Below, one piece after another: positions 1 through 64,000 of a DNA stretch of 64,000 nt. The notes below the pieces were generated by a model. The model was not told the DNA's origin. It was given only the letters and a program-made list of their open reading frames with translations, and made no database searches. This DNA is from Bordetella genomosp. 4 (GTDB lineage: Bacteria; Pseudomonadota; Gammaproteobacteria; Burkholderiales; Burkholderiaceae_B): positions 496,001 to 560,000 of the forward strand of contig NZ_NEVQ01000022.1 in the NCBI RefSeq assembly GCF_002261185.1. The letters are read 5' to 3'. The translations under genes were made by a program, and so were the position numbers. Numbering within the stretch: position 1 is the stretch's first letter; every line of letters begins with the position of its first letter.

Positions 1-406
1 CTACCACTCGACGAATGCGTGTCAACAGCTCACCTTCGGCGTCGTCAAACGATTGCGCCATCGCGGCGCCATGCAGCTCGAGATAAATCGCGTCGTAGTC
101 CAGACGTTGCGCGTCGGTCACGATCGTTTCACAAATACGCTCGAATGCCTCGTCGGTAACATAGGAAGAAGGCACCGCCCCGCACCACAGACTAGGCACC
201 AGGGTCCAGCCGCGCTGTTGCGCCTGACGTGCGAAGCCCGTCGCGGAAATCTCGACTTTCTTCACCATATCAAGCATGAGCTCGCCATGAGTGGGAGGAG
301 GAAAGCTCTCTCCACGCTCGAACGCGGCCCAATCGGCGAAATGCGCAGCGAAAGTGTTGGTTTCGTGCTTGAACCCCGCTACAAAGACTCGCAAAGGTGA
401 TGTCAT
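1..406 (-). CDS. M81 family metallopeptidase (MlrC-like), partial
   Basis: About 135 N-terminal residues are present; the gene runs off the left edge of the window. Reading leftward from ATG at 406 the protein opens MTSPLRVFVAGFKHETNTF, which is the N-terminal signature of the M81/MlrC family, whose founding member (MlrC) degrades linearised microcystin. Later it carries an LELHGAM segment, also typical of the family. The start codon overlaps the stop of the upstream deacetylase gene by one base (TAATG), so the two are translationally coupled and probably act on the same amide or peptide substrate. The substrate cannot be told from the sequence. Catalytic zinc ligands in the missing C-terminal part cannot be checked. 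Confidence 0.8.
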   Translation of the reverse strand, partial: MTSPLRVFVAGFKHETNTFAAHFADWAAFERGESFPPPTHGELMLDMVKKVEISATGFARQAQQRGWTLVPSLWCGAVPSSYVTDEAFERICETIVTDAQRLDYDAIYLELHGAAMAQSFDDAEGELLTRIRRVV

Positions 407-1311
407 TATCTTTCTCCGTGCGCCAATACATAAGCAACGATCTCGTCATGGCGCGCAAACCAGACCCCGCCCGGCAGCGTCTTGGCGTACTTTATTAACT
501 CGTCCAGGATCCAAATCCGAGAGCGGTTGGTGATCACATGCGGATGCATAGTGAGTTCGAACAGACCACCTTCTGTATAGGCGGCGTCCAATTCACGCTT
601 GAAGATGTCAAACACGTCAGCCGGCGGCGTGTAGGGGCGCAGGCCCTGGAACCTGTGCATCAGGAAATAGACTGCGTCATCGCGCACCCAATCGAAGGGG
701 ATTTCGACGATGCCGGTGGCCTCTCCGTGCATCTCCAGCTCGTAGCAATCGTCATCGGCTCCCAGCGACGAATCGTACGAAATGCCCAGCTCGCGCAACA
801 GATGCAACGTATTTTCGGAGAAGTCCGCCGAGGGCGAACGAAAACCCGTGGGGCGTCTGCCCGTCACCTTTTCCAGCGCGTCGAGCGAACGCAGCATCAG
901 ATCGCGCTCGTCCTCCATGCTGAGGTTGGAGTTCAACTCGTGAATCCAGCCATGGATGCCGATTTCGTGTCCCGCAGCGATTACCTTTTTCTGTTCTTCA
1001 GGGTATAGCAAAGCGGTCACGGCCGGCACATAGAAGCTGGCCGGAATCGCGTGTTTTTCCAGCAGATCCAAAATACGAGGGACACCGACTCGATGACCAT
1101 ATTGGCCCCAGGCAAGACGATTGATCGAGCGGCCACCGTCGCGCAGTTCGTTGGTCTCATGATCTGAGTCGAAGGCCAATGCGATAGCTAGTTGTGCACC
1201 GTTTTTCCATTTCTGCGGACGTAGCCGCCGCCCTGCTCTGACGCGGCTGACTAAACGCCGCCATTCCTGTTCCGGCCATTGCCAGGGTTGGATCGTGCTT
1301 TGATCGTTCAT
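406..1311 (-). CDS. Polysaccharide deacetylase family protein (PuuE-like)
   Basis: A 301-residue NodB-fold hydrolase. Metal-binding motif 1 is the DSDHE type (FDSDHETNE, about residue 50) instead of the plain TFDDG of chitin deacetylases. Motif 2 is HGWIHE (about residue 120), motif 3 is FRSPSADFS (about 158), and a late MHPH supplies the C-terminal histidine. The DSDHE variant is typical of the PuuE/cyclic-imidase-like branch that hydrolyses small amides or imides, so a soluble small-molecule amidohydrolase is more likely than a cell-wall enzyme. There is no signal peptide. It is the first gene of a coupled pair with the M81 peptidase gene downstream. Exact substrate unknown. Confidence 0.85.
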   Translation of the reverse strand: MNDQSTIQPWQWPEQEWRRLVSRVRAGRRLRPQKWKNGAQLAIALAFDSDHETNELRDGGRSINRLAWGQYGHRVGVPRILDLLEKHAIPASFYVPAVTALLYPEEQKKVIAAGHEIGIHGWIHELNSNLSMEDERDLMLRSLDALEKVTGRRPTGFRSPSADFSENTLHLLRELGISYDSSLGADDDCYELEMHGEATGIVEIPFDWVRDDAVYFLMHRFQGLRPYTPPADVFDIFKRELDAAYTEGGLFELTMHPHVITNRSRIWILDELIKYAKTLPGGVWFARHDEIVAYVLAHGER

Positions 1312-1623
1312 GACGAACTCCTTTCTAAACTTAGTGCAGGGGTGGGCTCAGTTGCGAACACCGGTTGGGAGCACTTTAGGAGTCCTGGTCAAAGTCGATT
1401 GACAAGACGGGGCAGGCTTTTTTCAGATTGGGTCAAAACCGGATGAAATGCGATGCGCCACGAAATACGCGAAACGCTATGCGTACTACCAAGCATGCGG
1501 CAGCGGACGGCCCCGTGCTCCTTGCCCATGCAACGATCAATTTCCCGCTCCCTCAAATAAAGAACACAACTTACCATTAGTAGGTTACTATTGGTAGGTA
1601 AACTCTCTGTGGAGCAATGAACC
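1312..1623. promoter_or_regulatory. Divergent intergenic region with TetR-type operator
   Basis: This 312-base gap separates the divergent deacetylase and quinone reductase genes and holds no convincing gene. Its right end has an inverted repeat: TACCATTAGTA at 1572-1582 and TACTATTGGTA at 1586-1596, arms complementary at 10 of 11 positions around a 3-base centre, flanked by an outer TTACC/GGTAA pair (1571-1575 and 1597-1601). It lies about 25 bases before the quinone reductase start, where a repressor would block transcription. The TetR gene directly downstream in the same operon is the natural candidate, giving autoregulation. Assignment of the repressor is inference. Confidence 0.6.
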
Positions 1624-2247
1624 ATGCATGCCCTTATCGTCGTCGCACATCCTGACCCAGCATCGTTGACCCATGCGGTCGCCGCCCAGATAGCAGAGGG
1701 CATCGCCGCCTCAAACCCTCAGGACTCATTCGAAATCGCCGATCTGGCTGCAGAGGGCTTTGACCCGCGGTTTAGCCAGACGGACGTAGCCCTGCATTTG
1801 AAGGAAGCGGCGCCCCCACTCGACGTCGCGGCGGAACACGCACGCATCGACCGCGCGGACGCTCTGGTATTGGTCTATCCTGTGTATTGGTGGTCTTTCC
1901 CTGGATTGCTCAAAGGATGGATCGACCGGGTATTCACCCAGGGCTGGGCGTATGAGGAAGACGCCGACGGCACGTTGGTCAAGAAACTGCATCGCCTGCC
2001 AATCCATCTGATCGGACTGGGCGGCGCCAGCCAGCGCACATATGTCCGGCATGGTTACTCCGATGCGATGAAGACGCAAATCGACCATGGGATTTTCGGC
2101 TATTGTGGTGCGCGTGTTGCCACGTCGGAATTGCTGCTTGCGTCAGATGCTGGGTTCCCCTCGGCGCACCTCGATACGGCGCGAGCAATCGGTAGCAGGG
2201 TTTTCGCGTCCCATACCGCTACAGAGGCAGAGGCAATCCAGGTATGA
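1624..2247 (+). CDS. NAD(P)H-quinone oxidoreductase, flavodoxin-like fold
   Basis: A 207-residue member of the Flavodoxin_2 family (NQO/KefF/MdaB-like), which reduces quinones by two electrons with NAD(P)H and FMN or FAD. The start MHALIVVAHPDPASLTHAV matches the first beta strand and flavin-phosphate loop; YPVYWWSFPGLLKGWIDR near residue 80-98 is the family's hallmark flavin and dimer-contact segment. ATG at 1624 is preceded by GGAG at 1611-1614. Its stop overlaps the start of the TetR gene (ATGA), so the two are one operon. The arrangement suggests detoxification of a quinone or electrophile sensed by the TetR protein. Confidence 0.88.
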   Translation: MHALIVVAHPDPASLTHAVAAQIAEGIAASNPQDSFEIADLAAEGFDPRFSQTDVALHLKEAAPPLDVAAEHARIDRADALVLVYPVYWWSFPGLLKGWIDRVFTQGWAYEEDADGTLVKKLHRLPIHLIGLGGASQRTYVRHGYSDAMKTQIDHGIFGYCGARVATSELLLASDAGFPSAHLDTARAIGSRVFASHTATEAEAIQV

Positions 2248-2867
2248 AAAATCGTTCACAGGAACCTTCCCCACGCCGGGCTGTAGCGGCTTCGCCTCGC
2301 CGCCTGTCCAAGGAAGAGCGGCTGCGGCAGCTGCTGGATGTATCGTGGAAACTGATCGGCGATGAAGGCACAGATGCGCTGACACTGGGTCGGCTGGCCG
2401 CAGAAGCGGGCGTCACCAAGCCCGTGGCCTATGACCACTTCGGCACGCGCAATGGACTGCTGGCAGCACTCTATGAGGATTACGATATCCGTCAGACTGC
2501 GCTGATTGATGCAGCAATTGCCGCTAGCAAACCTAGCCTGAACGAAAAGGCTCGCGTTATCGCCTCCAGCTACGTCAATTGCGTGCTGACCCAGGGACGC
2601 GAGATTCCAGAACTGCTCGCAGCCCTCAGCGGTTCCGCAGAACTGGCTGCGGTCAAGCGCCAGTACCAGTTGGCCTTCATCGAAAAGTGCAAGCAGATCC
2701 TCGCACCTTTTGCAGGTACACAAGGCGTGTCGCAGACAAGTCTGTGGGCGATGCTTGGGGCCGCGGATGCGCTTTCTCAGGCGGCCGTTGTCGGTGACAT
2801 CAGTGAACAGCAGGCGCAGGACGAGTTGGCGGAAACGATCCGCGCTATGGTCAAGCGCAGTAAGTAA
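2244..2867 (+). CDS. TetR/AcrR family transcriptional regulator
   Basis: 207 residues. After a basic, Pro/Arg-rich N-terminal tail (about 20 residues) comes a canonical TetR helix-turn-helix: the stretch TLGRLAAEAGVTKPVAYDHF (about residues 46-65) has the AGV turn and aromatic YDHF recognition helix. The remaining alpha-helical region is the ligand-binding and dimerisation domain. The gene starts inside the stop of the quinone reductase gene (ATGA overlap). The likely target is the inverted repeat just upstream of that operon, so it probably represses its own operon until a quinone or aromatic ligand binds. The ligand is unknown. Confidence 0.88.
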   Translation: MKNRSQEPSPRRAVAASPRRLSKEERLRQLLDVSWKLIGDEGTDALTLGRLAAEAGVTKPVAYDHFGTRNGLLAALYEDYDIRQTALIDAAIAASKPSLNEKARVIASSYVNCVLTQGREIPELLAALSGSAELAAVKRQYQLAFIEKCKQILAPFAGTQGVSQTSLWAMLGAADALSQAAVVGDISEQQAQDELAETIRAMVKRSK

Positions 2868-2897
2868 AAGCATCCTGTTCAACGCAAGGAGCACAAG

Positions 2898-3860
2898 ATG
2901 AAAAGCAGATTGGTCGCTATCGTCATTCACGAGGGCGTACAGGCGTTGGACGTCGCAGGGCCGGTCGACACCTTCCATGAGGCCAATGGCCATTTGCAAG
3001 AAGAGGACCGGTATGAAGTAGTCCTCGTTGCAGCCAGCCGAGCTCCCCTTCATGCGTCCAATCGAATGCAGTTGATCGCGGATATGACCTTTGGCGAAGC
3101 CTCGCGACCGTTTGATATCGTGCTAGTCGCCGGCGGACCTGGATTACCAGACGCCGCGCCGGATTTTCAGCTCAACGAGTGGCTGCAACGAGCCGCGAGC
3201 CAAGCCGATCTCTATGGTTCGATCTGCACCGGCGCCTTTACCTTGGGCCACGCAGGACTGCTCGAGCAGCGTCGCGTCACGACACACTGGCAGAACGCTG
3301 GTAAATTGGCGGCCATGTTCCCTGGGGCAAACGTCGAAGCCGATGCCATCTACATTCGCGATGGCCGCCTGATCACGTCGGCCGGGGTCACAGCCGGGAT
3401 AGATATGACACTTGCGCTCATCCGTGAATTCCACGGAAGCGACATTGCTCTGGCCGTAGCCAAGCGGTTGGTCGTGGTAGCACAGCGCCAGGGTGGCCAA
3501 TCGCAGTTCAGTCCCTACCTGACTGCAGTTGAGGATCCAGACTCGCCCGTAGCGCGGATACAGACGTTAATCACTGCAGACATTGAAAAACGGCACACCC
3601 TTGAATCGCTGGCGGCTGAAGTATCGATGAGCCCACGTAATCTCACTCGGCATTTCACACAAGAAACCGGCGTAACGCCGCACGAATTCGTGCAGCGCGT
3701 ACGTGTCGATGCTGCGCGCACGATGCTGGAGGCGAGCGATAGACCCCTGAAGTCAGTCGCCTATGCCTGCGGTTTCGGCGCCGCGGATCGCATGCGCATT
3801 GTTTTCAAGGAACGGCTAGGCGTGACACCTGCGCAGTATCGCGCCAGTTTCAGACAATGA
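2898..3860 (+). CDS. GlxA family AraC-type regulator with DJ-1/PfpI domain
   Basis: 320 residues. The N-terminal 180 form a DJ-1/PfpI (class I glutamine amidotransferase-like) domain with the nucleophile-elbow cysteine in GSICTGAFTLG (about residue 108). The C-terminal third is an AraC/XylS double helix-turn-helix ending VTPAQYR. This architecture is the GlxA/FtrA group; the N-terminal domain senses a small ligand and is not known to be a protease here. ATG at 2898 has AAGGAG ten bases upstream. It follows the TetR gene by 30 bases on the same strand and may be co-transcribed. The target genes are unknown; the convergent HD gene is a possible one. Confidence 0.87.
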   Translation: MKSRLVAIVIHEGVQALDVAGPVDTFHEANGHLQEEDRYEVVLVAASRAPLHASNRMQLIADMTFGEASRPFDIVLVAGGPGLPDAAPDFQLNEWLQRAASQADLYGSICTGAFTLGHAGLLEQRRVTTHWQNAGKLAAMFPGANVEADAIYIRDGRLITSAGVTAGIDMTLALIREFHGSDIALAVAKRLVVVAQRQGGQSQFSPYLTAVEDPDSPVARIQTLITADIEKRHTLESLAAEVSMSPRNLTRHFTQETGVTPHEFVQRVRVDAARTMLEASDRPLKSVAYACGFGAADRMRIVFKERLGVTPAQYRASFRQ

Positions 3861-3958
3861 GTGAGCTTGCCTCAAACGCGTCGTGGGAAAAGTAGATCTG
3901 CCACGCACCCTGATTTTCCGTATACACGCGGCGTTCGAGAAGCACCTGGCCCATTAGC

Positions 3959-4600
3959 TCAGCTTGGCCAGGCTGAGCCGCGAATGATCGAGCAGAAATT
4001 CAACCTCTGGTAACCCGGGACCTTGACCTCAAGCACGTCAGCCTTCACGTTGCCGAACGTCGTCAGCGGTTTATGACGGATGCCGTCCGCAAAATGATCA
4101 ATGATGTTTTCTTTGAAGTTCAGTCCGCGTGGATGGCACTTGCACACATGCTCGCGCTGGTCATGAGTGAAATCGTTATAAGCAATGCCCAGCACATCCA
4201 TCTCTACCCCAGCCGTTACCAGGGCAATAGTGGGTCGCATATGTTCGGGGACTCCTGGTGTCGTATGTAGTGCGATCGCCGTCCAGACATCTTCGATGTC
4301 GCGTTCGGCAAGGTCATAGCTTCGCATAAAGTCGCGCGCGGCGTTTGCACCATCGACTTCGAAGCGCAAGTCGGGACTGGAGTATGCTTTTGTCAGCCCC
4401 ATATCGTGAAACATGGCGCCCAGATACAGCAGCTCCGGATCAAAATCCAGGCCACGACGCTCGCCAGTCAATGCGCCCCAACAGAACACTCGGCGACTAT
4501 GGTGATAGAGAAGATCGTCCTCTGTGTCGCGAACGAGCTGAGTGGCGGCGCGTGCGATAGCACTGTCTGGAATGTGGATACCGGCGATAGTTTCGGTCAT
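3959..4600 (-). CDS. HD domain-containing phosphohydrolase-like protein
   Basis: 213 residues from the ATG at 4600, chosen over an upstream ATG at 4654 because the family begins near MTETIAGIHIPDS. The HD metal motif is visible: YHHSRRVF, then FHDMGLT about 35 residues later, IALHTTPG, and a downstream Asp in GVEMDVLG. This is the layout of small stand-alone HD proteins related to cyanamide hydratase and nucleotide phosphohydrolases. Cyanamide hydratase activity is one possibility but not demonstrable from sequence. It is convergent with the GlxA gene and divergent from the crotonase gene at 4991, from which it is separated by a regulatory gap. Confidence 0.8.
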   Translation of the reverse strand: MTETIAGIHIPDSAIARAATQLVRDTEDDLLYHHSRRVFCWGALTGERRGLDFDPELLYLGAMFHDMGLTKAYSSPDLRFEVDGANAARDFMRSYDLAERDIEDVWTAIALHTTPGVPEHMRPTIALVTAGVEMDVLGIAYNDFTHDQREHVCKCHPRGLNFKENIIDHFADGIRHKPLTTFGNVKADVLEVKVPGYQRLNFCSIIRGSAWPS

Positions 4601-4777
4601 GAATGAATGCTCCGAGTGAGTTAATAGCCTGACGGCACATGTGCATTTCATCACCCGGCCTCGCAGGCTACAACGCGCCCGTCACAGCGAAATTGGACAA
4701 ACTTGCGTCGTTTTATACCCCGGCCTGAGCGCCGCCCAAACGGCCTTCCTAGTATGAATGCCATGTGCCCAAAATAA

Positions 4778-4794
4778 GGACACTCCGAGGACAC
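4778..4794 (+). promoter_or_regulatory. Putative enhancer site: GGACAC direct repeat
   Basis: GGACAC occurs at 4778-4783 and 4789-4794, an 11-base pitch (one helical turn), about 110 bases upstream of the -24 element. That distance suits binding of a sigma-54 activator and DNA looping. The same spacing and near-identical hexamers (GTGTCC and TTGTCC on this strand) occur upstream of the ligase operon. Assignment to the activator gene at 14260 is inference. Confidence 0.45.
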
Positions 4795-4900
4795 ATGGCG
4801 CCTCTCGCTGGTCGTGCCGATTACACATCCCGCTCTGTAGCCGGGTCGCACCCGAGCATGCACCTAGGGAAATCCCCAAGAGAAACCTATCCCGCTACAC

Positions 4901-4917
4901 CTGGCATGCCTTTTGCG
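4901..4917 (+). promoter_or_regulatory. Sigma-54 (-24/-12) promoter for crotonase gene
   Basis: CTGGCATGCCTTTTGCG fits the consensus YTGGCACGrNNNTTGCW with the invariant GG (4903-4904) and GC (4915-4916) at the correct 10-base spacing and only minor deviations. It lies about 75 bases before ATG 4991, leaving a normal leader. Confidence 0.65.
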
Positions 4918-4990
4918 TCTATATCTTTAACAATTGATTCCGGGCGCCTCCCGGCGCTCACCCCTCTCAAATGGAAGGAAGACACACGAG

Positions 4991-5800
4991 ATGACTGACC
5001 GCTACGCACGCTACGAACGCCTCGCCTTTGACCGCCCAAGCCCGCGGGTGCTACGCATCACCATGCGCTCGCCGCTGAAGATGGGCGCCATGGACGCCCA
5101 GATGCACCGCGAGGTATCGGAAATCTGGCGCGATGTAGACGCCGATGACAGCGTGAACGTGGTGATCTTCACAGGCGACGGCAAGACCTTCTCTGCCGGT
5201 GGCGACCTGAAGCACGAGCGCAAGGTGTGCGACGACTACGCGCTGCGCATGCGGGCGATGAAGGAGTCACGCGATCTGGTGACCAATATGCTGGACTGCC
5301 GCAAACCGATCGTAACGGCGGCGCGCGGCTGGGCGGTGGGCGCCGGTCTGGCGACGCTGCTGCTGGCGGATGTGTCCATTGCGGCGAAAGACGCCAAGTT
5401 CTCTGACGGCCATCTGAAGATCGGCGTAGCCGCAGGTGATCACGCTGCGATCATCTGGCCCCTGCTCTGCGGGATGGCCAAGGCGAAATACTACTTGCTT
5501 ACGGCGGATACGATTACCGGTGAAGAGGCAGAGCGCATGAATCTGGTGTCCCTCGCACTGCCGGATGAGGAGGTAGAAGCGCGCGCGCTGGAAATCGCCA
5601 ACCGTCTCGCACAGGGCGCCCCAGCCGCACAGCGTTGGACGAAGATGATGCTGAATCACTGGATCAAACAAGCCATGCCGATTTTCGATGCATCGCTTGC
5701 GTTTGAATTTACGGGCTTCGCCGGGCCGGAAGGCAAGGAAGGCATTGACGCGTTTCTTGAAAAGCGCAGTCCCAATTTCAGTTCGGATTGCCCGTTCTGA
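4991..5800 (+). CDS. Enoyl-CoA hydratase/isomerase family protein, non-canonical
   Basis: 269-residue crotonase-fold protein. The start MTDRYARYERLAF is preceded by AAGGAAG; an earlier in-frame codon at 4934 is rejected because it lies just after the promoter and lacks family sequence. The oxyanion-hole loops are present (FSAGGDLKHE; GWAVGAGLATLLLADV). Both glutamates of classical enoyl-CoA hydratase seem absent: at the usual PEIxxG position it reads DGHLKIG, and the second site reads AKYYLLTA. The segment GVAAGDHAAIIWPLL is shared by a crotonase subgroup of uncertain reaction. It is transcribed toward the ligase operon, ends at a strong terminator, and has its own sigma-54 promoter, so it likely acts in the same pathway. 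Confidence 0.82.
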   Translation: MTDRYARYERLAFDRPSPRVLRITMRSPLKMGAMDAQMHREVSEIWRDVDADDSVNVVIFTGDGKTFSAGGDLKHERKVCDDYALRMRAMKESRDLVTNMLDCRKPIVTAARGWAVGAGLATLLLADVSIAAKDAKFSDGHLKIGVAAGDHAAIIWPLLCGMAKAKYYLLTADTITGEEAERMNLVSLALPDEEVEARALEIANRLAQGAPAAQRWTKMMLNHWIKQAMPIFDASLAFEFTGFAGPEGKEGIDAFLEKRSPNFSSDCPF

Positions 5801-5822
5801 TACATAAGTAGACGCGTCATGG

Positions 5823-5855
5823 AAATCGCCGGCTCATAAGGCCGGCGATTTTTCT
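5823..5855 (+). terminator. Rho-independent terminator, perfect 11-bp stem
   Basis: AAATCGCCGGC at 5823-5833 pairs perfectly with GCCGGCGATTT at 5841-5851 around a 7-base loop and runs into TTTCTCT. It lies 23 bases after the crotonase stop, between two convergent units. With AAA before the left arm it may also work leftward on the long operon. Confidence 0.85.
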
Positions 5856-5963
5856 CTCTGCGCGATGTACCTGCATGCACTGCGCCAGAAAACATATTGC
5901 CGTCGACAAGACGATGCAGCCGGATGCCACCTGTCATTATCCGCTCGATCAATCGCCTATCGA

Positions 5964-6953
5964 TCAAGAAAGACGCAGCACGTACTTGCCCTTTGCCTTT
6001 CCATTCGCCAGTACACGCAGCGGCTCGGAAAAACGCGCCAAAGGCAATACTTCCACAATGTGCGGACGCAGCGCTCCCTTTGCATGCAACTCATACAACA
6101 CGCGTTGCACTTCGCGTACTTTCTCCGGTTGACGATCGCGATAATCGCTCCACTGCAATCCAGACACGGCGATGTTCTTGACCAGCAGATAGTTCACCTT
6201 CAGTGTCGGAATACGGCCTGCGGCAAAGCCAATACACACCAACCGCCCACACCATGCCACCGCTCGGATCGCAGCGTCGAAAATCTCGTCACCCAAGGGA
6301 TCGAGCACGACATCGGCCCCGTGTCCGCCGGTGCAGGCGAATACCTGCTGCCGCAGTGATTCGCGCAAGTCTGGTGCCGACAGATCAATGATGTGATCGG
6401 CACCCAGGGCTCGCGCAGCCTCGGCCTGCTCTGCGCCCGCCACGCCAGCCAAGGCTGTTCCGCCCAGCGCCTTCACGAGCTGGATGGCCGCACCGCCCAC
6501 GCCGCCCGCAGCGCCATTGACCAGGACGATCTCGCCCTTCTTGAACTGTCCGCGTTCCACCAGTGCAAAGTAGGCCGTTTGATACACCAATCCCATGCCC
6601 GCGGCATCTGCGTCGGAAATGCTATCGGGCAAGGGATAGCAGGACGCAGCGGCCGCGAGCGTACGTTCGGCAAAAGCGCCAAACTCGACCTGCGCCACGA
6701 CACGGTCGCCCACTTTCAGGCCCTGTACACCAGGTCCGAGCACAGCAATCGTGCCTGCAGCGTCCTTGCCAGGCACAAACGGGCGCGCAGGCAGATTCTG
6801 GTATTTGCCGGTCATTACCAACAGATCTGGGTAGTTGACGCCGGCATGGGTAACGGAGATCACCACTTGTCCCTCGCCAGGCACCGGCTCTGCAAAGTCT
6901 TCAACGCTCAGGTTTTCGGGCTCGGCGAATTCATGAATAACGACCGCTTTCAT
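5964..6953 (-). CDS. NADPH:quinone oxidoreductase family protein (zinc-free MDR)
   Basis: 329 residues of the medium-chain dehydrogenase/reductase superfamily. It starts MKAVVIHEFAEPENLSVEDF, as QOR-type enzymes do. The Rossmann motif appears as LVNGAAGGVGGAAIQLVKAL (about residue 143) and the domain closes with KAKGKYVLRLS. The Cys/His ligands for catalytic zinc seen in alcohol dehydrogenases are absent, so it should reduce quinones or enoyl thioesters with NADPH. It is the last gene of the eight-gene acyl-CoA operon and overlaps the CoA-transferase gene by 4 bases (ATGA). In this setting it might act as an enoyl-CoA reductase or electron sink; that is inference. Confidence 0.87.
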   Translation of the reverse strand: MKAVVIHEFAEPENLSVEDFAEPVPGEGQVVISVTHAGVNYPDLLVMTGKYQNLPARPFVPGKDAAGTIAVLGPGVQGLKVGDRVVAQVEFGAFAERTLAAAASCYPLPDSISDADAAGMGLVYQTAYFALVERGQFKKGEIVLVNGAAGGVGGAAIQLVKALGGTALAGVAGAEQAEAARALGADHIIDLSAPDLRESLRQQVFACTGGHGADVVLDPLGDEIFDAAIRAVAWCGRLVCIGFAAGRIPTLKVNYLLVKNIAVSGLQWSDYRDRQPEKVREVQRVLYELHAKGALRPHIVEVLPLARFSEPLRVLANGKAKGKYVLRLS

Positions 6954-8083
6954 TTAGTGCTGTCTCCTGTGGCGACATCGAATAATTGTTGTGTATGCTG
7001 GCCCAGCGCCGGCGCCGCAACGCGGCGCTCGTCTGACCTGAACGCAGCGCACACCGGCACGGGCAGCGCGGGCATGGACGCGCCACTGCTGTTCAATACT
7101 TCGCGCTCGAACAGACCGCGGGCTTTGAAATGCGGGTCCTGTAGCGCCTGCTCCAGGTTGACGACTTCAGAAACGCAGACGTCATGCCCATCGAACCGCT
7201 GCATCCATTCGTCCGCTGATCTCGACCCAATGATGCGCGCAACCTCGGCCGCGATGCGCCCATCGTCTTTCTCGTCAGCCAATTGCGGCGCCTCGATGAG
7301 CGACAAAAAGGTAGCCCAGAACTTGTCCTCGAGCGGCGCTGCCGACAGGAATCTGCCGTCGGCCGTTTTGTAGATGGCGTAACGCGGCGAGCCGCCGCTG
7401 ACGAGTTCCTTGCCTGCGCGTGGCCATTGCCCCTGGCTCCAACCGTTGCCCAGGCCCCAATACATCAGGGTGAACAGGTTGTCCGTCATGGAAACATCGA
7501 GATGCTGTCCCTTTCCATCCAGATCGCGCTGGCGCAGGGCGAGCAAGATGTTGATGACCGCCGGATACGTTCCGCCCGCCAGATCGCCCGTCAATGTAGG
7601 TGGCACGATGGGCGCGCCGCTCGCGTCCCCAGACAGGCCCAGCATGCCGGTTTCAGCCTGAAAATTCAGATCATGCGCAGCTCTGAGTGCTTTAGGGCCA
7701 TGCTGCCCATAGGTGGTGATAGAGCAATAAATCAGCCTCGGATTGATTTGCGACAGGGTTTCGTAATCCAGACCCAGACGCTTCATGACACCCGGCCTGA
7801 ATTGCTCCACCACGATGTCCACTTCGCGCACCAGCTCCAGCAACTGCGCGCGATCCGCTTCGGCCTTGAGATTCAAGCATGCCGAACGCTTGCCGCGATT
7901 GAGCAGTACGAAGTTGACGCTATCGTCCCCAAAGCGAGGCTCGTAGCTGCGCATTTCGTCGCCGGCGTCGCGCTCCACTTTGATCACGTCCGCACCTGCT
8001 TCGGCAAGGATCAACGTGCACATCGGCCCGGGCAGCAAGGTGCTCAGGTCCAGCACCTTTATTCCTTTCAAGGGTTGTGTCAT
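6950..8083 (-). CDS. CaiB/BaiF family CoA-transferase
   Basis: 377 residues, class III CoA-transferase, which moves CoA between carboxylic acids through an aspartyl-CoA intermediate. I start it at ATG 8083 (MTQPLKGIKVLDLSTLLPGP); the frame is open further upstream but that part lies within the preceding gene and is not family-like. Typical marks: LPGPMCTLILAEAGADVIKVER, a DEMRSYEP loop, NRGKRS, and the probable nucleophile Asp in SMTDNLFTLMYWG (about residue 174). Start overlaps the upstream stop (ATGA) and its own stop overlaps the quinone reductase start, so translation is coupled on both sides. It could activate the pathway substrate by CoA exchange as an alternative to the ligase. Confidence 0.88.
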   Translation of the reverse strand: MTQPLKGIKVLDLSTLLPGPMCTLILAEAGADVIKVERDAGDEMRSYEPRFGDDSVNFVLLNRGKRSACLNLKAEADRAQLLELVREVDIVVEQFRPGVMKRLGLDYETLSQINPRLIYCSITTYGQHGPKALRAAHDLNFQAETGMLGLSGDASGAPIVPPTLTGDLAGGTYPAVINILLALRQRDLDGKGQHLDVSMTDNLFTLMYWGLGNGWSQGQWPRAGKELVSGGSPRYAIYKTADGRFLSAAPLEDKFWATFLSLIEAPQLADEKDDGRIAAEVARIIGSRSADEWMQRFDGHDVCVSEVVNLEQALQDPHFKARGLFEREVLNSSGASMPALPVPVCAAFRSDERRVAAPALGQHTQQLFDVATGDSTK

Positions 8084-8733
8084 GGCGCATCCTTGTTGTG
8101 GCGCGCCCATGCGACCTGGGCGCGGCGTGCGGGTGCGTAGGGTTCCTGGCCCAGCGCCTCGTACAGCGCCTGCGTGATGCGATAGTGATGGTGCAGCCCG
8201 CTGCGCTTGAGCAATGAAATCGGGCCCTCGGGATAACCCAGCCCCAGACACAGTGTCTTGTCCATGTCCGACGCGCTGGCCAGGCCGTCGTCCAGACGGC
8301 GCAGGGCAGCGTTGTAGTATGGACGCACCAGGCGATTGAGGATACGGCCGGGAAAATCATTGCAAACGGCCACCTTCAGGCCCGCAGACTCGAAAGCTTG
8401 CCTGGCGGCATTTACGGCAGCCTCGTCTGTGTAGGGCTTTTTCACCAGCTCGACCAGATTGGTGGGTGCATCGTCGCCCAGTCTAAAGCGCGCGAATCCG
8501 ACCACATTGGCTGGACCCTCGTCTTCACCGGTGTGCACACCCAGGCATTCCATATCGAGCTCGATGGCGACGAAAGCTTTGCCTGCGGCCCCTTCGATGC
8601 CTTCGCTCCACGCCTTGCCTGCGCCGTCTCCGATCAGCACGACTCCGTCGCCTTGGCCGGCAGCAGCCGCAATAAACGCATGGGCATCAGGAAAAGATTG
8701 GCTTTCGCCACGCTTGATAATTTGATAGCTCAT
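8080..8733 (-). CDS. 3-hydroxyacyl-CoA dehydrogenase-like protein without clear NAD motif
   Basis: 217 residues. The second half has the 3-hydroxyacyl-CoA dehydrogenase C-terminal domain pattern: DFPGRILNRLVRPYYNAALR and LCLGLGYPEGPISLLKRSGL. The first half, about 100 residues, does not show the GxGxMGxGI dinucleotide-binding loop; VVLIGDGAGKAW is only a distant echo. A protein with this layout resembles the extra C-terminal part found in long PaaH/FadB-type enzymes, here split into its own gene. It lies 4 bases after the complete dehydrogenase gene and overlaps the CaiB gene. It may form a hetero-oligomer with the dehydrogenase; function is uncertain. Confidence 0.7.
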   Translation of the reverse strand: MSYQIIKRGESQSFPDAHAFIAAAAGQGDGVVLIGDGAGKAWSEGIEGAAGKAFVAIELDMECLGVHTGEDEGPANVVGFARFRLGDDAPTNLVELVKKPYTDEAAVNAARQAFESAGLKVAVCNDFPGRILNRLVRPYYNAALRRLDDGLASASDMDKTLCLGLGYPEGPISLLKRSGLHHHYRITQALYEALGQEPYAPARRAQVAWARHNKDAP

Positions 8734-8737
8734 GTGC

Positions 8738-9613
8738 TCAGGCTCCGAAAATCTTGTTGCTGTCGTAGGTGTGGAAACCGGCGCCCGATTTTCTGCCGAG
8801 TTTTCCAGCGCCGATCATGCGTTTGACCAGCGGGGGGCAAGCTGCACGGGGCTCATTGGTGAGGCCGTGCATGGCATCGGACAAGAGCTTCTGCGTATCC
8901 ATACCAACCATGTCCAGCAGCTCCAGCGGACCCAGCGGATAGCCCAATGCGGTCTTGACGGCGAGGTCTATGTCCGCCGGCGTGGCCACACCCTGGTCCA
9001 CCATATTGATGACATCGTTGTGCCACGGAATGAGGAAATAGTTGAGAATGAATCCCGGGGTGTCGCGCGTCTTGACGGGCTTTTGCCCCAATGCTTCGCA
9101 GAACGCCCAGGCCTTGGCAAAGGTCTCCTCCGACGTGGTGAGGCCAGGCGACATTTCGACAAGCTTCATCAGTTGCGCGGGCAGGCAGAAATGCATGCCC
9201 ACCACGCGATCGGCGCGACCGCTGCCACCGGCAATCTCAGTGATCGAGATGGTTGACGTATTGGAGGCAAACAGCGTGTGAGGCGGGCAGATGTCGTTGA
9301 GCTGAGAAAACAATGCGTGTTTGACCTTCAGGTCTTCGAACACGGCCTCGATGATTACATCGCACTCGGCCAGATCCTCGGCTCGCGTGGTGCCTTTCCA
9401 CTGTGCCATGATGGCCTCGTCCTGGCCTGCTGCCAGTTTGCCACGGGCGACCGATTTTTCCAGAAATGCCGCGGTCTGCTTGCGAGCATTGTCCAGTGCA
9501 TCCTGGCGCGCATCGAGCACGATGGTCCTGAATCCCGCTCGGGCAGCCACGATAGCGATGCCCGTGCCCATGGTGCCGCTGCCGACGACACCGACCGTCT
9601 TTATCTCGCTCAT
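8738..9613 (-). CDS. 3-hydroxyacyl-CoA (3-hydroxybutyryl-CoA type) dehydrogenase
   Basis: 291 residues, full-length for the Hbd/PaaH family that oxidises (S)-3-hydroxyacyl-CoA with NAD. The NAD loop VGVVGSGTMGTGIAIVAARAG is at residues 7-27; FASNTSTISITEIA and the catalytic histidine segment VVGMHFCLPAQLMKLVEM (about 137-154) follow; the C-terminal helical domain begins at DTPGFILNYFLIPW. Start overlaps the acyl-CoA dehydrogenase stop by 4 bases. It supplies the second oxidation step of a beta-oxidation-like route in this operon. No thiolase gene is found in the window, so the 3-ketoacyl product must be cleaved by a hydrolytic crotonase or an enzyme encoded elsewhere. Confidence 0.92.
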   Translation of the reverse strand: MSEIKTVGVVGSGTMGTGIAIVAARAGFRTIVLDARQDALDNARKQTAAFLEKSVARGKLAAGQDEAIMAQWKGTTRAEDLAECDVIIEAVFEDLKVKHALFSQLNDICPPHTLFASNTSTISITEIAGGSGRADRVVGMHFCLPAQLMKLVEMSPGLTTSEETFAKAWAFCEALGQKPVKTRDTPGFILNYFLIPWHNDVINMVDQGVATPADIDLAVKTALGYPLGPLELLDMVGMDTQKLLSDAMHGLTNEPRAACPPLVKRMIGAGKLGRKSGAGFHTYDSNKIFGA

Positions 9614-10785
9614 TTCCCTTCCTTTTTCAAAAAGCTGCGGCCGATGAGTTGTCGATGGATCTGGTTCGTGCCTTCCCAGATCTGCGTGATCTTCGCGTCG
9701 CGCATCAGGCGTTCAGCCCGGAAATCCTGGCAATAGCCATAGCCGCCATGCAGCTGCACGGCATCCGTGGTGATGCGCATGGCGAGGTCGGTCGCCTTGA
9801 GCTTGAGGATGGACGCCTCTATGCCCATGTCGTCCACGCCTTGATCCACGAGGCCGCCAACATGCCAAAGCCAGCTTTCGCACAGTGCCAGCTCTGCCGC
9901 CAGATCGGCCACCATGAACTGAATCCCCTGAAATTCGAGGATGCGCTTGCCCGACTGCTTGCGGTCATTGATATAGGCAGTGGCGTCCTCGAATGCTGCG
10001 CGCGCAATGCCAAGTGCATGCGCAGCCACGCTGGGACGCGATTTGTTCAGCGAGCCGAGCAGCACGCCCAAGCCCTTTCCAATCGGCGCGAGAATATTGC
10101 CGCGCGGAATGCGGCAGCCTTCGAACGACAACGAAGCCGTGCCAGAGGCCCGCGTACCCATCTTGTGCTCGGTGCCAGTCACCGTCAGCCCCGGCGTGCC
10201 TTTTTCGCTCACGACAGCGCCTATGGCCTCTTTGGCATTTTCGGCGCCCGCCCATTTGCCGAACACCACATACACGTCCGCTACATCACCATTGCTGATG
10301 AATATTTTCTGTCCGTCTACGACGATGTCATCGCCGTCTTCGCGGAACTGTGTCTTCATGCCCGTTGCGTCCGAGCCTGCTGATGGCTCGGTGATCACCA
10401 GCGACGCCAGCGCTCCCTCGGCCATACGGGGCAGGATGCGGGATTTCAGTTCTTCGGATCCATACTGAATCACCGGCTTGATCGCGTGAAAATTGGTGGC
10501 CCAGATAATGCCGGTGGCGGCGCAGGCTTTGGATATCTCGCGCACGCAGGCCAGATAGCACCGGTACGACAAGGGCATCCCCCCATAGGCTTCGGGGATG
10601 AACATGGCGTTCAGGCCCAGCGCATTGATGGCCTTGATGTTCTCCCAGGGAAACTCGCCTTTCTCGTCATAGGCCGCGGCACGCGGCGCGATTTCGTTCT
10701 TGGCCAACTCACGGACGGAATCGAGCAGCATGCCCTCTTCTTCCGAGAACGCCAGCGCCTGATCCAGGCGTTCCAGTACGTTCAT
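9610..10785 (-). CDS. Acyl-CoA dehydrogenase
   Basis: 391 residues, FAD-dependent, removing two hydrogens from acyl-CoA to give the 2-enoyl thioester. Signatures: LVITEPSAGSDATGMKT (about residue 130), QLHGGYGYCQDFRAERLMRDA near the end, and the catalytic base Glu in QIWEGTNQIHRQLIG (about residue 374). GGAG six bases before ATG 10785. It follows the SDR gene after a 45-base spacer, the largest inside the operon. By gene company (ligase, dehydrogenase, hydratase, SDR) it resembles AliB-type cyclohexanecarboxyl-CoA dehydrogenases, but branched or aryl-alkyl substrates are equally possible. Confidence 0.93.
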   Translation of the reverse strand: MNVLERLDQALAFSEEEGMLLDSVRELAKNEIAPRAAAYDEKGEFPWENIKAINALGLNAMFIPEAYGGMPLSYRCYLACVREISKACAATGIIWATNFHAIKPVIQYGSEELKSRILPRMAEGALASLVITEPSAGSDATGMKTQFREDGDDIVVDGQKIFISNGDVADVYVVFGKWAGAENAKEAIGAVVSEKGTPGLTVTGTEHKMGTRASGTASLSFEGCRIPRGNILAPIGKGLGVLLGSLNKSRPSVAAHALGIARAAFEDATAYINDRKQSGKRILEFQGIQFMVADLAAELALCESWLWHVGGLVDQGVDDMGIEASILKLKATDLAMRITTDAVQLHGGYGYCQDFRAERLMRDAKITQIWEGTNQIHRQLIGRSFLKKEGK

Positions 10786-10830
10786 GCTTTCTCCTTGATC
10801 ATTTCACTTTTCATGCGTGGCCGCGCGGCT

Positions 10831-11577
10831 TCAGACCGACACGCTCTGCGCGCCGTCGATGTAAATAGTCTCCCCGCTGAGAAAGCCCATGCCTTCCTGG
10901 AACAGCGACGCCACCAGCACGGCGACGTCCCGGGCTTCGCCGGGCTGTTTGCGGGGAATGCGTTTGTCCAGATAGGCGCGCAAGGGGCCGGCTTCCATCG
11001 CCTCGCGATTCAGGTCCGTCATGATGTAGCCCGGGGCCACATCGATCACCTGGATGCCGTCCTTGGCCCACTCGACCGCCAGGCATCGCGTGATCGCGCC
11101 TACTGCCGCCTTCGACGCGCAATAGGACACGTTGCGCTTTACGCCCAGCTTGTCGTAGAAAGACCCGATATTGACGATCACGCCGCCGCCTTGATTCTTC
11201 AGCAGCGGATGCACGATCTGGCATGCCTGCAGCAGCGACACCGCGTTGATGTCCATCAGTTTGCGGAACTCGTCCATCGGCAGATCGATGGTGGGCGCCT
11301 CGGTATGCAGGCCGGCATTGTTCACCAGGCCCCTGACAGGCACGCCCAGATTGCTGTGCAACGCCGCCATGGCGTCTTTCATCGCCTCGCCATGGGTCAC
11401 ATCGCAGGCCACCGCATGCCAGCGCGCGGCAATATCATCGGGTACGTCGGCAACATGCGGTTTGTCGCCCGAGCGTGACAGGCATCCCACCTCGTAGCCA
11501 CGGCGGGCCAGCTCATAAGCGATCATCGCTCCAATACCGCGACTCGCCCCCGTTACATAAATCAGTCCTGAGTCCAT
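10831..11577 (-). CDS. SDR family NAD(P)-dependent oxidoreductase
   Basis: 248 residues, classical short-chain dehydrogenase. Cofactor loop VTGASRGIGAMIAYEL (residues 8-23), NNAG motif in LVNNAGLHTEAP (about 85), and the YxxxK catalytic pair in VSYCASKAAVGAITR (about 150). Ends with GETIYIDGAQSVSV as family members do. It sits 3 bases from the hydratase gene in the operon. An SDR together with an AMP ligase, acyl-CoA dehydrogenase and crotonase is the gene set of alicyclic acid degradation (BadH oxidises 2-hydroxycyclohexanecarboxyl-CoA), so it may oxidise a cyclic hydroxyacyl-CoA. This role is inference. Confidence 0.9.
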   Translation of the reverse strand: MDSGLIYVTGASRGIGAMIAYELARRGYEVGCLSRSGDKPHVADVPDDIAARWHAVACDVTHGEAMKDAMAALHSNLGVPVRGLVNNAGLHTEAPTIDLPMDEFRKLMDINAVSLLQACQIVHPLLKNQGGGVIVNIGSFYDKLGVKRNVSYCASKAAVGAITRCLAVEWAKDGIQVIDVAPGYIMTDLNREAMEAGPLRAYLDKRIPRKQPGEARDVAVLVASLFQEGMGFLSGETIYIDGAQSVSV

Positions 11578-11580
11578 GTT

Positions 11581-12351
11581 TCAGCAGTCCTTGAAATTGG
11601 CAGGCCGTTTTTCCACAAAGGCGCGCAGGCCCTCGGCAGCGTCGTCGCTGCGGTAGGCGAGCGTCGACAAATCACGTTCGATGCGCAAGCCGTCTTCCAG
11701 ACCAGTGCGCCCGCCTCGCTGCACTGCCTCGCGCGCGAAGAACAGCGCGCAGAGACTGTGCTTCAGATACGGTTCCAGATAACGTTTACCGATCTCCAAC
11801 GGGCTGCCCTCGTTGTCGATACGGTTGACCAGACCGATGCGCTCGGCTTCTTCCGCCGCGACGGTTCGACCCGACATGATCATGTCCAACGCGCGTCCCT
11901 CGCCCACCAGCCGCGGCAACCGCTGGGTGCCGCCGTATCCTGGAATCAGACCCAGCTTGACCTCGGGCAATCCGACCTTCGCACGCTCTGTCGCCACCCG
12001 GAAGGTGCAAGCGAGAGCGAGTTCGAGGCCGCCACCAAAGGCATAGCCATGAATCACCGCGATGGACGGAATCTTCAGCGCAGCAATCTGGTTGAAGACG
12101 GCTTGCCCTTTGGCAGCCCCTTCGAGCTCTTGCATCAAGGGCCGGTTCATCAACTCGGGAATGTCTGCGCCTGCGCAAAAAGCCTTTTCACCGGCACCGG
12201 TGAAAATCAATGCGCGCGCGTCTGATTCGGCGACCCGCGTCAACGCGCTACTCAATTCAGACAAGACCTCGAAGCTCAATGCATTGAGCACTTCAGGGCG
12301 ATTGAGCGAGATATGCGCAAACTCGCCGTCATACTCCAGCTTTACGCTCAT
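11581..12351 (-). CDS. Enoyl-CoA hydratase (canonical crotonase)
   Basis: 256 residues. Unlike the crotonase at 4991 this one keeps the classical hydratase layout: oxyanion loops KAFCAGADI and GYAFGGGLELALACTF, then LPEVKLGLIPGYGGTQRLPR with the first catalytic Glu; the second site reads RALDMIMSGR, with Asp where Glu is usual. It should add water to a 2-enoyl-CoA. The start overlaps the ligase stop (ATGA), placing it second in the operon. The presence of two dissimilar crotonases in one regulon suggests one hydrates and the other performs a different step such as isomerisation or ring hydrolysis. Confidence 0.91.
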   Translation of the reverse strand: MSVKLEYDGEFAHISLNRPEVLNALSFEVLSELSSALTRVAESDARALIFTGAGEKAFCAGADIPELMNRPLMQELEGAAKGQAVFNQIAALKIPSIAVIHGYAFGGGLELALACTFRVATERAKVGLPEVKLGLIPGYGGTQRLPRLVGEGRALDMIMSGRTVAAEEAERIGLVNRIDNEGSPLEIGKRYLEPYLKHSLCALFFAREAVQRGGRTGLEDGLRIERDLSTLAYRSDDAAEGLRAFVEKRPANFKDC

Positions 12352-14072
12352 AGCGATACCCTTTCCTTGATAGCATTGTTGACGTCATTGGATGCCGACG
12401 ACGCTTTCCAGCGTACCGGTTCGGGCACGAGACGGCCGTCCTTCAACCACTCGACCAATTCGCGTTTGAGGATCTTGCCGCTAGGAGTGAGCGGGAACGC
12501 CTCCATCGCGAGGAAATACTCGGGCATGTCGTACTTGGACAGCCCCGCGTCATGCAGGTGTTGCAGGACTTCGTCAGCGGTCAGCGAAACGCCGGACGCG
12601 AAGATCACCGCCAGACAGACTTTTTCTCCCAGGCGATCATCAGGTACCGGGAAAGCCGCAGACTTGATGATGCCCGCATGCCGATGCGCCAGATCTTCGA
12701 TCTGCGATGGATAGATATTGTGGCCACCGCGAATGATCAGGTCTTTCTTGCGGCCCATCACATGCAGGCAACCGTTTTCATCCAGCATGCCCAGATCGCC
12801 GCTCAGGAACCAGCCCGAGGAATTAAAGGATTTCTCGGTTGCATCCTGATTGTCGTAATAGCCCAGCGTCAGCACGCCACCTTTACCGCCGATCTCGCCC
12901 GTCTCGCCCGGCGCCACTTCAAGGTCGGGGTTTTCGGGATTGAAGATCCTGATCTCGTAGCCTTTGCAGGCGCGCCCGCATGTGGACACAATCGTATTGC
13001 TGTCATCCGTGGGCAGCGTGTACTGATGCGAACCGTTTTCCGTCATCCCATACACATTCTGCGGTTTGACGCCCAGATCCAAGAAGCGTTGTGCCACCTC
13101 GCGGGGAATGGGTGCGCCCGCCATGTAGAACACCGTGACGTTGCCGAGTTGGCTCAGACCACGCTCGCGCAACGCATTCAGCATATCCATGGCATGCGTC
13201 GGCACGCCCATGACATACGTAGCCCCGGTTTCCAGCGCCCAATCCAGGGTCGATCGGCTGGCGGCGGGGTTGTACAGCACCAGTTCAATGCCCGCCACCA
13301 GAGACTGTTCCAGCGCCACCGTGCCGATGTGATGGCTCATGGGGCTGAGCGCGAGCAGAATCGTCGACGCATCATGCCTCCAGTCCGCAACCAATGCACG
13401 TCCGTTGGCGAGCAGCGTGTTGTCGCTGTGCATCACGCCCTTGGGCTCGCCGGTCGTGCCCGAAGTGAACGCCAGGTAGACCACTTTGTCTGGATCGAGC
13501 ACCGGTGCGCTGCTGATTCCGATGCTGCTGACATGGTCAGGAAACGGCAGCACCCCCTCGGGCAGCCAACCACTCGCGGGCTCGGCGCCTTGCGGAGCCA
13601 ATGCATACAGTTGCTTCAACGTCGAGATGCCAGCCGATTCCTTGAAGATCGAATAATGGTCCGAGTCAGCGCCGTAGCCCTGCTGCGCGAATAATGCCTT
13701 GCAGCGTATGCGCGTGAGCAATTTGACGATTTCGGCGTTGGTGTAGTTTTGATGCAAAGACGGGCAACATACATAACCGTTGCGCGAACATGCCAGGAAA
13801 ATCAGCACCGCCTCGATACGGTTGGGCAACCAGATCGCCACGCGGTCGCCACGCCGCAGGCCACCCTGATACAAGTGCTCGGCAATGATATCGACATTGG
13901 CGAGGACCTCTCGCCAGGTCAGACGGCGATATGGGTCACGTACCGCGCAGGCATTGGGCCGCACACGGGCATGCTCGCGCGCCAGCGAATACAGTGTGTC
14001 CTGGTGCCACACACCGCTCAGGTAGTTTTCCCTGGCGGTCTGTGGATCATGCAACGTCAGTATGGTGTTCAC
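12348..14072 (-). CDS. AMP-dependent acyl-CoA synthetase/ligase
   Basis: 574 residues, ANL superfamily. Core motifs in order: P-loop-like AFTSGTTGEPKGVMHSD (about residue 200), YGMTENGSHQY (about 340), WFLSGDLGMLDENG (about 425), GRKKDLIIRGGHNIYPSQIE (hinge), and SGKILKREL with the catalytic lysine near the C-terminus. It activates a carboxylic acid to acyl-AMP and acyl-CoA, feeding the operon. The start is GTG at 14072, preceded by a strong GGAGGAG. First gene of the operon, about 75 bases downstream of a predicted sigma-54 start. Sequence style fits the cyclohexanecarboxylate/medium-chain ligase branch; exact acid unknown. Confidence 0.9.
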   Translation of the reverse strand: MNTILTLHDPQTARENYLSGVWHQDTLYSLAREHARVRPNACAVRDPYRRLTWREVLANVDIIAEHLYQGGLRRGDRVAIWLPNRIEAVLIFLACSRNGYVCCPSLHQNYTNAEIVKLLTRIRCKALFAQQGYGADSDHYSIFKESAGISTLKQLYALAPQGAEPASGWLPEGVLPFPDHVSSIGISSAPVLDPDKVVYLAFTSGTTGEPKGVMHSDNTLLANGRALVADWRHDASTILLALSPMSHHIGTVALEQSLVAGIELVLYNPAASRSTLDWALETGATYVMGVPTHAMDMLNALRERGLSQLGNVTVFYMAGAPIPREVAQRFLDLGVKPQNVYGMTENGSHQYTLPTDDSNTIVSTCGRACKGYEIRIFNPENPDLEVAPGETGEIGGKGGVLTLGYYDNQDATEKSFNSSGWFLSGDLGMLDENGCLHVMGRKKDLIIRGGHNIYPSQIEDLAHRHAGIIKSAAFPVPDDRLGEKVCLAVIFASGVSLTADEVLQHLHDAGLSKYDMPEYFLAMEAFPLTPSGKILKRELVEWLKDGRLVPEPVRWKASSASNDVNNAIKERVSL

Positions 14073-14158
14073 AACACTCCTCCATGAATCCTTCTGTGCG
14101 CTGACGGCGTGATCACACCACCATCAGTTACCTTGTCCTGGTTCTCCTCCCCATTTCA

Positions 14159-14175
14159 AGCACAATTCATGCCAA
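14159..14175 (-). promoter_or_regulatory. Sigma-54 (-24/-12) promoter for ligase operon
   Basis: Read on the minus strand the element is TTGGCATGAATTGTGCT, with GG and GC at exactly the consensus spacing; it differs from YTGGCACGrNNNTTGCW mainly at one base of each box. It points at the ligase gene, whose start is 87 bases downstream of the -12 side, and lies next to a divergent sigma-54 activator gene. Confidence 0.68.
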
Positions 14176-14216
14176 GTGTGTCTTCCCTCTACTGCCGTAC
14201 TGGGCAGGGTGTTAAA

Positions 14217-14233
14217 GTGTCCAAAAATTGTCC
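14217..14233 (-). promoter_or_regulatory. Putative activator site, GTGTCC/TTGTCC repeat
   Basis: GTGTCC (14217-14222) and TTGTCC (14228-14233) repeat at an 11-base pitch, the same spacing as the GGACAC repeat before the crotonase gene at 4991. A further GGACA at 14250-14254 is inverted to them. The site is only about 45 bases from the -24 box and just before the activator start, so it may also serve in autoregulation. Confidence 0.4.
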
Positions 14234-14259
14234 ACCATGTATTGCACAAGGACATGTAA

Positions 14260-15963
14260 ATGGATGAAGGCAGACAAAATCAAAGTACACGCAAGGGTGT
14301 TCTGGTACTCGACTCCGAGGGTAACGCCGTTTTTGCCTCCGGTACCGGGCTGGACAAACACATCCAGGAAAAACTCACTTCCCTCTGGAAGGATCGAGAC
14401 CTGCGCAAGGTGTCACCCATGTTCACGCTCGAAGGCACGAGCGAACCGATAACAGTTGTGTCGTTCGTATCGGCCGGGACAGGCTGTTTTGTGCTGTATC
14501 GCCACGACAGCGGCGATGCACTTTACGAATTCGTCAGCAGTGTGGATTTCTCGGCGGATATCCTGCGCCATTTCGTGACCGACCCGTACGAGGCCATTAC
14601 CGTCATCGACGACAAGGCTCGCATCCAGTACATGAGTCCCGTGCATGAGAAATTCTTCGGCGTTCAGCGGGGGCAAAGCTGGGGCGCGGATGTCAATACC
14701 GTCATTGAAAACAGCCGCCTGCCCGCCGTGCTGCGCAGCGGAAAAACGGAAATCGGTCAGATTCAACGTATGCGCGGAACCAGCCGCGTGGTCAGCCGCA
14801 CACCGATCACCAATCCCGAAGGCCGCATCGTCGGCGCGATCGGTCAGGTCATGTTCAAAAGCCCGGCCGCCGTCGAGGCCTTGAGCGAGGAAATCAGACG
14901 CCTGCGCCAGGAGATCAGTTTCTATGAGCGTGAGTTGCCGCGTCTGCGCGGCAATATACACGGCATGGATTCCATCGTCGGCGAGAGCGACGCCATCCGC
15001 AAACTGAAAGATCGCATCAAGAAAATCGCCGCCCTCGATGTGTCCGTGCTGCTGGTCGGTGAAAGCGGCGTGGGCAAAGACCTGGTCGCCCATGCCATCC
15101 ATCAGCTCAGTCCGCGCGGCAGCAAAGACATGGTGCTGGTCAACGCCGCGGCCATTCCGGGCAATCTGGTGGAGGCCGAGCTATTCGGCTACGAAGGCGG
15201 CGCTTTTACCGGCGCCGAAAAGCGCGGCCGCACAGGAAAATTCGAAGAAGCCGATCACACGACCTTGTTCCTGGACGAAATCGGCGATATGCCCTTGGAC
15301 ATACAGGTCAAGGTGCTGCGCACGCTGCAGGACGGTACTTTTCAGCGGGTGGGCAGCAGCGCGCAACGCCGGTCGGATTTTCGCCTGATATCGGCCAGCA
15401 ACCGCGACTTTCAGCGCATGCTGGCTGATGGCGACTTTCGTCTCGATTTGTTCTACCGCATCAGCGCTGTCACTATCCGCGTACCGCCGCTGCGTGAGCG
15501 CCTCGAGGATGTGCCATTACTGGCCCAGACATTTCTCGAACGATTCATGCAACGCCACAATGTAAAGGGCAAGTATTTCGGACCGGGCGTCATCGCTTAT
15601 CTGCAATCATTGCCGTGGCCCGGCAATGTCCGTCAGTTGCAGCACACGGTCGAACGCGCGGCCATTTTTTCGGAGCAAAACGAAATCACCTGCTCCGACT
15701 GCGAAGTCCCGCTGGAAATGAACACGAGCGTCAGCCTCGATCCGTTGAATACCGCGCTGCACGAGATCACAGCGCCGACTGACGTCCTGCCTTTTGCCCC
15801 CAAGGAATCGGCCGATGTACGTCAGGCCAAGTCGCGCGTGGAATTGGACCTGATCCGCGATGCGCTGCAAAAATTCGACGGAAACAAAAAGAAGGCTGCG
15901 GAGTACCTGGGAATCTCACGATCGCATCTGTACAAGAAGCTGGGCGACGTCCAGGTGAGCTGA
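14260..15963 (+). CDS. Sigma-54-dependent Fis-family transcriptional activator
   Basis: 567 residues. Region 1-100 is an unrecognised sensory domain; a PAS domain follows (about 105-205: FVTDPYEAITVIDDKARIQY), a short coiled coil (EEIRRLRQEISFYERELPRL), then the AAA+ domain with Walker A GESGVGKD, the sigma-54 contact loop GAFTGAEKRG, Walker B LFLDEIGDMP, and arginine finger region; the end is a Fis-type helix-turn-helix (KKKAAEYLGISRSHLYKKL). GAFTGA is intact, so it should activate sigma-54 polymerase. ATG 14260 has AAGGA seven bases upstream. It is divergent from the acyl-CoA operon and probably senses its substrate or the acyl-CoA. Confidence 0.93.
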   Translation: MDEGRQNQSTRKGVLVLDSEGNAVFASGTGLDKHIQEKLTSLWKDRDLRKVSPMFTLEGTSEPITVVSFVSAGTGCFVLYRHDSGDALYEFVSSVDFSADILRHFVTDPYEAITVIDDKARIQYMSPVHEKFFGVQRGQSWGADVNTVIENSRLPAVLRSGKTEIGQIQRMRGTSRVVSRTPITNPEGRIVGAIGQVMFKSPAAVEALSEEIRRLRQEISFYERELPRLRGNIHGMDSIVGESDAIRKLKDRIKKIAALDVSVLLVGESGVGKDLVAHAIHQLSPRGSKDMVLVNAAAIPGNLVEAELFGYEGGAFTGAEKRGRTGKFEEADHTTLFLDEIGDMPLDIQVKVLRTLQDGTFQRVGSSAQRRSDFRLISASNRDFQRMLADGDFRLDLFYRISAVTIRVPPLRERLEDVPLLAQTFLERFMQRHNVKGKYFGPGVIAYLQSLPWPGNVRQLQHTVERAAIFSEQNEITCSDCEVPLEMNTSVSLDPLNTALHEITAPTDVLPFAPKESADVRQAKSRVELDLIRDALQKFDGNKKKAAEYLGISRSHLYKKLGDVQVS

Positions 15964-15976
15964 AAACGGTCCAATC

Positions 15977-16008
15977 GATCCTGCTGGAGAATGTCCTCCA
16001 GCAGGATC
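15977..16008. terminator. Hairpin with 13-bp perfect stem between convergent genes
   Basis: GATCCTGCTGGAG (15977-15989) pairs fully with CTCCAGCAGGATC (15996-16008) around AATGTC. There is no T-run after it on the plus strand; leftward the sequence contains CCGTTTT. It lies 13 bases after the activator stop and before the convergent aminotransferase stop, so it may end or stabilise both transcripts. Confidence 0.55.
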
Positions 16009-16048
16009 ATCACGATCCCGCTATCGTCATAGCATGGCTACAGCGCCA

Positions 16049-17176
16049 TCACGACATGGCATCCAGTGCCCGTTTCAGATTTCCCACGGTGCGGTCCAGA
16101 TTGTGCAGCTTGTCCAAGCCAAACAGCCCCAACCGGAAGGTCTTGAAATCGCTCGGTTCGTCGCATTGCAGCGGCACACCCGCAGCCGCTTGTATCCCTA
16201 CTGCGGCGAATTTGCGAGTCGAATGTATGCCGTCATCATCGGTATAACTCACGACAACGCCGGGGGCAGCAAAGCCATCAGCCGCCACGCTCTTGAACCC
16301 CTTGTCTCGCAACAATGCGCGCACGGCATCGCCCAGCGCCTGTTGTTCCGCGCGCACTTTATCGACGCCATAGGCTTCGAGTTCCAACATCGCATCGCGC
16401 AAGACCGTCAATGAATCCGTAGGCAAAGTCGCATGGTAGGCATGGCCCCCGCTTTCGTATGCCTCCATGATTTGCAGCCATTTACGCAAATCAGCCGCAA
16501 AACTGGTGCTGACCGTATCGCCAATACGCTGACGTGCCGTCTCACCCAACATGACCAGGCCGCAGCACGCCGATGCCGACCAGCCCTTTTGCGGAGCGCT
16601 GATGAGAATGTCGACGCCGACCGCTTTCATATCGACCCATATGGCGCCCGACGCAATACAGTCCAGCACAAATAGGCCGCCCTCGGCATGCACCGCATCA
16701 GCGACTTTGCGCAAGTAATCATCGGGCAGGATGATGCCTGATGCCGTCTCGACGTGCGGAGCGAATACCAGATCGGGTTTGTGCTGCTTGATGGCCGCTA
16801 CGACTTCTTCCACCGGCGCGGGCGCGAAAGGTGCCTGCCTGCCAGCGCTCACAGGGCGCGCCTTGAGCACAATCGATTCCGACGGGATGCTGCCCATGTC
16901 AAAAATCTGCGTCCAGCGATAACTGAACCAGCCATTGCGGATAACCAGGCAACGCTTGTTGGTCGCAAATTGGCGTGCGACGGCCTCCATGCCAAAGGTG
17001 CCGCTACCCGGCACCACAATGGCCGCCGAGGCGTTATAGGTTTGCTTCAACACCCGGGAAATGTCTTTCATCACGCCCTGGAAAGCGTTCGACATGTGAT
17101 TGACGGCACGATCGGTGTACACCACCGAGTATTCCAGCAAACCGTCCGGATCTACGTCGGGCAACAGACTGGGCAT
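16049..17176 (-). CDS. Class V aminotransferase (alanine/serine-glyoxylate type)
   Basis: 375 residues from ATG 17176 (MPSLLPDVDPDGLLEYSVVY), preceded by GGAGAG; the frame extends upstream but without family sequence. PLP enzyme of fold type I: VVPGSGTFGMEAVARQF binds the cofactor phosphate, VLDCIASGAIWVDMKAVGVD holds the Asp that contacts the pyridine nitrogen, and ISAPQKGWSASACCGLVML holds the Schiff-base lysine. It would move an amino group between glyoxylate or pyruvate and an amino acid. It stands alone between the sigma-54 activator and the iron-uptake cluster. A second, distinct class V enzyme is encoded at 42831; the two share only motifs. Confidence 0.88.
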   Translation of the reverse strand: MPSLLPDVDPDGLLEYSVVYTDRAVNHMSNAFQGVMKDISRVLKQTYNASAAIVVPGSGTFGMEAVARQFATNKRCLVIRNGWFSYRWTQIFDMGSIPSESIVLKARPVSAGRQAPFAPAPVEEVVAAIKQHKPDLVFAPHVETASGIILPDDYLRKVADAVHAEGGLFVLDCIASGAIWVDMKAVGVDILISAPQKGWSASACCGLVMLGETARQRIGDTVSTSFAADLRKWLQIMEAYESGGHAYHATLPTDSLTVLRDAMLELEAYGVDKVRAEQQALGDAVRALLRDKGFKSVAADGFAAPGVVVSYTDDDGIHSTRKFAAVGIQAAAGVPLQCDEPSDFKTFRLGLFGLDKLHNLDRTVGNLKRALDAMS

Positions 17177-17350
17177 GTTTTCTCTCCTAAATGTTGTACT
17201 AGGGCCGACCCGACAGCAGTCAGGGCGACTGGCTTTCGGTCGAGTGTATACCGACCTCAGGACCGAGGGTTCATTGCCACGCAGATACGGCAAAGCGCCT
17301 CGGGAAACCGGTCCCCCTCGCACCCGGAAAAACTCCTGCCCCCATTTTTA

Positions 17351-17377
17351 TGAAAATGGTTATTATTAACATTTTCA
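17351..17377. promoter_or_regulatory. Fur-like palindrome before fecI-type gene
   Basis: TGAAAATG (17351-17358) and CATTTTCA (17370-17377) are perfect 8-base inverted repeats around an A/T-rich centre, resembling Fur operators. It ends 18 bases before the sigma factor start. Iron-dependent repression of the whole iron-uptake set is the natural reading. Confidence 0.6.
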
Positions 17378-17395
17378 TCTACCCTTCACTGCGCC

Positions 17396-17899
17396 ATGTC
17401 CGCCGGCCCCCTACCCGATATCCACGCTATCGAGGATTTGTACGCCGAGAATCATCTCTGGCTGCAAAAGTGGCTGCGCAGCAAACTGGGCTGCGTGCAT
17501 CATGCGGCCGATTTGGCTCAGGATACGTTTGTCCGGATCCTCGGCAAGAGCGAACCCGTCAACATTCGCGAACCGAGGTCGTATCTGGCGACGATCGCCA
17601 ACGGATTGGTGTATGACTTTCGCCGTCGCCAGCTTTTGGAGCAGCGCTATCTGGAGGCACTGCAGCAACTGCCGGAACCGCTGCAACCGTCGCCGGAAAC
17701 ACGCGCATTGCAGTTGGAGGCGTTGAACGCCCTGGATGCTTTGCTTGACCAGCTACCGCCGGCAGTGCGGCGGGCTTTTCTGCTGTCGCAGCTCAGTGGA
17801 TGGACACACGCACGTATCGCCGCCGAGCTGGGTATCTCTGTCGCGACGGTGAAACGCCATATTGTGCGTGGGCTCACGCAATGCTGCCTGCTGCAGTGA
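17396..17899 (+). CDS. ECF sigma factor, FecI type
   Basis: 167 residues. Sigma region 2 includes ADLAQDTFVRIL (about residues 37-48) and PRSYLATIANGLVYDFRRR; region 4 is LDQLPPAVRRAFLLSQLSG followed by the helix-turn-helix HARIAAELGISVATVKRHI. This is the iron-starvation subgroup that transcribes a TonB-dependent receptor when the receptor is occupied. The gene precedes a fecR-like gene by only 7 bases and a TonB receptor gene with an STN signalling domain, which completes the cell-surface signalling circuit. No convincing ribosome site stands before ATG 17396, but no better start exists. Confidence 0.9.
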   Translation: MSAGPLPDIHAIEDLYAENHLWLQKWLRSKLGCVHHAADLAQDTFVRILGKSEPVNIREPRSYLATIANGLVYDFRRRQLLEQRYLEALQQLPEPLQPSPETRALQLEALNALDALLDQLPPAVRRAFLLSQLSGWTHARIAAELGISVATVKRHIVRGLTQCCLLQ

Positions 17900-17906
17900 C
17901 GGGATC

Positions 17907-18881
17907 ATGACGTCGTCTCCCAACTCCGTCCTGGACCCGCGTCTCGTACGTCAGGCATCCCAATGGTGGGTTGACCTGCAGTCCGAGGGGGCAACGGCGT
18001 CGCTGCGTCAAGCATGTCTCGAGTGGCGCAAGGCGAACCCGGAGCACGAGCGCGCGTGGCAGCGCGTGCAGGCAGTGACAGGACGGTTGCATGGTGTCCC
18101 TGAACCGCTTATTCAAGCCACATTACTGACGCCCCGGCGCACAAATCGACGCCAAGCCATCAAGACACTATTGCTGCTCGCAGGCGTAACAGGCGCAGGC
18201 ATAACGACCGTGCGTTTAGCTCCTTGGACGGACTGGAGCGCCGACGAGTCCACACGGATCGGTGAGTCCCGTGATGTGACACTGCCAGATGGGACCAGCG
18301 TCGTATTGAATACTGGCACGGCCATCAACGTGCGCTATGACGCGAATGAGCGCCGGGTAGTGCTATTACATGGCGAAATTCTGGTGACAACGGCCGCCGA
18401 TACCGGCCCCCACCGCCGTACCTTTCTGGTGGAGACTGCTCACGGAACATTACGTGCCCTGGGAACGCGTTTCCTGGTCCGGCAAGACGGCGACGATAGC
18501 GAACTGCAGGTGTATGAAGGCGCGGTGGAAGTTCGCGCCGCGCGTAACGATTCCGTCGCAGAAGTCATACACGCCGGTTTTCGCGTGCGCTTTGACGATA
18601 TGCGTGTCACCGCTGCTGGCCCTGCCCAGGAGACCAGCGCCACCTGGGCGCGCGGCATGCTGGTGGCCACGGAAATGCCCTTGCGCCAATTCCTGGAGGA
18701 ACTATCTCGGTATCGGCGTGGCCATTTGGGGTGCGACGACGAGATCGCCTCGCTGCCGGTCTCGGGAACATTTCCGCTCGCGGACACGGACCGGATTCTG
18801 CGCGCACTGGAGTATGAGCTGCCGGTCGACGTGCGGCGCTACACAAATTATTGGGTCACGCTGCGGGCGCGCGCGTCGTGA
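17907..18881 (+). CDS. FecR family anti-sigma/signal transducer
   Basis: 324 residues from ATG 17907 (MTSSPNSVLDPRLVRQASQW). The cytoplasmic N-terminal DUF4880-like part (about 10-60: ASQWWVDLQS...CLEWRKANPEHERAWQRV) binds the sigma factor; a single hydrophobic helix around residues 88-106 (TLLLLAGVTGAGITTV) crosses the inner membrane; the periplasmic FecR domain includes LPDGTSVVLNTGTAINVRYD and a C-terminal part that contacts the receptor's STN domain. Sits between the ECF sigma and receptor genes. It passes the siderophore-bound signal to the sigma factor and both holds and activates it. Confidence 0.9.
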   Translation: MTSSPNSVLDPRLVRQASQWWVDLQSEGATASLRQACLEWRKANPEHERAWQRVQAVTGRLHGVPEPLIQATLLTPRRTNRRQAIKTLLLLAGVTGAGITTVRLAPWTDWSADESTRIGESRDVTLPDGTSVVLNTGTAINVRYDANERRVVLLHGEILVTTAADTGPHRRTFLVETAHGTLRALGTRFLVRQDGDDSELQVYEGAVEVRAARNDSVAEVIHAGFRVRFDDMRVTAAGPAQETSATWARGMLVATEMPLRQFLEELSRYRRGHLGCDDEIASLPVSGTFPLADTDRILRALEYELPVDVRRYTNYWVTLRARAS

Positions 18882-18974
18882 TGACACTTTTTTTTGAATA
18901 ACGTGAGCTGTTTGCGTTTTTCGTTCGGCCTTACAGATAGAAGCCTCATTTTCTACCTGATTCAAGGACGTCGA

Positions 18975-21425
18975 ATGACCCCAGGCAAGCTGAACAGATC
19001 GCTATCGCGCACACCGCGCGCCATTGTCCGACGGCACCTCGTGCGTCACTCATATTGCGCGGTGCTCACCGGGGCCGTTGCCGGGCTGGCCGCAATGTCA
19101 CTGGCTATCCCGGCGTACGCTCAAGCCGCCGAGGCCACCTACAACCTGCCGCCAGGTGAATTGGGGCCGGCCCTCACACGTTTCGGTAACGAGGCGGGAA
19201 TTCTATTGACGTTCGATAATGCGCTGGTGACGGGTAAACGGACGGCGGGTTTACAAGGCCGGTATAGCGTGCCGCAGGCCTTGTCGGTGCTATTGGCGGG
19301 TACTCAATTGGAATCGGTTGCGCGTCCGGACGGCAGTTATTCGTTGCGCCAGCGCCCCACGACAGGTGGGGCGGCAGAACTGCCCGTCGTCACCGTCGTC
19401 GGCGCCAGCGGGGACCGTCCAGACTTGCCCCCGCCCTATGCCGGCGGGCAGATAGCACGCGGCGCCGGAATGGGTGTGTTGGGTGATCGGGACATCATGG
19501 ATATCCCGTTCTCCGTAAACAGCTATACCCTGCAGACAATCGAGGACCAGCAAGCGCAGAGCGTGGCCGACATCGTCACCAACGATCCGGCCATTCTGAA
19601 TGTCGATCCGACCAATGCCAGCTACGCCAACACATTCACAGTGCGCGGACTCTTGTTGGGTAACGGATCGGTTGGGTTTAACGGCTTGTTCGGATTAGCG
19701 CCGAACAATCAGACCACGTTGACAGGCATCGAACGCGTAGAGGTCATCAAAGGGCCAACCGCGTTTCTGAACGGCATGTCGCCCAGTGGTACGGGCGGAG
19801 CGATTAACCTGGTGCCCAAGCGTGCTGGGGATGCTCCGCTGACGTCATTCACGGCCAGCTATCTATCCGATTCGCAGTTCGGCGGCCATATAGATATCGG
19901 CCGCCGTTTCGGGCCGGAAAACCGTGTCGGCATTCGCCTGAACGCCATGTATCGGGACGGCGATACCTCGGTCGATCAGCAGTCTCAACGGCTCGGTACC
20001 TTTACCTTGGGCGTGGACTATCGCGGCGATCGGTTCCGCCTGTCGGCCGATGTAGGCTACCAGAATATGCACACTGACCGGGCGAACAGCACCATTGCGC
20101 CAGCCGTCGGACAGTCCATCCCGAATCCGCCATCGGCCGACAAGAGCTTTATGTCGCCATGGAATTTTGTCGATACCGAGGACCTCTACGGCATGCTGCG
20201 CGGCGAGTACGACATCAATACGCGAGTGACCGCATATGCGAGCGTCGGCCGTAGCAATACCGATTGGAAACAAGCCCTCGATTTCGGCACACAACTGCAA
20301 GAGAACGGGGATTTCCTCAGCACCAGCCGCATGAATTTCACTGGCATCGAACGCACCGTCGGCGAAGCCGGTCTGCGCGCACGAGTGGATACGGGGCCTG
20401 TGCGGCATGACCTCAGCTTCAGCGTCAACGGCTACAAAGCGGATCGCACAAGCGCGGGAACGATCACGCTGGGCTCGATCAAATCCAACATCTATGACCC
20501 TGTTTTCCTGGACAAACCCGACATGGATCCCCCATCACGCAACCGCATCAGCAGAACGGTGCTATCCGGTTACGCGCTGTCCGACACGCTCTCGATTCTC
20601 GATGAACGCGCGCAATTGACGGTCGGCGTGCGCAAGCAAAGAATCATGGCGGACAACTACAACATCGCGACCAACGAGCGCACGTCGCGCTATGACAAGA
20701 CAGAGTACACACCGATGGTTGGCCTGGTTGTCAAACCAGCAGACGACGTTTCGTTATACGCGAGCTACATCGAAGGTATGCAACAGGGTGCTGTCGTAGG
20801 CGCGAGCTACGCCAACGCCAATGAAGTGCTCGAGCCGTATCTCTCAAAACAATACGAAGCTGGCGTCAAGGTCGATTGGGGAAATCTCAGTACAACACTG
20901 TCGGCATTCCAGATCGAACAAGCATCGGCCATTGCCGATCCGGTCTCCAATACATTGAACGGCGATGGCGAGCAACGTAATCGCGGCATAGAGCTTAACG
21001 TGGCGGGCGAACCGTGGCGCGGCCTGCGTGTGCTGGGCGGATACATGCTGCTGGATGCGAAACTCACTCACACCGCAGGCGGTGTCAACGATGGGAAAAC
21101 AGCGCCCGGCACATCGCGTCATCACTTCACATTAGGTGTTGAGTGGGATACGCCGTTTGTCACCGGACTGACACTGACTTCACGCGTGATGCATGCGAGC
21201 CGGCAATATGTTGACGCCGCCAATACCCAGTCCATCAAGCCATGGACCACGGTGGACCTCGGGGCGCGCTACGTGTTGGAACATTCAGGCGGATATCCGA
21301 TCACCCTGAGAGCAAATCTGCGCAATGTGTTCAACAAGAGTTTCTGGACCACATACCCCGGGGCCGGCACGCTGAATGTGAGCGAAGGACGCGCACTGAT
21401 GCTCTCGGCGACAATGAATTTCTGA
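18975..21425 (+). CDS. TonB-dependent siderophore receptor with STN domain
   Basis: 816 residues from ATG 18975 (AAGGA at 18964-18968). Signal peptide about 1-48, with hydrophobic AVLTGAVAGLAAMSLAIPAYAQA and a rather long basic N-region. STN domain about 52-125 (YNLPPGELGPALTRFGNEAG). Plug domain about 160-300, with TonB-box-like ELPVVTVVGA and the plug marker IERVEVIKGPTAFLNGMSP. The rest is a 22-strand barrel ending in Phe (MLSATMNF). It imports a ferric siderophore, with regulation through the upstream FecIR pair. The ligand cannot be read from sequence; the layout recalls FpvA/FoxA-type receptors. No siderophore synthesis gene is in the window, so a foreign siderophore is likely. Confidence 0.93.
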   Translation: MTPGKLNRSLSRTPRAIVRRHLVRHSYCAVLTGAVAGLAAMSLAIPAYAQAAEATYNLPPGELGPALTRFGNEAGILLTFDNALVTGKRTAGLQGRYSVPQALSVLLAGTQLESVARPDGSYSLRQRPTTGGAAELPVVTVVGASGDRPDLPPPYAGGQIARGAGMGVLGDRDIMDIPFSVNSYTLQTIEDQQAQSVADIVTNDPAILNVDPTNASYANTFTVRGLLLGNGSVGFNGLFGLAPNNQTTLTGIERVEVIKGPTAFLNGMSPSGTGGAINLVPKRAGDAPLTSFTASYLSDSQFGGHIDIGRRFGPENRVGIRLNAMYRDGDTSVDQQSQRLGTFTLGVDYRGDRFRLSADVGYQNMHTDRANSTIAPAVGQSIPNPPSADKSFMSPWNFVDTEDLYGMLRGEYDINTRVTAYASVGRSNTDWKQALDFGTQLQENGDFLSTSRMNFTGIERTVGEAGLRARVDTGPVRHDLSFSVNGYKADRTSAGTITLGSIKSNIYDPVFLDKPDMDPPSRNRISRTVLSGYALSDTLSILDERAQLTVGVRKQRIMADNYNIATNERTSRYDKTEYTPMVGLVVKPADDVSLYASYIEGMQQGAVVGASYANANEVLEPYLSKQYEAGVKVDWGNLSTTLSAFQIEQASAIADPVSNTLNGDGEQRNRGIELNVAGEPWRGLRVLGGYMLLDAKLTHTAGGVNDGKTAPGTSRHHFTLGVEWDTPFVTGLTLTSRVMHASRQYVDAANTQSIKPWTTVDLGARYVLEHSGGYPITLRANLRNVFNKSFWTTYPGAGTLNVSEGRALMLSATMNF

Positions 21426-21523
21426 TGCAGGACGCATACACGGTACGAATATGTTGCTACATTAGGGCGACACTCACCGCGAGATTGGTTCTCAATGTTC
21501 CCCAGTAGCCGAGAGCGACACCC

Positions 21524-22042
21524 ATGACCGTCCAGATCCGACACGAAACACCCGACGATATCGCCGCTATCGAGGCGGTCACCATCGCGGCCTTTGCAGA
21601 GGCGGCTCACACGAGCCATACCGAGCAGTTCATCGTGCGCGCCTTGAGAACGAGCGATCAACTGACGCTTTCACTTGTCGCCGAGGAACAAGGACAAGTC
21701 GTCGGCCATGTCGCGCTGTCGCCCGTTGCCATCACCGGTGATCACGGCCATGAAGCGTCCGACTGGTACGGGCTGGGGCCGATCTCTGTATTGCCGGCCA
21801 AGCAAGGACAAGGCATCGGCTCGCAGCTGATCAAACAAGCGTTGATGGAACTACGGACGAACAACGCTGCCGGTTGCGTAGTGCTGGGCGAGCCGGCGTA
21901 TTACACGCGCTTTGGTTTTCAGTGCCATTCGGACTTGCAGTTGCCGGACGTACCCCCAGCGTATTTCATGGCGTTGGCTATGCTGGGGCCAGTACCTGCG
22001 GGGACCGTGCGCTATAGCGATGCCTTCAACGCCGTCAACTGA
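21524..22042 (+). CDS. GNAT family N-acetyltransferase (YhbS-like)
   Basis: 172 residues. Acetyl-CoA-binding motif A is clear: GLGPISVLPAKQGQGIGSQLIKQAL (about residues 84-108) with the QGQGIG pyrophosphate loop. C-terminal LGEPAYYTRFGFQ is typical of the YhbS branch. ATG 21524 is about 100 bases after the receptor gene. It has no visible functional link to iron uptake and its acceptor substrate is unknown. Confidence 0.87.
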   Translation: MTVQIRHETPDDIAAIEAVTIAAFAEAAHTSHTEQFIVRALRTSDQLTLSLVAEEQGQVVGHVALSPVAITGDHGHEASDWYGLGPISVLPAKQGQGIGSQLIKQALMELRTNNAAGCVVLGEPAYYTRFGFQCHSDLQLPDVPPAYFMALAMLGPVPAGTVRYSDAFNAVN

Positions 22043-22083
22043 AACTGCATGCGGCTGAGTGGAACTGCCGTAGCAATGAGCCC

Positions 22084-22803
22084 TCACTCCGCTACCGGCG
22101 GATCAAATAGATTTTTCTGGATCTGCACCAGATGCGCAACCAGCGCCTCGCGTGCGGTTTCCGCGTCGCGGTCTTCCAACGCGGCAACGATGGCGCGATG
22201 TTGACGCTCATATTCCGCCCGGCGTTCCGGCGTGAGCGAATTGCGCTTTAGTCTGCCCCAATCATCCTGCTGACGCACGCGGTTGCTGAGCGCCAGCACT
22301 TGCAAAAAGAAGCGATTGTGTGTGGCGAGCGCGAATGCCTGGTGCAGCTCGCCGTCCCACCGCTCAAATTCTTCCACCGTTTGAGCCCGCTCTCCGTTTA
22401 TCAGGCATTCATGCATGCGGGAAAAATCGCTGCGCGAAGCATGGCGCACGATCAGGGTCGGCATGAGCGGCTCGATCAGCAGACGGGCCTCCATGAGTTC
22501 GGCGGGACTGGTTTGATCCAGCACAAGGTCATCACCGCCCGCACCTATCGATTCCTCTAGTGCAGGACGCGCGGCAAATGTGCCGCTGCCGACCGTTTGC
22601 GTAATCCAGCCGCGATCTCTCAATGCTGACAACACGCGTCGTACAGAACCTCTCGATGTATTGAAGCGCTGACTCAGCTCTCGTTCAGCGGGTAGTTTCA
22701 CGCCGACGGGGATGTTGCCCGAGCGAATCTCTGCCTGCAGATAGGCCGCCAAGGCTTGTGCCCCAGCACTACGCAAGCCCGATACAAGTACGTCTGATGT
22801 CAT
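22084..22803 (-). CDS. GntR family regulator, FadR/FCD type
   Basis: 239 residues from ATG 22803 (MTSDVLVSGLRSAGAQALAAY). An earlier ATG at 22863 would overlap the operator palindrome and adds non-family residues. Winged helix at 15-80: PAERELSQRFNTSRGSVRRVLSALRDRGWI. C-terminal FCD ligand domain (about 95-225) with the metal-site residues suggested by RLLIEPLMPTLIV, HQAFALATHN and HRAIVAAL. Divergent from the FAH hydrolase gene, with palindromes in the shared promoter region, so it is probably the local repressor and its ligand may be the hydrolase substrate. Confidence 0.87.
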   Translation of the reverse strand: MTSDVLVSGLRSAGAQALAAYLQAEIRSGNIPVGVKLPAERELSQRFNTSRGSVRRVLSALRDRGWITQTVGSGTFAARPALEESIGAGGDDLVLDQTSPAELMEARLLIEPLMPTLIVRHASRSDFSRMHECLINGERAQTVEEFERWDGELHQAFALATHNRFFLQVLALSNRVRQQDDWGRLKRNSLTPERRAEYERQHRAIVAALEDRDAETAREALVAHLVQIQKNLFDPPVAE

Positions 22804-22846
22804 GGGGATGGGTACAAAAAACAATGCTGGCAGCATAGCATTTTTA

Positions 22847-22858
22847 TACCAATTGGTA
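22847..22858. promoter_or_regulatory. GntR operator 1, TACCAATTGGTA
   Basis: A perfect 12-base palindrome 44 bases upstream of the GntR start. Its half-sites TACCAAT/ATTGGTA recur in the second site near the FAH gene. Likely autoregulatory. Confidence 0.6.
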
Positions 22859-22947
22859 CTCAAAATACGATAGCGCGGGTTGTCAAAATTTACACGAACT
22901 CACAGTTATTGCGTGACCTACTGCAGAACCATATACTCAGATTTCCA

Positions 22948-22968
22948 TACCAATATGCTGCATTGGTA
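22948..22968. promoter_or_regulatory. GntR operator 2, spaced TACCAAT/ATTGGTA
   Basis: TACCAAT (22948-22954) and ATTGGTA (22962-22968) are inverted around 7 bases, about 60 bases before the FAH gene. Same half-sites as operator 1, so probably the same regulator controls the FAH/Bug operon. Confidence 0.58.
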
Positions 22969-23027
22969 CAAAAATGGTCCATATTCATTTATATGAGGCC
23001 ACCGGCGTCACCCATCGAAGGAAATCT

Positions 23028-23903
23028 ATGCGTATAGCCACCTACACGAAAGACCAACAACGCTATGTCGGTGTCGTCAGCGACGACGCACTGACGGTGC
23101 AGGCATTATTGGACATCCCTCCCGGAACGACCGAGCAAGGCGTCCTTGGCTTGATACAGGCATTCGCAGATCCGGCCCGTCTCGCTACATTGAACCGAGC
23201 CGCCCCAGTGCCATTCGATTCGGTAAAGCTGCTTGCTCCTGTGCCGCGTCCCCGGCGCAATATTTTCTGCGTCGGCCGCAACTACCATGCACATGCCAAG
23301 GAGCTCTCTGGCTCGGTATTCAAGGCCAACAATGCCGATCCCGCAGCATGGCCCATCGTTTTCACCAAGGTGCCCGAAACGGTCATCGCCCATGGTGAAG
23401 ATGTCATCCTGCCCGTTGGCATCACCGAGCAAATCGACTACGAGGCCGAGTTGGCGATCGTGATCGGCAAGGGCGGCAAGAACATCAGCAAAGCCGATGC
23501 GATGAGCCATGTCTGGGGATACACCATCGTCAACGATGTGACCGCACGCGATGTGCAGATGCGCCATCAACAATGGGACCTGGGCAAGTCGTTCGACACC
23601 TTTTGCCCCATGGGACCATGGTTGATCACGGCTGACGCATTCGATGCCACCGATACGCGTGTGCGTTGCTGGGTCAATGACGAATTGCGGCAGGACGGTC
23701 AGACCCGCGACCTGATTTTCGACTTGCCTACGTTGATCGAGACCTGCTCGCGCGGGATAACGCTTTACCCGGGCGACATCATCGCCACCGGCACACCTGC
23801 TGGCGTGGGCATGGGATTCAACCCGCCTCGCTACTTGAAGTCCGGTGACCGCGTTCGCATTCAGATCGATGGCATAGGCACACTCGAAAACACCTTTAGA
23901 TAG
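23028..23903 (+). CDS. Fumarylacetoacetate hydrolase (FAH) family protein
   Basis: 291 residues from ATG 23028 (GAAGGA upstream). C-terminal FAH catalytic domain: NIFCVGRNYHAHAKEL (about 78-93), metal ligands in QIDYEAELAIVIGKGGKNI, YTIVNDVTARDVQMRH, and the end motif IIATGTPAGVGMGFNPPRYL. Such enzymes cleave C-C bonds of 2,4-diketo acids or hydrate/decarboxylate keto-enoates using Mg. It is followed 62 bases later by a Bug receptor and is divergent from a GntR gene: a minimal uptake and cleavage module. The specific reaction (ureidoglycolate lyase-like, diketo-acid hydrolase, or other) cannot be chosen from sequence. Confidence 0.88.
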   Translation: MRIATYTKDQQRYVGVVSDDALTVQALLDIPPGTTEQGVLGLIQAFADPARLATLNRAAPVPFDSVKLLAPVPRPRRNIFCVGRNYHAHAKELSGSVFKANNADPAAWPIVFTKVPETVIAHGEDVILPVGITEQIDYEAELAIVIGKGGKNISKADAMSHVWGYTIVNDVTARDVQMRHQQWDLGKSFDTFCPMGPWLITADAFDATDTRVRCWVNDELRQDGQTRDLIFDLPTLIETCSRGITLYPGDIIATGTPAGVGMGFNPPRYLKSGDRVRIQIDGIGTLENTFR

Positions 23904-23965
23904 GCCGTGCGAGCGGCAACGTACGAAAAAAAAGCCCGCAGTAGGCTTCGGTGAAGGAGACAACA

Positions 23966-24934
23966 TTGAATACGACGACATTAAAAACACTCGCAGTCGG
24001 CATGGCCCTGATAGCCTCAAGCACGGCCTGGGCCGATTATCCAACCCGTCCGATCACCATGATCGTGCCCTTCCCTCCAGGCGGCGTGACCGATACGGTC
24101 GCACGCCCCATCGCCGATGCGCTTGGCAAAGCGCTAGGGCAACAGGTCGTTGTCGAGAACAAGGCAGGAGCAGGCGGCGCCATTGGCACCGGCGAGGCGG
24201 CACGCGCCAAGCCGGATGGCTACACCATTTTGCTGATGCTTTCGTCTATCTCGATTTTGCCCGAGGCCGACAAAATACTGGGACGTAAAGCGGCATACAA
24301 CACCACGGACTTCAAGCCCATCGCACGCATCACTGCGGACCCCACCGTGCTGGTAGTGTCTGCAAAATCCCCTTGGAAAACAGTCGATGAATTTGTCGCA
24401 GCGGCCCGACAGGCGCCGGGCAAAGTCGACTACGGCAGCTCGGGAATCTATGGATCCATGCACGTGCCCATGGCCATGCTGGAGAAAAACGCGGACATCA
24501 AGATGACCCATGTCCCCTACACAGGCGCGGGCCCGGCCGTAGCGGCATTGCTGGGCGGCCAGGTCGATGCGATATCGACGGGCCCCTCCAGCGTTCTGCA
24601 GCATGTCAAGGCAGGCACGGTACGGCCCCTGGCGCATTGGGGCGACAAGCCGCTGGACGCACTGCCCGATACGCCGAGTTTGGCCGACAAGGGATATGAC
24701 GTGAAGTTTGTGCAGTGGTCAGGCATCTTTGTGCCGAAAGACGTACCCGCTGACGTGATCAAACGATTGCGTGATGCAGCCAAGACCGTGGCAAACGATC
24801 CGGACGTGCAAGCAAAAATCCTGACGGCAGGCAGTCCTATCGACTATCTGGACGCCGATGCGTTCCAGGCGTATTGGGATGAGGACGATGCGTTATTGAG
24901 AAAAGCGGTGCAGGATATCGGGAAAGTGGAATAA
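23966..24934 (+). CDS. Bug family tripartite tricarboxylate receptor (TctC-like)
   Basis: 322 residues using a TTG start at 23966 (MNTTTLKTLAVGMALIASS), because AAGGAGA stands five bases upstream; a GTG at 23951 overlaps that ribosome site. Signal peptide cleaved about ASSTAWA-DYP. Mature protein has the two Bug signature loops: IVPFPPGGVTDTVAR (about 36) and VENKAGAGGAIGTGEAARAKPDGYT (about 66). Periplasmic binding protein for a carboxylate, usually feeding a TctAB membrane pair that is not encoded nearby. Partner of the FAH hydrolase gene upstream, so it probably captures that pathway's acid substrate. Confidence 0.9.
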   Translation: MNTTTLKTLAVGMALIASSTAWADYPTRPITMIVPFPPGGVTDTVARPIADALGKALGQQVVVENKAGAGGAIGTGEAARAKPDGYTILLMLSSISILPEADKILGRKAAYNTTDFKPIARITADPTVLVVSAKSPWKTVDEFVAAARQAPGKVDYGSSGIYGSMHVPMAMLEKNADIKMTHVPYTGAGPAVAALLGGQVDAISTGPSSVLQHVKAGTVRPLAHWGDKPLDALPDTPSLADKGYDVKFVQWSGIFVPKDVPADVIKRLRDAAKTVANDPDVQAKILTAGSPIDYLDADAFQAYWDEDDALLRKAVQDIGKVE

Positions 24935-24955
24935 CGCACCAACGCATCCCAGCGG

Positions 24956-25870
24956 TCATTGACCGCTGACTGCCCCGAACCTCTCCTCATACAGTTCGCG
25001 AACCCAGTCAATAAATACACGCACCCTCGGCGACAGCTGACGGTGAAACGGATAAAGGGCGGAGATCGGCAAATCGGGGCAACGCCATTCCGGCAGGACT
25101 TGGACCAGCCTGCCGGTCTTCAGGTGTTCTTCCAATCGAAACCGTGGCACCTGGATCAATCCGCAGCCGGCCAGCGCGGCGGTGGTATAGCATTCGGCAT
25201 CACTGACCGAGATCCAGCCGCTGGCTTCGAATTCTTGTACCTCTCCGTCCATGATCACGGAGAACGGGTAACGGTAGTTATTTCCGCGAGAGAAAAAACC
25301 TATCCCTTGATGCTGTTCCAGATCGCTGGGATGCTTCGGTGTGCCATATCGATTCAGATATTCCGGACTGGCGCAGATGATCTCTGGCAGGTCCGCCAAT
25401 TTTCTGGCGACCAGCGTAGAGTCGCGCGGCTGGCCCGCTCGCACTACGCAGTCGATACCCTCCTTGACCAAGTCGACGAGGCGATCGCCGCTGCTGAGCA
25501 CCACGTCGATATTCGGATAGCGCTCTCGAAACTCGGTGATGTGGGGTAATAGAATCATCGTCGCATGCACGCCATGCACGTCCAGCCGCAGCGTCCCGCG
25601 TGGATTGGCGACGTGCGTACTGAGAGACGCTTCGGCATCCTCGAGCTCGGCCAAGACACGCTTGCTGCGCTCATAGAAGGCTTGCCCATCCAAGGTCGGC
25701 TTGACGTGACGGGTCGTGCGATCCAGCAGTCGTGCCCCCAATCGGCTCTCCATCTGCTTGATGGCGTGTGTCGCGGTCGCACGAGGCAGATTCAGCATTT
25801 CTGCGGCTTCTGTAAAGCTGCCGAGTTCGACGATTCGATTGAACAGTTGCAGGGTGAGAAATCGATCCAT
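24956..25870 (-). CDS. LysR family transcriptional regulator
   Basis: 304 residues. N-terminal winged helix (FNRIVELGSFTEAAEMLNLP, about 10-29, then RATATHAIKQMESRLGARLLDR) and C-terminal periplasmic-binding-like effector domain. The style (LVDLVKEGIDCVVRAGQPRDST, WRCPDLPISALYPFHRQLSPRVR) matches the PecT/DmlR-like branch. It converges with the Bug receptor gene at a short palindrome near 24950-24968. Upstream it follows the lipoprotein hydrolase gene on the same strand with a 32-base gap, so they might share a transcript. Target unknown. Confidence 0.88.
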   Translation of the reverse strand: MDRFLTLQLFNRIVELGSFTEAAEMLNLPRATATHAIKQMESRLGARLLDRTTRHVKPTLDGQAFYERSKRVLAELEDAEASLSTHVANPRGTLRLDVHGVHATMILLPHITEFRERYPNIDVVLSSGDRLVDLVKEGIDCVVRAGQPRDSTLVARKLADLPEIICASPEYLNRYGTPKHPSDLEQHQGIGFFSRGNNYRYPFSVIMDGEVQEFEASGWISVSDAECYTTAALAGCGLIQVPRFRLEEHLKTGRLVQVLPEWRCPDLPISALYPFHRQLSPRVRVFIDWVRELYEERFGAVSGQ

Positions 25871-25902
25871 GGCGCGTCAGTCGTTACGTTAGTAGAAGCA
25901 CG

Positions 25903-27129
25903 CTAATCCAGCGCCGTGCGCGCCGATGGGCGAGGCAGGGCCAACTCTTCGGAGGACTCGTCCAGCACTTGGGCCATGATCTGATTCTGCCAATCGAAAT
26001 AAGGATTGAAGGTAAGCCGTGCGTGAATCTTTCCCGGCTCAATATAGCCCCAGTCAGAGAACCAGACAGGCGCCCCTTGCTCGCATTCGGTGCGCGCCGC
26101 TTCGGCCTGCCCATTCCAACACATACGCAGGCTACCGCTGGCGCCATACAAATCATTGCGCGGGGAAAACAGTACACCCATATGGGAAAACTGGCTGATC
26201 TGCAGTTCCGGCAGATAATCCGACCGCACCAAGACTCGTTGATCCTGCTGGAACAGGTCGCGATCTTTTCCATACCAGATTAACCGACTCGCCGGATGGG
26301 TGAACTGCGTGCCGAACACGTTCGACAAATAACTGCTATCGAGCACCGAATCATTTTCGGCCACGACCATCAGGACGGGCTTGCCATAAGGCGCGCCGCG
26401 CATTGCCAGCCGCACCGAGCGGCTGCTGCGGTAAAACTGTGCAAAGCCATTCGTTGGCACGTTCATATACCGTACAACAGTCTGCATCGGCCGGCCGTTA
26501 TCCGCCGCCAGCAGCCAAGGTCGGGCCCAACTGACCAGAGGCGCCAACCAGTCAAAGGAACTGTTCGACATAAAGGCGGGCGAAAAGAGCAGCAGCCCTT
26601 GGATGTCGGGATGCGCGTAGGCATAATCCAGGACCAGATTAGCGCCGGTCGAAAATCCACCCAGATAGACCTGATCGACGTCACGGCTCAAGGCCTGCGC
26701 TTGTTCTGCCACCACTCGGCGCCAGTCCTCCAGTGTCACATCCAACATGTCCTCTGGACGCGTACCATGTCCTGGCAGCAATACCGTACGAACCAGAAAG
26801 CCCTGATCAGCCAGCTGTTGGCCTATATCGTGAAAGGACCAGGGCGAGTCGCCCAACCCGTGAACGAGCAATATGCCTTTATGAGGCTGCCCTGCTGGCC
26901 GCCATTCATGGGGCGCATTCCATTCGATCTCCGCAACCTGGTCCGCGCCCTGAAAGGCGCGCCGCTGCTGCAGCAGCTGGACAGTATCCTGCCGATATGT
27001 GTCAAAGGAAATCTGACGCAGGGGAGCATCTGGACGCTCTGTCACAGCACATGCGGCAGTGATCAGCAAAGCGGCAATACCGAGCGCTGCACGGCCTGGC
27101 ATGTATATCCGACGACGGGTTGTTTTCAC
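25903..27129 (-). CDS. Alpha/beta hydrolase, probable lipoprotein
   Basis: 408 residues from GTG 27129, which gives the basic N-terminus MKTTRRR; an internal ATG at 27102 is an alternative. A lipobox LITAAC (Cys27) follows a hydrophobic helix, so it should be a lipid-anchored envelope protein. The hydrolase fold shows LLVHGLGDSPWSFHDIG (oxyanion HG), the lid-region GHGTRPEDML, and the nucleophile elbow GGFSTGANL (Ser about 174). This resembles lysophospholipase/carboxylesterase-like proteins. A second half of about 170 residues after the core is not assigned. Substrate not known. Confidence 0.82.
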   Translation of the reverse strand: MKTTRRRIYMPGRAALGIAALLITAACAVTERPDAPLRQISFDTYRQDTVQLLQQRRAFQGADQVAEIEWNAPHEWRPAGQPHKGILLVHGLGDSPWSFHDIGQQLADQGFLVRTVLLPGHGTRPEDMLDVTLEDWRRVVAEQAQALSRDVDQVYLGGFSTGANLVLDYAYAHPDIQGLLLFSPAFMSNSSFDWLAPLVSWARPWLLAADNGRPMQTVVRYMNVPTNGFAQFYRSSRSVRLAMRGAPYGKPVLMVVAENDSVLDSSYLSNVFGTQFTHPASRLIWYGKDRDLFQQDQRVLVRSDYLPELQISQFSHMGVLFSPRNDLYGASGSLRMCWNGQAEAARTECEQGAPVWFSDWGYIEPGKIHARLTFNPYFDWQNQIMAQVLDESSEELALPRPSARTALD

Positions 27130-27194
27130 AATGACATTCCCTATGCTTGCAGGGCGCTACAGTGGGGGCAGCCGCAAGCCGAATGTCACACGAT

Positions 27195-27707
27195 TCAAAT
27201 GGAAACTTTGAGCTTGCGATCCACGGCAAAACTACCGCTGCCACGCACTGCAATATACAGCGCTAGAAACAACATCAGCATGGGAAACTCTATGCCACGG
27301 TCAATCCACGGCCAGGTGGGCCCCAGTGCATAACAAATTCCCGCCATCTGCACGGTGATGGCTAACGCAACGGGACGAGCCCATAACCCGATCGCCAGCA
27401 TTACCGCACCGACGGTCTCAAGCAACATGACGAGAAACCCTAATTGCGGCGCAAACGGCAGCCCCATTACGTTCTGGATGAGGTTGATGGAGCCTGCCAT
27501 CGGATCGGCCATGGATCCATGAGAAATGCCCAGGGCCTTGGGCAGGCCGTGCGTGAACATGACGATGCCAAAGACCACCCGCAATACGGCGTACAGCACA
27601 GGTTCTGCACGGCTGTAGAACGAACCCAGTGCAGGAAACAACAGTCGCTCGGCAGACGGCGATGGATTTTCGGCAACAACGGGGGCAGTGGAATGAGAGA
27701 TTTGCAT
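27195..27707 (-). CDS. DoxX family membrane protein
   Basis: 170 residues with four predicted transmembrane helices. DoxX hallmarks: YAVLRVVFGIVMFTHGLPKAL (about 38-58), LLETVGAVMLAIGLWARPVAL (about 94-114) and a final helix LMLFLALYIAVRGSGSFAVDRKL. DoxX proteins are inner-membrane proteins linked to redox or metal stress in several bacteria; the activity here is unknown. It lies 10 bases after the DUF1097 gene and is probably co-transcribed with it. Confidence 0.85.
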   Translation of the reverse strand: MQISHSTAPVVAENPSPSAERLLFPALGSFYSRAEPVLYAVLRVVFGIVMFTHGLPKALGISHGSMADPMAGSINLIQNVMGLPFAPQLGFLVMLLETVGAVMLAIGLWARPVALAITVQMAGICYALGPTWPWIDRGIEFPMLMLFLALYIAVRGSGSFAVDRKLKVSI

Positions 27708-27716
27708 GTCGCCGCC

Positions 27717-28223
27717 CTAAGAAACGAATTTCGCTTGACCTGCATTCTGGTGAATGCGCTTTTGCAGTGCATGCGCGAGAAACGCTGCTGTCGCCCCCAG
27801 CGTGGCTGCCACGGTCAGCATGGTGAATGCCGACATCGAAGGCGGCTGATGCGAGGCGAAATAGGCGACCAAACCGAGAAAGAAACCCAGCAGGTTGTTG
27901 AACACGGGCACTTTTGCCAACGAGAGGGCAATGCCGGTGACCGCAAAAACAACGGCACTGATTGCGTAGCCGCCAAGCAGTGGAGTGAGTACGGCCATTG
28001 CATGTGCGGCGCCAATACCTAAGGCCAGGCCGATCAACACGCAAGCCAGATTGATCGCGCCTTGTTTCAGGTTCACGCCGCGCGTGAAAAAAGAAATCCA
28101 GCCTACGAACATGGCCCATACCGGCACTTCCAGCGCTGCCGTGCTGAGCGTCGCCGCAGACGACGCGATGACCGCCTCGCCAATCACGACTTTCAAATGG
28201 GTAGATGTCGCGCTATTTGCCAT
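27717..28223 (-). CDS. DUF1097 domain-containing membrane protein
   Basis: 168 residues, five to six hydrophobic helices, with ALEVPVWAMFVGWISFFTRG near residue 29 as the DUF1097 mark (YcdZ-type). ATG 28223 has an excellent GGGAGG. Function of the family is not established. Operon with the DoxX gene. The 222 bases upstream (28224-28445) are A/T-rich in part and show no gene; promoters for this pair should be there. Confidence 0.78.
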   Translation of the reverse strand: MANSATSTHLKVVIGEAVIASSAATLSTAALEVPVWAMFVGWISFFTRGVNLKQGAINLACVLIGLALGIGAAHAMAVLTPLLGGYAISAVVFAVTGIALSLAKVPVFNNLLGFFLGLVAYFASHQPPSMSAFTMLTVAATLGATAAFLAHALQKRIHQNAGQAKFVS

Positions 28224-28445
28224 TGGAGCCTCCCTGAGACGCGCTCAGTCCTGTAGTAAACGATTGAGAGCTCAAACGGGCGGGGCCGTTTGCACCATGG
28301 GGAGCATGATGTCATTTGGCCAAAAATGAATAAATAGCGTGAAATTGCCTTGTTAATTCGAAAATAATCAACAATTAGGCGGATATGCGTATGTGCCTGC
28401 TGGGCTCGTCGAACTGCGAGCACGACGGAGGGCCAGGCACGCAGA

Positions 28446-29414
28446 TCACTCCACCCGCGCGCCCGAGGCTTTTACAACCTCTGCCCAGCGCTCCAGTGCC
28501 GCATCGACCTGCCGGCCAAAATCCTCAGGTGTAGAGACATAGGTGACAGCACCTTGCGCGGCAAATTTTTGCTGGATCTCCGGGGTATTCAACAACGCAC
28601 TGATATCGCGATTCATGAACTGAATCTTGTCCGCACTGACCCCGGACGCCGTGAACAATCCAAACCAAGGGTTCACATCGAATGAGGGATAGCCCTGTTC
28701 CGCAATCGTGGGAATATCAGGAGCGTTGGCGGATCGCTTGGCACTGGTCACGGCCAACGGCACCAGCGTTTTCGAATCGATGTAGCCCTTCACTGAAGGC
28801 AGACTGGTGAACACCACATCGATCTGGCCGCCCAGCAAGTCCTGAATCGCAGGGGCCGCGCCTCGATACGGTACGTGCGCCATTTTGACGTCGGCAGCGG
28901 AATTGAACATTTCTCCGAGCAGATGATTGACCGACCCATTGCCGGCGGAGCCATAGGTCACGCGGCCTTTTTTAGCGGCCTCGACCAGATCAGGCAGACT
29001 CTTGATGCCGGACTTGGGGCTGGTCACGGCAACAAATGGCAAGGTTGCCAGGGTCGCAACGGGCGTGAAGTCTTTCTTCACATCAAACGGCAAGTTCTTG
29101 TACAGCGCCGGATTGATCGCGTGCGAGCCCTCATAGCTCATCAACAAGGTGTACCCGTCATCGCCAGCGTTCACCACATATTCCATACCGATATTGCCGC
29201 CAGCGCCCGCCCGGTTTTCCACGACCACCGGTTGTTTCCATTTCTGCCCCAACGCCTGCGCCATGATGCGGGCCAGCGTATCCGATGCACCGCCGGGCGC
29301 TTGCGGCACGACCAGATGGACAGGCTTGTCGGGAAAGGTCTCTGCGGCGATGGCCGCCCCCAGCATACAGGCGGCAGCCAGAGCCGAACTCGCCATTTTC
29401 AGGATCATTCGCAT
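28446..29414 (-). CDS. Bug family tripartite tricarboxylate receptor (TctC-like)
   Basis: 322 residues from ATG 29414 (GGAG upstream); the frame's earlier start lacks a ribosome site and would overlap the dioxygenase promoter. Signal peptide about MRMILKMASSALAAACMLGAAIAAE. Bug loops: LVVPQAPGGASDTLAR and VENRAGAGGNIGMEYVVN, then TYGSAGNGSVNHLLGE for ligand closure. Divergent from a TauD/TfdA-type dioxygenase by 89 bases, with an inverted repeat GTATGATT/AATCATAC (29424-29431, 29448-29455) between. It may import the dioxygenase substrate; there is no membrane TctAB pair adjacent. Confidence 0.9.
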   Translation of the reverse strand: MRMILKMASSALAAACMLGAAIAAETFPDKPVHLVVPQAPGGASDTLARIMAQALGQKWKQPVVVENRAGAGGNIGMEYVVNAGDDGYTLLMSYEGSHAINPALYKNLPFDVKKDFTPVATLATLPFVAVTSPKSGIKSLPDLVEAAKKGRVTYGSAGNGSVNHLLGEMFNSAADVKMAHVPYRGAAPAIQDLLGGQIDVVFTSLPSVKGYIDSKTLVPLAVTSAKRSANAPDIPTIAEQGYPSFDVNPWFGLFTASGVSADKIQFMNRDISALLNTPEIQQKFAAQGAVTYVSTPEDFGRQVDAALERWAEVVKASGARVE

Positions 29415-29503
29415 CTTGTCTCCGTATGATTTATCGTTGTGTCTGTCAATCATACACATGACGACCGGCCATTCGGGACCGGCACGTCAAATACGGAGAC
29501 ACT

Positions 29504-30328
29504 ATGGAAACCCGGAAAATTGCAGGCGCGTTGGGAGCAGAGATCAGCGGCATCGACTTGCGCCAGAAGCTCGACGCCTCGCAAGCCCGCGCTGTGCGGC
29601 AGGCGTTGCTTGAGCATCAAGTCATTTTTCTGCGGGATCAAGACCTGACTAAACAGCAGTTTCTGGATTTCGCCAATGCCATGGGGACACCGATCGAATA
29701 CCCGTTCGTCAACGGGCTGGAAGGGTTTCCCCAAATCATCGAAGTCAAAAAGCTGGAAAACGAGCGCTCGAACTTCGGTGGAATCTGGCATTCGGACACC
29801 ACCTACCTGGAAGAGCCCCCGATGGGCTCCATGCTGCTGTCGCGCGAGATCCCGCCCTATGGCGGCGATACGCTGTTTGCCAATCAATACCTGGCCTACG
29901 AGACGCTATCCGACACGATGAAACGTCTATTGGACGGTTTGCAAGGCATCAGTACCTCTGCCAAGGCAGACGTGTCCCGCACCCGCGAAGACCGTATCAA
30001 GTCCGATGGCAAGAAAGAAGCCCCCCAAAACTACATTGCCGAGCACCCCATTGTGCGCACGCACCCGGAAACGGGCCGTAAATCGCTATATGTAAACGTG
30101 GCACACACCGCGGGCATCAAAGGCATGAGCGACCAGGAAAGCGCGTCGCTGCTGTCGTTCCTGTTCGAACACCAGGTCAAACCGGAGTTCACCTGTCGAT
30201 TTGTCTGGTCGCCGAACGCGATTGCGTTCTGGGACAATCGCTGCACCATGCATAACCCTATTAATGACTATCACGGGTTTCGCCGCGTCATGCACCGCAT
30301 CACGCTAAAAGGCGATCGGCCCAGCTGA
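29504..30328 (+). CDS. TauD/TfdA family Fe(II)/2-oxoglutarate dioxygenase
   Basis: 274 residues. The facial triad is visible: HSD in GIWHSDTTYLEEPP (His about 95, Asp about 97) and the distal His in IAFWDNRCTMHNPINDYHGF (about 247), with the 2-oxoglutarate-binding Arg in the following RRVMHRITL. N-terminus MetArg-poor GALGAEISGIDLRQKLD is standard. It hydroxylates an organic acid or ether using O2 and 2-oxoglutarate. ATG 29504 has GGAG eight bases upstream. Substrates in the family include taurine, 2,4-D and carnitine-like acids; none can be assigned. Partner Bug receptor is divergent. Confidence 0.92.
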   Translation: METRKIAGALGAEISGIDLRQKLDASQARAVRQALLEHQVIFLRDQDLTKQQFLDFANAMGTPIEYPFVNGLEGFPQIIEVKKLENERSNFGGIWHSDTTYLEEPPMGSMLLSREIPPYGGDTLFANQYLAYETLSDTMKRLLDGLQGISTSAKADVSRTREDRIKSDGKKEAPQNYIAEHPIVRTHPETGRKSLYVNVAHTAGIKGMSDQESASLLSFLFEHQVKPEFTCRFVWSPNAIAFWDNRCTMHNPINDYHGFRRVMHRITLKGDRPS

Positions 30329-30375
30329 ACATGTAACGGCCCGGGCATCCGATTAAAAAAAAAGACGCTCGCCCT

Positions 30376-30401
30376 GTAACCCAATCTCCCATTGCAGCGA
30401 A
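30376..30401 (+). promoter_or_regulatory. ECF (SigF-type) promoter of bufferin operon
   Basis: GTAACC (30376-30381) and CGAA (30398-30401) are separated by exactly 16 bases. GTAACC-N16-CGAA is the motif I recall for SigF-dependent promoters of Caulobacter, whose regulon includes bufferin genes. It lies 55 bases before the precursor start. The operon ends with a sigma factor of that type. Confidence 0.75.
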
Positions 30402-30455
30402 TTAGCTGATGTATCCGCTATGGATACCGCTGATCCAACCAATGGAGAGATTCAC

Positions 30456-30767
30456 ATGTCCGCAAAAACCACCGTCACGTCCGCGCTGCTTGCCAGCGCC
30501 GTCGCCACCGTCTTTGCCTCGCTCGCCCACGCCGCCCCTTTGACAAAGGCCGAGGCCGACGCGGCAGTCGCTGCAAAAAAAGAAAAATGCTACGGCGTCG
30601 CGCTGAAGGGGCAGAACGATTGCGCCGCAGGCCCCGGTACGACCTGCCAAGGCACCTCGACCATGGATTTCCAGGGCAATGCGTGGAAATTCGTCAAGGG
30701 CGGCACGTGCACCAGCATCATGACCCCGGGCGGGGGCCACGGCTCGCTGACCCCGATCAAATCCTGA
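30456..30767 (+). CDS. bufA1: Bufferin precursor, DUF2282 (BufA1) family
   Basis: 103 residues from ATG 30456 (GGAGAG upstream). Signal peptide about 1-26 ([18 protein letters not shown]). The mature part has four cysteines, at 45, 56, 64 and 85, in the DUF2282 pattern [20 protein letters not shown]. Family knowledge: these are ribosomally made, post-translationally modified peptides whose central cysteines are turned into thiooxazole-type heterocycles by the MNIO enzyme; they are exported and buffer copper or other metals in the periplasm. First gene of a six-gene operon with all known partner genes, which makes this call strong. Which cysteines are modified here is not shown. Confidence 0.92.
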
Positions 30768-30792
30768 TATCGGTCCGGCTAGGCAAACGGGG

Positions 30793-31719
30793 ATGGCCAT
30801 GGATGCTCCGATCGAGCTCGCGACGATGCGCGCCCGTGGCCACCCCTGGCCGTCGGCCGCTGCAGGACAACAACTGGCTGGCGTGAGCTTCAAACACGCA
30901 CATCTGCCGGACATTCTGGCAAATGCGCTGGTGGAGGGTTTTTTTGAGGTCCACGCCGAGAACTATATGGGCATGGGCGGCCCACCGCATCGCATGCTGA
31001 CGGCCATACGGCAAGACTATCCACTGTCCCTGCACGGCGTCTGCATGTCGATCGGCGGCCCGGATGAATTGGATAGCGGTCATCTGGCGCGCTTTCGGGA
31101 TCTGGTGCGCCGCTATGAACCCATGCTGGTGTCGGAGCACCTCGCTTGGTCCTCGCATGCGGGCACGTTTTTCAATGACTTGTTGCCGCTGCCCTATAAC
31201 CACGACACGCTGGCACACGTATGCTCGCACATCGCACAAGTACAGGATGCCATTGGACGGCCGCTGTTGCTGGAAAATCCGGCGACGTATGTCGCCTTTG
31301 CCTCCTCGACGATGAGCGAGCTCGACTTCCTCAAGATGATGGTGCAACGTACCGGTTGCGGGTTACTGCTCGACATCAACAATGTGTTCGTCTGCGCCAC
31401 CAACCACGGGTTCTCGGCGAGCGCCTATCTCGCAGATTTTCCGCTTGACCAGGTGGGCGAGATACATCTGGCGGGACATGGCTCGCAGGTCGACGATGAG
31501 GGCGATGCGCTGCTGATAGACGGGCATGATCGAGCCGTCGCCGATGTCGTCTGGGATCTCTATGACAGCGTCATCGCGCGTGGCGGACCAAGGCCTACCT
31601 TGATCGAATGGGACAGTGATTTGCCTGACTGGCCGATCCTGCGCGACCAGGCATCCCGGGCCCGCCAAATCATGGCGGCACACCGTGTCTCGCCACTGCG
31701 AGCCCATCATGTCGCATGA
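30793..31719 (+). CDS. bufB: MNIO family peptide-modifying enzyme, DUF692 (BufB)
   Basis: 308 residues, TIM-barrel multinuclear non-heme iron oxidase related to MbnB. Candidate iron ligands line up with the family: FFEVHAENYMG (about 50), LSLHGVCMSIGG (about 78), LVSEHLAWS, LLLENPATYV, LLDINNVFV with its Asp/Asn, EIHLAGH, and LIEWDSDLP. It oxidises cysteines of the DUF2282 precursor. Starts 25 bases after the precursor gene. The ribosome site is weak, and a second in-frame ATG (30799) is a possible start. Its stop lies inside the start of the DUF2063 gene (11-base overlap), so the pair is translationally coupled. Confidence 0.92.
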   Translation: MAMDAPIELATMRARGHPWPSAAAGQQLAGVSFKHAHLPDILANALVEGFFEVHAENYMGMGGPPHRMLTAIRQDYPLSLHGVCMSIGGPDELDSGHLARFRDLVRRYEPMLVSEHLAWSSHAGTFFNDLLPLPYNHDTLAHVCSHIAQVQDAIGRPLLLENPATYVAFASSTMSELDFLKMMVQRTGCGLLLDINNVFVCATNHGFSASAYLADFPLDQVGEIHLAGHGSQVDDEGDALLIDGHDRAVADVVWDLYDSVIARGGPRPTLIEWDSDLPDWPILRDQASRARQIMAAHRVSPLRAHHVA

Positions 31720-32494
31720 ATTCCTGACCTGCCATCCGCGCTACGCCACCTCATTCTCAATGGGGTTGATGGACCCGGCACTCGAGCCCTCGGACGATGT
31801 GATCGCCCACGCCGACAAGGGCGTGACGCGGCGATATAACGTGTACCGCAACAACGTGACCGTCAGCCTCATCGACGCGCTGGCCGCGATTTATCCCGCC
31901 GTGCAACGCATCACAGGGGTTGAGTTCTTTCGTGCGATGGCGCGATTTCATGTGAGGGCAACGCCGCCCACGTCCGTGCTGCTGTTCGAATACGGCCGGG
32001 ATTTCCCCGACTTTATCGAATCCTATACGTATGCGCGCGACATGCCCTGGCTAGCCGACATCGCGCGTATCGAACGCGCGTGGCTGGATGCGTATCATGC
32101 CGCGGACGCCGCCATTCTCGATATCGAGGCGCTGAGCGCTGTCGATCAAGCCATGCTGACGAACCTGCATTTCACCCCTCATCCCGCTACCCGGGTACTG
32201 AGGTCGATATATCCCGCAGTGACGATTTTCACCATGAACAAGACTGATGGGCCTGTATCGCCGCTGGACCTCAATGAAGCGGAAGACGCACTCATCACGA
32301 GACCCGATGCGGATGTCATCGTGTCTCGCTTGCCCGCAGGCGGTGCGGCTTTTCTGCTGTCCTTGATACAGGGCGCCACGCTGGAGGCAGCGGTCACAGC
32401 TGCCTTGGCAGAGGCGCCCTCTTTTGACCTCGCCTCCAATCTGGGCGGAATGATATCGGCGGGAGTGTTCTCCACTATCCAGAATGGAGATTGA
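31709..32494 (+). CDS. bufC: DUF2063 partner protein of MNIO enzyme (BufC)
   Basis: 261 residues from ATG 31709 (MSHEFLTCHPRYATSFSMG). The N-terminal about 95 residues are the DUF2063 domain (RRYNVYRNNVTVSLIDALAAIYPAVQRITG, FFRAMARFHV). In bufferin and similar pathways this protein binds the precursor and delivers it to the MNIO enzyme. The earlier in-frame start at 31616 lies inside bufB and is rejected. The C-terminal region is helical and not otherwise recognised. Overlap with bufB and the precursor's proximity support a complex of the two. Confidence 0.88.
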   Translation: MSHEFLTCHPRYATSFSMGLMDPALEPSDDVIAHADKGVTRRYNVYRNNVTVSLIDALAAIYPAVQRITGVEFFRAMARFHVRATPPTSVLLFEYGRDFPDFIESYTYARDMPWLADIARIERAWLDAYHAADAAILDIEALSAVDQAMLTNLHFTPHPATRVLRSIYPAVTIFTMNKTDGPVSPLDLNEAEDALITRPDADVIVSRLPAGGAAFLLSLIQGATLEAAVTAALAEAPSFDLASNLGGMISAGVFSTIQNGD

Positions 32495-32499
32495 GCGAT

Positions 32500-33030
32500 A
32501 TGTCAGCGTTACAAGAAAATCTATCGTCCAAGGGCAAGGGCGTGATGACGGTCATTGCCGCAACCAACCACTATGTGCAAAGGCTCGCCCGGCCGTGGTT
32601 CGTGCAGCTACTGCTGCGCGTCGCACTGGCCGTTCCGTTCTGGAGATCGGGCATACTAAAATGGCAAGGCTTCCTGCAGTTGAACGACATCGCCGTCACG
32701 TTGTTTACCGAGGAATTCCGGGTGCATCTGCCTGGTGGCCCTTATCCCTTTCCTGCACCGGCTGTGTTCGCCTTTCTGTCGGGATGCGCTGAGATCCTTT
32801 TCCCCGTGTTGCTAGTGCTGGGACTGGGAACACGGTTTGCGGCGATGGGGCTGTTTCTGATGACATGCGTCATTCAGCTGACCGTGCCGGACGGTTGGCC
32901 TGTCCACCTCACATGGGCCGCGATGGCCTGGGCCATTGCCGCCTGGGGACCGGGCAGAATATCCATTGATCATTTCCTGGCAGACTGTTCCCCCAGGGCG
33001 TTGAGAAAACCATGGCGTATACGTACCTAG
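32500..33030 (+). CDS. bufD: DoxX family membrane protein (BufD)
   Basis: 176 residues from ATG 32500; the frame also has TTG at 32491 but AATGGAGA (32483-32490) is well placed only for the ATG. Four hydrophobic helices with [21 protein letters not shown] and [28 protein letters not shown], the DoxX pattern. Bufferin operons regularly include a DoxX gene, presumed to act in membrane redox or export; its role is not proven. The sigma factor gene starts 1 base after its stop, so the genes are one transcript. Confidence 0.86.
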
Positions 33031-33031
33031 C

Positions 33032-33598
33032 ATGACTCACGCAACGCAGCAGCAACAGGCCACCGAGTTTAGGCTCAGGACCCTGCTTTTAGCTGGCCTG
33101 GAAGGCGAGACGCAGTCCTATCATGCGTTTTTGCAGGCATTGGGTTCGCATCTGCGCGCCTTCCTGCGCAAGCGGCTGCACAACCAGCCGGCCGATGTCG
33201 AGGACCTCGTCCAGGAAATACTGATCGCTGTCCACAACGGCCGCCATACTTATCTACCCAGCCAACCGCTGACGGCTTGGGTTCATGCGATTGCGCGGTA
33301 CAAGATTGCCGACTATCTGCGCGGCCAGTCGCGTCACGAAAGGCGCAACGAACCCTTGGATGAGCAACACGAGATCTTTGCCGACACTGACGAACACGCC
33401 ACCCAGGCCAAGCGCGATGTCGAAAAATTACTGGCTCAATTGCCCGACCGGCATAGGCTGCCCATTTTGCATGTGAAGCTACAAGGATTGTCAGTGGCCG
33501 AGACCGCTCAACTAACCGGCCTGTCGGAATCCGCAGTCAAGGTAGGAATACACCGCGGGCTGAAAGCCCTGGCCGCAATGATACGAGGTGCACTATGA
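33032..33598 (+). CDS. sigF: ECF sigma factor, SigF type
   Basis: 188 residues. Region 2: [48 protein letters not shown]; region 4: [45 protein letters not shown]. In sequence and context it is the sigma that pairs with DUF1109/NrsF anti-sigma proteins. It probably recognises the GTAACC-N16-CGAA promoter before the bufA1 gene, so it drives its own operon in a positive loop held by NrsF until metal or redox stress releases it. Overlaps the nrsF start by 4 bases. Confidence 0.88.
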
Positions 33599-34236
33599 AA
33601 ACCAACGACATGATCTCCATGCTGGCCGCCAACGTCGAGCCTGTAGACTACGGCGTGCTGGCTCGCCGCTATCGCTGGGCGCTCCTGGCGGGCGGGCTTG
33701 GCTCTGTGCTGGTGCTGCTGGCGACGTTCGGCATACGGCCCGATATCGGCACGATGCTGGTGACGCCGCTGTTCTGGGCGAAAGTCGCGTTTCCCGTCTG
33801 CGTGGCGGCGGCGGCATTATTGGGCGCCGCCCGTCTCTCTCGGCCTGGCATGCTGATGGGGCGCACATGGCTGCTGCTGGCCACACCCATCGCGCTGGTA
33901 TGGCTGGGTGCCGTGTACACCTTGGTCGTTGCACCGTCGCCCGAACGCCTGCCCATGGTCTTCGGCAGCTCGTGGCGCAGTTGCCCGTTCAACATCACCG
34001 TGTTGTCGGTGCCCACGTTCATTGCGGTGTTCTGGGCCATGAAAGGCCTGGCCCCGACGCACCTGCGAAAAGCCGGGGCCATTGCGGGTTTGCTGGCCAG
34101 CTCGGTCGCCTCGATTGCCTATTGTCTGCATTGCCCCGAGATGGAGGTTCCATTCTGGGCGGTGTGGTATCTGATCGGCATGCTGATTCCCGCCGCATTG
34201 GGTGCGCTGCTGGGACCGCGCTTGCTGCGTTGGTAA
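33595..34236 (+). CDS. nrsF: NrsF family anti-sigma factor (DUF1109)
   Basis: 213 residues, about six transmembrane helices after a short cytoplasmic N-terminus ([20 protein letters not shown]). Cysteines lie near periplasmic loops: [13 protein letters not shown] (about 126) and [13 protein letters not shown] (about 180-183). Conserved cysteines in this family sense heavy metals, after which the sigma factor is freed. ATG 33595 overlaps the sigma stop (ATGA). Last gene of the bufferin operon; the convergent ABC-F gene follows after 52 bases. Confidence 0.88.
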
Positions 34237-34288
34237 ACGGGTTTGCGGCCAACGCAGCACCGGCCAGTTTTGGAAAGCGTCACAAAGG

Positions 34289-35962
<1,674 letters not shown>

Positions 35963-36079
35963 TGAGGCTGGGTCTTTTCTTACACGCGTGGCACGCGAAT
36001 CTTTCTTGATTTTAAACGGTGCTGCGTGACAAAAGAGACGCGACCAATCGCCTGCGGACGAGTTCGGTGGCCGCTTGGC

Positions 36080-36991
36080 TCAATCCCTGCGCTTTCGCAT
36101 AGATTTTCCTGTCCCGAGAACCTGGCGCGCCACATCCAGCCAGGCACGCGCGGCATACGACAGATATCGCTGCTGTACCCAGATATGCCCGATTTCCCAT
36201 TGCACGCCTGACCGCGCCAGGCGCGCTGTACTCACACCCCGAACGTTCAGTTTCCGCATCAGCGGTTCCGGCAGCAGAGCCACCCCCAGATCGGCCGAGG
36301 CCATGGACGCCAGAAAATCCCAATGCGCACTCTGCGCGGCAATCGTCGGCGTGAATCCATGCTGCAGACAGGCAGCACGCAGCCGCCTCGTCAACGCAAA
36401 ATCATCGGTCGGAATCAGCAACGGAATATCCCGCAAGGCAGCCAGAGGGACGGCTGTCTTGCCGTGCCAACTGGCCTTGGGCGGGCCTACTGCCCACAGC
36501 GCATAACTGCCAAAGCGCTCGCTCTGTAATGGCCCCTGGTCAGACACGGGCAGCACCGTTGCGCCAACCTCCAGTTCACCGGCGGCGACCAGCCGCTCTA
36601 CGCCCTGCCCGGTGTCTTCGCGCAGGGTGAGACGGATCTCTGGGTGCTGTTCGCGAAAGCGCTTGACCACCGGCGTAAACAGTACATTGATCATGGGCGG
36701 AATACCCACGACCAACTCGCCCCGACGCAGCTCCACGGCCTCGCGGACCTCGGCGTTCAACTGCTGCATCGCGCCCAGGATGTGCAGCCCACGCTCATAG
36801 ACGATGCGACCGGTATCTGTGGGACGCGCCGTGTGGCCTTCGCGTATCAACAACGGTGTGCCGACTTCGTCTTCCAGTTGGCGGATCATCTTGCTGACGG
36901 TGGATTGCGTCACGAACAAAGCTTGCGCTGCCCGCGTAAAGCTGGCTGTGCGCACCGTCTCCACGAAATAGCGCAGGGCGCGAACGTCCAT
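36080..36991 (-). CDS. LysR family transcriptional regulator
   Basis: 303 residues: winged helix in the first 60 (MDVRALRYFVETVRTASFTR, LFVTQSTVSKMIRQLEDEVG) and a LysR substrate-binding domain after residue 90. Divergent from the acetyl-CoA hydrolase/transferase gene, with 224 bases between, so it is the probable activator of that gene. The A/T-rich interval 37020-37080 (CGACTTATTT and TAAGTCGTTA arms, palindromic AAATAAGTCG-like) is the likely binding region. The sensed ligand is unknown; a short organic acid is a reasonable guess. Confidence 0.87.
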   Translation of the reverse strand: MDVRALRYFVETVRTASFTRAAQALFVTQSTVSKMIRQLEDEVGTPLLIREGHTARPTDTGRIVYERGLHILGAMQQLNAEVREAVELRRGELVVGIPPMINVLFTPVVKRFREQHPEIRLTLREDTGQGVERLVAAGELEVGATVLPVSDQGPLQSERFGSYALWAVGPPKASWHGKTAVPLAALRDIPLLIPTDDFALTRRLRAACLQHGFTPTIAAQSAHWDFLASMASADLGVALLPEPLMRKLNVRGVSTARLARSGVQWEIGHIWVQQRYLSYAARAWLDVARQVLGTGKSMRKRRD

Positions 36992-37215
36992 GGCAAAGCT
37001 TCCTCAGGCCCAAATCATGAAAAAAACGACTTATTTCCATGATTTTAAGTCGTTATTCATTTTTTGTGATGCTTTCTATACTGCGGAAAACTTCGTGCCC
37101 CCGTCACAACTGGGGACACAGCTCAACTCAAAACGCCGCGATAGACGGTGTCCTGGATCTGGGGCCACGAGCCCATCCCGACACCCCCGGCCGCACCCTG
37201 TGCCTGGAGACAAGC

Positions 37216-38745
37216 ATGCATTCCGATCGAATTCGTCATCCTGCCCTGCAACAACGCATCGTCAGCGCCCAAGCGGCTGCGCGACTCGTGCACGACGGCA
37301 TGACGGTGGGCATGAGCGGATTTACGCGCGCCGGCGACTGTAAATCCGTGCCAGCCGCGATCGCTGAACGCGCCTCGCGCGAATCGCTGCAAATCACCCT
37401 GATCACCGGTGCATCGCTCGGCCACGATACCGACAAGCAATTGGCGCAGGCTGGCGCGCTGGCACGCCGTATGCCCTTTCAGGTGGATACCACGCTGCGC
37501 CGCAAGATCAACAACGGCGAAATCGCATTCATTGACCAGCACCTGTCCGAAACAGCGGAACAATTGCGCGCCGGTCATCTGGCGCCTGTAGATGTTGCCA
37601 TCATTGAGGCCGCGGCGATCACCGAAGACGGCGGTATCGTGCCCACGATGTCGGTCGGCAACTCAGCATCGTTCGTGCAGCAGGCCAAGCACATTATCGT
37701 CGAGCTGAACGTCGCCGTACCTGCGGCCATCGAAGGATTGCACGACATCTATGTACCCGGACTGCGCCCCGGCCGTGCGCCCTTGTCGTTGACCCAGGTT
37801 CAAGATCGCATGGGTCAGACATATATCAAGGTCGATCCCGAGCGCATTGCCGCCATCGTCATTACCCACGAGCCGGACAGTCCGTCCAATGCATTGCCTC
37901 CCGATGAGGAAACCGATGCGATCTCGGCGCATATCGTGAATTTCCTGCGCCGCGAAGTCGAACAGGGCCGTTTGGGCAAATCATTGCTGCCTTTGCAGGC
38001 GGGCATAGGCACGATTGCCAATGCTGTACTGCACGGTTTTGGCGAGTCCGATTTCGAGCAGCTGACCATGTATTCCGAGGTCCTGCAAGACAGTGCCATA
38101 GAACTGCTTGATTCTGGAAAACTGGCTTTCGCTTCAGCGTCCTCGATTACCGTGTCGACCCCGGTATATGAACGTATTCTAAATAATCTGGAACACTATC
38201 GCGAACGTTTGGTATTGCGTCCGCAAGAAATCAGCAACGCACCTGAATTGGTGCGGCGCCTGGGGGTTATTGCCATCAATACCGCGCTGGAATGCGATAT
38301 CTATGGCAATGTGAATTCCACACATGTGGGGGGCACCCACATGATGAACGGCGTGGGCGGGTCCGGCGACTTTGCCCGCAATGCCAGCCTGGCCATTTTC
38401 GTGACGAAATCCACGGCCAAGCAAGGCGACATTTCCAGCATCGTACCCATGGTGGCCCACGTAGACCACAACGAGCATGATGTGGACGTCATCGTGACCG
38501 AATGCGGCCTGGCCGATCTGCGCGGTCTCTCCCCGCGCGAGCGTGCCCGATCCATCATCGCCAACTGCGTGCATCCTTCGTATCGCGACGAGATCCAGCG
38601 GTATTTCGACAGTGCCTGCGCGCGAGGCGGCCAGACACCGCATCTGTTGTCCGAGGCCTTTGCCTGGCATACCCGTTTCGAGCGCACGGGATCGATGCAT
38701 CCAGCGCCGGAGTATGTGCCGGTTACCATGGCCGAAACGGCATAA
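37216..38745 (+). CDS. Acetyl-CoA hydrolase/transferase family (succinate CoA-transferase type)
   Basis: 509 residues from ATG 37216 (CTGGAGA upstream); the open frame to 37039 is not family-like. Class I CoA-transferase fold: VHDGMTVGMSGFTRAGDCK (about 28-46), then the active Glu in INTALECDIYGNVNSTHVGG (about 352-371) followed by GVGGSGDFARNASLAIF. Length and layout match Cat1/AarC-type enzymes that exchange CoA between succinyl-CoA or propionyl-CoA and acetate, or hydrolyse acetyl-CoA. Regulated presumably by the divergent LysR. It could handle the acetyl-CoA or propionyl-CoA produced by the many catabolic genes here. Confidence 0.9.
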   Translation: MHSDRIRHPALQQRIVSAQAAARLVHDGMTVGMSGFTRAGDCKSVPAAIAERASRESLQITLITGASLGHDTDKQLAQAGALARRMPFQVDTTLRRKINNGEIAFIDQHLSETAEQLRAGHLAPVDVAIIEAAAITEDGGIVPTMSVGNSASFVQQAKHIIVELNVAVPAAIEGLHDIYVPGLRPGRAPLSLTQVQDRMGQTYIKVDPERIAAIVITHEPDSPSNALPPDEETDAISAHIVNFLRREVEQGRLGKSLLPLQAGIGTIANAVLHGFGESDFEQLTMYSEVLQDSAIELLDSGKLAFASASSITVSTPVYERILNNLEHYRERLVLRPQEISNAPELVRRLGVIAINTALECDIYGNVNSTHVGGTHMMNGVGGSGDFARNASLAIFVTKSTAKQGDISSIVPMVAHVDHNEHDVDVIVTECGLADLRGLSPRERARSIIANCVHPSYRDEIQRYFDSACARGGQTPHLLSEAFAWHTRFERTGSMHPAPEYVPVTMAETA

Positions 38746-38757
38746 GAAGCGGAATGC

Positions 38758-38793
38758 GACTGGAGCCGAGAGATGATTCACTCGGCTCCGGTC
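38758..38793. terminator. Hairpin between convergent genes
   Basis: GGAGCCGAG (38762-38770) and CTCGGCTCC (38781-38789) form a 9-bp stem, extended by GAC/GTC after one mismatch, in the gap between two convergent genes and overlapping the last codons of the Fe-S protein gene. No T-run follows in either direction, so it is a weak terminator or an RNA-end stabiliser. Confidence 0.5.
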
Positions 38794-41700
38794 GCCGACA
38801 ATGCCCGCTGCAACACACAGGCCACGTGCTCAGCCCGCAAACGGCCTTCCTTTTGAGTGCCATCGGCAATCTGATGACGGCAACTGGTGCCATCAGCAAC
38901 CAGCAAAGTGTCAGCGCCTGCCTTACGCACCGCAGGCAATAACGAAAGCTCGGCCATTTTCATCGAAGTCTCGTAGTGCGACGCCTCGTAGCCGAAGCTG
39001 CCCGCCATGCCGCAGCAGCTCGACTCGATCAATTCCACCTTTAGCTCGGGAATCAATGCCAGTATCTGCTGAACAGGTTTGACGGCGTCGAAGGCCTTTT
39101 GGTGACAATGGCCATGCAGCAATGCACGCTTTTGCGGCAATGGATTCAGCTTCAGGTCGAGACGGCCGGCCTTGAGTTCGCTGGCCAGGAATTCTTCGAA
39201 CAGATAAGCTTGCTGAGACAGCGCCTGGGCATTATCGCCCAACCCCATTACCAGAAACTCATCGCGCAACGACAGCAGACAGGAGGGTTCCAGGCCCACG
39301 ATGGGTACGCTTCGGGCGACGAACGGTTGCAGGGCATTCACGACACGTTGTGCTTCGGCTTTCGCGTGATCGACCATGCCTGCCGACAGGTAGGTACGGC
39401 CGCAACATAACGGACGATTGGGCTCGGCATCATCTGCCGCTGGACGTGCGACGTGAACTCGATAGCCGGCTGCTTGCAGGACGGCAAGCGCGGCACGGGC
39501 GTTCTCGGATTCAAAGTAGTTGTTGAACGTATCGGCAAACAGCACGACGTCGGCCGTCTCTGCATCAACCGACGCAGCCCGATCGGTAAAAACGTCATTG
39601 CGCCAGGTCGGCAGCGTCCGCTTCGAGGAAAAACCCAACAGGCGCTCGGATAGCCAGGCCGCCCCCGGCAAGGTGTTGCGCAGATTAAACAGGAAAGAAA
39701 AGCGGGCAGCCCAGGGCGCCCAACGCGGCAGCGTGGCGATGAGCTTGTCTTTCAGCGCCAGCCCTCTTTTCTGCCGCCATTGGCTCATGAACTCGATTTT
39801 CATGCGCGCCATGTCGATGCCGGTGGGACAGTCGCGCTTGCAGCCTTTGCAACTGACGCACAAATCCATGGTGGCGCGCATCTCGTCAGAGGTGAACGCA
39901 TCCTGTCCGAGTTGGCCCGACAAAGCCAGTCGCAACGTGTTGGCACGGCCGCGGGTCAGATGCTGTTCATCGCGCGTGACGCGATAGCTGGGGCACATGG
40001 TGCCCGCATCGAATTTGCGGCAGTGTCCATTGTTGTTGCACATCTCCACTGCTTTGGCCAGGCCCTCAGCGGGATCACCGCCAGTGCCCGCATCGCTGAC
40101 CGTATCCGAGGCAGGATCGTTGTTCACGTTCCAGGCGGACCAATCCAGTACGGGCGTAAGCGGGATGACACGATAATCGGGTTTGAAACGAAACAGGGTT
40201 CGATCGTCCATCTTGGTACTGCGCACGATCTTGCCCGGATTCATCAATCTGTCCGGATCAAAGGCATCCTTGATGGCTTCGAATGCGCGCGTGAGCTGCG
40301 GTCCGAACTGCCATGCCACCCATTCGCTGCGCACCAGACCATCGCCATGCTCGCCGGAAAAAGCGCCCTTGTATCGCCGCACCAGTTCACCGGCCTCTTC
40401 GGCAATCGCGCGCATCTTTGCTGCACCGTCCCGCCGCATGTCCAGGATAGGCCTGACGTGCAGCGTGCCGACTGAGGCGTGCGCATACCATGTCCCTTTC
40501 GTACCGTGCTTGGAAAACACATCGGTCAACTGACTGGTGTATTCGGCCAGGTGCTCCAGCGGTACTGCGCAGTCTTCGATGAAGGAAACCGGTTTGCCGT
40601 CTCCGCGCATGCTCATCATGATGTTGAGCCCTGCCTTGCGGACGTCCCATAGGGCCTTCTGCGCTGCTGCCTCCGGCATTTCCACCACTGAACCCGGCAA
40701 TCCCAGGTCGCCCATCAACTCGACCAATTTTGCCAAGCTGGCCAATTGCTCATCCTGCGATTCACCTGCAAATTCGACCAGCAGAATGGCTTCGGGCTCG
40801 CCGATCAGTGCTTTCTCGATAACAGGACGAAACGCGGGGTTGCTGCGGGCAAGGTCGATCATGGTTTTGTCGACCAACTCCACCGCGCACGGTCCCAGCC
40901 CCACAATGTGGCGGGCCGAATCCATGGCCTGATAAAAGGTGGGGAAATTCACCACGCCCAGCGCTTTGGCAGCGGGCAACGGCGACAACTTGAGCGTGAT
41001 GCTGCGGGTATAGGCCAGTGTGCCTTCGCTGCCCACCAGCATATGAGCGAGATTGACCTGGCCGTCGGCCGTATAGGGGCGCGAGCTTTGCGGATGAAAG
41101 ATGTCCAGGTTGTAGCCGCCCACGCGGCGCAACACTTTCGGCACCATGCGCTCGATCTCTGCGCGCTCGCGTGCCGCAATATCCTGCAGCGTTGCCATCA
41201 GGGCCCGTATGCGGGGCGGCGCATTGCCCATGCGGCTGGTTTCAGCAAACGTCGCTGCCGTGCCGTCCAACAACAATGCATCGATGCTCAGCACGTTATG
41301 CACCATATTGCCGTAGGCGATCGATCGCGAACCACAGGAATTGTTGCCTGCCATGCCACCCAGCGTGCACTGCGCCGACGTGCTGACGTCTACCGGAAAC
41401 CATACGCCATGCGGCTTCAACCATGCATTGAGATGATCCAGCACGATACCCGGCTCTACCGTGACAGTCATGGCAGCCAGATCGAAATCGAGAACGCGAT
41501 TGAGATATTTGCTGTTGTCGATGACCAGCGCTGCCCCGACAGTCTGGCCACATTGCGAGGTGCCGCCACCGCGCGCCAGCACCGGTACAGACAGCTCACG
41601 GCATACGTTCAACGCCGTCGCGGCATCAGCGCTCGTTCTGGGGATCAGCACCCCAACGGGTTCGATCTGATAAATGGATGCATCGGTGGAATAACGTCCA

Positions 41701-41816
41701 CGTGCGCCGCGCTCGAACAACACTTCGCCTTGCGTTTCACGACGCAGGCGAGCGGCCAGTTCTAGATGCAATGGATTCAATTCGGCTTGTGCTTGTGAGG
41801 ATAACGGCGCGTTCAT
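38778..41816 (-). CDS. FAD-binding and Fe-S D-2-hydroxyacid dehydrogenase (YdiJ/Dld-like)
   Basis: 1012 residues. N-terminal PCMH-type FAD domain (about 55-240: VPVLARGGGTSQCGQTVG, GGMAGNNSCGSRSIAYG), FAD-linked oxidase C domain (to about 540), an Fe-S domain with CNNNGHCRKFDAGTMCPSYR (about 590) and CVSCKGCKRDCPTGID (about 650), and two CCG-type Cys motifs (LCCGRTYLS, SSCCGMAGSFGYE). This is the fused form of GlcD plus GlcF seen in membrane-associated D-lactate, D-2-hydroxyglutarate or similar dehydrogenases that pass electrons to quinone. Adjacent GntR, aminotransferase and TctCBA genes suggest a specialised hydroxy acid arising from an amino acid route. Confidence 0.9.
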   Translation of the reverse strand: MNAPLSSQAQAELNPLHLELAARLRRETQGEVLFERGARGRYSTDASIYQIEPVGVLIPRTSADAATALNVCRELSVPVLARGGGTSQCGQTVGAALVIDNSKYLNRVLDFDLAAMTVTVEPGIVLDHLNAWLKPHGVWFPVDVSTSAQCTLGGMAGNNSCGSRSIAYGNMVHNVLSIDALLLDGTAATFAETSRMGNAPPRIRALMATLQDIAARERAEIERMVPKVLRRVGGYNLDIFHPQSSRPYTADGQVNLAHMLVGSEGTLAYTRSITLKLSPLPAAKALGVVNFPTFYQAMDSARHIVGLGPCAVELVDKTMIDLARSNPAFRPVIEKALIGEPEAILLVEFAGESQDEQLASLAKLVELMGDLGLPGSVVEMPEAAAQKALWDVRKAGLNIMMSMRGDGKPVSFIEDCAVPLEHLAEYTSQLTDVFSKHGTKGTWYAHASVGTLHVRPILDMRRDGAAKMRAIAEEAGELVRRYKGAFSGEHGDGLVRSEWVAWQFGPQLTRAFEAIKDAFDPDRLMNPGKIVRSTKMDDRTLFRFKPDYRVIPLTPVLDWSAWNVNNDPASDTVSDAGTGGDPAEGLAKAVEMCNNNGHCRKFDAGTMCPSYRVTRDEQHLTRGRANTLRLALSGQLGQDAFTSDEMRATMDLCVSCKGCKRDCPTGIDMARMKIEFMSQWRQKRGLALKDKLIATLPRWAPWAARFSFLFNLRNTLPGAAWLSERLLGFSSKRTLPTWRNDVFTDRAASVDAETADVVLFADTFNNYFESENARAALAVLQAAGYRVHVARPAADDAEPNRPLCCGRTYLSAGMVDHAKAEAQRVVNALQPFVARSVPIVGLEPSCLLSLRDEFLVMGLGDNAQALSQQAYLFEEFLASELKAGRLDLKLNPLPQKRALLHGHCHQKAFDAVKPVQQILALIPELKVELIESSCCGMAGSFGYEASHYETSMKMAELSLLPAVRKAGADTLLVADGTSCRHQIADGTQKEGRLRAEHVACVLQRALSATGAE

Positions 41817-41847
41817 GGTTGTCCTGCATCAGATCGATTGAGAGATA

Positions 41848-42624
41848 TCAGGATTCGCCTGGGTCGTCAGGGATATCCGCGTTATGGGTAGTGCTCAAGG
41901 TATCGGCGTGCAGCCTCAGACTTTCGAGGACGGCCTCGCCCTTGCGTCGCAAATGGTCGCGCATGATCTGTGCGAGCCGGGGACCATCGCGTGACGCCAG
42001 CGCATCGACCATTTCCAGGTGCTCGCGCATGGCCCTGTCCCATTTTTCGTGGTTCAGGTTGGAGCGAAACCTCAGGTTCTGCAGGCGCAGGTTGATGTTC
42101 TGATAGACCTGCGACAGCAGATGATTCTGACCCGCGGCATTGATGCGATCATGAATCGCGCGATTGACGTGGTAGTACGACGAGAGGTTCTGCCTGGCAT
42201 GGCAGGCCTGCATTTCAAAGGTCAGCGCCCGGATCTCTGCAATTTCCTGCTCGGTGATATGTTGGCAGGCCAATTCACCAGACAAGGCCTCGAGCGCGCC
42301 CATGACTTCAAAGCTTTCCCGGATGTCTTTCTCGGACAAGGCCACCACATGCGCGCCGCGATTAGGCTGAATACGGACCAGCCCCTCTGCCGATAGCAAG
42401 CGAAACGCTTCGCGTAACGGCGTACGCGACACCTGCAGCCGATCACATAGTTCTCGTTCATTCAGACGCGCGCCTGCGGCCAGTTCACCTTCGATGATCA
42501 TCTCGCGCAGCCGGTCGGCGATGGTCGCTGGCAGCGTCCGCCGGTCCACGGCCTCAGTTGCCTGCGCGGGCTCCGCCGTCGGCGCGGATGAATGATGAGG
42601 TAGGCTCACAGAGTCGATTTTCAT
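41848..42624 (-). CDS. GntR family regulator, FadR/FCD type
   Basis: 258 residues. Winged helix about 32-90 (LAAGARLNERELCDRLQVSRTPLREAFRLL), FCD domain about 100-230 with the metal-site residues implied by HDRINAAGQNH and HLEMVDALASRD. Start ATG 42624 overlaps the operator palindrome at 42623-42636. Divergent from the aminotransferase/TctCBA genes and upstream of the Fe-S dehydrogenase gene, so it probably controls both directions. Ligand likely the module's substrate. Confidence 0.9.
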   Translation of the reverse strand: MKIDSVSLPHHSSAPTAEPAQATEAVDRRTLPATIADRLREMIIEGELAAGARLNERELCDRLQVSRTPLREAFRLLSAEGLVRIQPNRGAHVVALSEKDIRESFEVMGALEALSGELACQHITEQEIAEIRALTFEMQACHARQNLSSYYHVNRAIHDRINAAGQNHLLSQVYQNINLRLQNLRFRSNLNHEKWDRAMREHLEMVDALASRDGPRLAQIMRDHLRRKGEAVLESLRLHADTLSTTHNADIPDDPGES

Positions 42625-42636
42625 TTGTATACAAAT
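42623..42636. promoter_or_regulatory. GntR operator 1, ATTTGTATACAAAT
   Basis: A perfect 14-base palindrome at the start of the GntR gene; its TTGTATACAA core matches the known preference of many FCD-type GntR proteins. A second copy of the core lies at 42802-42811. Binding here would block transcription of the regulator itself. Confidence 0.72.
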
Positions 42637-42801
42637 TCAAGAGGCATGCACGTCACCGGCGTCGCTCGTTGCCATGCCTGGCCGATCGGATGGGGTCCCT
42701 ATTTTACTGGCCCAGATGTCTCCTGAATTGTTGTGGTGCCGCATAAGTTTTGCTTGCGGAATTGCAGTCTTGATGCGTATTCTTCACCAAGATTTGTATT
42801 T

Positions 42802-42811
42802 TGTATACAAG
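42802..42811. promoter_or_regulatory. GntR operator 2, TTGTATACAA
   Basis: Same ten-base palindrome as the core of operator 1, located 20 bases before the aminotransferase start, next to a further half-site ATTTGTAT (42793-42800). It is placed to shut off the aminotransferase and TctCBA operon. Confidence 0.72.
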
Positions 42812-42830
42812 TTCCTGAGGAGCCCTACAC

Positions 42831-44027
42831 ATGCTGCCATTGCATTCACACCCCTCCGGTCGTCATTTTTTGCAGATCCCGGGCCCGACGAATGTGCCTG
42901 ATCGTGTGCTGCGCGCCATCGACAATCCCACGATCGACCATCGAGGCCCGGAATTCGGCGAGCTGGGCAAAGCCGTGTTGGCTGGCATGAAAAAAGTATT
43001 CCAGACCGAATCGGATGTGATCATCTATCCGGCGTCGGGCACCGGCAGTTGGGAAGCCGCGCTGGTCAATACGATGTCGCCTGGCGACAAAGTCTTGATG
43101 GCAGAAACCGGCCATTTTGCGACGCTCTGGAAAAAGGTCGCAGAACGGCTGAAGCTGCGCGTGGAGTTCCAGGAAGGCGATTGGCGGCACGGCGCGGACG
43201 CCGAACAGATCGGCAAGCGGCTGGCTGCCGACAGCGGTCATGAGATCAAAGCGGTATGCGTGGTGCACAACGAAACCGCCACCGGCGTCGTCAGCGATGT
43301 CGCCGCCGTACGCAAGGCTATCGACGACGCCAACCATCCTGCGCTATTGATGGTGGACACGATATCGTCCTTGGCATCGATCGACTACCGGCACGACGAA
43401 TGGGGTGTCGACGTCACTGTAGCGGGCTCGCAAAAAGGCCTGATGTTGCCTGCGGGGCTGTCGTTCAACGCGATCAGCGCCAAGGCCTTGAAGGCCTCCG
43501 AGACCGCCGCGCTGCTGCGATCCTACTGGGATTGGAAGGAAATGCTGGCGATCAATCCCAGCGGATATTTTCCCTACACCCCTGCGACGAACTTGCTTTA
43601 TGGCTTGTACGAAGCATTGCAGATGCTGTTCGCCGAGGGACTGGAGAATGTGTTTGCGCGGCACAAGCGGCATGGAGAGGCTACCCGCCGCGCCGTGCAA
43701 GCGTGGGGGCTGGAGATCCTGTGCCGCAAGCCCGAAGAATACAGCCCGGCGCTGACGGCCGTCATGATGCCGGCTGGGCATAGCGCGGACGCATTCCGCA
43801 AGACGGTGCTGACGCACTTCAACATGTCGTTGGGTCAGGGCCTTAGCAAAGTGTCGGACAAGATTTTCCGTATCGGCCATTTGGGCGATTTCAATGATTT
43901 GACGCTGTGCGGCACGCTGTCGGGTGTGGAAATGGGATTGAGCAAAGCCGGCGTGCCGCACAAACCAGGCGGTGTGCAGGCAGCGCTGGACTATCTGTCC
44001 CAAACCAGTAAACCGTATCCGGCGTAG
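42831..44027 (+). CDS. Class V aminotransferase (serine/alanine-glyoxylate type)
   Basis: 398 residues, PLP fold type I. PNPIAS-like opening QIPGPTNVPDRVLRAIDNPTIDHRGPEF is the hallmark of serine-glyoxylate/alanine-glyoxylate aminotransferases; VDTISSLASIDYRHDEWGVD gives the cofactor Asp and VAGSQKGLMLPAGLSF the Schiff-base Lys (about 202). GAGGAG precedes ATG 42831. First gene after the GntR operator, followed by tctC. A likely chain is uptake of an amino or hydroxy acid, transamination here, and oxidation of a hydroxy acid by the Fe-S enzyme; the substrate is unidentified. Confidence 0.92.
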   Translation: MLPLHSHPSGRHFLQIPGPTNVPDRVLRAIDNPTIDHRGPEFGELGKAVLAGMKKVFQTESDVIIYPASGTGSWEAALVNTMSPGDKVLMAETGHFATLWKKVAERLKLRVEFQEGDWRHGADAEQIGKRLAADSGHEIKAVCVVHNETATGVVSDVAAVRKAIDDANHPALLMVDTISSLASIDYRHDEWGVDVTVAGSQKGLMLPAGLSFNAISAKALKASETAALLRSYWDWKEMLAINPSGYFPYTPATNLLYGLYEALQMLFAEGLENVFARHKRHGEATRRAVQAWGLEILCRKPEEYSPALTAVMMPAGHSADAFRKTVLTHFNMSLGQGLSKVSDKIFRIGHLGDFNDLTLCGTLSGVEMGLSKAGVPHKPGGVQAALDYLSQTSKPYPA

Positions 44028-44185
44028 GCCGAGACCGCCATGCGAGGCGGCAGATAAAGCAGCACCACCGTATTCAAAGTCCGACACAGGGGAATAAAAA
44101 CAGGACTCGCTGTACAGACAGGAAGGCTCACAAACAAAGCGTACCGATACAGGACGCTCCCGCGGTATGACCCGGAGGAGACATC

Positions 44186-45259
44186 ATGAAGCACCTGACT
44201 CACAGACCATCTACGCCCTATTCTCGCACCGTACCGGCCGCTGACGCGGCGCGGAGCCGGCTGGCAAAAAAAACGCTTTTCATCGCCTCGCTGAGCGCGC
44301 TGGCCAGCCTGTCTGCGATACCCGCTCACGCATGGGAGCCCACGCGCCCCGTGGAAATCATCGTGCCTGCAGGCGCGGGCGGTGCGTCCGATCAAATGGC
44401 GCGCACGATTCAGAGCATCATCCTGAAGCACAATCTGATGAAGCAGACCACGCTGGTGCTGAACAAGGGCGGTGCCAGCGGAGCCGAAGGCATCATGGAT
44501 ACCAAGGCTTCGCCCAAGAATCCACACAAGCTCATGGTGGCATTTTCCGCTATCTACACACTGCCCCTCGCGGTGAATCTGCCGTTCAATTGGCGCGACT
44601 TGACCCCCGTCGCCATGATTGCGCAAGATGAGTTCCTATTGTGGACCAATGCCGAAGCGCCCTACAAAACCGCTGCCGATTACCTGAAAGCCGTCAAAGC
44701 CGCGCCGCCCGGACAGTTCAAAATGGGCGGCACAGGCGCCAAGCGCGAAGACCAGATCATCACCGTGGCGCTGGAAAAGGCGGCTGGTGTGAAATTCACC
44801 TACGTGCCCTATAAAAGCGGCGGCGAAGCCGCCACGCAGCTCGTGGGAAAGCATACCGAGTCCAACGTAAACAACCCCAGCGAAAACATTGCGCAGTGGC
44901 GTGCGGATCAGGTCAATGCCTTGTGCGTGTTCTCGGACAAGCGCATGGTCTATACCGAAAAGGTCACCAAGACCCAATCGTGGGCCGACATCCCGACCTG
45001 CAAAGAAGCCGGTTACGACGTGCAGTATCAAATGCTGCGTGCGTTCTTCCTGCCTCCAGGCAGCACAGCCGACCAAGCCGCGTACTACGCCGACCTGCTC
45101 AAGAAAGTCAGCGAAACACCTGAATGGAAGGACTACCTGGCCAAACAGGCGCTCAAGGGTGACTACCGAACCGGCGAAGATTTTGTGAAGTTCCTGGAAC
45201 AGGATGAGGCCAAGCACAAAGCCTTGATGCAAGAGGCTGGTCTGGCTGCCAAAAAATAA
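44186..45259 (+). CDS. tctC: Tripartite tricarboxylate transporter receptor TctC
   Basis: 357 residues. GGAGGAG precedes ATG 44186. The signal region is long: a basic, Ser/Pro-rich stretch of about 32 residues and then the hydrophobic TLFIASLSALASLSAIPAHA, cleaved near residue 51. Mature part opens with the Bug motif EIIVPAGAGGASDQMAR and includes FKMGGTGAKREDQIITVAL and KSGGEAATQLVGKH, a variant typical of the receptors found in complete TctCBA operons. Binds the substrate in the periplasm and hands it to TctAB encoded next. Confidence 0.9.
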   Translation: MKHLTHRPSTPYSRTVPAADAARSRLAKKTLFIASLSALASLSAIPAHAWEPTRPVEIIVPAGAGGASDQMARTIQSIILKHNLMKQTTLVLNKGGASGAEGIMDTKASPKNPHKLMVAFSAIYTLPLAVNLPFNWRDLTPVAMIAQDEFLLWTNAEAPYKTAADYLKAVKAAPPGQFKMGGTGAKREDQIITVALEKAAGVKFTYVPYKSGGEAATQLVGKHTESNVNNPSENIAQWRADQVNALCVFSDKRMVYTEKVTKTQSWADIPTCKEAGYDVQYQMLRAFFLPPGSTADQAAYYADLLKKVSETPEWKDYLAKQALKGDYRTGEDFVKFLEQDEAKHKALMQEAGLAAKK

Positions 45260-45273
45260 GCCGAGGAGTCAGG

Positions 45274-45789
45274 ATGGATCAACCGCAAACACAGGAACGC
45301 CCGTCGGGAGGCGGGCTGTCGCATAGCGCCGTCGACGCAATAACCGCGGTCGTGTTCTTTGCCGTGGGCGTAGTCATGATGGTGGACAACCACCGCATAG
45401 GCATCACTTGGGCTACGGACGGACCCGAGTCTGGGTATTTCCCGTATCACATCGGGCTCATCATCTGCATAGCCAGTGTTGCGGTGTTCCTGAAAGCAAT
45501 GTTCGGCAAGCATCGCAATCGGGAAATCTTTGTCAGTTGGGCGCGATTCCGACTAGTGCTGCTGGTGCTGCTGCCTACTGCCTTGTACATCCTGCTTATT
45601 CAATTGTTGGGGATTTACGTTGCGTCGGCGCTGTTCATCGCTGCCTTCATGCGATTGCTTGGCAAGATCAGCTGGCTCAAGACGATACTGGTCAGCGTGG
45701 GCGTAAACGCGGTGCTGTTCTGGATGTTCGAAGTTCAGTTCATGGTTCCCTTGCCCAAAGGCCCGTTAGAAGCCTTGTTCGGCTACTGA
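45274..45789 (+). CDS. tctB: Tripartite tricarboxylate transporter small subunit TctB
   Basis: 171 residues with four hydrophobic helices: AITAVVFFAVGVVMMVDNHRIG near 24-45, then GYFPYHIGLIICIASVAVFLKAMFG, LVLLVLLPTALYILLIQLLGIY and the final NAVLFWMFEVQFMVPLPKGP. The last segment is the TctB hallmark. Located 14 bases after tctC, with GAGGAG before ATG. Works with TctA as the sodium-dependent membrane part. Confidence 0.92.
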   Translation: MDQPQTQERPSGGGLSHSAVDAITAVVFFAVGVVMMVDNHRIGITWATDGPESGYFPYHIGLIICIASVAVFLKAMFGKHRNREIFVSWARFRLVLLVLLPTALYILLIQLLGIYVASALFIAAFMRLLGKISWLKTILVSVGVNAVLFWMFEVQFMVPLPKGPLEALFGY

Positions 45790-45811
45790 AACCAGGAACA
45801 GGAGACCTCAA

Positions 45812-47329
45812 GTGGATGAACTGACCGCGTTATTCCATGGCTTTTCTACGGTGCTCAGCTGGTACAACCTGGGCATGATGTTCATCGGCCTGGTGCTGGG
45901 CGTCATCATCGGCGTGCTGCCCGGCCTGGGCGGCCCGAACGGCGTGGCGATCCTGCTGCCGCTGACCTTTACCATGCCGCCCACCTCAGCCATCATCATG
46001 CTGTCGTGTATTTATTGGGGGTCGTTATTCGCAGGTGCGATTACATCGATTCTCTTCAATATTCCAGGTGAAACGTCTTCGGTAGCCACTACCTTCGACG
46101 GCTACCCCCTGGCACAACAGGGCCGTGCCGGCAATGCGCTTACCGCTTCGTTTACCGGTTCGTTTGTGGGTGCGTTATCAGGCGTTCTGTTGATCACTTT
46201 TCTGGCGCCCCTGGTATCCAAATTCGCTTTGCGCTTTGGCCCGCCGGAGTTCTTTGCGGTATTCCTGCTGACATTCTGCAGTTTCGTGGGCACGGATAAA
46301 AAGACACCGTTCAAGACCATCATTTCTATGATGCTGGGTTTTGGGTTGGCGGCAATAGGCATGGATACCGTCAGCGGCGAGTTGCGCATGACATTCGGCT
46401 GGTCGGAATTGCTGCGTGGCGTGGATTTCCTGGTGGTCGTGATCGGGCTTTTTGGTATCGGCGAAATCCTGGTCAGCATGGAAGAAGGCCTGAAATTCGA
46501 GGGCAAAAGCGGCCGCATCAATCTCAAAGTGGTGCTGCAAACCTGGAAGGAAATGCCCAGGTACTGGATGACGCTGATACGCAGCACGCTAGTGGGCTGC
46601 TGGATGGGCGTTACGCCGGGCGGCGCCACAGCGGCATCGTTCATGGGTTATGGCCTGGCCCAACGATTTTCGCGCAACGGCCATAAATTCGGCACCGGCG
46701 AGATTGAGGGTGTCATTGCGCCCGAGACCGCTGCACACGCATCGGGTACGTCTGCCTTGCTGCCCATGCTGGCATTGGGCATACCGGGCTCTGCCACCGC
46801 AGCCGTGTTACTGGGCGGTCTGATGATATGGGGCTTGCAGCCCGGTCCGCTGTTGTTCACCGAGCAAAAGGACTTCGTCTGGGGCTTGATCGCCAGCATG
46901 TATCTCGGCAATTTCGTGGGCTTGATCATTGTGTTGAGCACGGTCCCGCTGTTTGCCGCGATACTGCGCATCCCCTTTGCCATCGTCGCCCCCATCATCA
47001 TCGTCGTATGTGCCATTGGCGCGTATTCGGTCAACAACGCCATGCTCGATGTGTGGTTCATGCTGCTGTTCGGGGTAATAGGCTATGTGCTGAAAAAGCT
47101 GTCTTACCCGCTGGCGCCCATGATCCTGGCGCTGGTCCTGGGCGATCGCATGGAGGATGCATTCCGGCAGTCCATGCTGGGCCCGGGCACTGGCCTGCAC
47201 GTGTTCTGGTCCAACGGTTTGGTCGGAACGATCACCACGCTGGCGCTGATCATGCTGTTCTGGCCGCTGGTATCTCTGCTGTGGCGCGTGGCGCGTAAAT
47301 CAAGCCGCGACACGGCCGTGCAGCATTGA
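45812..47329 (+). CDS. tctA: Tripartite tricarboxylate transporter large subunit TctA
   Basis: 505 residues, 10-12 membrane helices, GTG start at 45812 with CAGGAGA before it. TctA motifs: VLGVIIGVLPGLGGPNGVAILLPLTF (about 28-53), GETSSVATTFDGYPLAQQGRAGNAL, GVIAPETAAHASGTSALLPMLALGIPGSATAAVLLGGL. This is the permease of the system. Its 3' end overlaps the convergent glycosyltransferase gene by 30 bases, so its C-terminus also encodes part of the other gene on the opposite strand. Confidence 0.94.
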   Translation: MDELTALFHGFSTVLSWYNLGMMFIGLVLGVIIGVLPGLGGPNGVAILLPLTFTMPPTSAIIMLSCIYWGSLFAGAITSILFNIPGETSSVATTFDGYPLAQQGRAGNALTASFTGSFVGALSGVLLITFLAPLVSKFALRFGPPEFFAVFLLTFCSFVGTDKKTPFKTIISMMLGFGLAAIGMDTVSGELRMTFGWSELLRGVDFLVVVIGLFGIGEILVSMEEGLKFEGKSGRINLKVVLQTWKEMPRYWMTLIRSTLVGCWMGVTPGGATAASFMGYGLAQRFSRNGHKFGTGEIEGVIAPETAAHASGTSALLPMLALGIPGSATAAVLLGGLMIWGLQPGPLLFTEQKDFVWGLIASMYLGNFVGLIIVLSTVPLFAAILRIPFAIVAPIIIVVCAIGAYSVNNAMLDVWFMLLFGVIGYVLKKLSYPLAPMILALVLGDRMEDAFRQSMLGPGTGLHVFWSNGLVGTITTLALIMLFWPLVSLLWRVARKSSRDTAVQH

Positions 47330-48328
47330 CCCCGACGCCTGATCTCCGGCCTGCACCGCCGCGTGGCCGCCCTGGCCATTGAGCCAAAGCGGACGCGGCG
47401 TCTGCAATACGCGAAAACACGCCGCGGCCACTTGGCCCGGCGATACCAATTGGATGTCGACACGCCCCGATTCAGGATACACAGCCTCGGTATAGGATCG
47501 CGCCCAGAACCACTCGGGATTGGCTTCGTTGAACACACCAACATAAGGCACGCATACGCTCTGCCCAATGTGCGACGGACCGCAGTCATTGGCGACGATC
47601 AGCCGTGCGTTGAGCATCAGCGCAGCTAATTCCGGCACAGTACGGCCAACGACAAGCTCAAAATCCGACCGATTCAATGCCTGAAGAGCAGCTCGCTCGG
47701 CGGCCTCGGCAGGGCCGAGGACAAAGCTGAAGCGGGTATCGTCCCCCAACGTCGCCTTGAGCAAATCGGCCAGGGCGACGAAATTCTTCACGCCCCACCT
47801 CTTGAACTCCCCATCGCCGCCACCAGGGATCAGTACGATATCCGCCGAGGCGCCAGGCTGCCCAGCCAATGCGGCGATGCTCGCAAAACAATCGCGCGCA
47901 GTGATTTCGGGCTGTACAGGCCGATAAGTCCCCAGGAGGGATAAATTAGCCTGACCGATGTATTCGTTGATGTCTTTACGCCAACCATGCGTCCAGATGA
48001 AATCGAGCAGGCGGTTATTCTGGAACCCTAGCCGCACTTTGGGCATACGCAGCATATTGACGATGGCGTAGCGCTCGCTGCTATGGTGCAGGCACACCGC
48101 CATGTCGGCGCGCCACGGCATGGCGCGCGCGGCAGCGTACAGGCTATCTACCTGCACGAACTCGTCCACCCACGGCAGGGGCAAATAGTAGCCAGACACC
48201 GCATGCAGCCCAACCACTCGCAGCGTGGCCTGCGGCCACCATTGCTTTAATTGATAAAGCGCTGGGAACGAGGCGATCTGATCACCGAACTTGTCCCGGC
48301 TGCGAATATAGACAGCGATATCTTTCAT
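47300..48328 (-). CDS. Glycosyltransferase family 9 (heptosyltransferase-like)
   Basis: 342 residues of the LPS heptosyltransferase fold. IYIRSRDKFGDQIASFPALYQL at the start is the GT9 opening (R..GD...P.L..L). The second domain has IVLIPGGGDGEFKRWGVKNFVALADLL and LIVANDCGPSHIGQSVCVPYVGVFNEANP, with the nucleotide-sugar-binding D/G. It probably adds a sugar during lipopolysaccharide core assembly. Start ATG 48328. Overlaps the end of tctA. No other LPS genes are nearby in the window. Confidence 0.85.
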   Translation of the reverse strand: MKDIAVYIRSRDKFGDQIASFPALYQLKQWWPQATLRVVGLHAVSGYYLPLPWVDEFVQVDSLYAAARAMPWRADMAVCLHHSSERYAIVNMLRMPKVRLGFQNNRLLDFIWTHGWRKDINEYIGQANLSLLGTYRPVQPEITARDCFASIAALAGQPGASADIVLIPGGGDGEFKRWGVKNFVALADLLKATLGDDTRFSFVLGPAEAAERAALQALNRSDFELVVGRTVPELAALMLNARLIVANDCGPSHIGQSVCVPYVGVFNEANPEWFWARSYTEAVYPESGRVDIQLVSPGQVAAACFRVLQTPRPLWLNGQGGHAAVQAGDQASGSMLHGRVAA

Positions 48329-48610
48329 GCGTACCGAATAACCCCTCTGCGGGGGAACATCACGGGGCCGATTTTAGCTGTGGGCAGACGGGAAATTTTG
48401 GTGAATTATGAATAAATGGTTAGAAATTTTGTGACCTGAACGGGATCATGAAATATGAAATTTCATAGGATCTCAGCGGTTTTCGAATACCGGCGGCGGT
48501 CAATCATGAATAAACGGTAATGTATTTTCGCTACCCTCTATTGCCTGCTCCCCACTGCTGGCGACATCGATGCACGAAACGCAGGGCCACCTCTAAAGCT
48601 GCCGTTTGGA
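48329..48610. other. A/T-rich spacer with repeats, no gene
   Basis: This 282-base gap is poorer in G+C than its surroundings, from about 48395 to 48530. It has two similar stretches, ATGAATAAATGGT (about 48408-48420) and ATGAATAAACGGT (about 48506-48518), and a palindrome ATGAAATTTCAT at about 48455-48466. No reading frame of credible length is present. It probably holds the promoter of the glycosyltransferase gene; the repeats may be regulator sites or old duplicated sequence. Confidence 0.4.
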
Positions 48611-49597
48611 CTACTTCTGCGCGGCCTGCGCCAGCGCCTGATCCACCCCTCGCAGCAACGCCACAACAGTGTCAAGATATGGGGACGCAATGCCCAACTC
48701 TTGACCGAAACGTTGCGGTTGTCCCAGCAGCGCATCCACCTCGATCCGTCTGCCCAATAGCACATCTTGCAACATTGATGGCCGGCCGTTTGACGCCAAT
48801 TGGGTATTAACTGCCCCGAGCGCGTGCTCATCGGTAATCGGCGCCCCCAGCATACGCGCAATGTTGGCGACCTCTAGCGCCACTCCGCGCTGGATATCGG
48901 CCAGACCGGGGATTTGAGAGCAATGGGCCGATGCGAGCCTCGTCAACGCACAAAAGGGACCGCCAACTGCGTTGCGCAACAGTTTTCGCCATATCTCGTA
49001 GCGAATATCGGCGGTCGTCTCCCCGCCTAGTCCAGCGCTGCTGAACAGTTCGGCCAGCCTGCCCGCCCGTCCTGGCAAGCTGCCATCCGGCTCGCCGAAA
49101 ATATAGCGATTCACGCCACGATGCAGTGCATGCCCGGGCGCCTCGACCTCATTGGCGGAATAGATCACCGTCCCCAGCGCACGCTCAGGGCCTAGGCGAT
49201 TCCACAGTGCACCGTCTGGATCGAGCAAAGGCAGCGCCCCGCTCCCCTTGTTCCAGCCATAGTTCCACCACCAAGGAATGCCGTTCGATAGAAACGCGAC
49301 GACACCGTCCGGCGCCAATAGCTGGCGCAATGCGTCGGCCTGTGCAGGCACACTCGCGGCCTTTAGTGCGACGAGAACAATGTCCTGCGGCGGCAGCGTC
49401 GAGGGGTCGTCAGTAGCGTGATCAAAATGAGCATGCCATTGCTCTCCATCGATATGGCGCAATGACAAACCATGCGCACGGATAGCCGCCAAGTGCGGGC
49501 CCCGCGCCACGATGCTTATCTCTCCCACGCCTGCACTCGCGAGTCGCACTGCCACATTGCTGCCGACCGCGCCTGCGCCGAATACGCAAATCTTCAT
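48611..49597 (-). CDS. 2-Dehydropantoate 2-reductase family protein (PanE/ApbA-like)
   Basis: 328 residues from ATG 49597; the frame extends upstream but the canonical MKICVFGAGAVGSNVAVRLA marks the true N-terminus. NADP loop GAGAVG at 7-12, SNGIPWWWNYGW (about 102), and the catalytic Lys in EIWRKLLRNAVGGPFCAL (about 190). Members reduce ketopantoate, but paralogues of this length in Alcaligenaceae often act on other 2-keto acids. It stands next to a LysR gene in the same orientation; a housekeeping pan role is less likely because no pan genes are adjacent. Confidence 0.85.
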   Translation of the reverse strand: MKICVFGAGAVGSNVAVRLASAGVGEISIVARGPHLAAIRAHGLSLRHIDGEQWHAHFDHATDDPSTLPPQDIVLVALKAASVPAQADALRQLLAPDGVVAFLSNGIPWWWNYGWNKGSGALPLLDPDGALWNRLGPERALGTVIYSANEVEAPGHALHRGVNRYIFGEPDGSLPGRAGRLAELFSSAGLGGETTADIRYEIWRKLLRNAVGGPFCALTRLASAHCSQIPGLADIQRGVALEVANIARMLGAPITDEHALGAVNTQLASNGRPSMLQDVLLGRRIEVDALLGQPQRFGQELGIASPYLDTVVALLRGVDQALAQAAQK

Positions 49598-49726
49598 GTC
49601 GTCCTCAAGCAGAAACCCGCATGGCGGTGATCGCCTACCGTCGCGGGAAATCGATATCTCATTGTAGAGATGCCGAGCTTGCACGACGCAGGAACATTAC
49701 GGAATACCGCGGCAAAATACCGAGAG

Positions 49727-50638
49727 CTACCCACCTGATATCCCGTGCGCTCGCAGATAGGTCTCCAAAAACTCCACGCATACCCGCACCTTGGCCGACG
49801 CGTTCAACCGCGACGGATACACTGCCCAGATGTTGGCCTGTTGCCGATATTGCGGCAGCACATGTACCAAACGCCCTTGCTCGATCAGCGGATTCACGTC
49901 CCAGGTCGAACGCAGGATAATGCCGCGCCCGTCCACAGCCCAGTTCACCGCCATCTCGCCGTTATTGGTCGATAAGGGGCCACGCACCTTTACGGTGTGT
50001 TCGCGCCGTCCGCGCTGTAGCCGCCACACCCCAAAGGGATGATCGCGCTCTTTGATCGCGAGGCAATCGTGTGCGGCCAAGTCATCCAGAGTCTTGGGGA
50101 CACCATGGTTTTTCAAATATGCCGGCGAGGCGCATAGCACGCGATGGTTGTCAGCCAACTGCCGCGCAATCAGATGCGGAGCGATCTCGTCTCCCACACG
50201 GACGTCCAGGTCATAGCCCTCTGCCGCGACATCGATCAGTCGGTCGAATGCCTCCAGGTGCACCTGGACCGAGGGATGCTGTGCGGAGAATGCAGATAGC
50301 GCAGGCGCAACCACGCGCCGCCCGAATCCGAAACTGCTGCACACTCGTAATGAACCTTGCGGTTCGCCGCGCGTGACGCCTACCTCTTCGATCAAATGGT
50401 CGACGTCATCCAGAATGCGCTGCGCCCAGTGGTAGATGCGCTCGCCCGCCTCACTCGTCACCACGCGGCGAGTGGTGCGATGAAACAGCGAGGTTGCCAG
50501 CGCCTCCTCCAGCACCCGGATCCGCTTGGTGACATAGGCCGGTGACATACCCAGGCCTGCGGCGGCGGCAGAGAAACTGGACGAACGCACGACAGCACAG
50601 AAGACACGCAGATCAGCGGGCAGAACATCATTATTCAT
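49727..50638 (-). CDS. LysR family regulator, DmlR-like
   Basis: 303 residues. Winged helix FCAVVRSSSFSAAAAGLGMSPAYVTKRIRVLEE; effector domain with AEGYDLDVRVGDEIAPHLIARQL, a style shared with DmlR/TtuA-type regulators. Divergent by 98 bases from a tartrate/D-malate dehydrogenase gene, the same pairing as dmlR-dmlA in E. coli, so it probably activates that gene with malate or tartrate as signal. The pairing is the best support; the protein alone would only give LysR. Confidence 0.87.
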   Translation of the reverse strand: MNNDVLPADLRVFCAVVRSSSFSAAAAGLGMSPAYVTKRIRVLEEALATSLFHRTTRRVVTSEAGERIYHWAQRILDDVDHLIEEVGVTRGEPQGSLRVCSSFGFGRRVVAPALSAFSAQHPSVQVHLEAFDRLIDVAAEGYDLDVRVGDEIAPHLIARQLADNHRVLCASPAYLKNHGVPKTLDDLAAHDCLAIKERDHPFGVWRLQRGRREHTVKVRGPLSTNNGEMAVNWAVDGRGIILRSTWDVNPLIEQGRLVHVLPQYRQQANIWAVYPSRLNASAKVRVCVEFLETYLRAHGISGG

Positions 50639-50736
50639 GATTCGTGCATATTAATTTCACAATATGGCCCATTGTAGATACTTCGTGCACCTTCTACCAT
50701 GGGGTCTGCTTTTTTCCTTTTATCGAGTCCGACCTC

Positions 50737-51813
50737 ATGACCCAATCATTCAAAATCGCCGCCATTGCCGGTGACGGCATCGGCAACGAAGTCCTGCCCG
50801 AAGGCCTGCGCGTCGTCGAAGCCGCCGCTAAACGTTTCGGCCTGCCGCTAGAGATCGTCCATTTCGACTGGGCCAACTGCGACTATTACGAAAAGCATGG
50901 CGAAATGATGCCGGCAGACTGGAAAGCGCAGCTGCAGGAATTCGACGCGATTTTCTTTGGCGCTGTGGGCTGGCCTGCAACGGTGCCCGATCATGTCTCG
51001 TTGTGGGGCTCGCTGCTGAAATTCCGGCGCGAGTTCGATCAGTACATCAACCTGCGCCATGTACGCCTGTTTGATGGCGTGCCTTGCCCCTTGGCCGGCC
51101 GCAAGGCAGGCGACATCGATTTCTATATCGTGCGCGAGAACACCGAGGGTGAATACACCAATCTGGGCGGCTGCCTGTTCCCCGACACCGATCGCGAGAT
51201 TGTGATTCAGGAATCGGTGTTCACGCGCCACGGTACCGATCGCGTGCTGCGCTATGCGTTCGATCTGGCCCAAAGCCGTGAGCGCAAACACCTGACGGTC
51301 GCCACGAAGAGCAACGGCATTGCCGTCAGCATGCCGTGGTGGGATGGCCGCGCCAATGCAATGTCGGCGAACTATCCGGATGTCACGGTGGACAAACAGC
51401 ACATCGATATCCTGGCCGCCCGCTTTGTGCTGCAGCCACAGCGCTTTGATGTGGTGGTGGCATCGAATCTGTTTGGCGACATCCTGTCGGACCTGGGCCC
51501 TGCCTGCGCGGGCACGATCGGTATCGCGCCGTCGGCAAACCTGAACCCGGAACGCAAATTCCCTTCACTGTTCGAACCCGTGCATGGATCCGCACCAGAC
51601 ATCTATGGCAAAGGCATCGCCAATCCCATCGCCATGATCTGGTCAGGCGCGTTGATGTTGCAATTCCTGGGCAGCGACGACGCTCACGACGCCATCTTGC
51701 GTGCAATTGAAGACTGCTTGAAATCAGGCCCACGTACGCCGGACCTGGGCGGCGACGCGCGGACCGAAGACATCGGCCGCGCGATTGCGGAGCATGTTGC
51801 TGCTAAAGCCTGA
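50737..51813 (+). CDS. Tartrate dehydrogenase / D-malate dehydrogenase (decarboxylating)
   Basis: 358 residues from ATG 50737; the upstream in-frame codon at 50644 is not preceded by a ribosome site. Isocitrate/isopropylmalate dehydrogenase superfamily: AAIAGDGIGNEVLPEGLRVV, IVRENTEGEYTNLGG, VATKSNGI, SNLFGDILSDLGPACAGTIGIAPSANL and FEPVHGSAPDIYGKGIANPIA. It oxidises D-malate or tartrate with NAD and loses CO2. Together with the DmlR-like regulator it forms a D-malate or tartrate use unit. The Bug receptor downstream, on the opposite strand, is not clearly linked. Confidence 0.92.
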   Translation: MTQSFKIAAIAGDGIGNEVLPEGLRVVEAAAKRFGLPLEIVHFDWANCDYYEKHGEMMPADWKAQLQEFDAIFFGAVGWPATVPDHVSLWGSLLKFRREFDQYINLRHVRLFDGVPCPLAGRKAGDIDFYIVRENTEGEYTNLGGCLFPDTDREIVIQESVFTRHGTDRVLRYAFDLAQSRERKHLTVATKSNGIAVSMPWWDGRANAMSANYPDVTVDKQHIDILAARFVLQPQRFDVVVASNLFGDILSDLGPACAGTIGIAPSANLNPERKFPSLFEPVHGSAPDIYGKGIANPIAMIWSGALMLQFLGSDDAHDAILRAIEDCLKSGPRTPDLGGDARTEDIGRAIAEHVAAKA

Positions 51814-51851
51814 TCTGTCTGGTTGGGGCATTAGCGATGCAGACGGCATCG

Positions 51852-52838
51852 TCATCCCCCAGCCTTCACGCCGAGCCGTTTAATCGTCTCGCTCCACCGG
51901 GAATACTCGGACGCCACATAATCCTGGCAGGCCTCTGGATCCTTATTCATAAGCTCCGCCCCCTGAAACCGCAGACTCTTCTGCACTTCAGGATCTTTCA
52001 ACGATGCCTGTAATGCCTGATCCAGTTTCTTCAGGATCTCAGGATCGGTGCCATTGGGAGCGATCAATACTTGCCACGTGCCCGCGTCGAAACCTTTCAG
52101 CGCGGGTACCACCTCGCTGAGACTGGGCACATCAGGCAAACTGACGGATCGTTTCTCCGAGGTCACCGCGAGTGCCTTGGCCTGGCCATTCTGGATGAAT
52201 GGCATCGCACTATTGAATGATCCGGAATACATGAAATTCACGTTCCCGCTGACGAGATCAGTCAATGCCGGGCCATTGCCTTTATAGGGAACATGCTGGA
52301 AATCCAAACCCAGGCGATTTGCGATATCCATCGATACCAGATGATCGATCGACCCGTTGCCCGACGAGCCTTGGAAATATTTTCCGGGATCCGTTTTGAT
52401 TGCATCATAGAACTGAGGCGCGGATGCCATATGCATGGCCTTGTTTGTCAACAAAATGAGCGGAACGCTGACTGAGCAACTGGCTGTCACGAACGCCTTT
52501 GTCGGATTCAGATCATCCCGCCCGAACAACGGCGGGGCCGTCGTAATCGACGAAGTGCCATACAACAGGGTGTAGCCGTCCGGCTTGGCACGCATCAGCT
52601 CTTGCGTACCGATGTTGCCACCGGCGCCAGGCTTGTTTTCGATAATGATCGGGACGTTGAGCTTCTGCGATACGGTCTTGAACAGCACTCTTCCGATCGC
52701 ATCGGTCGGGCCTCCCGGCGCAAAACCGATGATCAACGTAATAGGCTTGGTGGGATAGGCCAGCTCGGCATAGGCAGCGCCGCTCAGGCTGGTGGTTGCG
52801 GCGGCGGCAATTGCGCACGCCCATTGTCCGATTTTCAT
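51852..52838 (-). CDS. Bug family tripartite tricarboxylate receptor (TctC-like)
   Basis: 328 residues. Signal peptide about 1-24 (WACAIAAAATTSLSGAAYAE). Bug loops: TLIIGFAPGGPTDAIGR and IENKPGAGGNIGTQELMRAKPDGYT; closing segment FQGSSGNGSIDHLVSMDIA. Downstream of, and on the same strand as, a CaiB-type CoA-transferase gene (45-base gap), so the pair probably imports and activates one carboxylic acid. No TctAB pair nearby; it may share the TctAB at 45274-47329 or another in the genome. Confidence 0.9.
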   Translation of the reverse strand: MKIGQWACAIAAAATTSLSGAAYAELAYPTKPITLIIGFAPGGPTDAIGRVLFKTVSQKLNVPIIIENKPGAGGNIGTQELMRAKPDGYTLLYGTSSITTAPPLFGRDDLNPTKAFVTASCSVSVPLILLTNKAMHMASAPQFYDAIKTDPGKYFQGSSGNGSIDHLVSMDIANRLGLDFQHVPYKGNGPALTDLVSGNVNFMYSGSFNSAMPFIQNGQAKALAVTSEKRSVSLPDVPSLSEVVPALKGFDAGTWQVLIAPNGTDPEILKKLDQALQASLKDPEVQKSLRFQGAELMNKDPEACQDYVASEYSRWSETIKRLGVKAGG

Positions 52839-52883
52839 AATGTCTCCTTCGCCTTGATTATTTGTATAGTGACGTCATGGCAT

Positions 52884-54305
52884 CTATTGCCATGCTGCAG
52901 CGTGCGCACCGTTTGGTGCGGGTGGCAGTGACCACTGCGCCCGAGTACGCGAGAACTGCGCGACCGGCGGCAGCTGCTGCAATATGCCGTAGGCGGATGC
53001 TCGCGTCTCCAAAACAGGATTTAACGCCTTCGCAAAATCCCCACGAGGGTGCATAGGATCAAAGCCGCTTAACAACCCCAACTCTTGTACCCACATCGAT
53101 GTGCGTGCCAACGACACCTTGACGTGATAGCTGCCCCCGTCCTGGGCGCGGCGAATCAAGGCTTGCATCACGCCCGTGGCCCCTAAGTAGCCAGTGAGGT
53201 AATCATTCAACAGATAAGGAGGCACGACACGGGGCTTGCCCTGCCCACCCTCTCTCACCGACACACCGCTTACCGCCTGACCTAGTTGTTCGAATCCGCC
53301 CCGCTTCCCCCACGGTCCCTCGTCGCCGAATGCCGAGACCGATACATAAATGATGCCTGGCCGTATCGACGCAGCGTCTTGCGGGCCCAGGCCGCGCTTG
53401 CTCATGCTGCAGGGTCGCCATGATTGCACCACGACATCAGCACCGCTAATCAGGTCCCGCACTGTCTGCAGTCCTTGCTGCGTATCAAAGTCGAGAAATG
53501 CGGATCGCTTGCCGATATTGGTGTCGACCGTTTGACGAAATGGGTCTTGCATCGCTGGCGACGTGATACGCAGAACCTCTGCGCCGTGCTCGGCCAGCGA
53601 ACGCGCCACTACAGGTCCCGCAATCACATGCCCTAAATCCAATACGCGCAAGCGATCTAATGGACGGACGTTTGCCTGTGCAGGTTCTGGTTCACTGTCA
53701 TCGACCTTTATGACCTCGACCGCCGGCAACTTCGCCAAGCGCTTACCTTGGGGATGACTGAGCCACTCATCCTGCGAACGCGCATAAATGCCCGGCAACT
53801 TGCGCTCGGCAAAGGCTTCCTCCAAATCGTCGCCTTTCCAACGCGATATAGCCTTGGCCAGCGCCGCAGTCGTATTGGCGCAATCCAGCAGTTCTAGCAC
53901 CCCATCACGCAAATGCGGATACGAACCGATCGGGAAGAACCACCGTTCGTCCGCCGTTTGGTAAAAATCGGCCTTCAGTTCTGTCAACAGGGACAACGCC
54001 GGCAAGGCAAACCCGCTTTGGGTCTGAAAATGCCCGGGGTTCAATGAACAGGCGGCCTGCATCCAATCAATGGCGACGGTCTGACGCACACCCGTGGCCA
54101 TGTGATGCCAACGCTCGACAGAGAGCGCATAAGCGCCAATAGCGCTGGCCGCCGCGACCGTCAGCTTATGTGGAGAATCGAACGCAGGACAGATTCCATG
54201 CAGCCGCAGCCGGTGTTCCGGAGCATCCTGCCTGGCCCAGTCGCTTCCGAGCAGCGCTGCAATTGCGCGATAAGTATCGTGGGTTTGTGAATCTGTCTCT
54301 CTCAT
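52884..54305 (-). CDS. CaiB/BaiF CoA-transferase, long two-part form
   Basis: 473 residues, against about 380-400 for most relatives. The standard N-terminal Rossmann segment LRVLDLGHVIAGPVVARSLAEHGAEVLRI begins only at about residue 215; the catalytic Asp region NDYLTGYLGATGVMQAL is near 366. The first 200 residues have no Rossmann start but hold IGAYALSVERWHHMATG and LELLDCANTTAALAKAISRWKGDDLEEAF, which look like the C-terminal small-domain pieces of the same family. So it looks like a duplicated or circularly rearranged CoA-transferase. Divergent LysR at 54409 is the likely regulator. CoA donor and acceptor unknown. Confidence 0.83.
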   Translation of the reverse strand: MRETDSQTHDTYRAIAALLGSDWARQDAPEHRLRLHGICPAFDSPHKLTVAAASAIGAYALSVERWHHMATGVRQTVAIDWMQAACSLNPGHFQTQSGFALPALSLLTELKADFYQTADERWFFPIGSYPHLRDGVLELLDCANTTAALAKAISRWKGDDLEEAFAERKLPGIYARSQDEWLSHPQGKRLAKLPAVEVIKVDDSEPEPAQANVRPLDRLRVLDLGHVIAGPVVARSLAEHGAEVLRITSPAMQDPFRQTVDTNIGKRSAFLDFDTQQGLQTVRDLISGADVVVQSWRPCSMSKRGLGPQDAASIRPGIIYVSVSAFGDEGPWGKRGGFEQLGQAVSGVSVREGGQGKPRVVPPYLLNDYLTGYLGATGVMQALIRRAQDGGSYHVKVSLARTSMWVQELGLLSGFDPMHPRGDFAKALNPVLETRASAYGILQQLPPVAQFSRTRAQWSLPPAPNGAHAAAWQ

Positions 54306-54408
54306 TGTTTTATCTGTCAGGGGGTGATGATCCAGAGCTCAGTCTAAGAACCCATTTTCATCATGTCCAACATATAATTCAGCACTCTGTGAGATAAAAA
54401 ATGTCTTT

Positions 54409-55305
54409 ATGCTGAACAGCCGATTACTACGTCAGTTCATCGCCGTAGCCGAGGAATTGCATTACGGCCGTGCGGCGCTGCGCGCGGGCATCGCGCAATC
54501 GCCGTTAAGCCAGGCCATACAAAAGCTGGAGGCACATGTAGGCACCCCGCTTTTTATTCGCAATAAACGCAGCGTGGCCCTCACCCCTGCAGGCAAGGTG
54601 TTCCTGGAGGAAGCCTACCAATGGCTGGCGTATGAACGCGTGGCAATCGAACGTGCACAACACGCCACCAATGGCGAGATTGGCCAGTTGTCGATGGGAT
54701 ATATCGGCAGCGCGGGTTATGGATTCATGCCCGAATTGATCGGACGATTCCGTCGTGAATACCCGCAGGTCAAGCTGCGCGTTTTCGAGATGACGACACG
54801 CGATCAACTAGAACGGTTAAAGGCGCGATATTTGGACGTAGGCATGCTGCGTACACCACTGGCCAAAGATGAAACGTTGCTCGCGTCGGTGCCATATCAA
54901 CATGACCGGCTCATGGCAGCCCTGCCCCACAACCATCGCCTGGCCCGCCGGAAAGCTATCTCATTGCGGAATTTGGAGCATGAATCTTTCGTAGCGTTTG
55001 CGCGCCAGCACGTGCCGGCAGCGCACGCCCAGTTGATATCGGCCTGCGCCACCGCCGGCTTTTATCCCCGCATCGATCAGGAAAGTGCGCAAGTCGGCAG
55101 CGTCATTGGTTTGGTCGCTGCTGGACTCTCTGTGGCTTTGGTGCCCAGCAACCTGCGATCCTTGATTCACCCGAAAGTCCGCTATGTCTCGTTATCGGAT
55201 ACCACCGCGTTCCTGAGCCAAGAGGTGGGCCTGGCATGGCGCCGCGATGATGCGAATCCGGCATTGGCGGCGTTTTTGAGCGTAGCGAAAGCAATGCACC
55301 AATAA
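54409..55305 (+). CDS. LysR family transcriptional regulator
   Basis: 298 residues. Starts MLNSRLLRQFIAVAEELHYG with the winged helix APLSQ-type segment RAALRAGIAQSPLSQAIQKLEAHVGTPLF. The effector domain follows; the style (MGYIGSAGYGFMPELIGRFRREYPQVKLRVFE) is close to BenM/CatR-type activators that sense aromatic or short organic acids. 103 bases from the divergent CoA-transferase gene, so it most likely activates the CaiB-Bug operon. Confidence 0.88.
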   Translation: MLNSRLLRQFIAVAEELHYGRAALRAGIAQSPLSQAIQKLEAHVGTPLFIRNKRSVALTPAGKVFLEEAYQWLAYERVAIERAQHATNGEIGQLSMGYIGSAGYGFMPELIGRFRREYPQVKLRVFEMTTRDQLERLKARYLDVGMLRTPLAKDETLLASVPYQHDRLMAALPHNHRLARRKAISLRNLEHESFVAFARQHVPAAHAQLISACATAGFYPRIDQESAQVGSVIGLVAAGLSVALVPSNLRSLIHPKVRYVSLSDTTAFLSQEVGLAWRRDDANPALAAFLSVAKAMHQ

Positions 55306-55340
55306 GGGCTTCTGCGATGGCGTGTTGGCCATACCAGAAA

Positions 55341-55383
55341 TATCGGACATATCGATAATCGTGTTTTATCGGAATTATCGATA
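55341..55383. promoter_or_regulatory. Operator repeats before HipB-like gene
   Basis: TATCGGACATATCGATA (55341-55357) and TATCGGAATTATCGATA (55367-55383) are direct repeats differing at two of 17 positions, 26 bases apart, each built from TATCG/CGATA half-sites. They lie 36 bases before the HipB-like start, as expected for a repressor that binds its own promoter. Confidence 0.6.
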
Positions 55384-55418
55384 TAGTAGAAACGTCAAAA
55401 CTTCGATATCCCGCTCCC

Positions 55419-55661
55419 ATGCAAAAGCTCTCCATCAGTAGCCAGATCGGTACGATACTCGTCGCCAGGCGCAAGGAGCTGGGACTGACGCAAGCGAAAG
55501 TTGCGGCGCGATTGAATATCAGTCAAAACAGGCTTTCCGAACTTGAGAATCAGCCCGGCCAATTAACTGTCGACCGTCTTCTGGCCATAACAGGTCTGCT
55601 GGAAATCGAGCTGGTGCTACAAGACCGTAGGCAGAATCCTCCGACCTTCAGTGAGTGGTAG
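55419..55661 (+). CDS. HipB-like helix-turn-helix repressor (orphan)
   Basis: 80 residues, XRE-type helix-turn-helix: IGTILVARRKELGLTQAKVAARLNISQNRLSELEN fills residues 9-43, and the C-terminal tail (VDRLLAITGLLEIELVLQDR) is the strand seen in HipB for DNA and partner contacts. In HipBA systems the next gene is the kinase toxin HipA; here the next gene is convergent DUF1330, overlapping by 14 bases, so no HipA gene exists at this spot. It is either an orphan regulator or the survivor of a lost toxin-antitoxin pair. Confidence 0.8.
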   Translation: MQKLSISSQIGTILVARRKELGLTQAKVAARLNISQNRLSELENQPGQLTVDRLLAITGLLEIELVLQDRRQNPPTFSEW

Positions 55662-56043
55662 TTTCTAACACAGCAGGAGAGGACCTAACATGCGCCGGGT
55701 GAATCGTCGCACCCACTGCCATTTTCTCCACCAGCGTCACCGCCGAATAATCTGCCGGCACGCCGTCGATCAGAAAAATCGCGCCTTTCGAATTGCGTGC
55801 TCGCAAAGGGATCAACTTGCCATAGGCATCCGACGCGTACCATCGGCGGGCATGGTCGATCGACGGAAATTCGATGATGATGCAATCCATGTTCATGGTC
55901 CCTTCCAGGACTTCGGCGTGGGTGCCATGCACGATAAATCGCCCATCAAAGGGCTTCATCGTGCTTTCTATGGTGCTGATGTATTCGATGATTTCGGCGT
56001 TGAAATCAACATCGGTGAGCAATCCTATGGCATACGCAGGCAT
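55648..56043 (-). CDS. DUF1330 domain-containing protein
   Basis: 131 residues from ATG 56043 (MPAYAIGLLTDVDFNAEIIEY). The ferredoxin-like alpha-beta fold of DUF1330 is suggested by FDGRFIVHGTHAEVLEGTM and CIIIEFPSIDHARRWYASDAYGKLIPLRARNS, both highly conserved in the family. Function unknown; relatives are small dimeric proteins. The end overlaps the convergent HipB-like gene. It follows the MmyB-like gene by 76 bases and might share a transcript. Confidence 0.85.
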   Translation of the reverse strand: MPAYAIGLLTDVDFNAEIIEYISTIESTMKPFDGRFIVHGTHAEVLEGTMNMDCIIIEFPSIDHARRWYASDAYGKLIPLRARNSKGAIFLIDGVPADYSAVTLVEKMAVGATIHPAHVRSSPAVLETTTH

Positions 56044-56119
56044 ACTATTCTCCGTAGTGAGCGTGAATGTTAAGTACATGCTCAGAATACGGAAGCCTGA
56101 TTGTGCGGTCGATTACCTG

Positions 56120-56956
56120 TCAGGTAATGGTCTGCGGGCGCAGTAGAGCTTCTGTCTCAGCATCTGCCGGATAGAACAACTCAATACAAAGTTCCTGCAG
56201 CGTGATATCCTGCGGCGTACCGAATGTCGTCAACGTAGTAAACAAGGACAAACGCCCCATGGGCAGGTCGAGAACACAGGGAACTAAGAGCGCGTGGATA
56301 CCGGTGCTTTTGTTTTCGCTGCGCGAGGCCTGGACGGCCTGTACATTGGGATAGCTGAGGACTTCGGCTTCCAGTCGCTGTAAACCTGTATCGTGGCTGC
56401 TTTCAACTGCAGCGCGCAGATTGTGCAGCAGATGACGGGACCAGTCAGAGAAATTGACCGTGAACCGTGCGAGCCCCTCTGGATGTAGCGACGCGCGATA
56501 GACATTCAACGATGGCTCTCTCAGAAAGGGCGGCAGCAATTCCGCCAACGCCATGCCCGCGCGGTTGGCTTGCACCACGTTCCATTGCCTATCGAGCGCA
56601 AACCCGGGATAGGGGTGATGAGCATCCAGCAATCGGCTCAATGCGGCCTGCACGGCCTGCATATCCGGGGATTGCAGTGTGCGTTGCGTAAACGCCGGGG
56701 CATATCCGGCTGCCACGAGTATTTGATTGCGCTCACGCAGAGGAACATCCAACCGTTCTGTGAGAGCGAGCAGCATATCGGCGCTGGGTTTGGAGCGAGC
56801 GGTCTCGATGAAGCTCAGATGCCGCGTGGAAACGCCTACCTCCAGCGCTAGTGCCAATTGGCTGAGATTACGTCGACGGCGCCAGAAACGAAGAAGTTGA
56901 CCGACCTGCTGAGGACAACGCGTAGCAGCGAAATCGGTCTTCGCATCCTCGCTCAC
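56120..56956 (-). CDS. XRE family regulator with MmyB-like ligand domain
   Basis: 278 residues. N-terminal helix-turn-helix (LRFWRRRRNLSQLALALEVGVSTRHLSFIETARSKPS, about 22-58) then the MmyB-like domain with the PAS-like core NPYPALVxx-type start PYPGFALDRQWNVVQANRAGMALAELLPPF and SLHPEGLARFTVNF. It starts inside the stop of the MFS exporter gene (ATGA overlap), so they form an operon and it probably controls that exporter. Relatives often regulate short-chain dehydrogenases or efflux; the bound ligand is unknown. Confidence 0.88.
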   Translation of the reverse strand: MSEDAKTDFAATRCPQQVGQLLRFWRRRRNLSQLALALEVGVSTRHLSFIETARSKPSADMLLALTERLDVPLRERNQILVAAGYAPAFTQRTLQSPDMQAVQAALSRLLDAHHPYPGFALDRQWNVVQANRAGMALAELLPPFLREPSLNVYRASLHPEGLARFTVNFSDWSRHLLHNLRAAVESSHDTGLQRLEAEVLSYPNVQAVQASRSENKSTGIHALLVPCVLDLPMGRLSLFTTLTTFGTPQDITLQELCIELFYPADAETEALLRPQTIT

Positions 56957-58134
56957 CCTACCGCCACCTCTCTGGGCTGCCGTTTATTGCGATATCCCAA
57001 CCACGCCAGCCCAGCCAGAATCGCAAGCATGGGCACGAGAGAGCCGAGGTTCAGAATCGTCCATCCCTGCGTCGTAACCAGCATCCCCGACGTCAACGAG
57101 CTCAGGGCCATCACCGCGAATACGCAAAAATTCATCGTACCCTGCGCCCTGTCTTTTTCCTCGGCCGTGTAGGTTGACAGGGACAAAGTCGTGCTGCCAG
57201 TGAACAGGAAATTCCAACCGACGCCGAGCATGAACAGCGAGGCGGTGAAATGATGCAGGTCAGTCCCCCCGAGCGCTACGGCAATGCACAACAGATTCAG
57301 CAAGCCACCGCAGGCCATCACGGACAACACGCCGAATCGCTTGATCAGATATCCCGTGAAAAAGCCTGGGGCAAACATCCCGATGACGTGCCATTCGAGC
57401 ACGAATGCCGCATCGTCAAAGGGCATACCGTGATGCTGCATGGCTAACGGCGTCGCCGCCATCAGCAGGTTCATGACGCCATAGCTCAATGCGCCCGCCC
57501 CGGCTGCAACGAGAAATGCAGGCTGCCGCGCGATCACCGACATAGGACGCCCGCCGGATACCGACGCGCGTTTGGGTGCCTCGGGAAAATCCATGCAGAA
57601 CAACAGCACCATCGCGACCAAGGCGACCACCACCAAAGCGAGATACGCTCCCATGAATGGGGTCGCAAGCCAGGCTTTCGAATACGAGGCCAGGTTAGGC
57701 CCCAAGACGGCTCCCAACAAACCGCCGGCCATCACCATCGAGACGGCCTTCTCGCGCGCCTCGGGCGCAGCGAACTCGGCAGATGCGAAACGATACAGCT
57801 GGCCATTGGCGGAGTAATAACCCGCGATCATCGTTGCAGCACATAGCAACCAGAAACTCTGGATATACGCGGCAAAAGCACACAGCAGCGCAGATCCCGC
57901 CGCCACGACCAATCCCAGCACAAAACTCGTCTTGCGCCCGAAACGCCGCTGCGTCCATGCCACCGGGCCGGTGCACAGAGCGCCCCCGACGACATACCCC
58001 ATCACCGGTAAGGTCGCCAGCCATCCGTAGGGGGCAAGAGAGAACCCAACCAGGCCATTGATGGCCATGAACGTGACGTTATTGGTCAGGAACAAGCCCT
58101 GCAGGATGGACAAGAGCCAGAGGTTGCGGTTCAT
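56953..58134 (-). CDS. MFS transporter (putative exporter)
   Basis: 393 residues, 12 membrane helices. ATG 58134 (MNRNLWLLSILQGLFLTNNV) is chosen over a TTG at 58143. Motif A-like segment WTQRRFGRKTSFVLGLVVAAGSAL lies between helices 2 and 3. The gene has no close relation to the ACS-type importer at 58224. Overlap with the MmyB-type regulator gene suggests inducible efflux of a drug or metabolite. Substrate not predictable. Confidence 0.85.
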   Translation of the reverse strand: MNRNLWLLSILQGLFLTNNVTFMAINGLVGFSLAPYGWLATLPVMGYVVGGALCTGPVAWTQRRFGRKTSFVLGLVVAAGSALLCAFAAYIQSFWLLCAATMIAGYYSANGQLYRFASAEFAAPEAREKAVSMVMAGGLLGAVLGPNLASYSKAWLATPFMGAYLALVVVALVAMVLLFCMDFPEAPKRASVSGGRPMSVIARQPAFLVAAGAGALSYGVMNLLMAATPLAMQHHGMPFDDAAFVLEWHVIGMFAPGFFTGYLIKRFGVLSVMACGGLLNLLCIAVALGGTDLHHFTASLFMLGVGWNFLFTGSTTLSLSTYTAEEKDRAQGTMNFCVFAVMALSSLTSGMLVTTQGWTILNLGSLVPMLAILAGLAWLGYRNKRQPREVAVG

Positions 58135-58223
58135 GGGTCTCAAGGTAGTGATGCCAAGTCGATGGACCCGGCATCACAAATATGCATATCTAATCTATGC
58201 ATATTACCTCAAGTAATTTATCA

Positions 58224-59555
58224 CTAGGGACGGACACGCTGATAAAAGCGCTTCGGCAACCCCCAAGCGATGATGATTGTCGCAATCACGCACGCCGTGG
58301 CAATCGCGTACAGCCCCCAGGTGGTCTGGCCTGTCACGTCTTTGATTTTGCCGACCATGTACGGCGTGATCACGCCACCCAATTGACCAATGGAGTTGAT
58401 CAAGGCAATACCGCCTGCGGCAGCCATCCCACCCAGGAAACGTTGCGGGAACACCCAGAAAAGACCGATGGCTGAAATAATGCCCGTGGCGGCGACGGTC
58501 AATCCGATCAGCAACGCTACCGTGTTATCGCTATATAGCCCGCTGATAAAGTAGCCTATGCCTCCTGCCAAGGTCGTCAGTGCCAGGTGCCAGCGCCGCT
58601 CACCAGTGCGATCGGAGTTCTTGCCCAGCAGGATCATGGAGACCCCTGCAACGATATAGGGGATCGACGAAATCATGCCAATGACGAAGGGATCTTGGGT
58701 GCCAGCCGTTTTGATCAACTGGGGGATCCAGAACACCAGGCCATAAATCGCGCCAGCCAAGCACAGATACACCACTGACAGCACATACGTCGCCGGCTCG
58801 CGCAATGCCGCGCCAAAGTTATGCGTTTCCGCGGCTTTGGCATCTCGATCGATCTGGGCCTTCCAGGTGGTTTTCTCGGCCTCGGTCAGCCATTTGGCGT
58901 CGTGTACCTCGTCATCCAGGTATTTCCACACGATCAAACCCAGTACGACCGCAGGTAGCCCCTCCAGCAGGAACAACCATTGCCATCCGGAAAGACCCAG
59001 GCTGCCGTCGGTGAACTTCATGATGCCGCCCGAAATCGGGCCGCCGATGATGCCGCAAAAAGCGATACCGGACATGAAGATCGTATTGATACGTGCACGC
59101 CGGTCCGCCGGGAACCACTTGGTAAAGAAATACAGTGCTCCCGGGACGAAACCCGCCTCTAATGCACCGACTAGAAAGCGAGTCACGTAGAACCCGAATT
59201 CCGTTGTCACGAACATGGCACTGGCTGAGGCCAACCCCCATGTCACCATGATGCGCATGATCCATACGCGTGCGCCGACACGATGCAGAATCATGTTGCT
59301 GGGCACTTCAAACAGGAAATACCCAATGAAGAAAATACTGGCCCCCAGTCCATAGGCCGCATCGGACAAGCCCAGCTCGCTTTGCATTTGCAGCTTGGCA
59401 AAACTGATATTGACGCGATCCAGATAGGCGATGACCCAGCAGATCACCAGCAGCGGAATGAACCGCCAAAAGACCTTGCTATAAATGCTCTCGGCCGTGG
59501 TCGCAGGCAAGGACGCGGACGCCGGCATACCACCGACAGGCGCGGTGTATCTCAT
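58224..59555 (-). CDS. MFS transporter, anion:cation symporter (ACS) type
   Basis: 443 residues from ATG 59555 (AAGGAG before it). Helix 1-2 region FWRFIPLLVICWVIAYLDRVNISFA and motif YFLFEVPSNMILHRVGARVWI are typical of the ACS family, which imports organic acids such as tartrate, glucarate, phthalate or hexuronates with protons. Last gene of an operon with an SDR and an FAH hydrolase; together they would import and degrade a sugar acid. Weakly similar in architecture to rhamnonate and galactonate permeases. Confidence 0.91.
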   Translation of the reverse strand: MRYTAPVGGMPASASLPATTAESIYSKVFWRFIPLLVICWVIAYLDRVNISFAKLQMQSELGLSDAAYGLGASIFFIGYFLFEVPSNMILHRVGARVWIMRIMVTWGLASASAMFVTTEFGFYVTRFLVGALEAGFVPGALYFFTKWFPADRRARINTIFMSGIAFCGIIGGPISGGIMKFTDGSLGLSGWQWLFLLEGLPAVVLGLIVWKYLDDEVHDAKWLTEAEKTTWKAQIDRDAKAAETHNFGAALREPATYVLSVVYLCLAGAIYGLVFWIPQLIKTAGTQDPFVIGMISSIPYIVAGVSMILLGKNSDRTGERRWHLALTTLAGGIGYFISGLYSDNTVALLIGLTVAATGIISAIGLFWVFPQRFLGGMAAAGGIALINSIGQLGGVITPYMVGKIKDVTGQTTWGLYAIATACVIATIIIAWGLPKRFYQRVRP

Positions 59556-59586
59556 CAAATGTCTCCTTTGTTCTTATTTGTCGCGG

Positions 59587-60339
59587 TCAGTATGTGGCCC
59601 GGCCGCCGGATAGGTCGAACACGGCGCCGGTAGTAAACGAGTTTTCCTCGCTGACCAGCCATGCAATCATGGATGCAATCTCGTCGACTTCGACGAAGCG
59701 ATTGCGGGGGATTTTCGACAGCATGTAGTCAATATGCTGCTGTGACATCTGCTCGAAAATCCGGGTTCTTGCCGCAGCAGGCGTTACCGCGTTGACGGCG
59801 ATATTCTTGCCCGCAGTTTCCTTGCCCAGGCTCTTTGTCAGCGCAATCACGCCGGCTTTGGACGCGCTGTAGGCAGAAGCATTAGGGTTGCCTTCTTTGC
59901 CCGCGATCGATGCGACGTTCACAACGCGCCCATAATTGCGGGCGATCATGCCGGGCAGCAATGCCTTGTTGACGTTAAAAGTCCCGTTCAAATTGATATT
60001 CATCACCCGATGCCATTCGGCCTCGGGGTAATCAACAACGGTCGCGTTGGCGCCGGCGATGCCGGCGCTATTGACGAGGATATCGACAGGGCCCAGCGCG
60101 GCGTTGGTCGTTTCCACGGCCGACTGCACGGCTGCCAGATCCGCGATATCGACCTTGACGGTCTGGACATTCTGGCCCGCCGCCAGGGTCTGCTTTGCCT
60201 GGCTCAACACCGCATCATCGATGTCCCAGATCGCGACTTTGGCGCCGCCGGCCAATAGTCGTTGGGTAACTGCGTAGCCAATGCCTTGTGCACCGCCCGT
60301 AACAACGGCTACACGGCCTTTCAGGTCGTACTGATTCAT
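59587..60339 (-). CDS. SDR family oxidoreductase (deoxy-sugar acid type)
   Basis: 250 residues from ATG 60339 (MNQYDLKGRVAVVTGGAQGI, GGAGAC upstream); earlier in-frame starts are not family-like. Classical SDR: TGGAQGIG loop, LVNSAGIAGANATVVDY, catalytic Tyr-Lys in SAYSASKAGVIALTKSL (about 160), and C-terminal TTGAVFDLSGGRATY. The FAH neighbour and ACS transporter fit L-rhamnonate or L-fuconate breakdown without phosphorylation, where an SDR oxidises 2-keto-3-deoxy-sugar acid at C4. That pathway is inference; sugar lactonase and dehydratase genes are not in the window. Confidence 0.9.
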   Translation of the reverse strand: MNQYDLKGRVAVVTGGAQGIGYAVTQRLLAGGAKVAIWDIDDAVLSQAKQTLAAGQNVQTVKVDIADLAAVQSAVETTNAALGPVDILVNSAGIAGANATVVDYPEAEWHRVMNINLNGTFNVNKALLPGMIARNYGRVVNVASIAGKEGNPNASAYSASKAGVIALTKSLGKETAGKNIAVNAVTPAAARTRIFEQMSQQHIDYMLSKIPRNRFVEVDEIASMIAWLVSEENSFTTGAVFDLSGGRATY

Positions 60340-60445
60340 TATGGCGTCTCCTTTTTCTTGCCGGACCACTCCCTGCATACGAGCAGGCTTGCCCTGCCGG
60401 GCCTGCCTGCCACGTCTATTCCGGGAATTGTCTCTGCCGCGTGCG

Positions 60446-61291
60446 TCAGGCCGCGACGACTTTCTGTTGCTGTTCACCCAGGCCGTCAATACCCAGACGC
60501 ATGGTCTGCCCAGCGCGCAGATACACCGGTTGCGGTTTGATGCCCATGCCTACGCCAGGGGGCGTGCCGGTGGAAATCACATCGCCAGGGTTCAACGTCA
60601 TGAACCGGCTCAGATAGGCGACGATCTGCGGAACATTGAAAATCATGGTCGAGGTATTGCCGTTCTGATAGCGCTTGCCATCGACTTCGAGCCAGAGTTT
60701 CAGATTGTGGGGATCGGGCACTTCGTCCTTGGTTACGAGCCAAGGGCCGGTGGGACCGAATGTGTCGCAACCCTTGCCCTTGTCCCAGGTACCGCCACGC
60801 TCGATCTGATAGGCCCGCTCGGACACATCGTTCACAACGCAGTAGCCTGCCACATAGTCGTAGGCGTCGGCTTCCTCGATATAGGAAGCCGTTTTGCCGA
60901 TCACCACGCCCAACTCGACTTCCCAGTCGGTCTTTTCCGATCCGCGCGGAATCTTGACGTCATCGTTCGGACCCACAATGGCCGAGGTCCATTTGTTGAA
61001 TACGACCGGCTCGGCTGGGATGGGCATGCCGGATTCTTCGGCATGGTCGGCATAATTCAGCCCGATGCAGACGAATTTGCCGATCGCACCCACGCACGGG
61101 CCCAGACGGGGTTGGCCCGAGACCACAGGCAATTGGCTCAGATCGGTTTTCTGCAGCGTGCGGAACGCGTCGCTGGCGAGAAAAGCGCCGTCTACGTCCC
61201 GGGTGAGGCTGGAAATATCGCGAATCTGTCCTTGGGCGTCCAACACACCGGGGGCCTCGCGGCCCGGCAGACCATAGCGCAACAGCTTCAT
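60446..61291 (-). CDS. FAH family hydrolase (2,4-diketo-3-deoxy acid hydrolase-like)
   Basis: 281 residues. MKLLRYGLPGREAPGVLD start; core GKFVCIGLNYADHAEESGMPIPAEPVVF, metal ligands in TDWEVELGVVIGKTASYIEE, YCVVNDVSERAYQIERGG, and the end motif VISTGTPPGVGMGIKPQPVYL. This branch includes ureidoglycolate lyase homologues and the L-2,4-diketo-3-deoxyrhamnonate hydrolase that yields pyruvate and lactate. Operon order FAH-SDR-MFS and the SDR partner favour the latter. First gene of the operon, 95 bases from the divergent LysR start. Confidence 0.9.
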   Translation of the reverse strand: MKLLRYGLPGREAPGVLDAQGQIRDISSLTRDVDGAFLASDAFRTLQKTDLSQLPVVSGQPRLGPCVGAIGKFVCIGLNYADHAEESGMPIPAEPVVFNKWTSAIVGPNDDVKIPRGSEKTDWEVELGVVIGKTASYIEEADAYDYVAGYCVVNDVSERAYQIERGGTWDKGKGCDTFGPTGPWLVTKDEVPDPHNLKLWLEVDGKRYQNGNTSTMIFNVPQIVAYLSRFMTLNPGDVISTGTPPGVGMGIKPQPVYLRAGQTMRLGIDGLGEQQQKVVAA

Positions 61292-61386
61292 TCTTGTCTC
61301 CTGGTTAATGCAAAATTTGAACTTGCAGGAGTCTATCCCTCTGCGGTGCGCTATCGTTATGCGAGTTGGTGGACTCAGAATACAAA

Positions 61387-62373
61387 ATGGAATCTCCGGA
61401 CAAACCCCATCAGTGTTTACCCGAACTAGCGAGCCTGCATGAAATTGGCTCCCGCCTGAAATTTCGGCAACTGAAGCTCTTGATCGCTATCGAAGATATG
61501 GGCTCTGTCCATCGGGCGGCAGAGTTGCTGCACATGTCTCAGCCCGGGGTAAGCAAGGCGCTGAAAGAAATCGAAGACGCCATCGGCGCGACCTTGTTTG
61601 CCCGTTCCCCTCAGGGCTTGCTGGCAACCGATATGGGTCGCTGCGCGATTCGCCACGCGCGTCTGATGTGTGCCAGCCTCGCTCATATGCACGATGAACT
61701 GGGCTCGCTGTCGCGCGGCGGCGGCCTGCGCATCGCTATCGGAACAGTGGCAGGTGCGTTGGCTGCCGTGCTGGCCGATGCACTGGTGGCTTTTCGCCGA
61801 GCCTATCCTACGGTGCGCATTGATCTATATGAGGATACGAGTGCACATCTGCTGGAAAAATTGCAGAGTGGCGCGATCGATATGGCGCTTTGCCGGACAT
61901 CCGTCGCGACGCATCCCGGGTCGTTTCATTTTGAGTGGCTGTGTGATGAGGTCGTGGGAGTCGCGGCGTCTCCCTCTCATCCGTTGGCCGACGCCGAAAC
62001 TGTCACTCTGGCGCAAGCCGCGCAATACCCATGGATACTGTTCCCTGGCCATATGCCCCTGCGTACGTTGCTGGAGCGTGAAGCCGCCAGCCAGAATGTG
62101 GCCATACGCAGCTTCATCGAAACATCGTCGACGTTCGCGACCGCGCTGTTGCTGCATAAGAGCAACGAGATCATTGCGCTGTTCTCAGGCGAAACGATAG
62201 ATTTTTTTGAACAATCCAGGACATTGCGGCGGCTGAAGCTGAAGATCAAGTCCACCGCCGAGCCTTATGGCATTGTGATGCGTGCGGGCTTTACGCAAAC
62301 ACCGATGGTGCATCGATTGTGTGAATTCATACGGATGCATGCGCCACACTCGGACTCCGTAAGTACGAGATAA
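61387..62373 (+). CDS. LysR family transcriptional regulator
   Basis: 328 residues from ATG 61387; a GTG at 61366 is possible but would add only seven residues. Winged helix: LLIAIEDMGSVHRAAELLHMSQPGVSKALKEIEDAIGA; effector domain with GGLRIAIGTVAGALAAVLADALVAF. Divergent from the FAH operon, so it is the probable activator or repressor of the sugar-acid genes. Its 3' end overlaps the convergent hydrolase gene by 47 bases. Confidence 0.88.
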   Translation: MESPDKPHQCLPELASLHEIGSRLKFRQLKLLIAIEDMGSVHRAAELLHMSQPGVSKALKEIEDAIGATLFARSPQGLLATDMGRCAIRHARLMCASLAHMHDELGSLSRGGGLRIAIGTVAGALAAVLADALVAFRRAYPTVRIDLYEDTSAHLLEKLQSGAIDMALCRTSVATHPGSFHFEWLCDEVVGVAASPSHPLADAETVTLAQAAQYPWILFPGHMPLRTLLEREAASQNVAIRSFIETSSTFATALLLHKSNEIIALFSGETIDFFEQSRTLRRLKLKIKSTAEPYGIVMRAGFTQTPMVHRLCEFIRMHAPHSDSVSTR

Positions 62374-63031
62374 GATCATCAACTGAAACGACATCCGCAA
62401 ACTGCCTGTCCATATCAAAGAGGCTGATCGCGTGCGAAATCGCAATGCGATCAAAGACGGCCTCTTGGGGAACGATGGTACGGAAATTGTAGGAAGACGA
62501 GTCAAACACGGTCGCTCGGACGCAATTGCTAGTGGCCCCGCCTACGACAATCACCGTGTCGACTTTTCGTTCGACGAGATAGCCCAGCAATGGCGTCCCA
62601 TGGAACCCGCTGGGCTTCTTTTTGACAAACGTGACGTCGTTTTTTCGCGGTTTCAGCTCGGGCACGAGCTCTGCGCCTAACGTACCAGTCAAGCACCAAT
62701 GCTCACTGTCGAGCAAATCGCGCTTACGTCCATACACCCCAATATCGTTCCCATTGGGGTCGAGCTCAAAGGTAGTGAAAAAGCACGGCACATCGTTTTT
62801 CTGTGCCTCTTCGACCACGCGCTGAATCTGGCGTACTGCCTCACGGCCTATAGCGCCGCAGCTGGAGGGCCATGCCTGATCGTTGCCTTCTTCGCCAACC
62901 ATATATCGCTGCGCATCAATGACGACGACAGCCGGCCTTTCGCCGTAGCCCATGCGGCGGGCGAAGCGGCCACGCTCCAGAACGGCCCTGTCATTGTCAA
63001 CCAGATATTTTTCCCACGGTTTGCTGTTCAT
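62327..63031 (-). CDS. Isochorismatase-fold cysteine hydrolase
   Basis: 234 residues from ATG 63031. The catalytic triad is visible: Asp in PAVVVIDAQRYMVG, Lys in TFVKKKPSGFHGTPL, and Cys in VVGGATSNCVRATVFDSSSY (about 160). This is the N-carbamoylsarcosine amidase/maleamate amidohydrolase/RutB-like group, which hydrolyses small amides or carbamoyl compounds. It follows an amidase gene on the same strand with a 43-base gap, so the two may act in sequence on an N-substituted compound. The overlap with the LysR end is convergent. Confidence 0.88.
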   Translation of the reverse strand: MNSKPWEKYLVDNDRAVLERGRFARRMGYGERPAVVVIDAQRYMVGEEGNDQAWPSSCGAIGREAVRQIQRVVEEAQKNDVPCFFTTFELDPNGNDIGVYGRKRDLLDSEHWCLTGTLGAELVPELKPRKNDVTFVKKKPSGFHGTPLLGYLVERKVDTVIVVGGATSNCVRATVFDSSSYNFRTIVPQEAVFDRIAISHAISLFDMDRQFADVVSVDDLISYLRSPSVAHASV

Positions 63032-63074
63032 TGCTCTCACGCCATATGAAGTAAATTGAGCGCCGGACCTTGGC

Positions 63075-64000
63075 TCAGGCAACAGACATCTGATGCGCAA
63101 ACGATAACAACCTGGCCTCGGCCAGCGGGCGGCCGATGATTTGGACGCCAACTGGCATGCCGTTCGCGTCTCTCCCTATAGGCATGGTCAGCACCGGCAC
63201 GCCTAAATAACTGAATGGTCGTGTGAGCCGAGTGATGGCGCTCACGACATTGAACACACTGCCTGCTTGTTCCATATCTGCGTCGGCTCGCAACGGGACG
63301 GGGATGGGGACAGTCGGGCAGAGGATCAGATCCACGTTTGCCATCGGGCCCTGCAGGAATTCCTGCAGTATCCGCGCGCGGACCATCATGGCCTCCAGAT
63401 ACCGCACAGCGGGCACGTGCAGTCCTGGCTCCGTGCGGGAATACACCGCCTGAGAATAGGCGTTGGCATGGCTTCGCATCCATTGGCCGTGCAACGTCGC
63501 TGCCTCGACCTTGGAGATGACGTCTCCCATCGCATAGCAGGCGGAGAGTTGCGGAAAATCCGCGGCACTTACATTGCCAAAAGAACGCTCGACATGGCCG
63601 ACGAAAGTGCGGAAGACCGATTCGATTTCCGGATCGCACGCCTCGGTGCCGTCTAGATTCAAGACGGCGATTCGGCTCTTCTCTGCAGCGATATCCAGCA
63701 GCGCGGGGTAGTCGGGCACCACCGCATCCAAGGAAGACGGATCTTCCTGATCGTGTCCTGCTACCGCCTGCAAAATAATGGCACAGTCTTCTGCGGTCCG
63801 CGCCAGTGGACCGACGCAGTCCAATGAATAGGCGCGGGGAAAGCATCCTCTGCGCGAGATACGCCCATAAGTGGGCTTCAATCCGAACAATCCTTGCACG
63901 GATGCAGGCAACCGTATCGAGCCGCCAGTGTCGCTACCTAGAGAGGCAAAAACCGCCCCCGACGCTACGGCCGACCCTGACCCGCTGGATGAACCGCCGG
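63075..64000 (-). CDS. Amidase signature family enzyme, N-terminus beyond window
   Basis: The frame is open through the right edge; 308 C-terminal residues are visible. From the edge it reads GGSSSGSGSAVASGAVFASL and then GSDTGGSIRLPASVQGLFGLKPTYGR, the amidase signature with the cis-Ser in SSSGSG and the nucleophile Ser in DTGGSIR. The Lys of the triad lies in the missing part. It hydrolyses a C-N amide bond. A start at the internal TTG near 63911 would remove the active site and is rejected. Likely partner of the isochorismatase-fold hydrolase. Confidence 0.9.
   Translation of the reverse strand, partial: GGSSSGSGSAVASGAVFASLGSDTGGSIRLPASVQGLFGLKPTYGRISRRGCFPRAYSLDCVGPLARTAEDCAIILQAVAGHDQEDPSSLDAVVPDYPALLDIAAEKSRIAVLNLDGTEACDPEIESVFRTFVGHVERSFGNVSAADFPQLSACYAMGDVISKVEAATLHGQWMRSHANAYSQAVYSRTEPGLHVPAVRYLEAMMVRARILQEFLQGPMANVDLILCPTVPIPVPLRADADMEQAGSVFNVVSAITRLTRPFSYLGVPVLTMPIGRDANGMPVGVQIIGRPLAEARLLSFAHQMSVA

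Follow-up and report, generated by a model that had tools for sequence, protein, structure and literature searches.

Gene organization of the locus

The window analyzed here is a stretch of 64,000 nt from Bordetella genomosp. 4 (NZ_NEVQ01000022.1, positions 496,001-560,000), and all coordinates are window-relative unless a contig is named. As the original prediction had it, the window carries an operon of eight genes on the minus strand and a lone crotonase gene whose ATG lies at 4991; the operon is divergent from a sigma-54 activator gene (Table 1). The lone crotonase is a member of the PRK07327 subfamily by its score over the curated cut-off. Its nearest solved structures are EchA15-type, and it is without the PE glutamate found in the operon hydratase. 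Within the operon, genes 8080-8733 and 8738-9613 match two parts of the PRK08268 profile, i.e. a split form. The ligase falls far under the cut-off of TIGR03208 (cyclohexanecarboxylate-CoA ligase) and gave no match to solved structures at 1e-70, and the acyl-CoA dehydrogenase is below the cut-off of NF043006 (cyclohexane-1-carbonyl-CoA dehydrogenase). The operon also occurs on plasmids. The operons of relatives include a second CoA-transferase gene and one for a crotonase of the BadI/MenB type; the window genome lacks both.

Table 1. Genes, promoters and proposed activator sites of the locus and of the unlinked unit
Feature	Position	Strand	Remarks
Proposed activator site, crotonase promoter	4764-4784	+	TGTGCCCAAAATAAGGACACT; 2/12 mismatches to AGTGTM-N9-KACACT; p=0.022 vs shuffles
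Larger inverted repeat	4760-4799		GCCATGTGCCC / GGACACATGGC; 10/11 positions complementary, by direct reading
GGACAC direct repeat, 11-base pitch	4778-4794	+	GGACACTCCGAGGACAC
Sigma-54 -24/-12 promoter, lone crotonase	4902-4916	+	TGGCATGCCTTTTGC
Lone crotonase	4991-5800	+	NCBIfam NF005595 (PRK07327), 415 bits vs cut-off 292
Quinone-oxidoreductase/enoyl-reductase-type protein	5964-6953	-	Last operon gene
CoA-transferase family III (CaiB type)	6950-8083	-	
Small 3-hydroxyacyl-CoA dehydrogenase C-domain protein	8080-8733	-	
3-Hydroxyacyl-CoA dehydrogenase	8738-9613	-	
Acyl-CoA dehydrogenase	9610-10785	-	295 bits to NF043006, cut-off 650
Short-chain dehydrogenase (SDR)	10831-11577	-	
Enoyl-CoA hydratase-type crotonase	11581-12351	-	
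Acyl-CoA ligase	12348-14072	-	First operon gene; 263 bits to TIGR03208, cut-off 792
Sigma-54 -24/-12 promoter, eight-gene operon	14160-14174	-	TGGCATGAATTGTGC; conserved in relatives
Proposed activator site II, operon	14216-14236	-	GGTGGACAATTTTTGGACACT; 2/12 mismatches
GGACAC direct repeat, 11-base pitch	14217-14233	-	GGACAATTTTTGGACAC
Proposed activator site I, operon	14236-14256	-	CATGTCCTTGTGCAATACATG; 4/12 mismatches
Sigma-54 activator	14260-15963	+	N-terminal sensory region, AAA+ with GAFTGA, Fis-type HTH
Peripla_BP_6-type solute-binding protein	G000:C10:68769-69986		Outside the window, unlinked

An intact GAFTGA activator had been noted beside the operon promoter, and the frame is indeed unbroken and contains the motifs GESGVGK (residue 267) and GAFTGA (residue 314). 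Pfam recognizes Sigma54_activat and the Fis-type HTH_8, together with a PAS match slightly below cut-off; the AAA+ domain with Walker A and GAFTGA, followed by an HTH, classes the protein as a bEBP. Among the 34 activators compared the exact letters GAFTGA are missing in 9, including one broken frame (L082), and the HTH is well conserved across relatives (GNK...LG.SR.H/Y.LYK). RpoN is encoded in the genome by two copies over cut-off.

Conservation of the -24/-12 promoters

The two -24/-12 elements reported at 4901-4917 (plus) and 14159-14175 (minus) were both located, one base further in at either end, and an element with GG-N10-GC spacing is found at each unit of the regulon proposed below. 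Exact TGGCAYRN4TTGC occurs at 35 sites in the 5.53-Mb genome, against 8 for the reversed pattern; the operon promoter has 1 mismatch to it and a sigma-54 score of 19.3 out of 21. Since a score of 19 is reached by 2.1% of random 330-base window stretches (n=2000; 20.8 by 0.2%), the operon promoter is unremarkable by its score alone, and it becomes remarkable through its conservation. It is kept, with a score of at least 19.3/21, in 36 of 38 activator flanks from Burkholderiales, Azospirillum and Thalassobaculum, these flanks being hand-picked among the mapped loci where the activator has operon genes in its vicinity, and orthologous promoters being non-independent samples. In the remaining two flanks no operon gene adjoins the activator. 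In G071 (locus L130) the operon retains its promoter although the activator is not adjacent.

The crotonase promoter precedes 8 of 9 copies of about at least 88% identity (7 exact, 1 with one mismatch), and all 8 genomes with such a close crotonase have a copy carrying it. One of these, G145, has the crotonase with its promoter but a ligase match of just 55%. The ninth copy, a second crotonase of Pollutimonas (91%, L126), has no sigma-54 promoter upstream and sits within a different gene cluster; it was outside the tested set of 8 promoters and was examined afterwards. Among the crotonase homologues of 54-81% identity whose locus was fetched, which are not all the homologues returned, a sigma-54 score of 19 was reached upstream in 1 of 22.

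An inverted dyad upstream of the promoters

GGACAC repeats with an 11-base pitch had been proposed as the activator site, and they are present at both window promoters exactly as claimed. They did not hold up as the conserved element. An unbiased dyad search gave AGTGT-N11-ACACT as the top signal, in 18 of 45 promoter regions (shuffle mean 0.38), and no inverted dyad exceeded 4 regions in 8 shuffles. The direct repeat GGACA-N6-GGACA with at most 1 mismatch is found in 8 of the same 45 regions, against 0.38 in shuffles. Among the promoters listed, its exact form is confined to the two of the window and to those of three operons in close relatives; the 7 other crotonase promoters contain no exact copy (one-mismatch form in L100), and the repeat is rare in distant operons. 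Fis-type HTH activators bind inverted repeats as dimers, which also counts against a functional site of the form GGACAm-N5-GGACAC. We consider such a site very improbable and rejected it as the conserved one, since the dyad outranks it and crotonase promoters are without the exact repeat. The GGACAC direct repeat is real but is not the conserved unit, and the copy at 4778-4794 can be read as half-sites of overlapping dyads.

The conserved candidate site is thus the inverted repeat AGTGTm-N9-kACACT of 21 bases. A matrix for it was built from those 21 of the 30 distant operon flanks that have no more than 2 mismatches; L056 and L059 were excluded from the activator-site set because the activator there is without an adjoining operon gene. 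This distant-operon matrix gave a Fisher p of 1.8e-8 for a set of 8 crotonase promoters and a relocated operon promoter, and of 3.5e-5 for 6 close operon promoters. Singly, some promoters fail (L030, p=0.25; L098, p=0.13; the L130 operon, p=0.23), and although the upstream dyad is common to the units of the regulon, the match of the window's operon promoter is weak (p=0.13). There, site II lies 41 bases upstream of the -24 element and contains the direct repeat 14217-14233, and site I, 20 bases from site II, is weak alone (p=0.13). The crotonase site lies 117 bases upstream of its -24 element; it is framed by the inverted repeat 4760-4799, which has a third half-site at its end.

Genome-wide, the dyad taken alone was rejected as evidence: with one mismatch allowed, the reversed control has more occurrences (10) than the dyad (7), and being no commoner than the control the dyad is informative solely by its position relative to promoters. 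An early search pattern with 2 mismatches was too loose (3075 vs 2208 for the control), and a pattern built for the window-type site gave one match. When the 35 exact sigma-54 sites were ranked by the matrix, the promoter of a solute-binding protein came first and the crotonase promoter third. The second-ranked site (9.9) falls within a 658-aa frame and is probably due to chance, so that single matrix scores are no proof.

A third, unlinked unit

The exact dyad occurs once in the 5.53-Mb genome, 51 bases upstream of the perfect sigma-54 promoter of this solute-binding protein gene. The regulon had been predicted to have two promoters; both stand, and the solute-binding protein brings the number of units to at least three. 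In other genomes its relatives belong to this locus, either as part of the operon or following the activator or the crotonase. Matches occur in 72 genomes, for which 30 loci were returned. Of these, 4 have their own upstream space and all of these have a perfect sigma-54 promoter, with an exact dyad in 3 and a dyad with 3 mismatches in one. Where the copy directly follows operon or crotonase genes (19 of 30 loci) no promoter was found, nor was one found at L219 and L221-L226 (7 of 30 loci, 71-75%), which have other contexts.

A probable single activator for dispersed units

Taken together, promoters, dyads, conservation, gene linkage and co-occurrence in the sequences suggest that one sigma-54 activator probably drives the three separate units via dyads and -24/-12 promoters. 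The co-regulation of operon and crotonase foreseen originally agrees with the conserved promoters, with the fit of the distant-operon matrix to crotonase promoters and with the joint occurrence of the close forms: among 268 genomes, 8 have the close ligase and 8 the close crotonase, and 7 have both. These 7 of 8 in either direction also argue against a different arrangement, namely that the activator controls the operon alone and that an activator of the same family drives the sigma-54 promoters of the crotonase and the solute-binding protein. Paralogous activators away from the operon do have the same dyad type adjacent (10 of 17 flanks score at least 12.7), which indicates that the site marks the activator family and that cross-regulation is possible; the genome itself holds 17 activator-like candidates. 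However, among the 9 scored, the window activator alone passes E 1e-100, none of 8 scanned frames neighbouring the solute-binding protein gene is a sigma-54-type activator like it, and this activator is directly followed by the solute-binding protein in BOR01 and G123. Separate activators thus appear quite unlikely.

With a single activator preferred, we infer binding, activation and an effector as follows. The activator would sense the substrate or a CoA intermediate via its N-terminal, probably PAS-type, region. It would then bind the AGTGTm-N9-kACACT dyads upstream of the -24/-12 promoters and drive RNA polymerase-sigma-54 at the divergent operon, the convergent crotonase gene and the unlinked solute-binding protein gene. 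The encoded pathway may import a carboxylic acid, make its CoA ester and then dehydrogenate, hydrate and oxidize it; perhaps a crotonase-family hydrolase cleaves a ring, which is the weakest part of the proposal.

LvaR, the levulinic acid regulator of Pseudomonas putida, is likewise of the sigma-54 type and adjoins the acyl-CoA operon that it activates, which has ligase and dehydrogenase genes; compared by description, the gene set is different. GabR of Bacillus thuringiensis, as described in passages of PMC4279683, has a similar PAS-AAA-HTH order and works as a single activator of catabolism at a sigma-54 promoter, with an upstream repeat-type site and a PAS effector sensor. It differs in serving the GABA shunt at the gabT promoter through a different site, whereas the window activator would serve at least three dispersed units.

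Relation to the bad-ali clusters and the possible substrate

In the passages considered of PMC9795900, the bad-ali clusters (Rhodopseudomonas palustris; Aromatoleum sp. CIB) resemble the operon in their CoA ligase, acyl-CoA dehydrogenase, hydratase and SDR, and share a BadI/MenB-type crotonase with the relatives of the window operon. Their repressor is the MarR protein BadR (operator CAAN4TTG, PMC9795900), whereas the window operon has a divergent sigma-54 activator; it further differs in its additional CoA-transferase(s), in having a 3-hydroxyacyl-CoA dehydrogenase of split form and in its quinone-oxidoreductase-type protein. For Cupriavidus gilardii CR3, passages of PMC4547698 propose aliA/aliB/badH/badI-like steps for naphthenic acids in Burkholderiales; these are scattered candidates, with no operon of the window composition in those passages, and the word 'sigma' has 0 occurrences in that text.

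Plain bad-ali membership was rejected. The curated cut-offs of the AliA, AliB and BadI equivalogs were not reached (ligase 263/792 bits, acyl-CoA dehydrogenase 159/575 bits), the scores lying far under those of the families; the window genome has no BadI over cut-off and no close BadI-like gene. The operon promoter region 14073-14259 contains neither CAATNNATTG nor CAAN4TTG, and no MarR family member was found among 20 window proteins scanned with Pfam. The cyclohexanecarboxylate likeness pointed out originally gains weight from the BadI/MenB-type crotonase of the orthologous operons, which scores 216-231 bits against a BadI cut-off of 467.6, but that crotonase is missing from the window genome.

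The second CoA-transferase and this crotonase of the relatives fit, by analogy, a bad-ali-like pathway for an alicyclic acid. An alicyclic substrate with a ring step is a tentative reading, which we hold with some doubt. A branched or aryl-alkanoic acid degraded by modified beta-oxidation, with the BadI/MenB-type crotonase of relatives performing another reaction, has about an even chance of being right: no bad-ali model shown here reaches its curated cut-off, a close BadI-like gene is lacking in this genome, and CoA-transferases and a reductase-type protein lie outside the bad-ali set. Against it, the combination in one operon of a ligase, an acyl-CoA dehydrogenase, a hydratase, an SDR and a crotonase of the MenB/BadI subfamily, without a thiolase in the genes mapped, corresponds to the bad-ali enzyme set. 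For the alicyclic reading a further step can be imagined, although it is rather unlikely: the sigma-54 promoter and its enhancer would be the unit that is kept, members such as the crotonase and the solute-binding protein would leave the operon or join the regulon by gaining a promoter and dyad of their own, and the EchA15-type crotonase would replace the BadI-type ring-opening enzyme that the operons of relatives retain.

Implications

In the open-access literature found with the terms searched, no paper describes this regulon in its title or in the opening of its abstract. For a widely conserved, unnamed degradation operon, the analysis predicts a regulator and its binding motif and proposes a regulon of three units that can be tested; the control element recurs at genes dispersed from the operon. 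The search for the substrate is made practical as well: a reporter from any of the three promoters, together with the activator, could be screened against acids.

The acyl-CoA operon and its relatives

The genome (G000; 5.53 Mb in 23 contigs) carries the eight-gene operon on contig C9, in the order ligase, enoyl-CoA hydratase, SDR, acyl-CoA dehydrogenase, 3-hydroxyacyl-CoA dehydrogenase, small 3-hydroxyacyl-CoA dehydrogenase C-domain protein, CaiB-type CoA-transferase and quinone-oxidoreductase-type protein (see table). The two adjacent dehydrogenase genes match separate parts of the PRK08268 profile (5-290 and 351-491 of 507 positions), resembling a single enzyme divided in two, and no NAD-binding domain match was obtained in the small part. 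The pair lies side by side in most mapped operon copies of relatives. At the thresholds applied, neither Pfam nor NCBIfam gave a match for the frame adjoining the activator gene.

Features of the operon region and of associated loci (plain coordinates refer to the window)
Feature	Location	Strand	Remarks
Lone crotonase	4991-5800	+	PRK07327 subfamily, 415 bits (cut-off 292)
Crotonase promoter	4902-4916	+	-24/-12 element
Operon	5964-14072	-	eight genes
3-Hydroxyacyl-CoA dehydrogenase	8080-9613	-	PRK08268/PaaH-like; appears split into two neighbouring genes
Operon promoter	14160-14174	-	-24/-12 element
Activator gene	14260-15963	+
Open frame, 424 aa	16049-17323	-	adjoins activator
Solute-binding protein and aldehyde dehydrogenase	G000:C10:68769-71803		L251:4770-7804
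RpoN copy	G000:C21:225789-227159
RpoN copy	G000:C16:153465-154871
Exact sigma-54 site	C16:154964-154978	-	overlaps 5' end of longest frame of C16 RpoN copy
Block between operon and crotonase, BOR01 (G209)	L129:5806-15248		flavocytochrome/tricarballylate-type flavoproteins

Sixty-four loci were fetched with the activator and then mapped with the window proteins. In relatives the activator is usually divergent to genes for CoA-transferase b, crotonase b, ligase, hydratase, SDR, acyl-CoA dehydrogenase, two dehydrogenase parts, CoA-transferase and oxidoreductase; the SDR was not detected in the operons of L063, L079, L081 and L092. The hosts are Burkholderiales (Cupriavidus, Pandoraea, Achromobacter, Paraburkholderia, Noviherbaspirillum, Variovorax), Azospirillum and Thalassobaculum, and the operon is also plasmid-borne in Burkholderia multivorans and Cupriavidus basilensis, the latter plasmid being typed as conjugative. 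Bordetella sp. BOR01 is the nearest named relative in the activator search (activator 84% identical). The window operon starts with the ligase because crotonase b and a close CoA-transferase b (none among 35 matches, the best 39% identical) are missing from the genome; although the ligase is thus the first gene, the operon promoter is retained. At L130 (genome G071), operon and sigma-54 promoter are kept with no activator adjacent, and the best activator match, 48% identical, is found on the same contig at a distance of about 45 kb.

Sigma-54 promoters

A direct sequence check located every promoter and repeat of the original prediction at its predicted position. It can be seen that 36 of 38 operon-facing flanks upstream of the activator score 19.3-21 of 21, and that the two failing ones, L056 (18.0) and L059 (15.0), have no adjacent operon gene. 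There are nine lone crotonase copies of about 88% identity or more, in eight genomes; eight of them, one per genome, have a sigma-54 element 54-105 bases before the start (seven exact, one with one mismatch). In the window, G123 and G150 the gene and the operon converge; elsewhere the gene stands behind the activator (Advenella kashmirensis, G134), behind the operon (G071), about 12 kb away (BOR01), on a separate contig (Pollutimonas) or without a close operon (G145). The ninth copy, a second crotonase of Pollutimonas nitritireducens (L126, G109:C35, 91%), has no sigma-54 element of its own (best 17.3) and stands behind acyl-CoA dehydrogenase and ETF genes, in a cluster with acyl-CoA dehydrogenase, ETF subunit, thiolase and MaoC-type hydratase genes. 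Among crotonase homologues at 54-81% identity with a fetched locus, 1/22 reaches a score of 19.

In the BOR01 block, two genes match arylmalonate decarboxylase and EutA models with scores below cut-off, and frames of similar size adjoin the crotonase of Pollutimonas L125. The genome has two RpoN genes; sigma-54 control of the C16 copy is possible, its start being taken from the longest frame.

Predicted activator site

Every dyad and direct repeat of 5+5 bases, with gaps of 0-17 and no more than one mismatch, was counted in 45 regions. The top dyads were AGTGT-N11-ACACT, GTGTA-N9-TACAC and GTGTC-N9-GACAC (in 18, 16 and 15 regions, against means of 0.38, 0.00 and 0.25, respectively, in shuffles), and extended forms occur in single loci (AGTGTCTTCGCCGAAGACACA in L082, AGTGTATTCGGCGAAGACACT in L048). 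GGACAC direct repeats had originally been proposed as the activator site; the repeats are present, but as a conserved site they did not stand, since the top direct repeats, GACAC-N6-GACAC and GGACA-N6-GGACA, occur in 8/45 regions against 18/45 for the inverted dyad. The right repeat falls inside predicted site II (14216-14236). The left one comprises half of the dyad 4764-4784 and a further half-site, in a region enclosed by an outer inverted repeat (4760-4770 with 4789-4799).

An activator-site matrix was trained on 21 of 30 distant operon flanks and tested on sequences outside the training set. It gave Fisher p=1.8e-8 on nine promoters without an adjacent activator flank (eight crotonase, one operon) and p=3.5e-5 on six close operon promoters. 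The window crotonase promoter reached p=0.022; singly not significant were the window operon promoter (0.13), L030 (0.25), L098 (0.13) and the L130 operon (0.23). In the close group dyad pairs lie about 20 bases apart, in the window at 41 and 61 bases from -24; in L055, L058 and L078 the spacing is 30 bases.

The same dyad type adjoins paralogous activators distant from the operon, 10/17 flanks scoring 12.7 or more (dyad-type loci L047, L057, L066, L067, L068, L070, L071, L072, L074 and L090). Because the paralogues have it alongside, the motif is a property of an activator family, apparently a larger one of sigma-54 type. At 1e-100 a single activator of this clade was found in the genome, of nine scored candidates. 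The exact letters GAFTGA are missing in 9/34 compared activators, one of which is a broken frame.

A predicted third unit on contig C10

The matrix was applied upstream of each of the 35 exact sigma-54 sites in the genome. The highest score (11.2) fell before a solute-binding protein gene on C10, assigned to the Peripla_BP_6 type by 70-74% identity to relatives matching that family. The second (9.9) lies within a 658-aa frame that looks like an aconitase-type gene and is probably due to chance; the third (7.0) is the window's crotonase promoter. Of 1500 randomly drawn 200-base stretches, 2.3% score at least 7.0 and 0.6% at least 11.2. An exact AGTGTM-N9-KACACT occurs once in the genome, as the C10 dyad. 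In four relatives (L123, L125, L128, L132) the same solute-binding protein immediately follows the crotonase; the C10 protein has a 93% identical counterpart right after the activator in G123 and BOR01, and genus group g4 has four genomes in which the gene following the oxidoreductase is 83-84% identical to it. No other single finding speaks more strongly, in our view, for a common regulon predicted from sequence, since the matrix selected the gene in this genome first and its link came to light afterwards.

Thirty loci were surveyed among the matches listed (72 genomes had a match). A perfect promoter was found in the four copies with their own intergenic space (this genome, G123, BOR01, G025), with an exact dyad in three and three mismatches in G025 (matrix score 10.2). 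No perfect promoter (best 19.0) was found in the other 26. The gene in front is the oxidoreductase in 4 of them, the CoA-transferase in 10, the crotonase in 4 and crotonase b in 1; the remaining 7 have other contexts. These seven break a simple rule by which detachment always goes with a promoter, and may be paralogues.

A GMC oxidoreductase gene precedes the C10 gene, which is separated by about 230 bases from a following aldehyde dehydrogenase gene of the same orientation; the two neighbours are possible alcohol-to-acid feeder steps. No activator of this kind was found among the eight neighbouring frames scanned.

The two crotonases

Crotonase b scores 242-252 bits with a MenB model, 216-231 with BadI and 213-222 with a second MenB model, against 135-140 bits for the best models outside MenB/BadI, and its closest solved structures are MenB enzymes. 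The window genome has no crotonase b match at 1e-100, and its best BadI score is 129 bits. The ligase occurs at 60% identity or more in 40/268 genomes of the family, partial matches included; 27 of these have crotonase b, seven the lone crotonase (about 88% or more), none both and six neither. Since these seven genomes are closely related (groups of Bordetella, Pollutimonas and Advenella), the mutual exclusion may reflect a single event. The pattern fits, and does not prove, a replacement of crotonase b by the lone crotonase. In a three-sequence alignment the lone crotonase has histidine in place of the glutamate of the operon hydratase's PE motif and tyrosine at the second acidic position; the roles of these residues are presumed.

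Relation to known systems

According to PMC9795900, the MarR repressor BadR controls bad-ali clusters, listed for many Burkholderiales, through CAAN4TTG, an operator described as conserved across Gram-negative bacteria. Neither CAATNNATTG nor CAAN4TTG was found in the operon promoter region, and matches to the bad-ali models shown were far under their cut-offs; by these tests the window operon is therefore not one of those clusters. The example of GabR (PMC4279683) shows that an activator of such a type can use its PAS domain to make a sigma-54 promoter respond to a catabolic substrate. In the literature as searched, no sigma-54 link to cyclohexanecarboxylate or such operons was found, nor, in its open-access part, a description of the three-unit regulon.

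Taken together, the prediction that a conserved acyl-CoA operon belongs to a sigma-54 regulon with three or more units is well supported, with confidence lowered slightly by the promoterless crotonase copy and the seven misfitting solute-binding protein loci. The substrate is possibly alicyclic. An alicyclic-acid regulon, in which the sigma-54 promoter and enhancer were kept as a unit and the lone crotonase took over BadI-type ring opening, is a tentative and rather unlikely reading, made slightly less probable by the same loci. Novelty lies in the combination and in the pattern of dispersal; the control logic is of an established kind.
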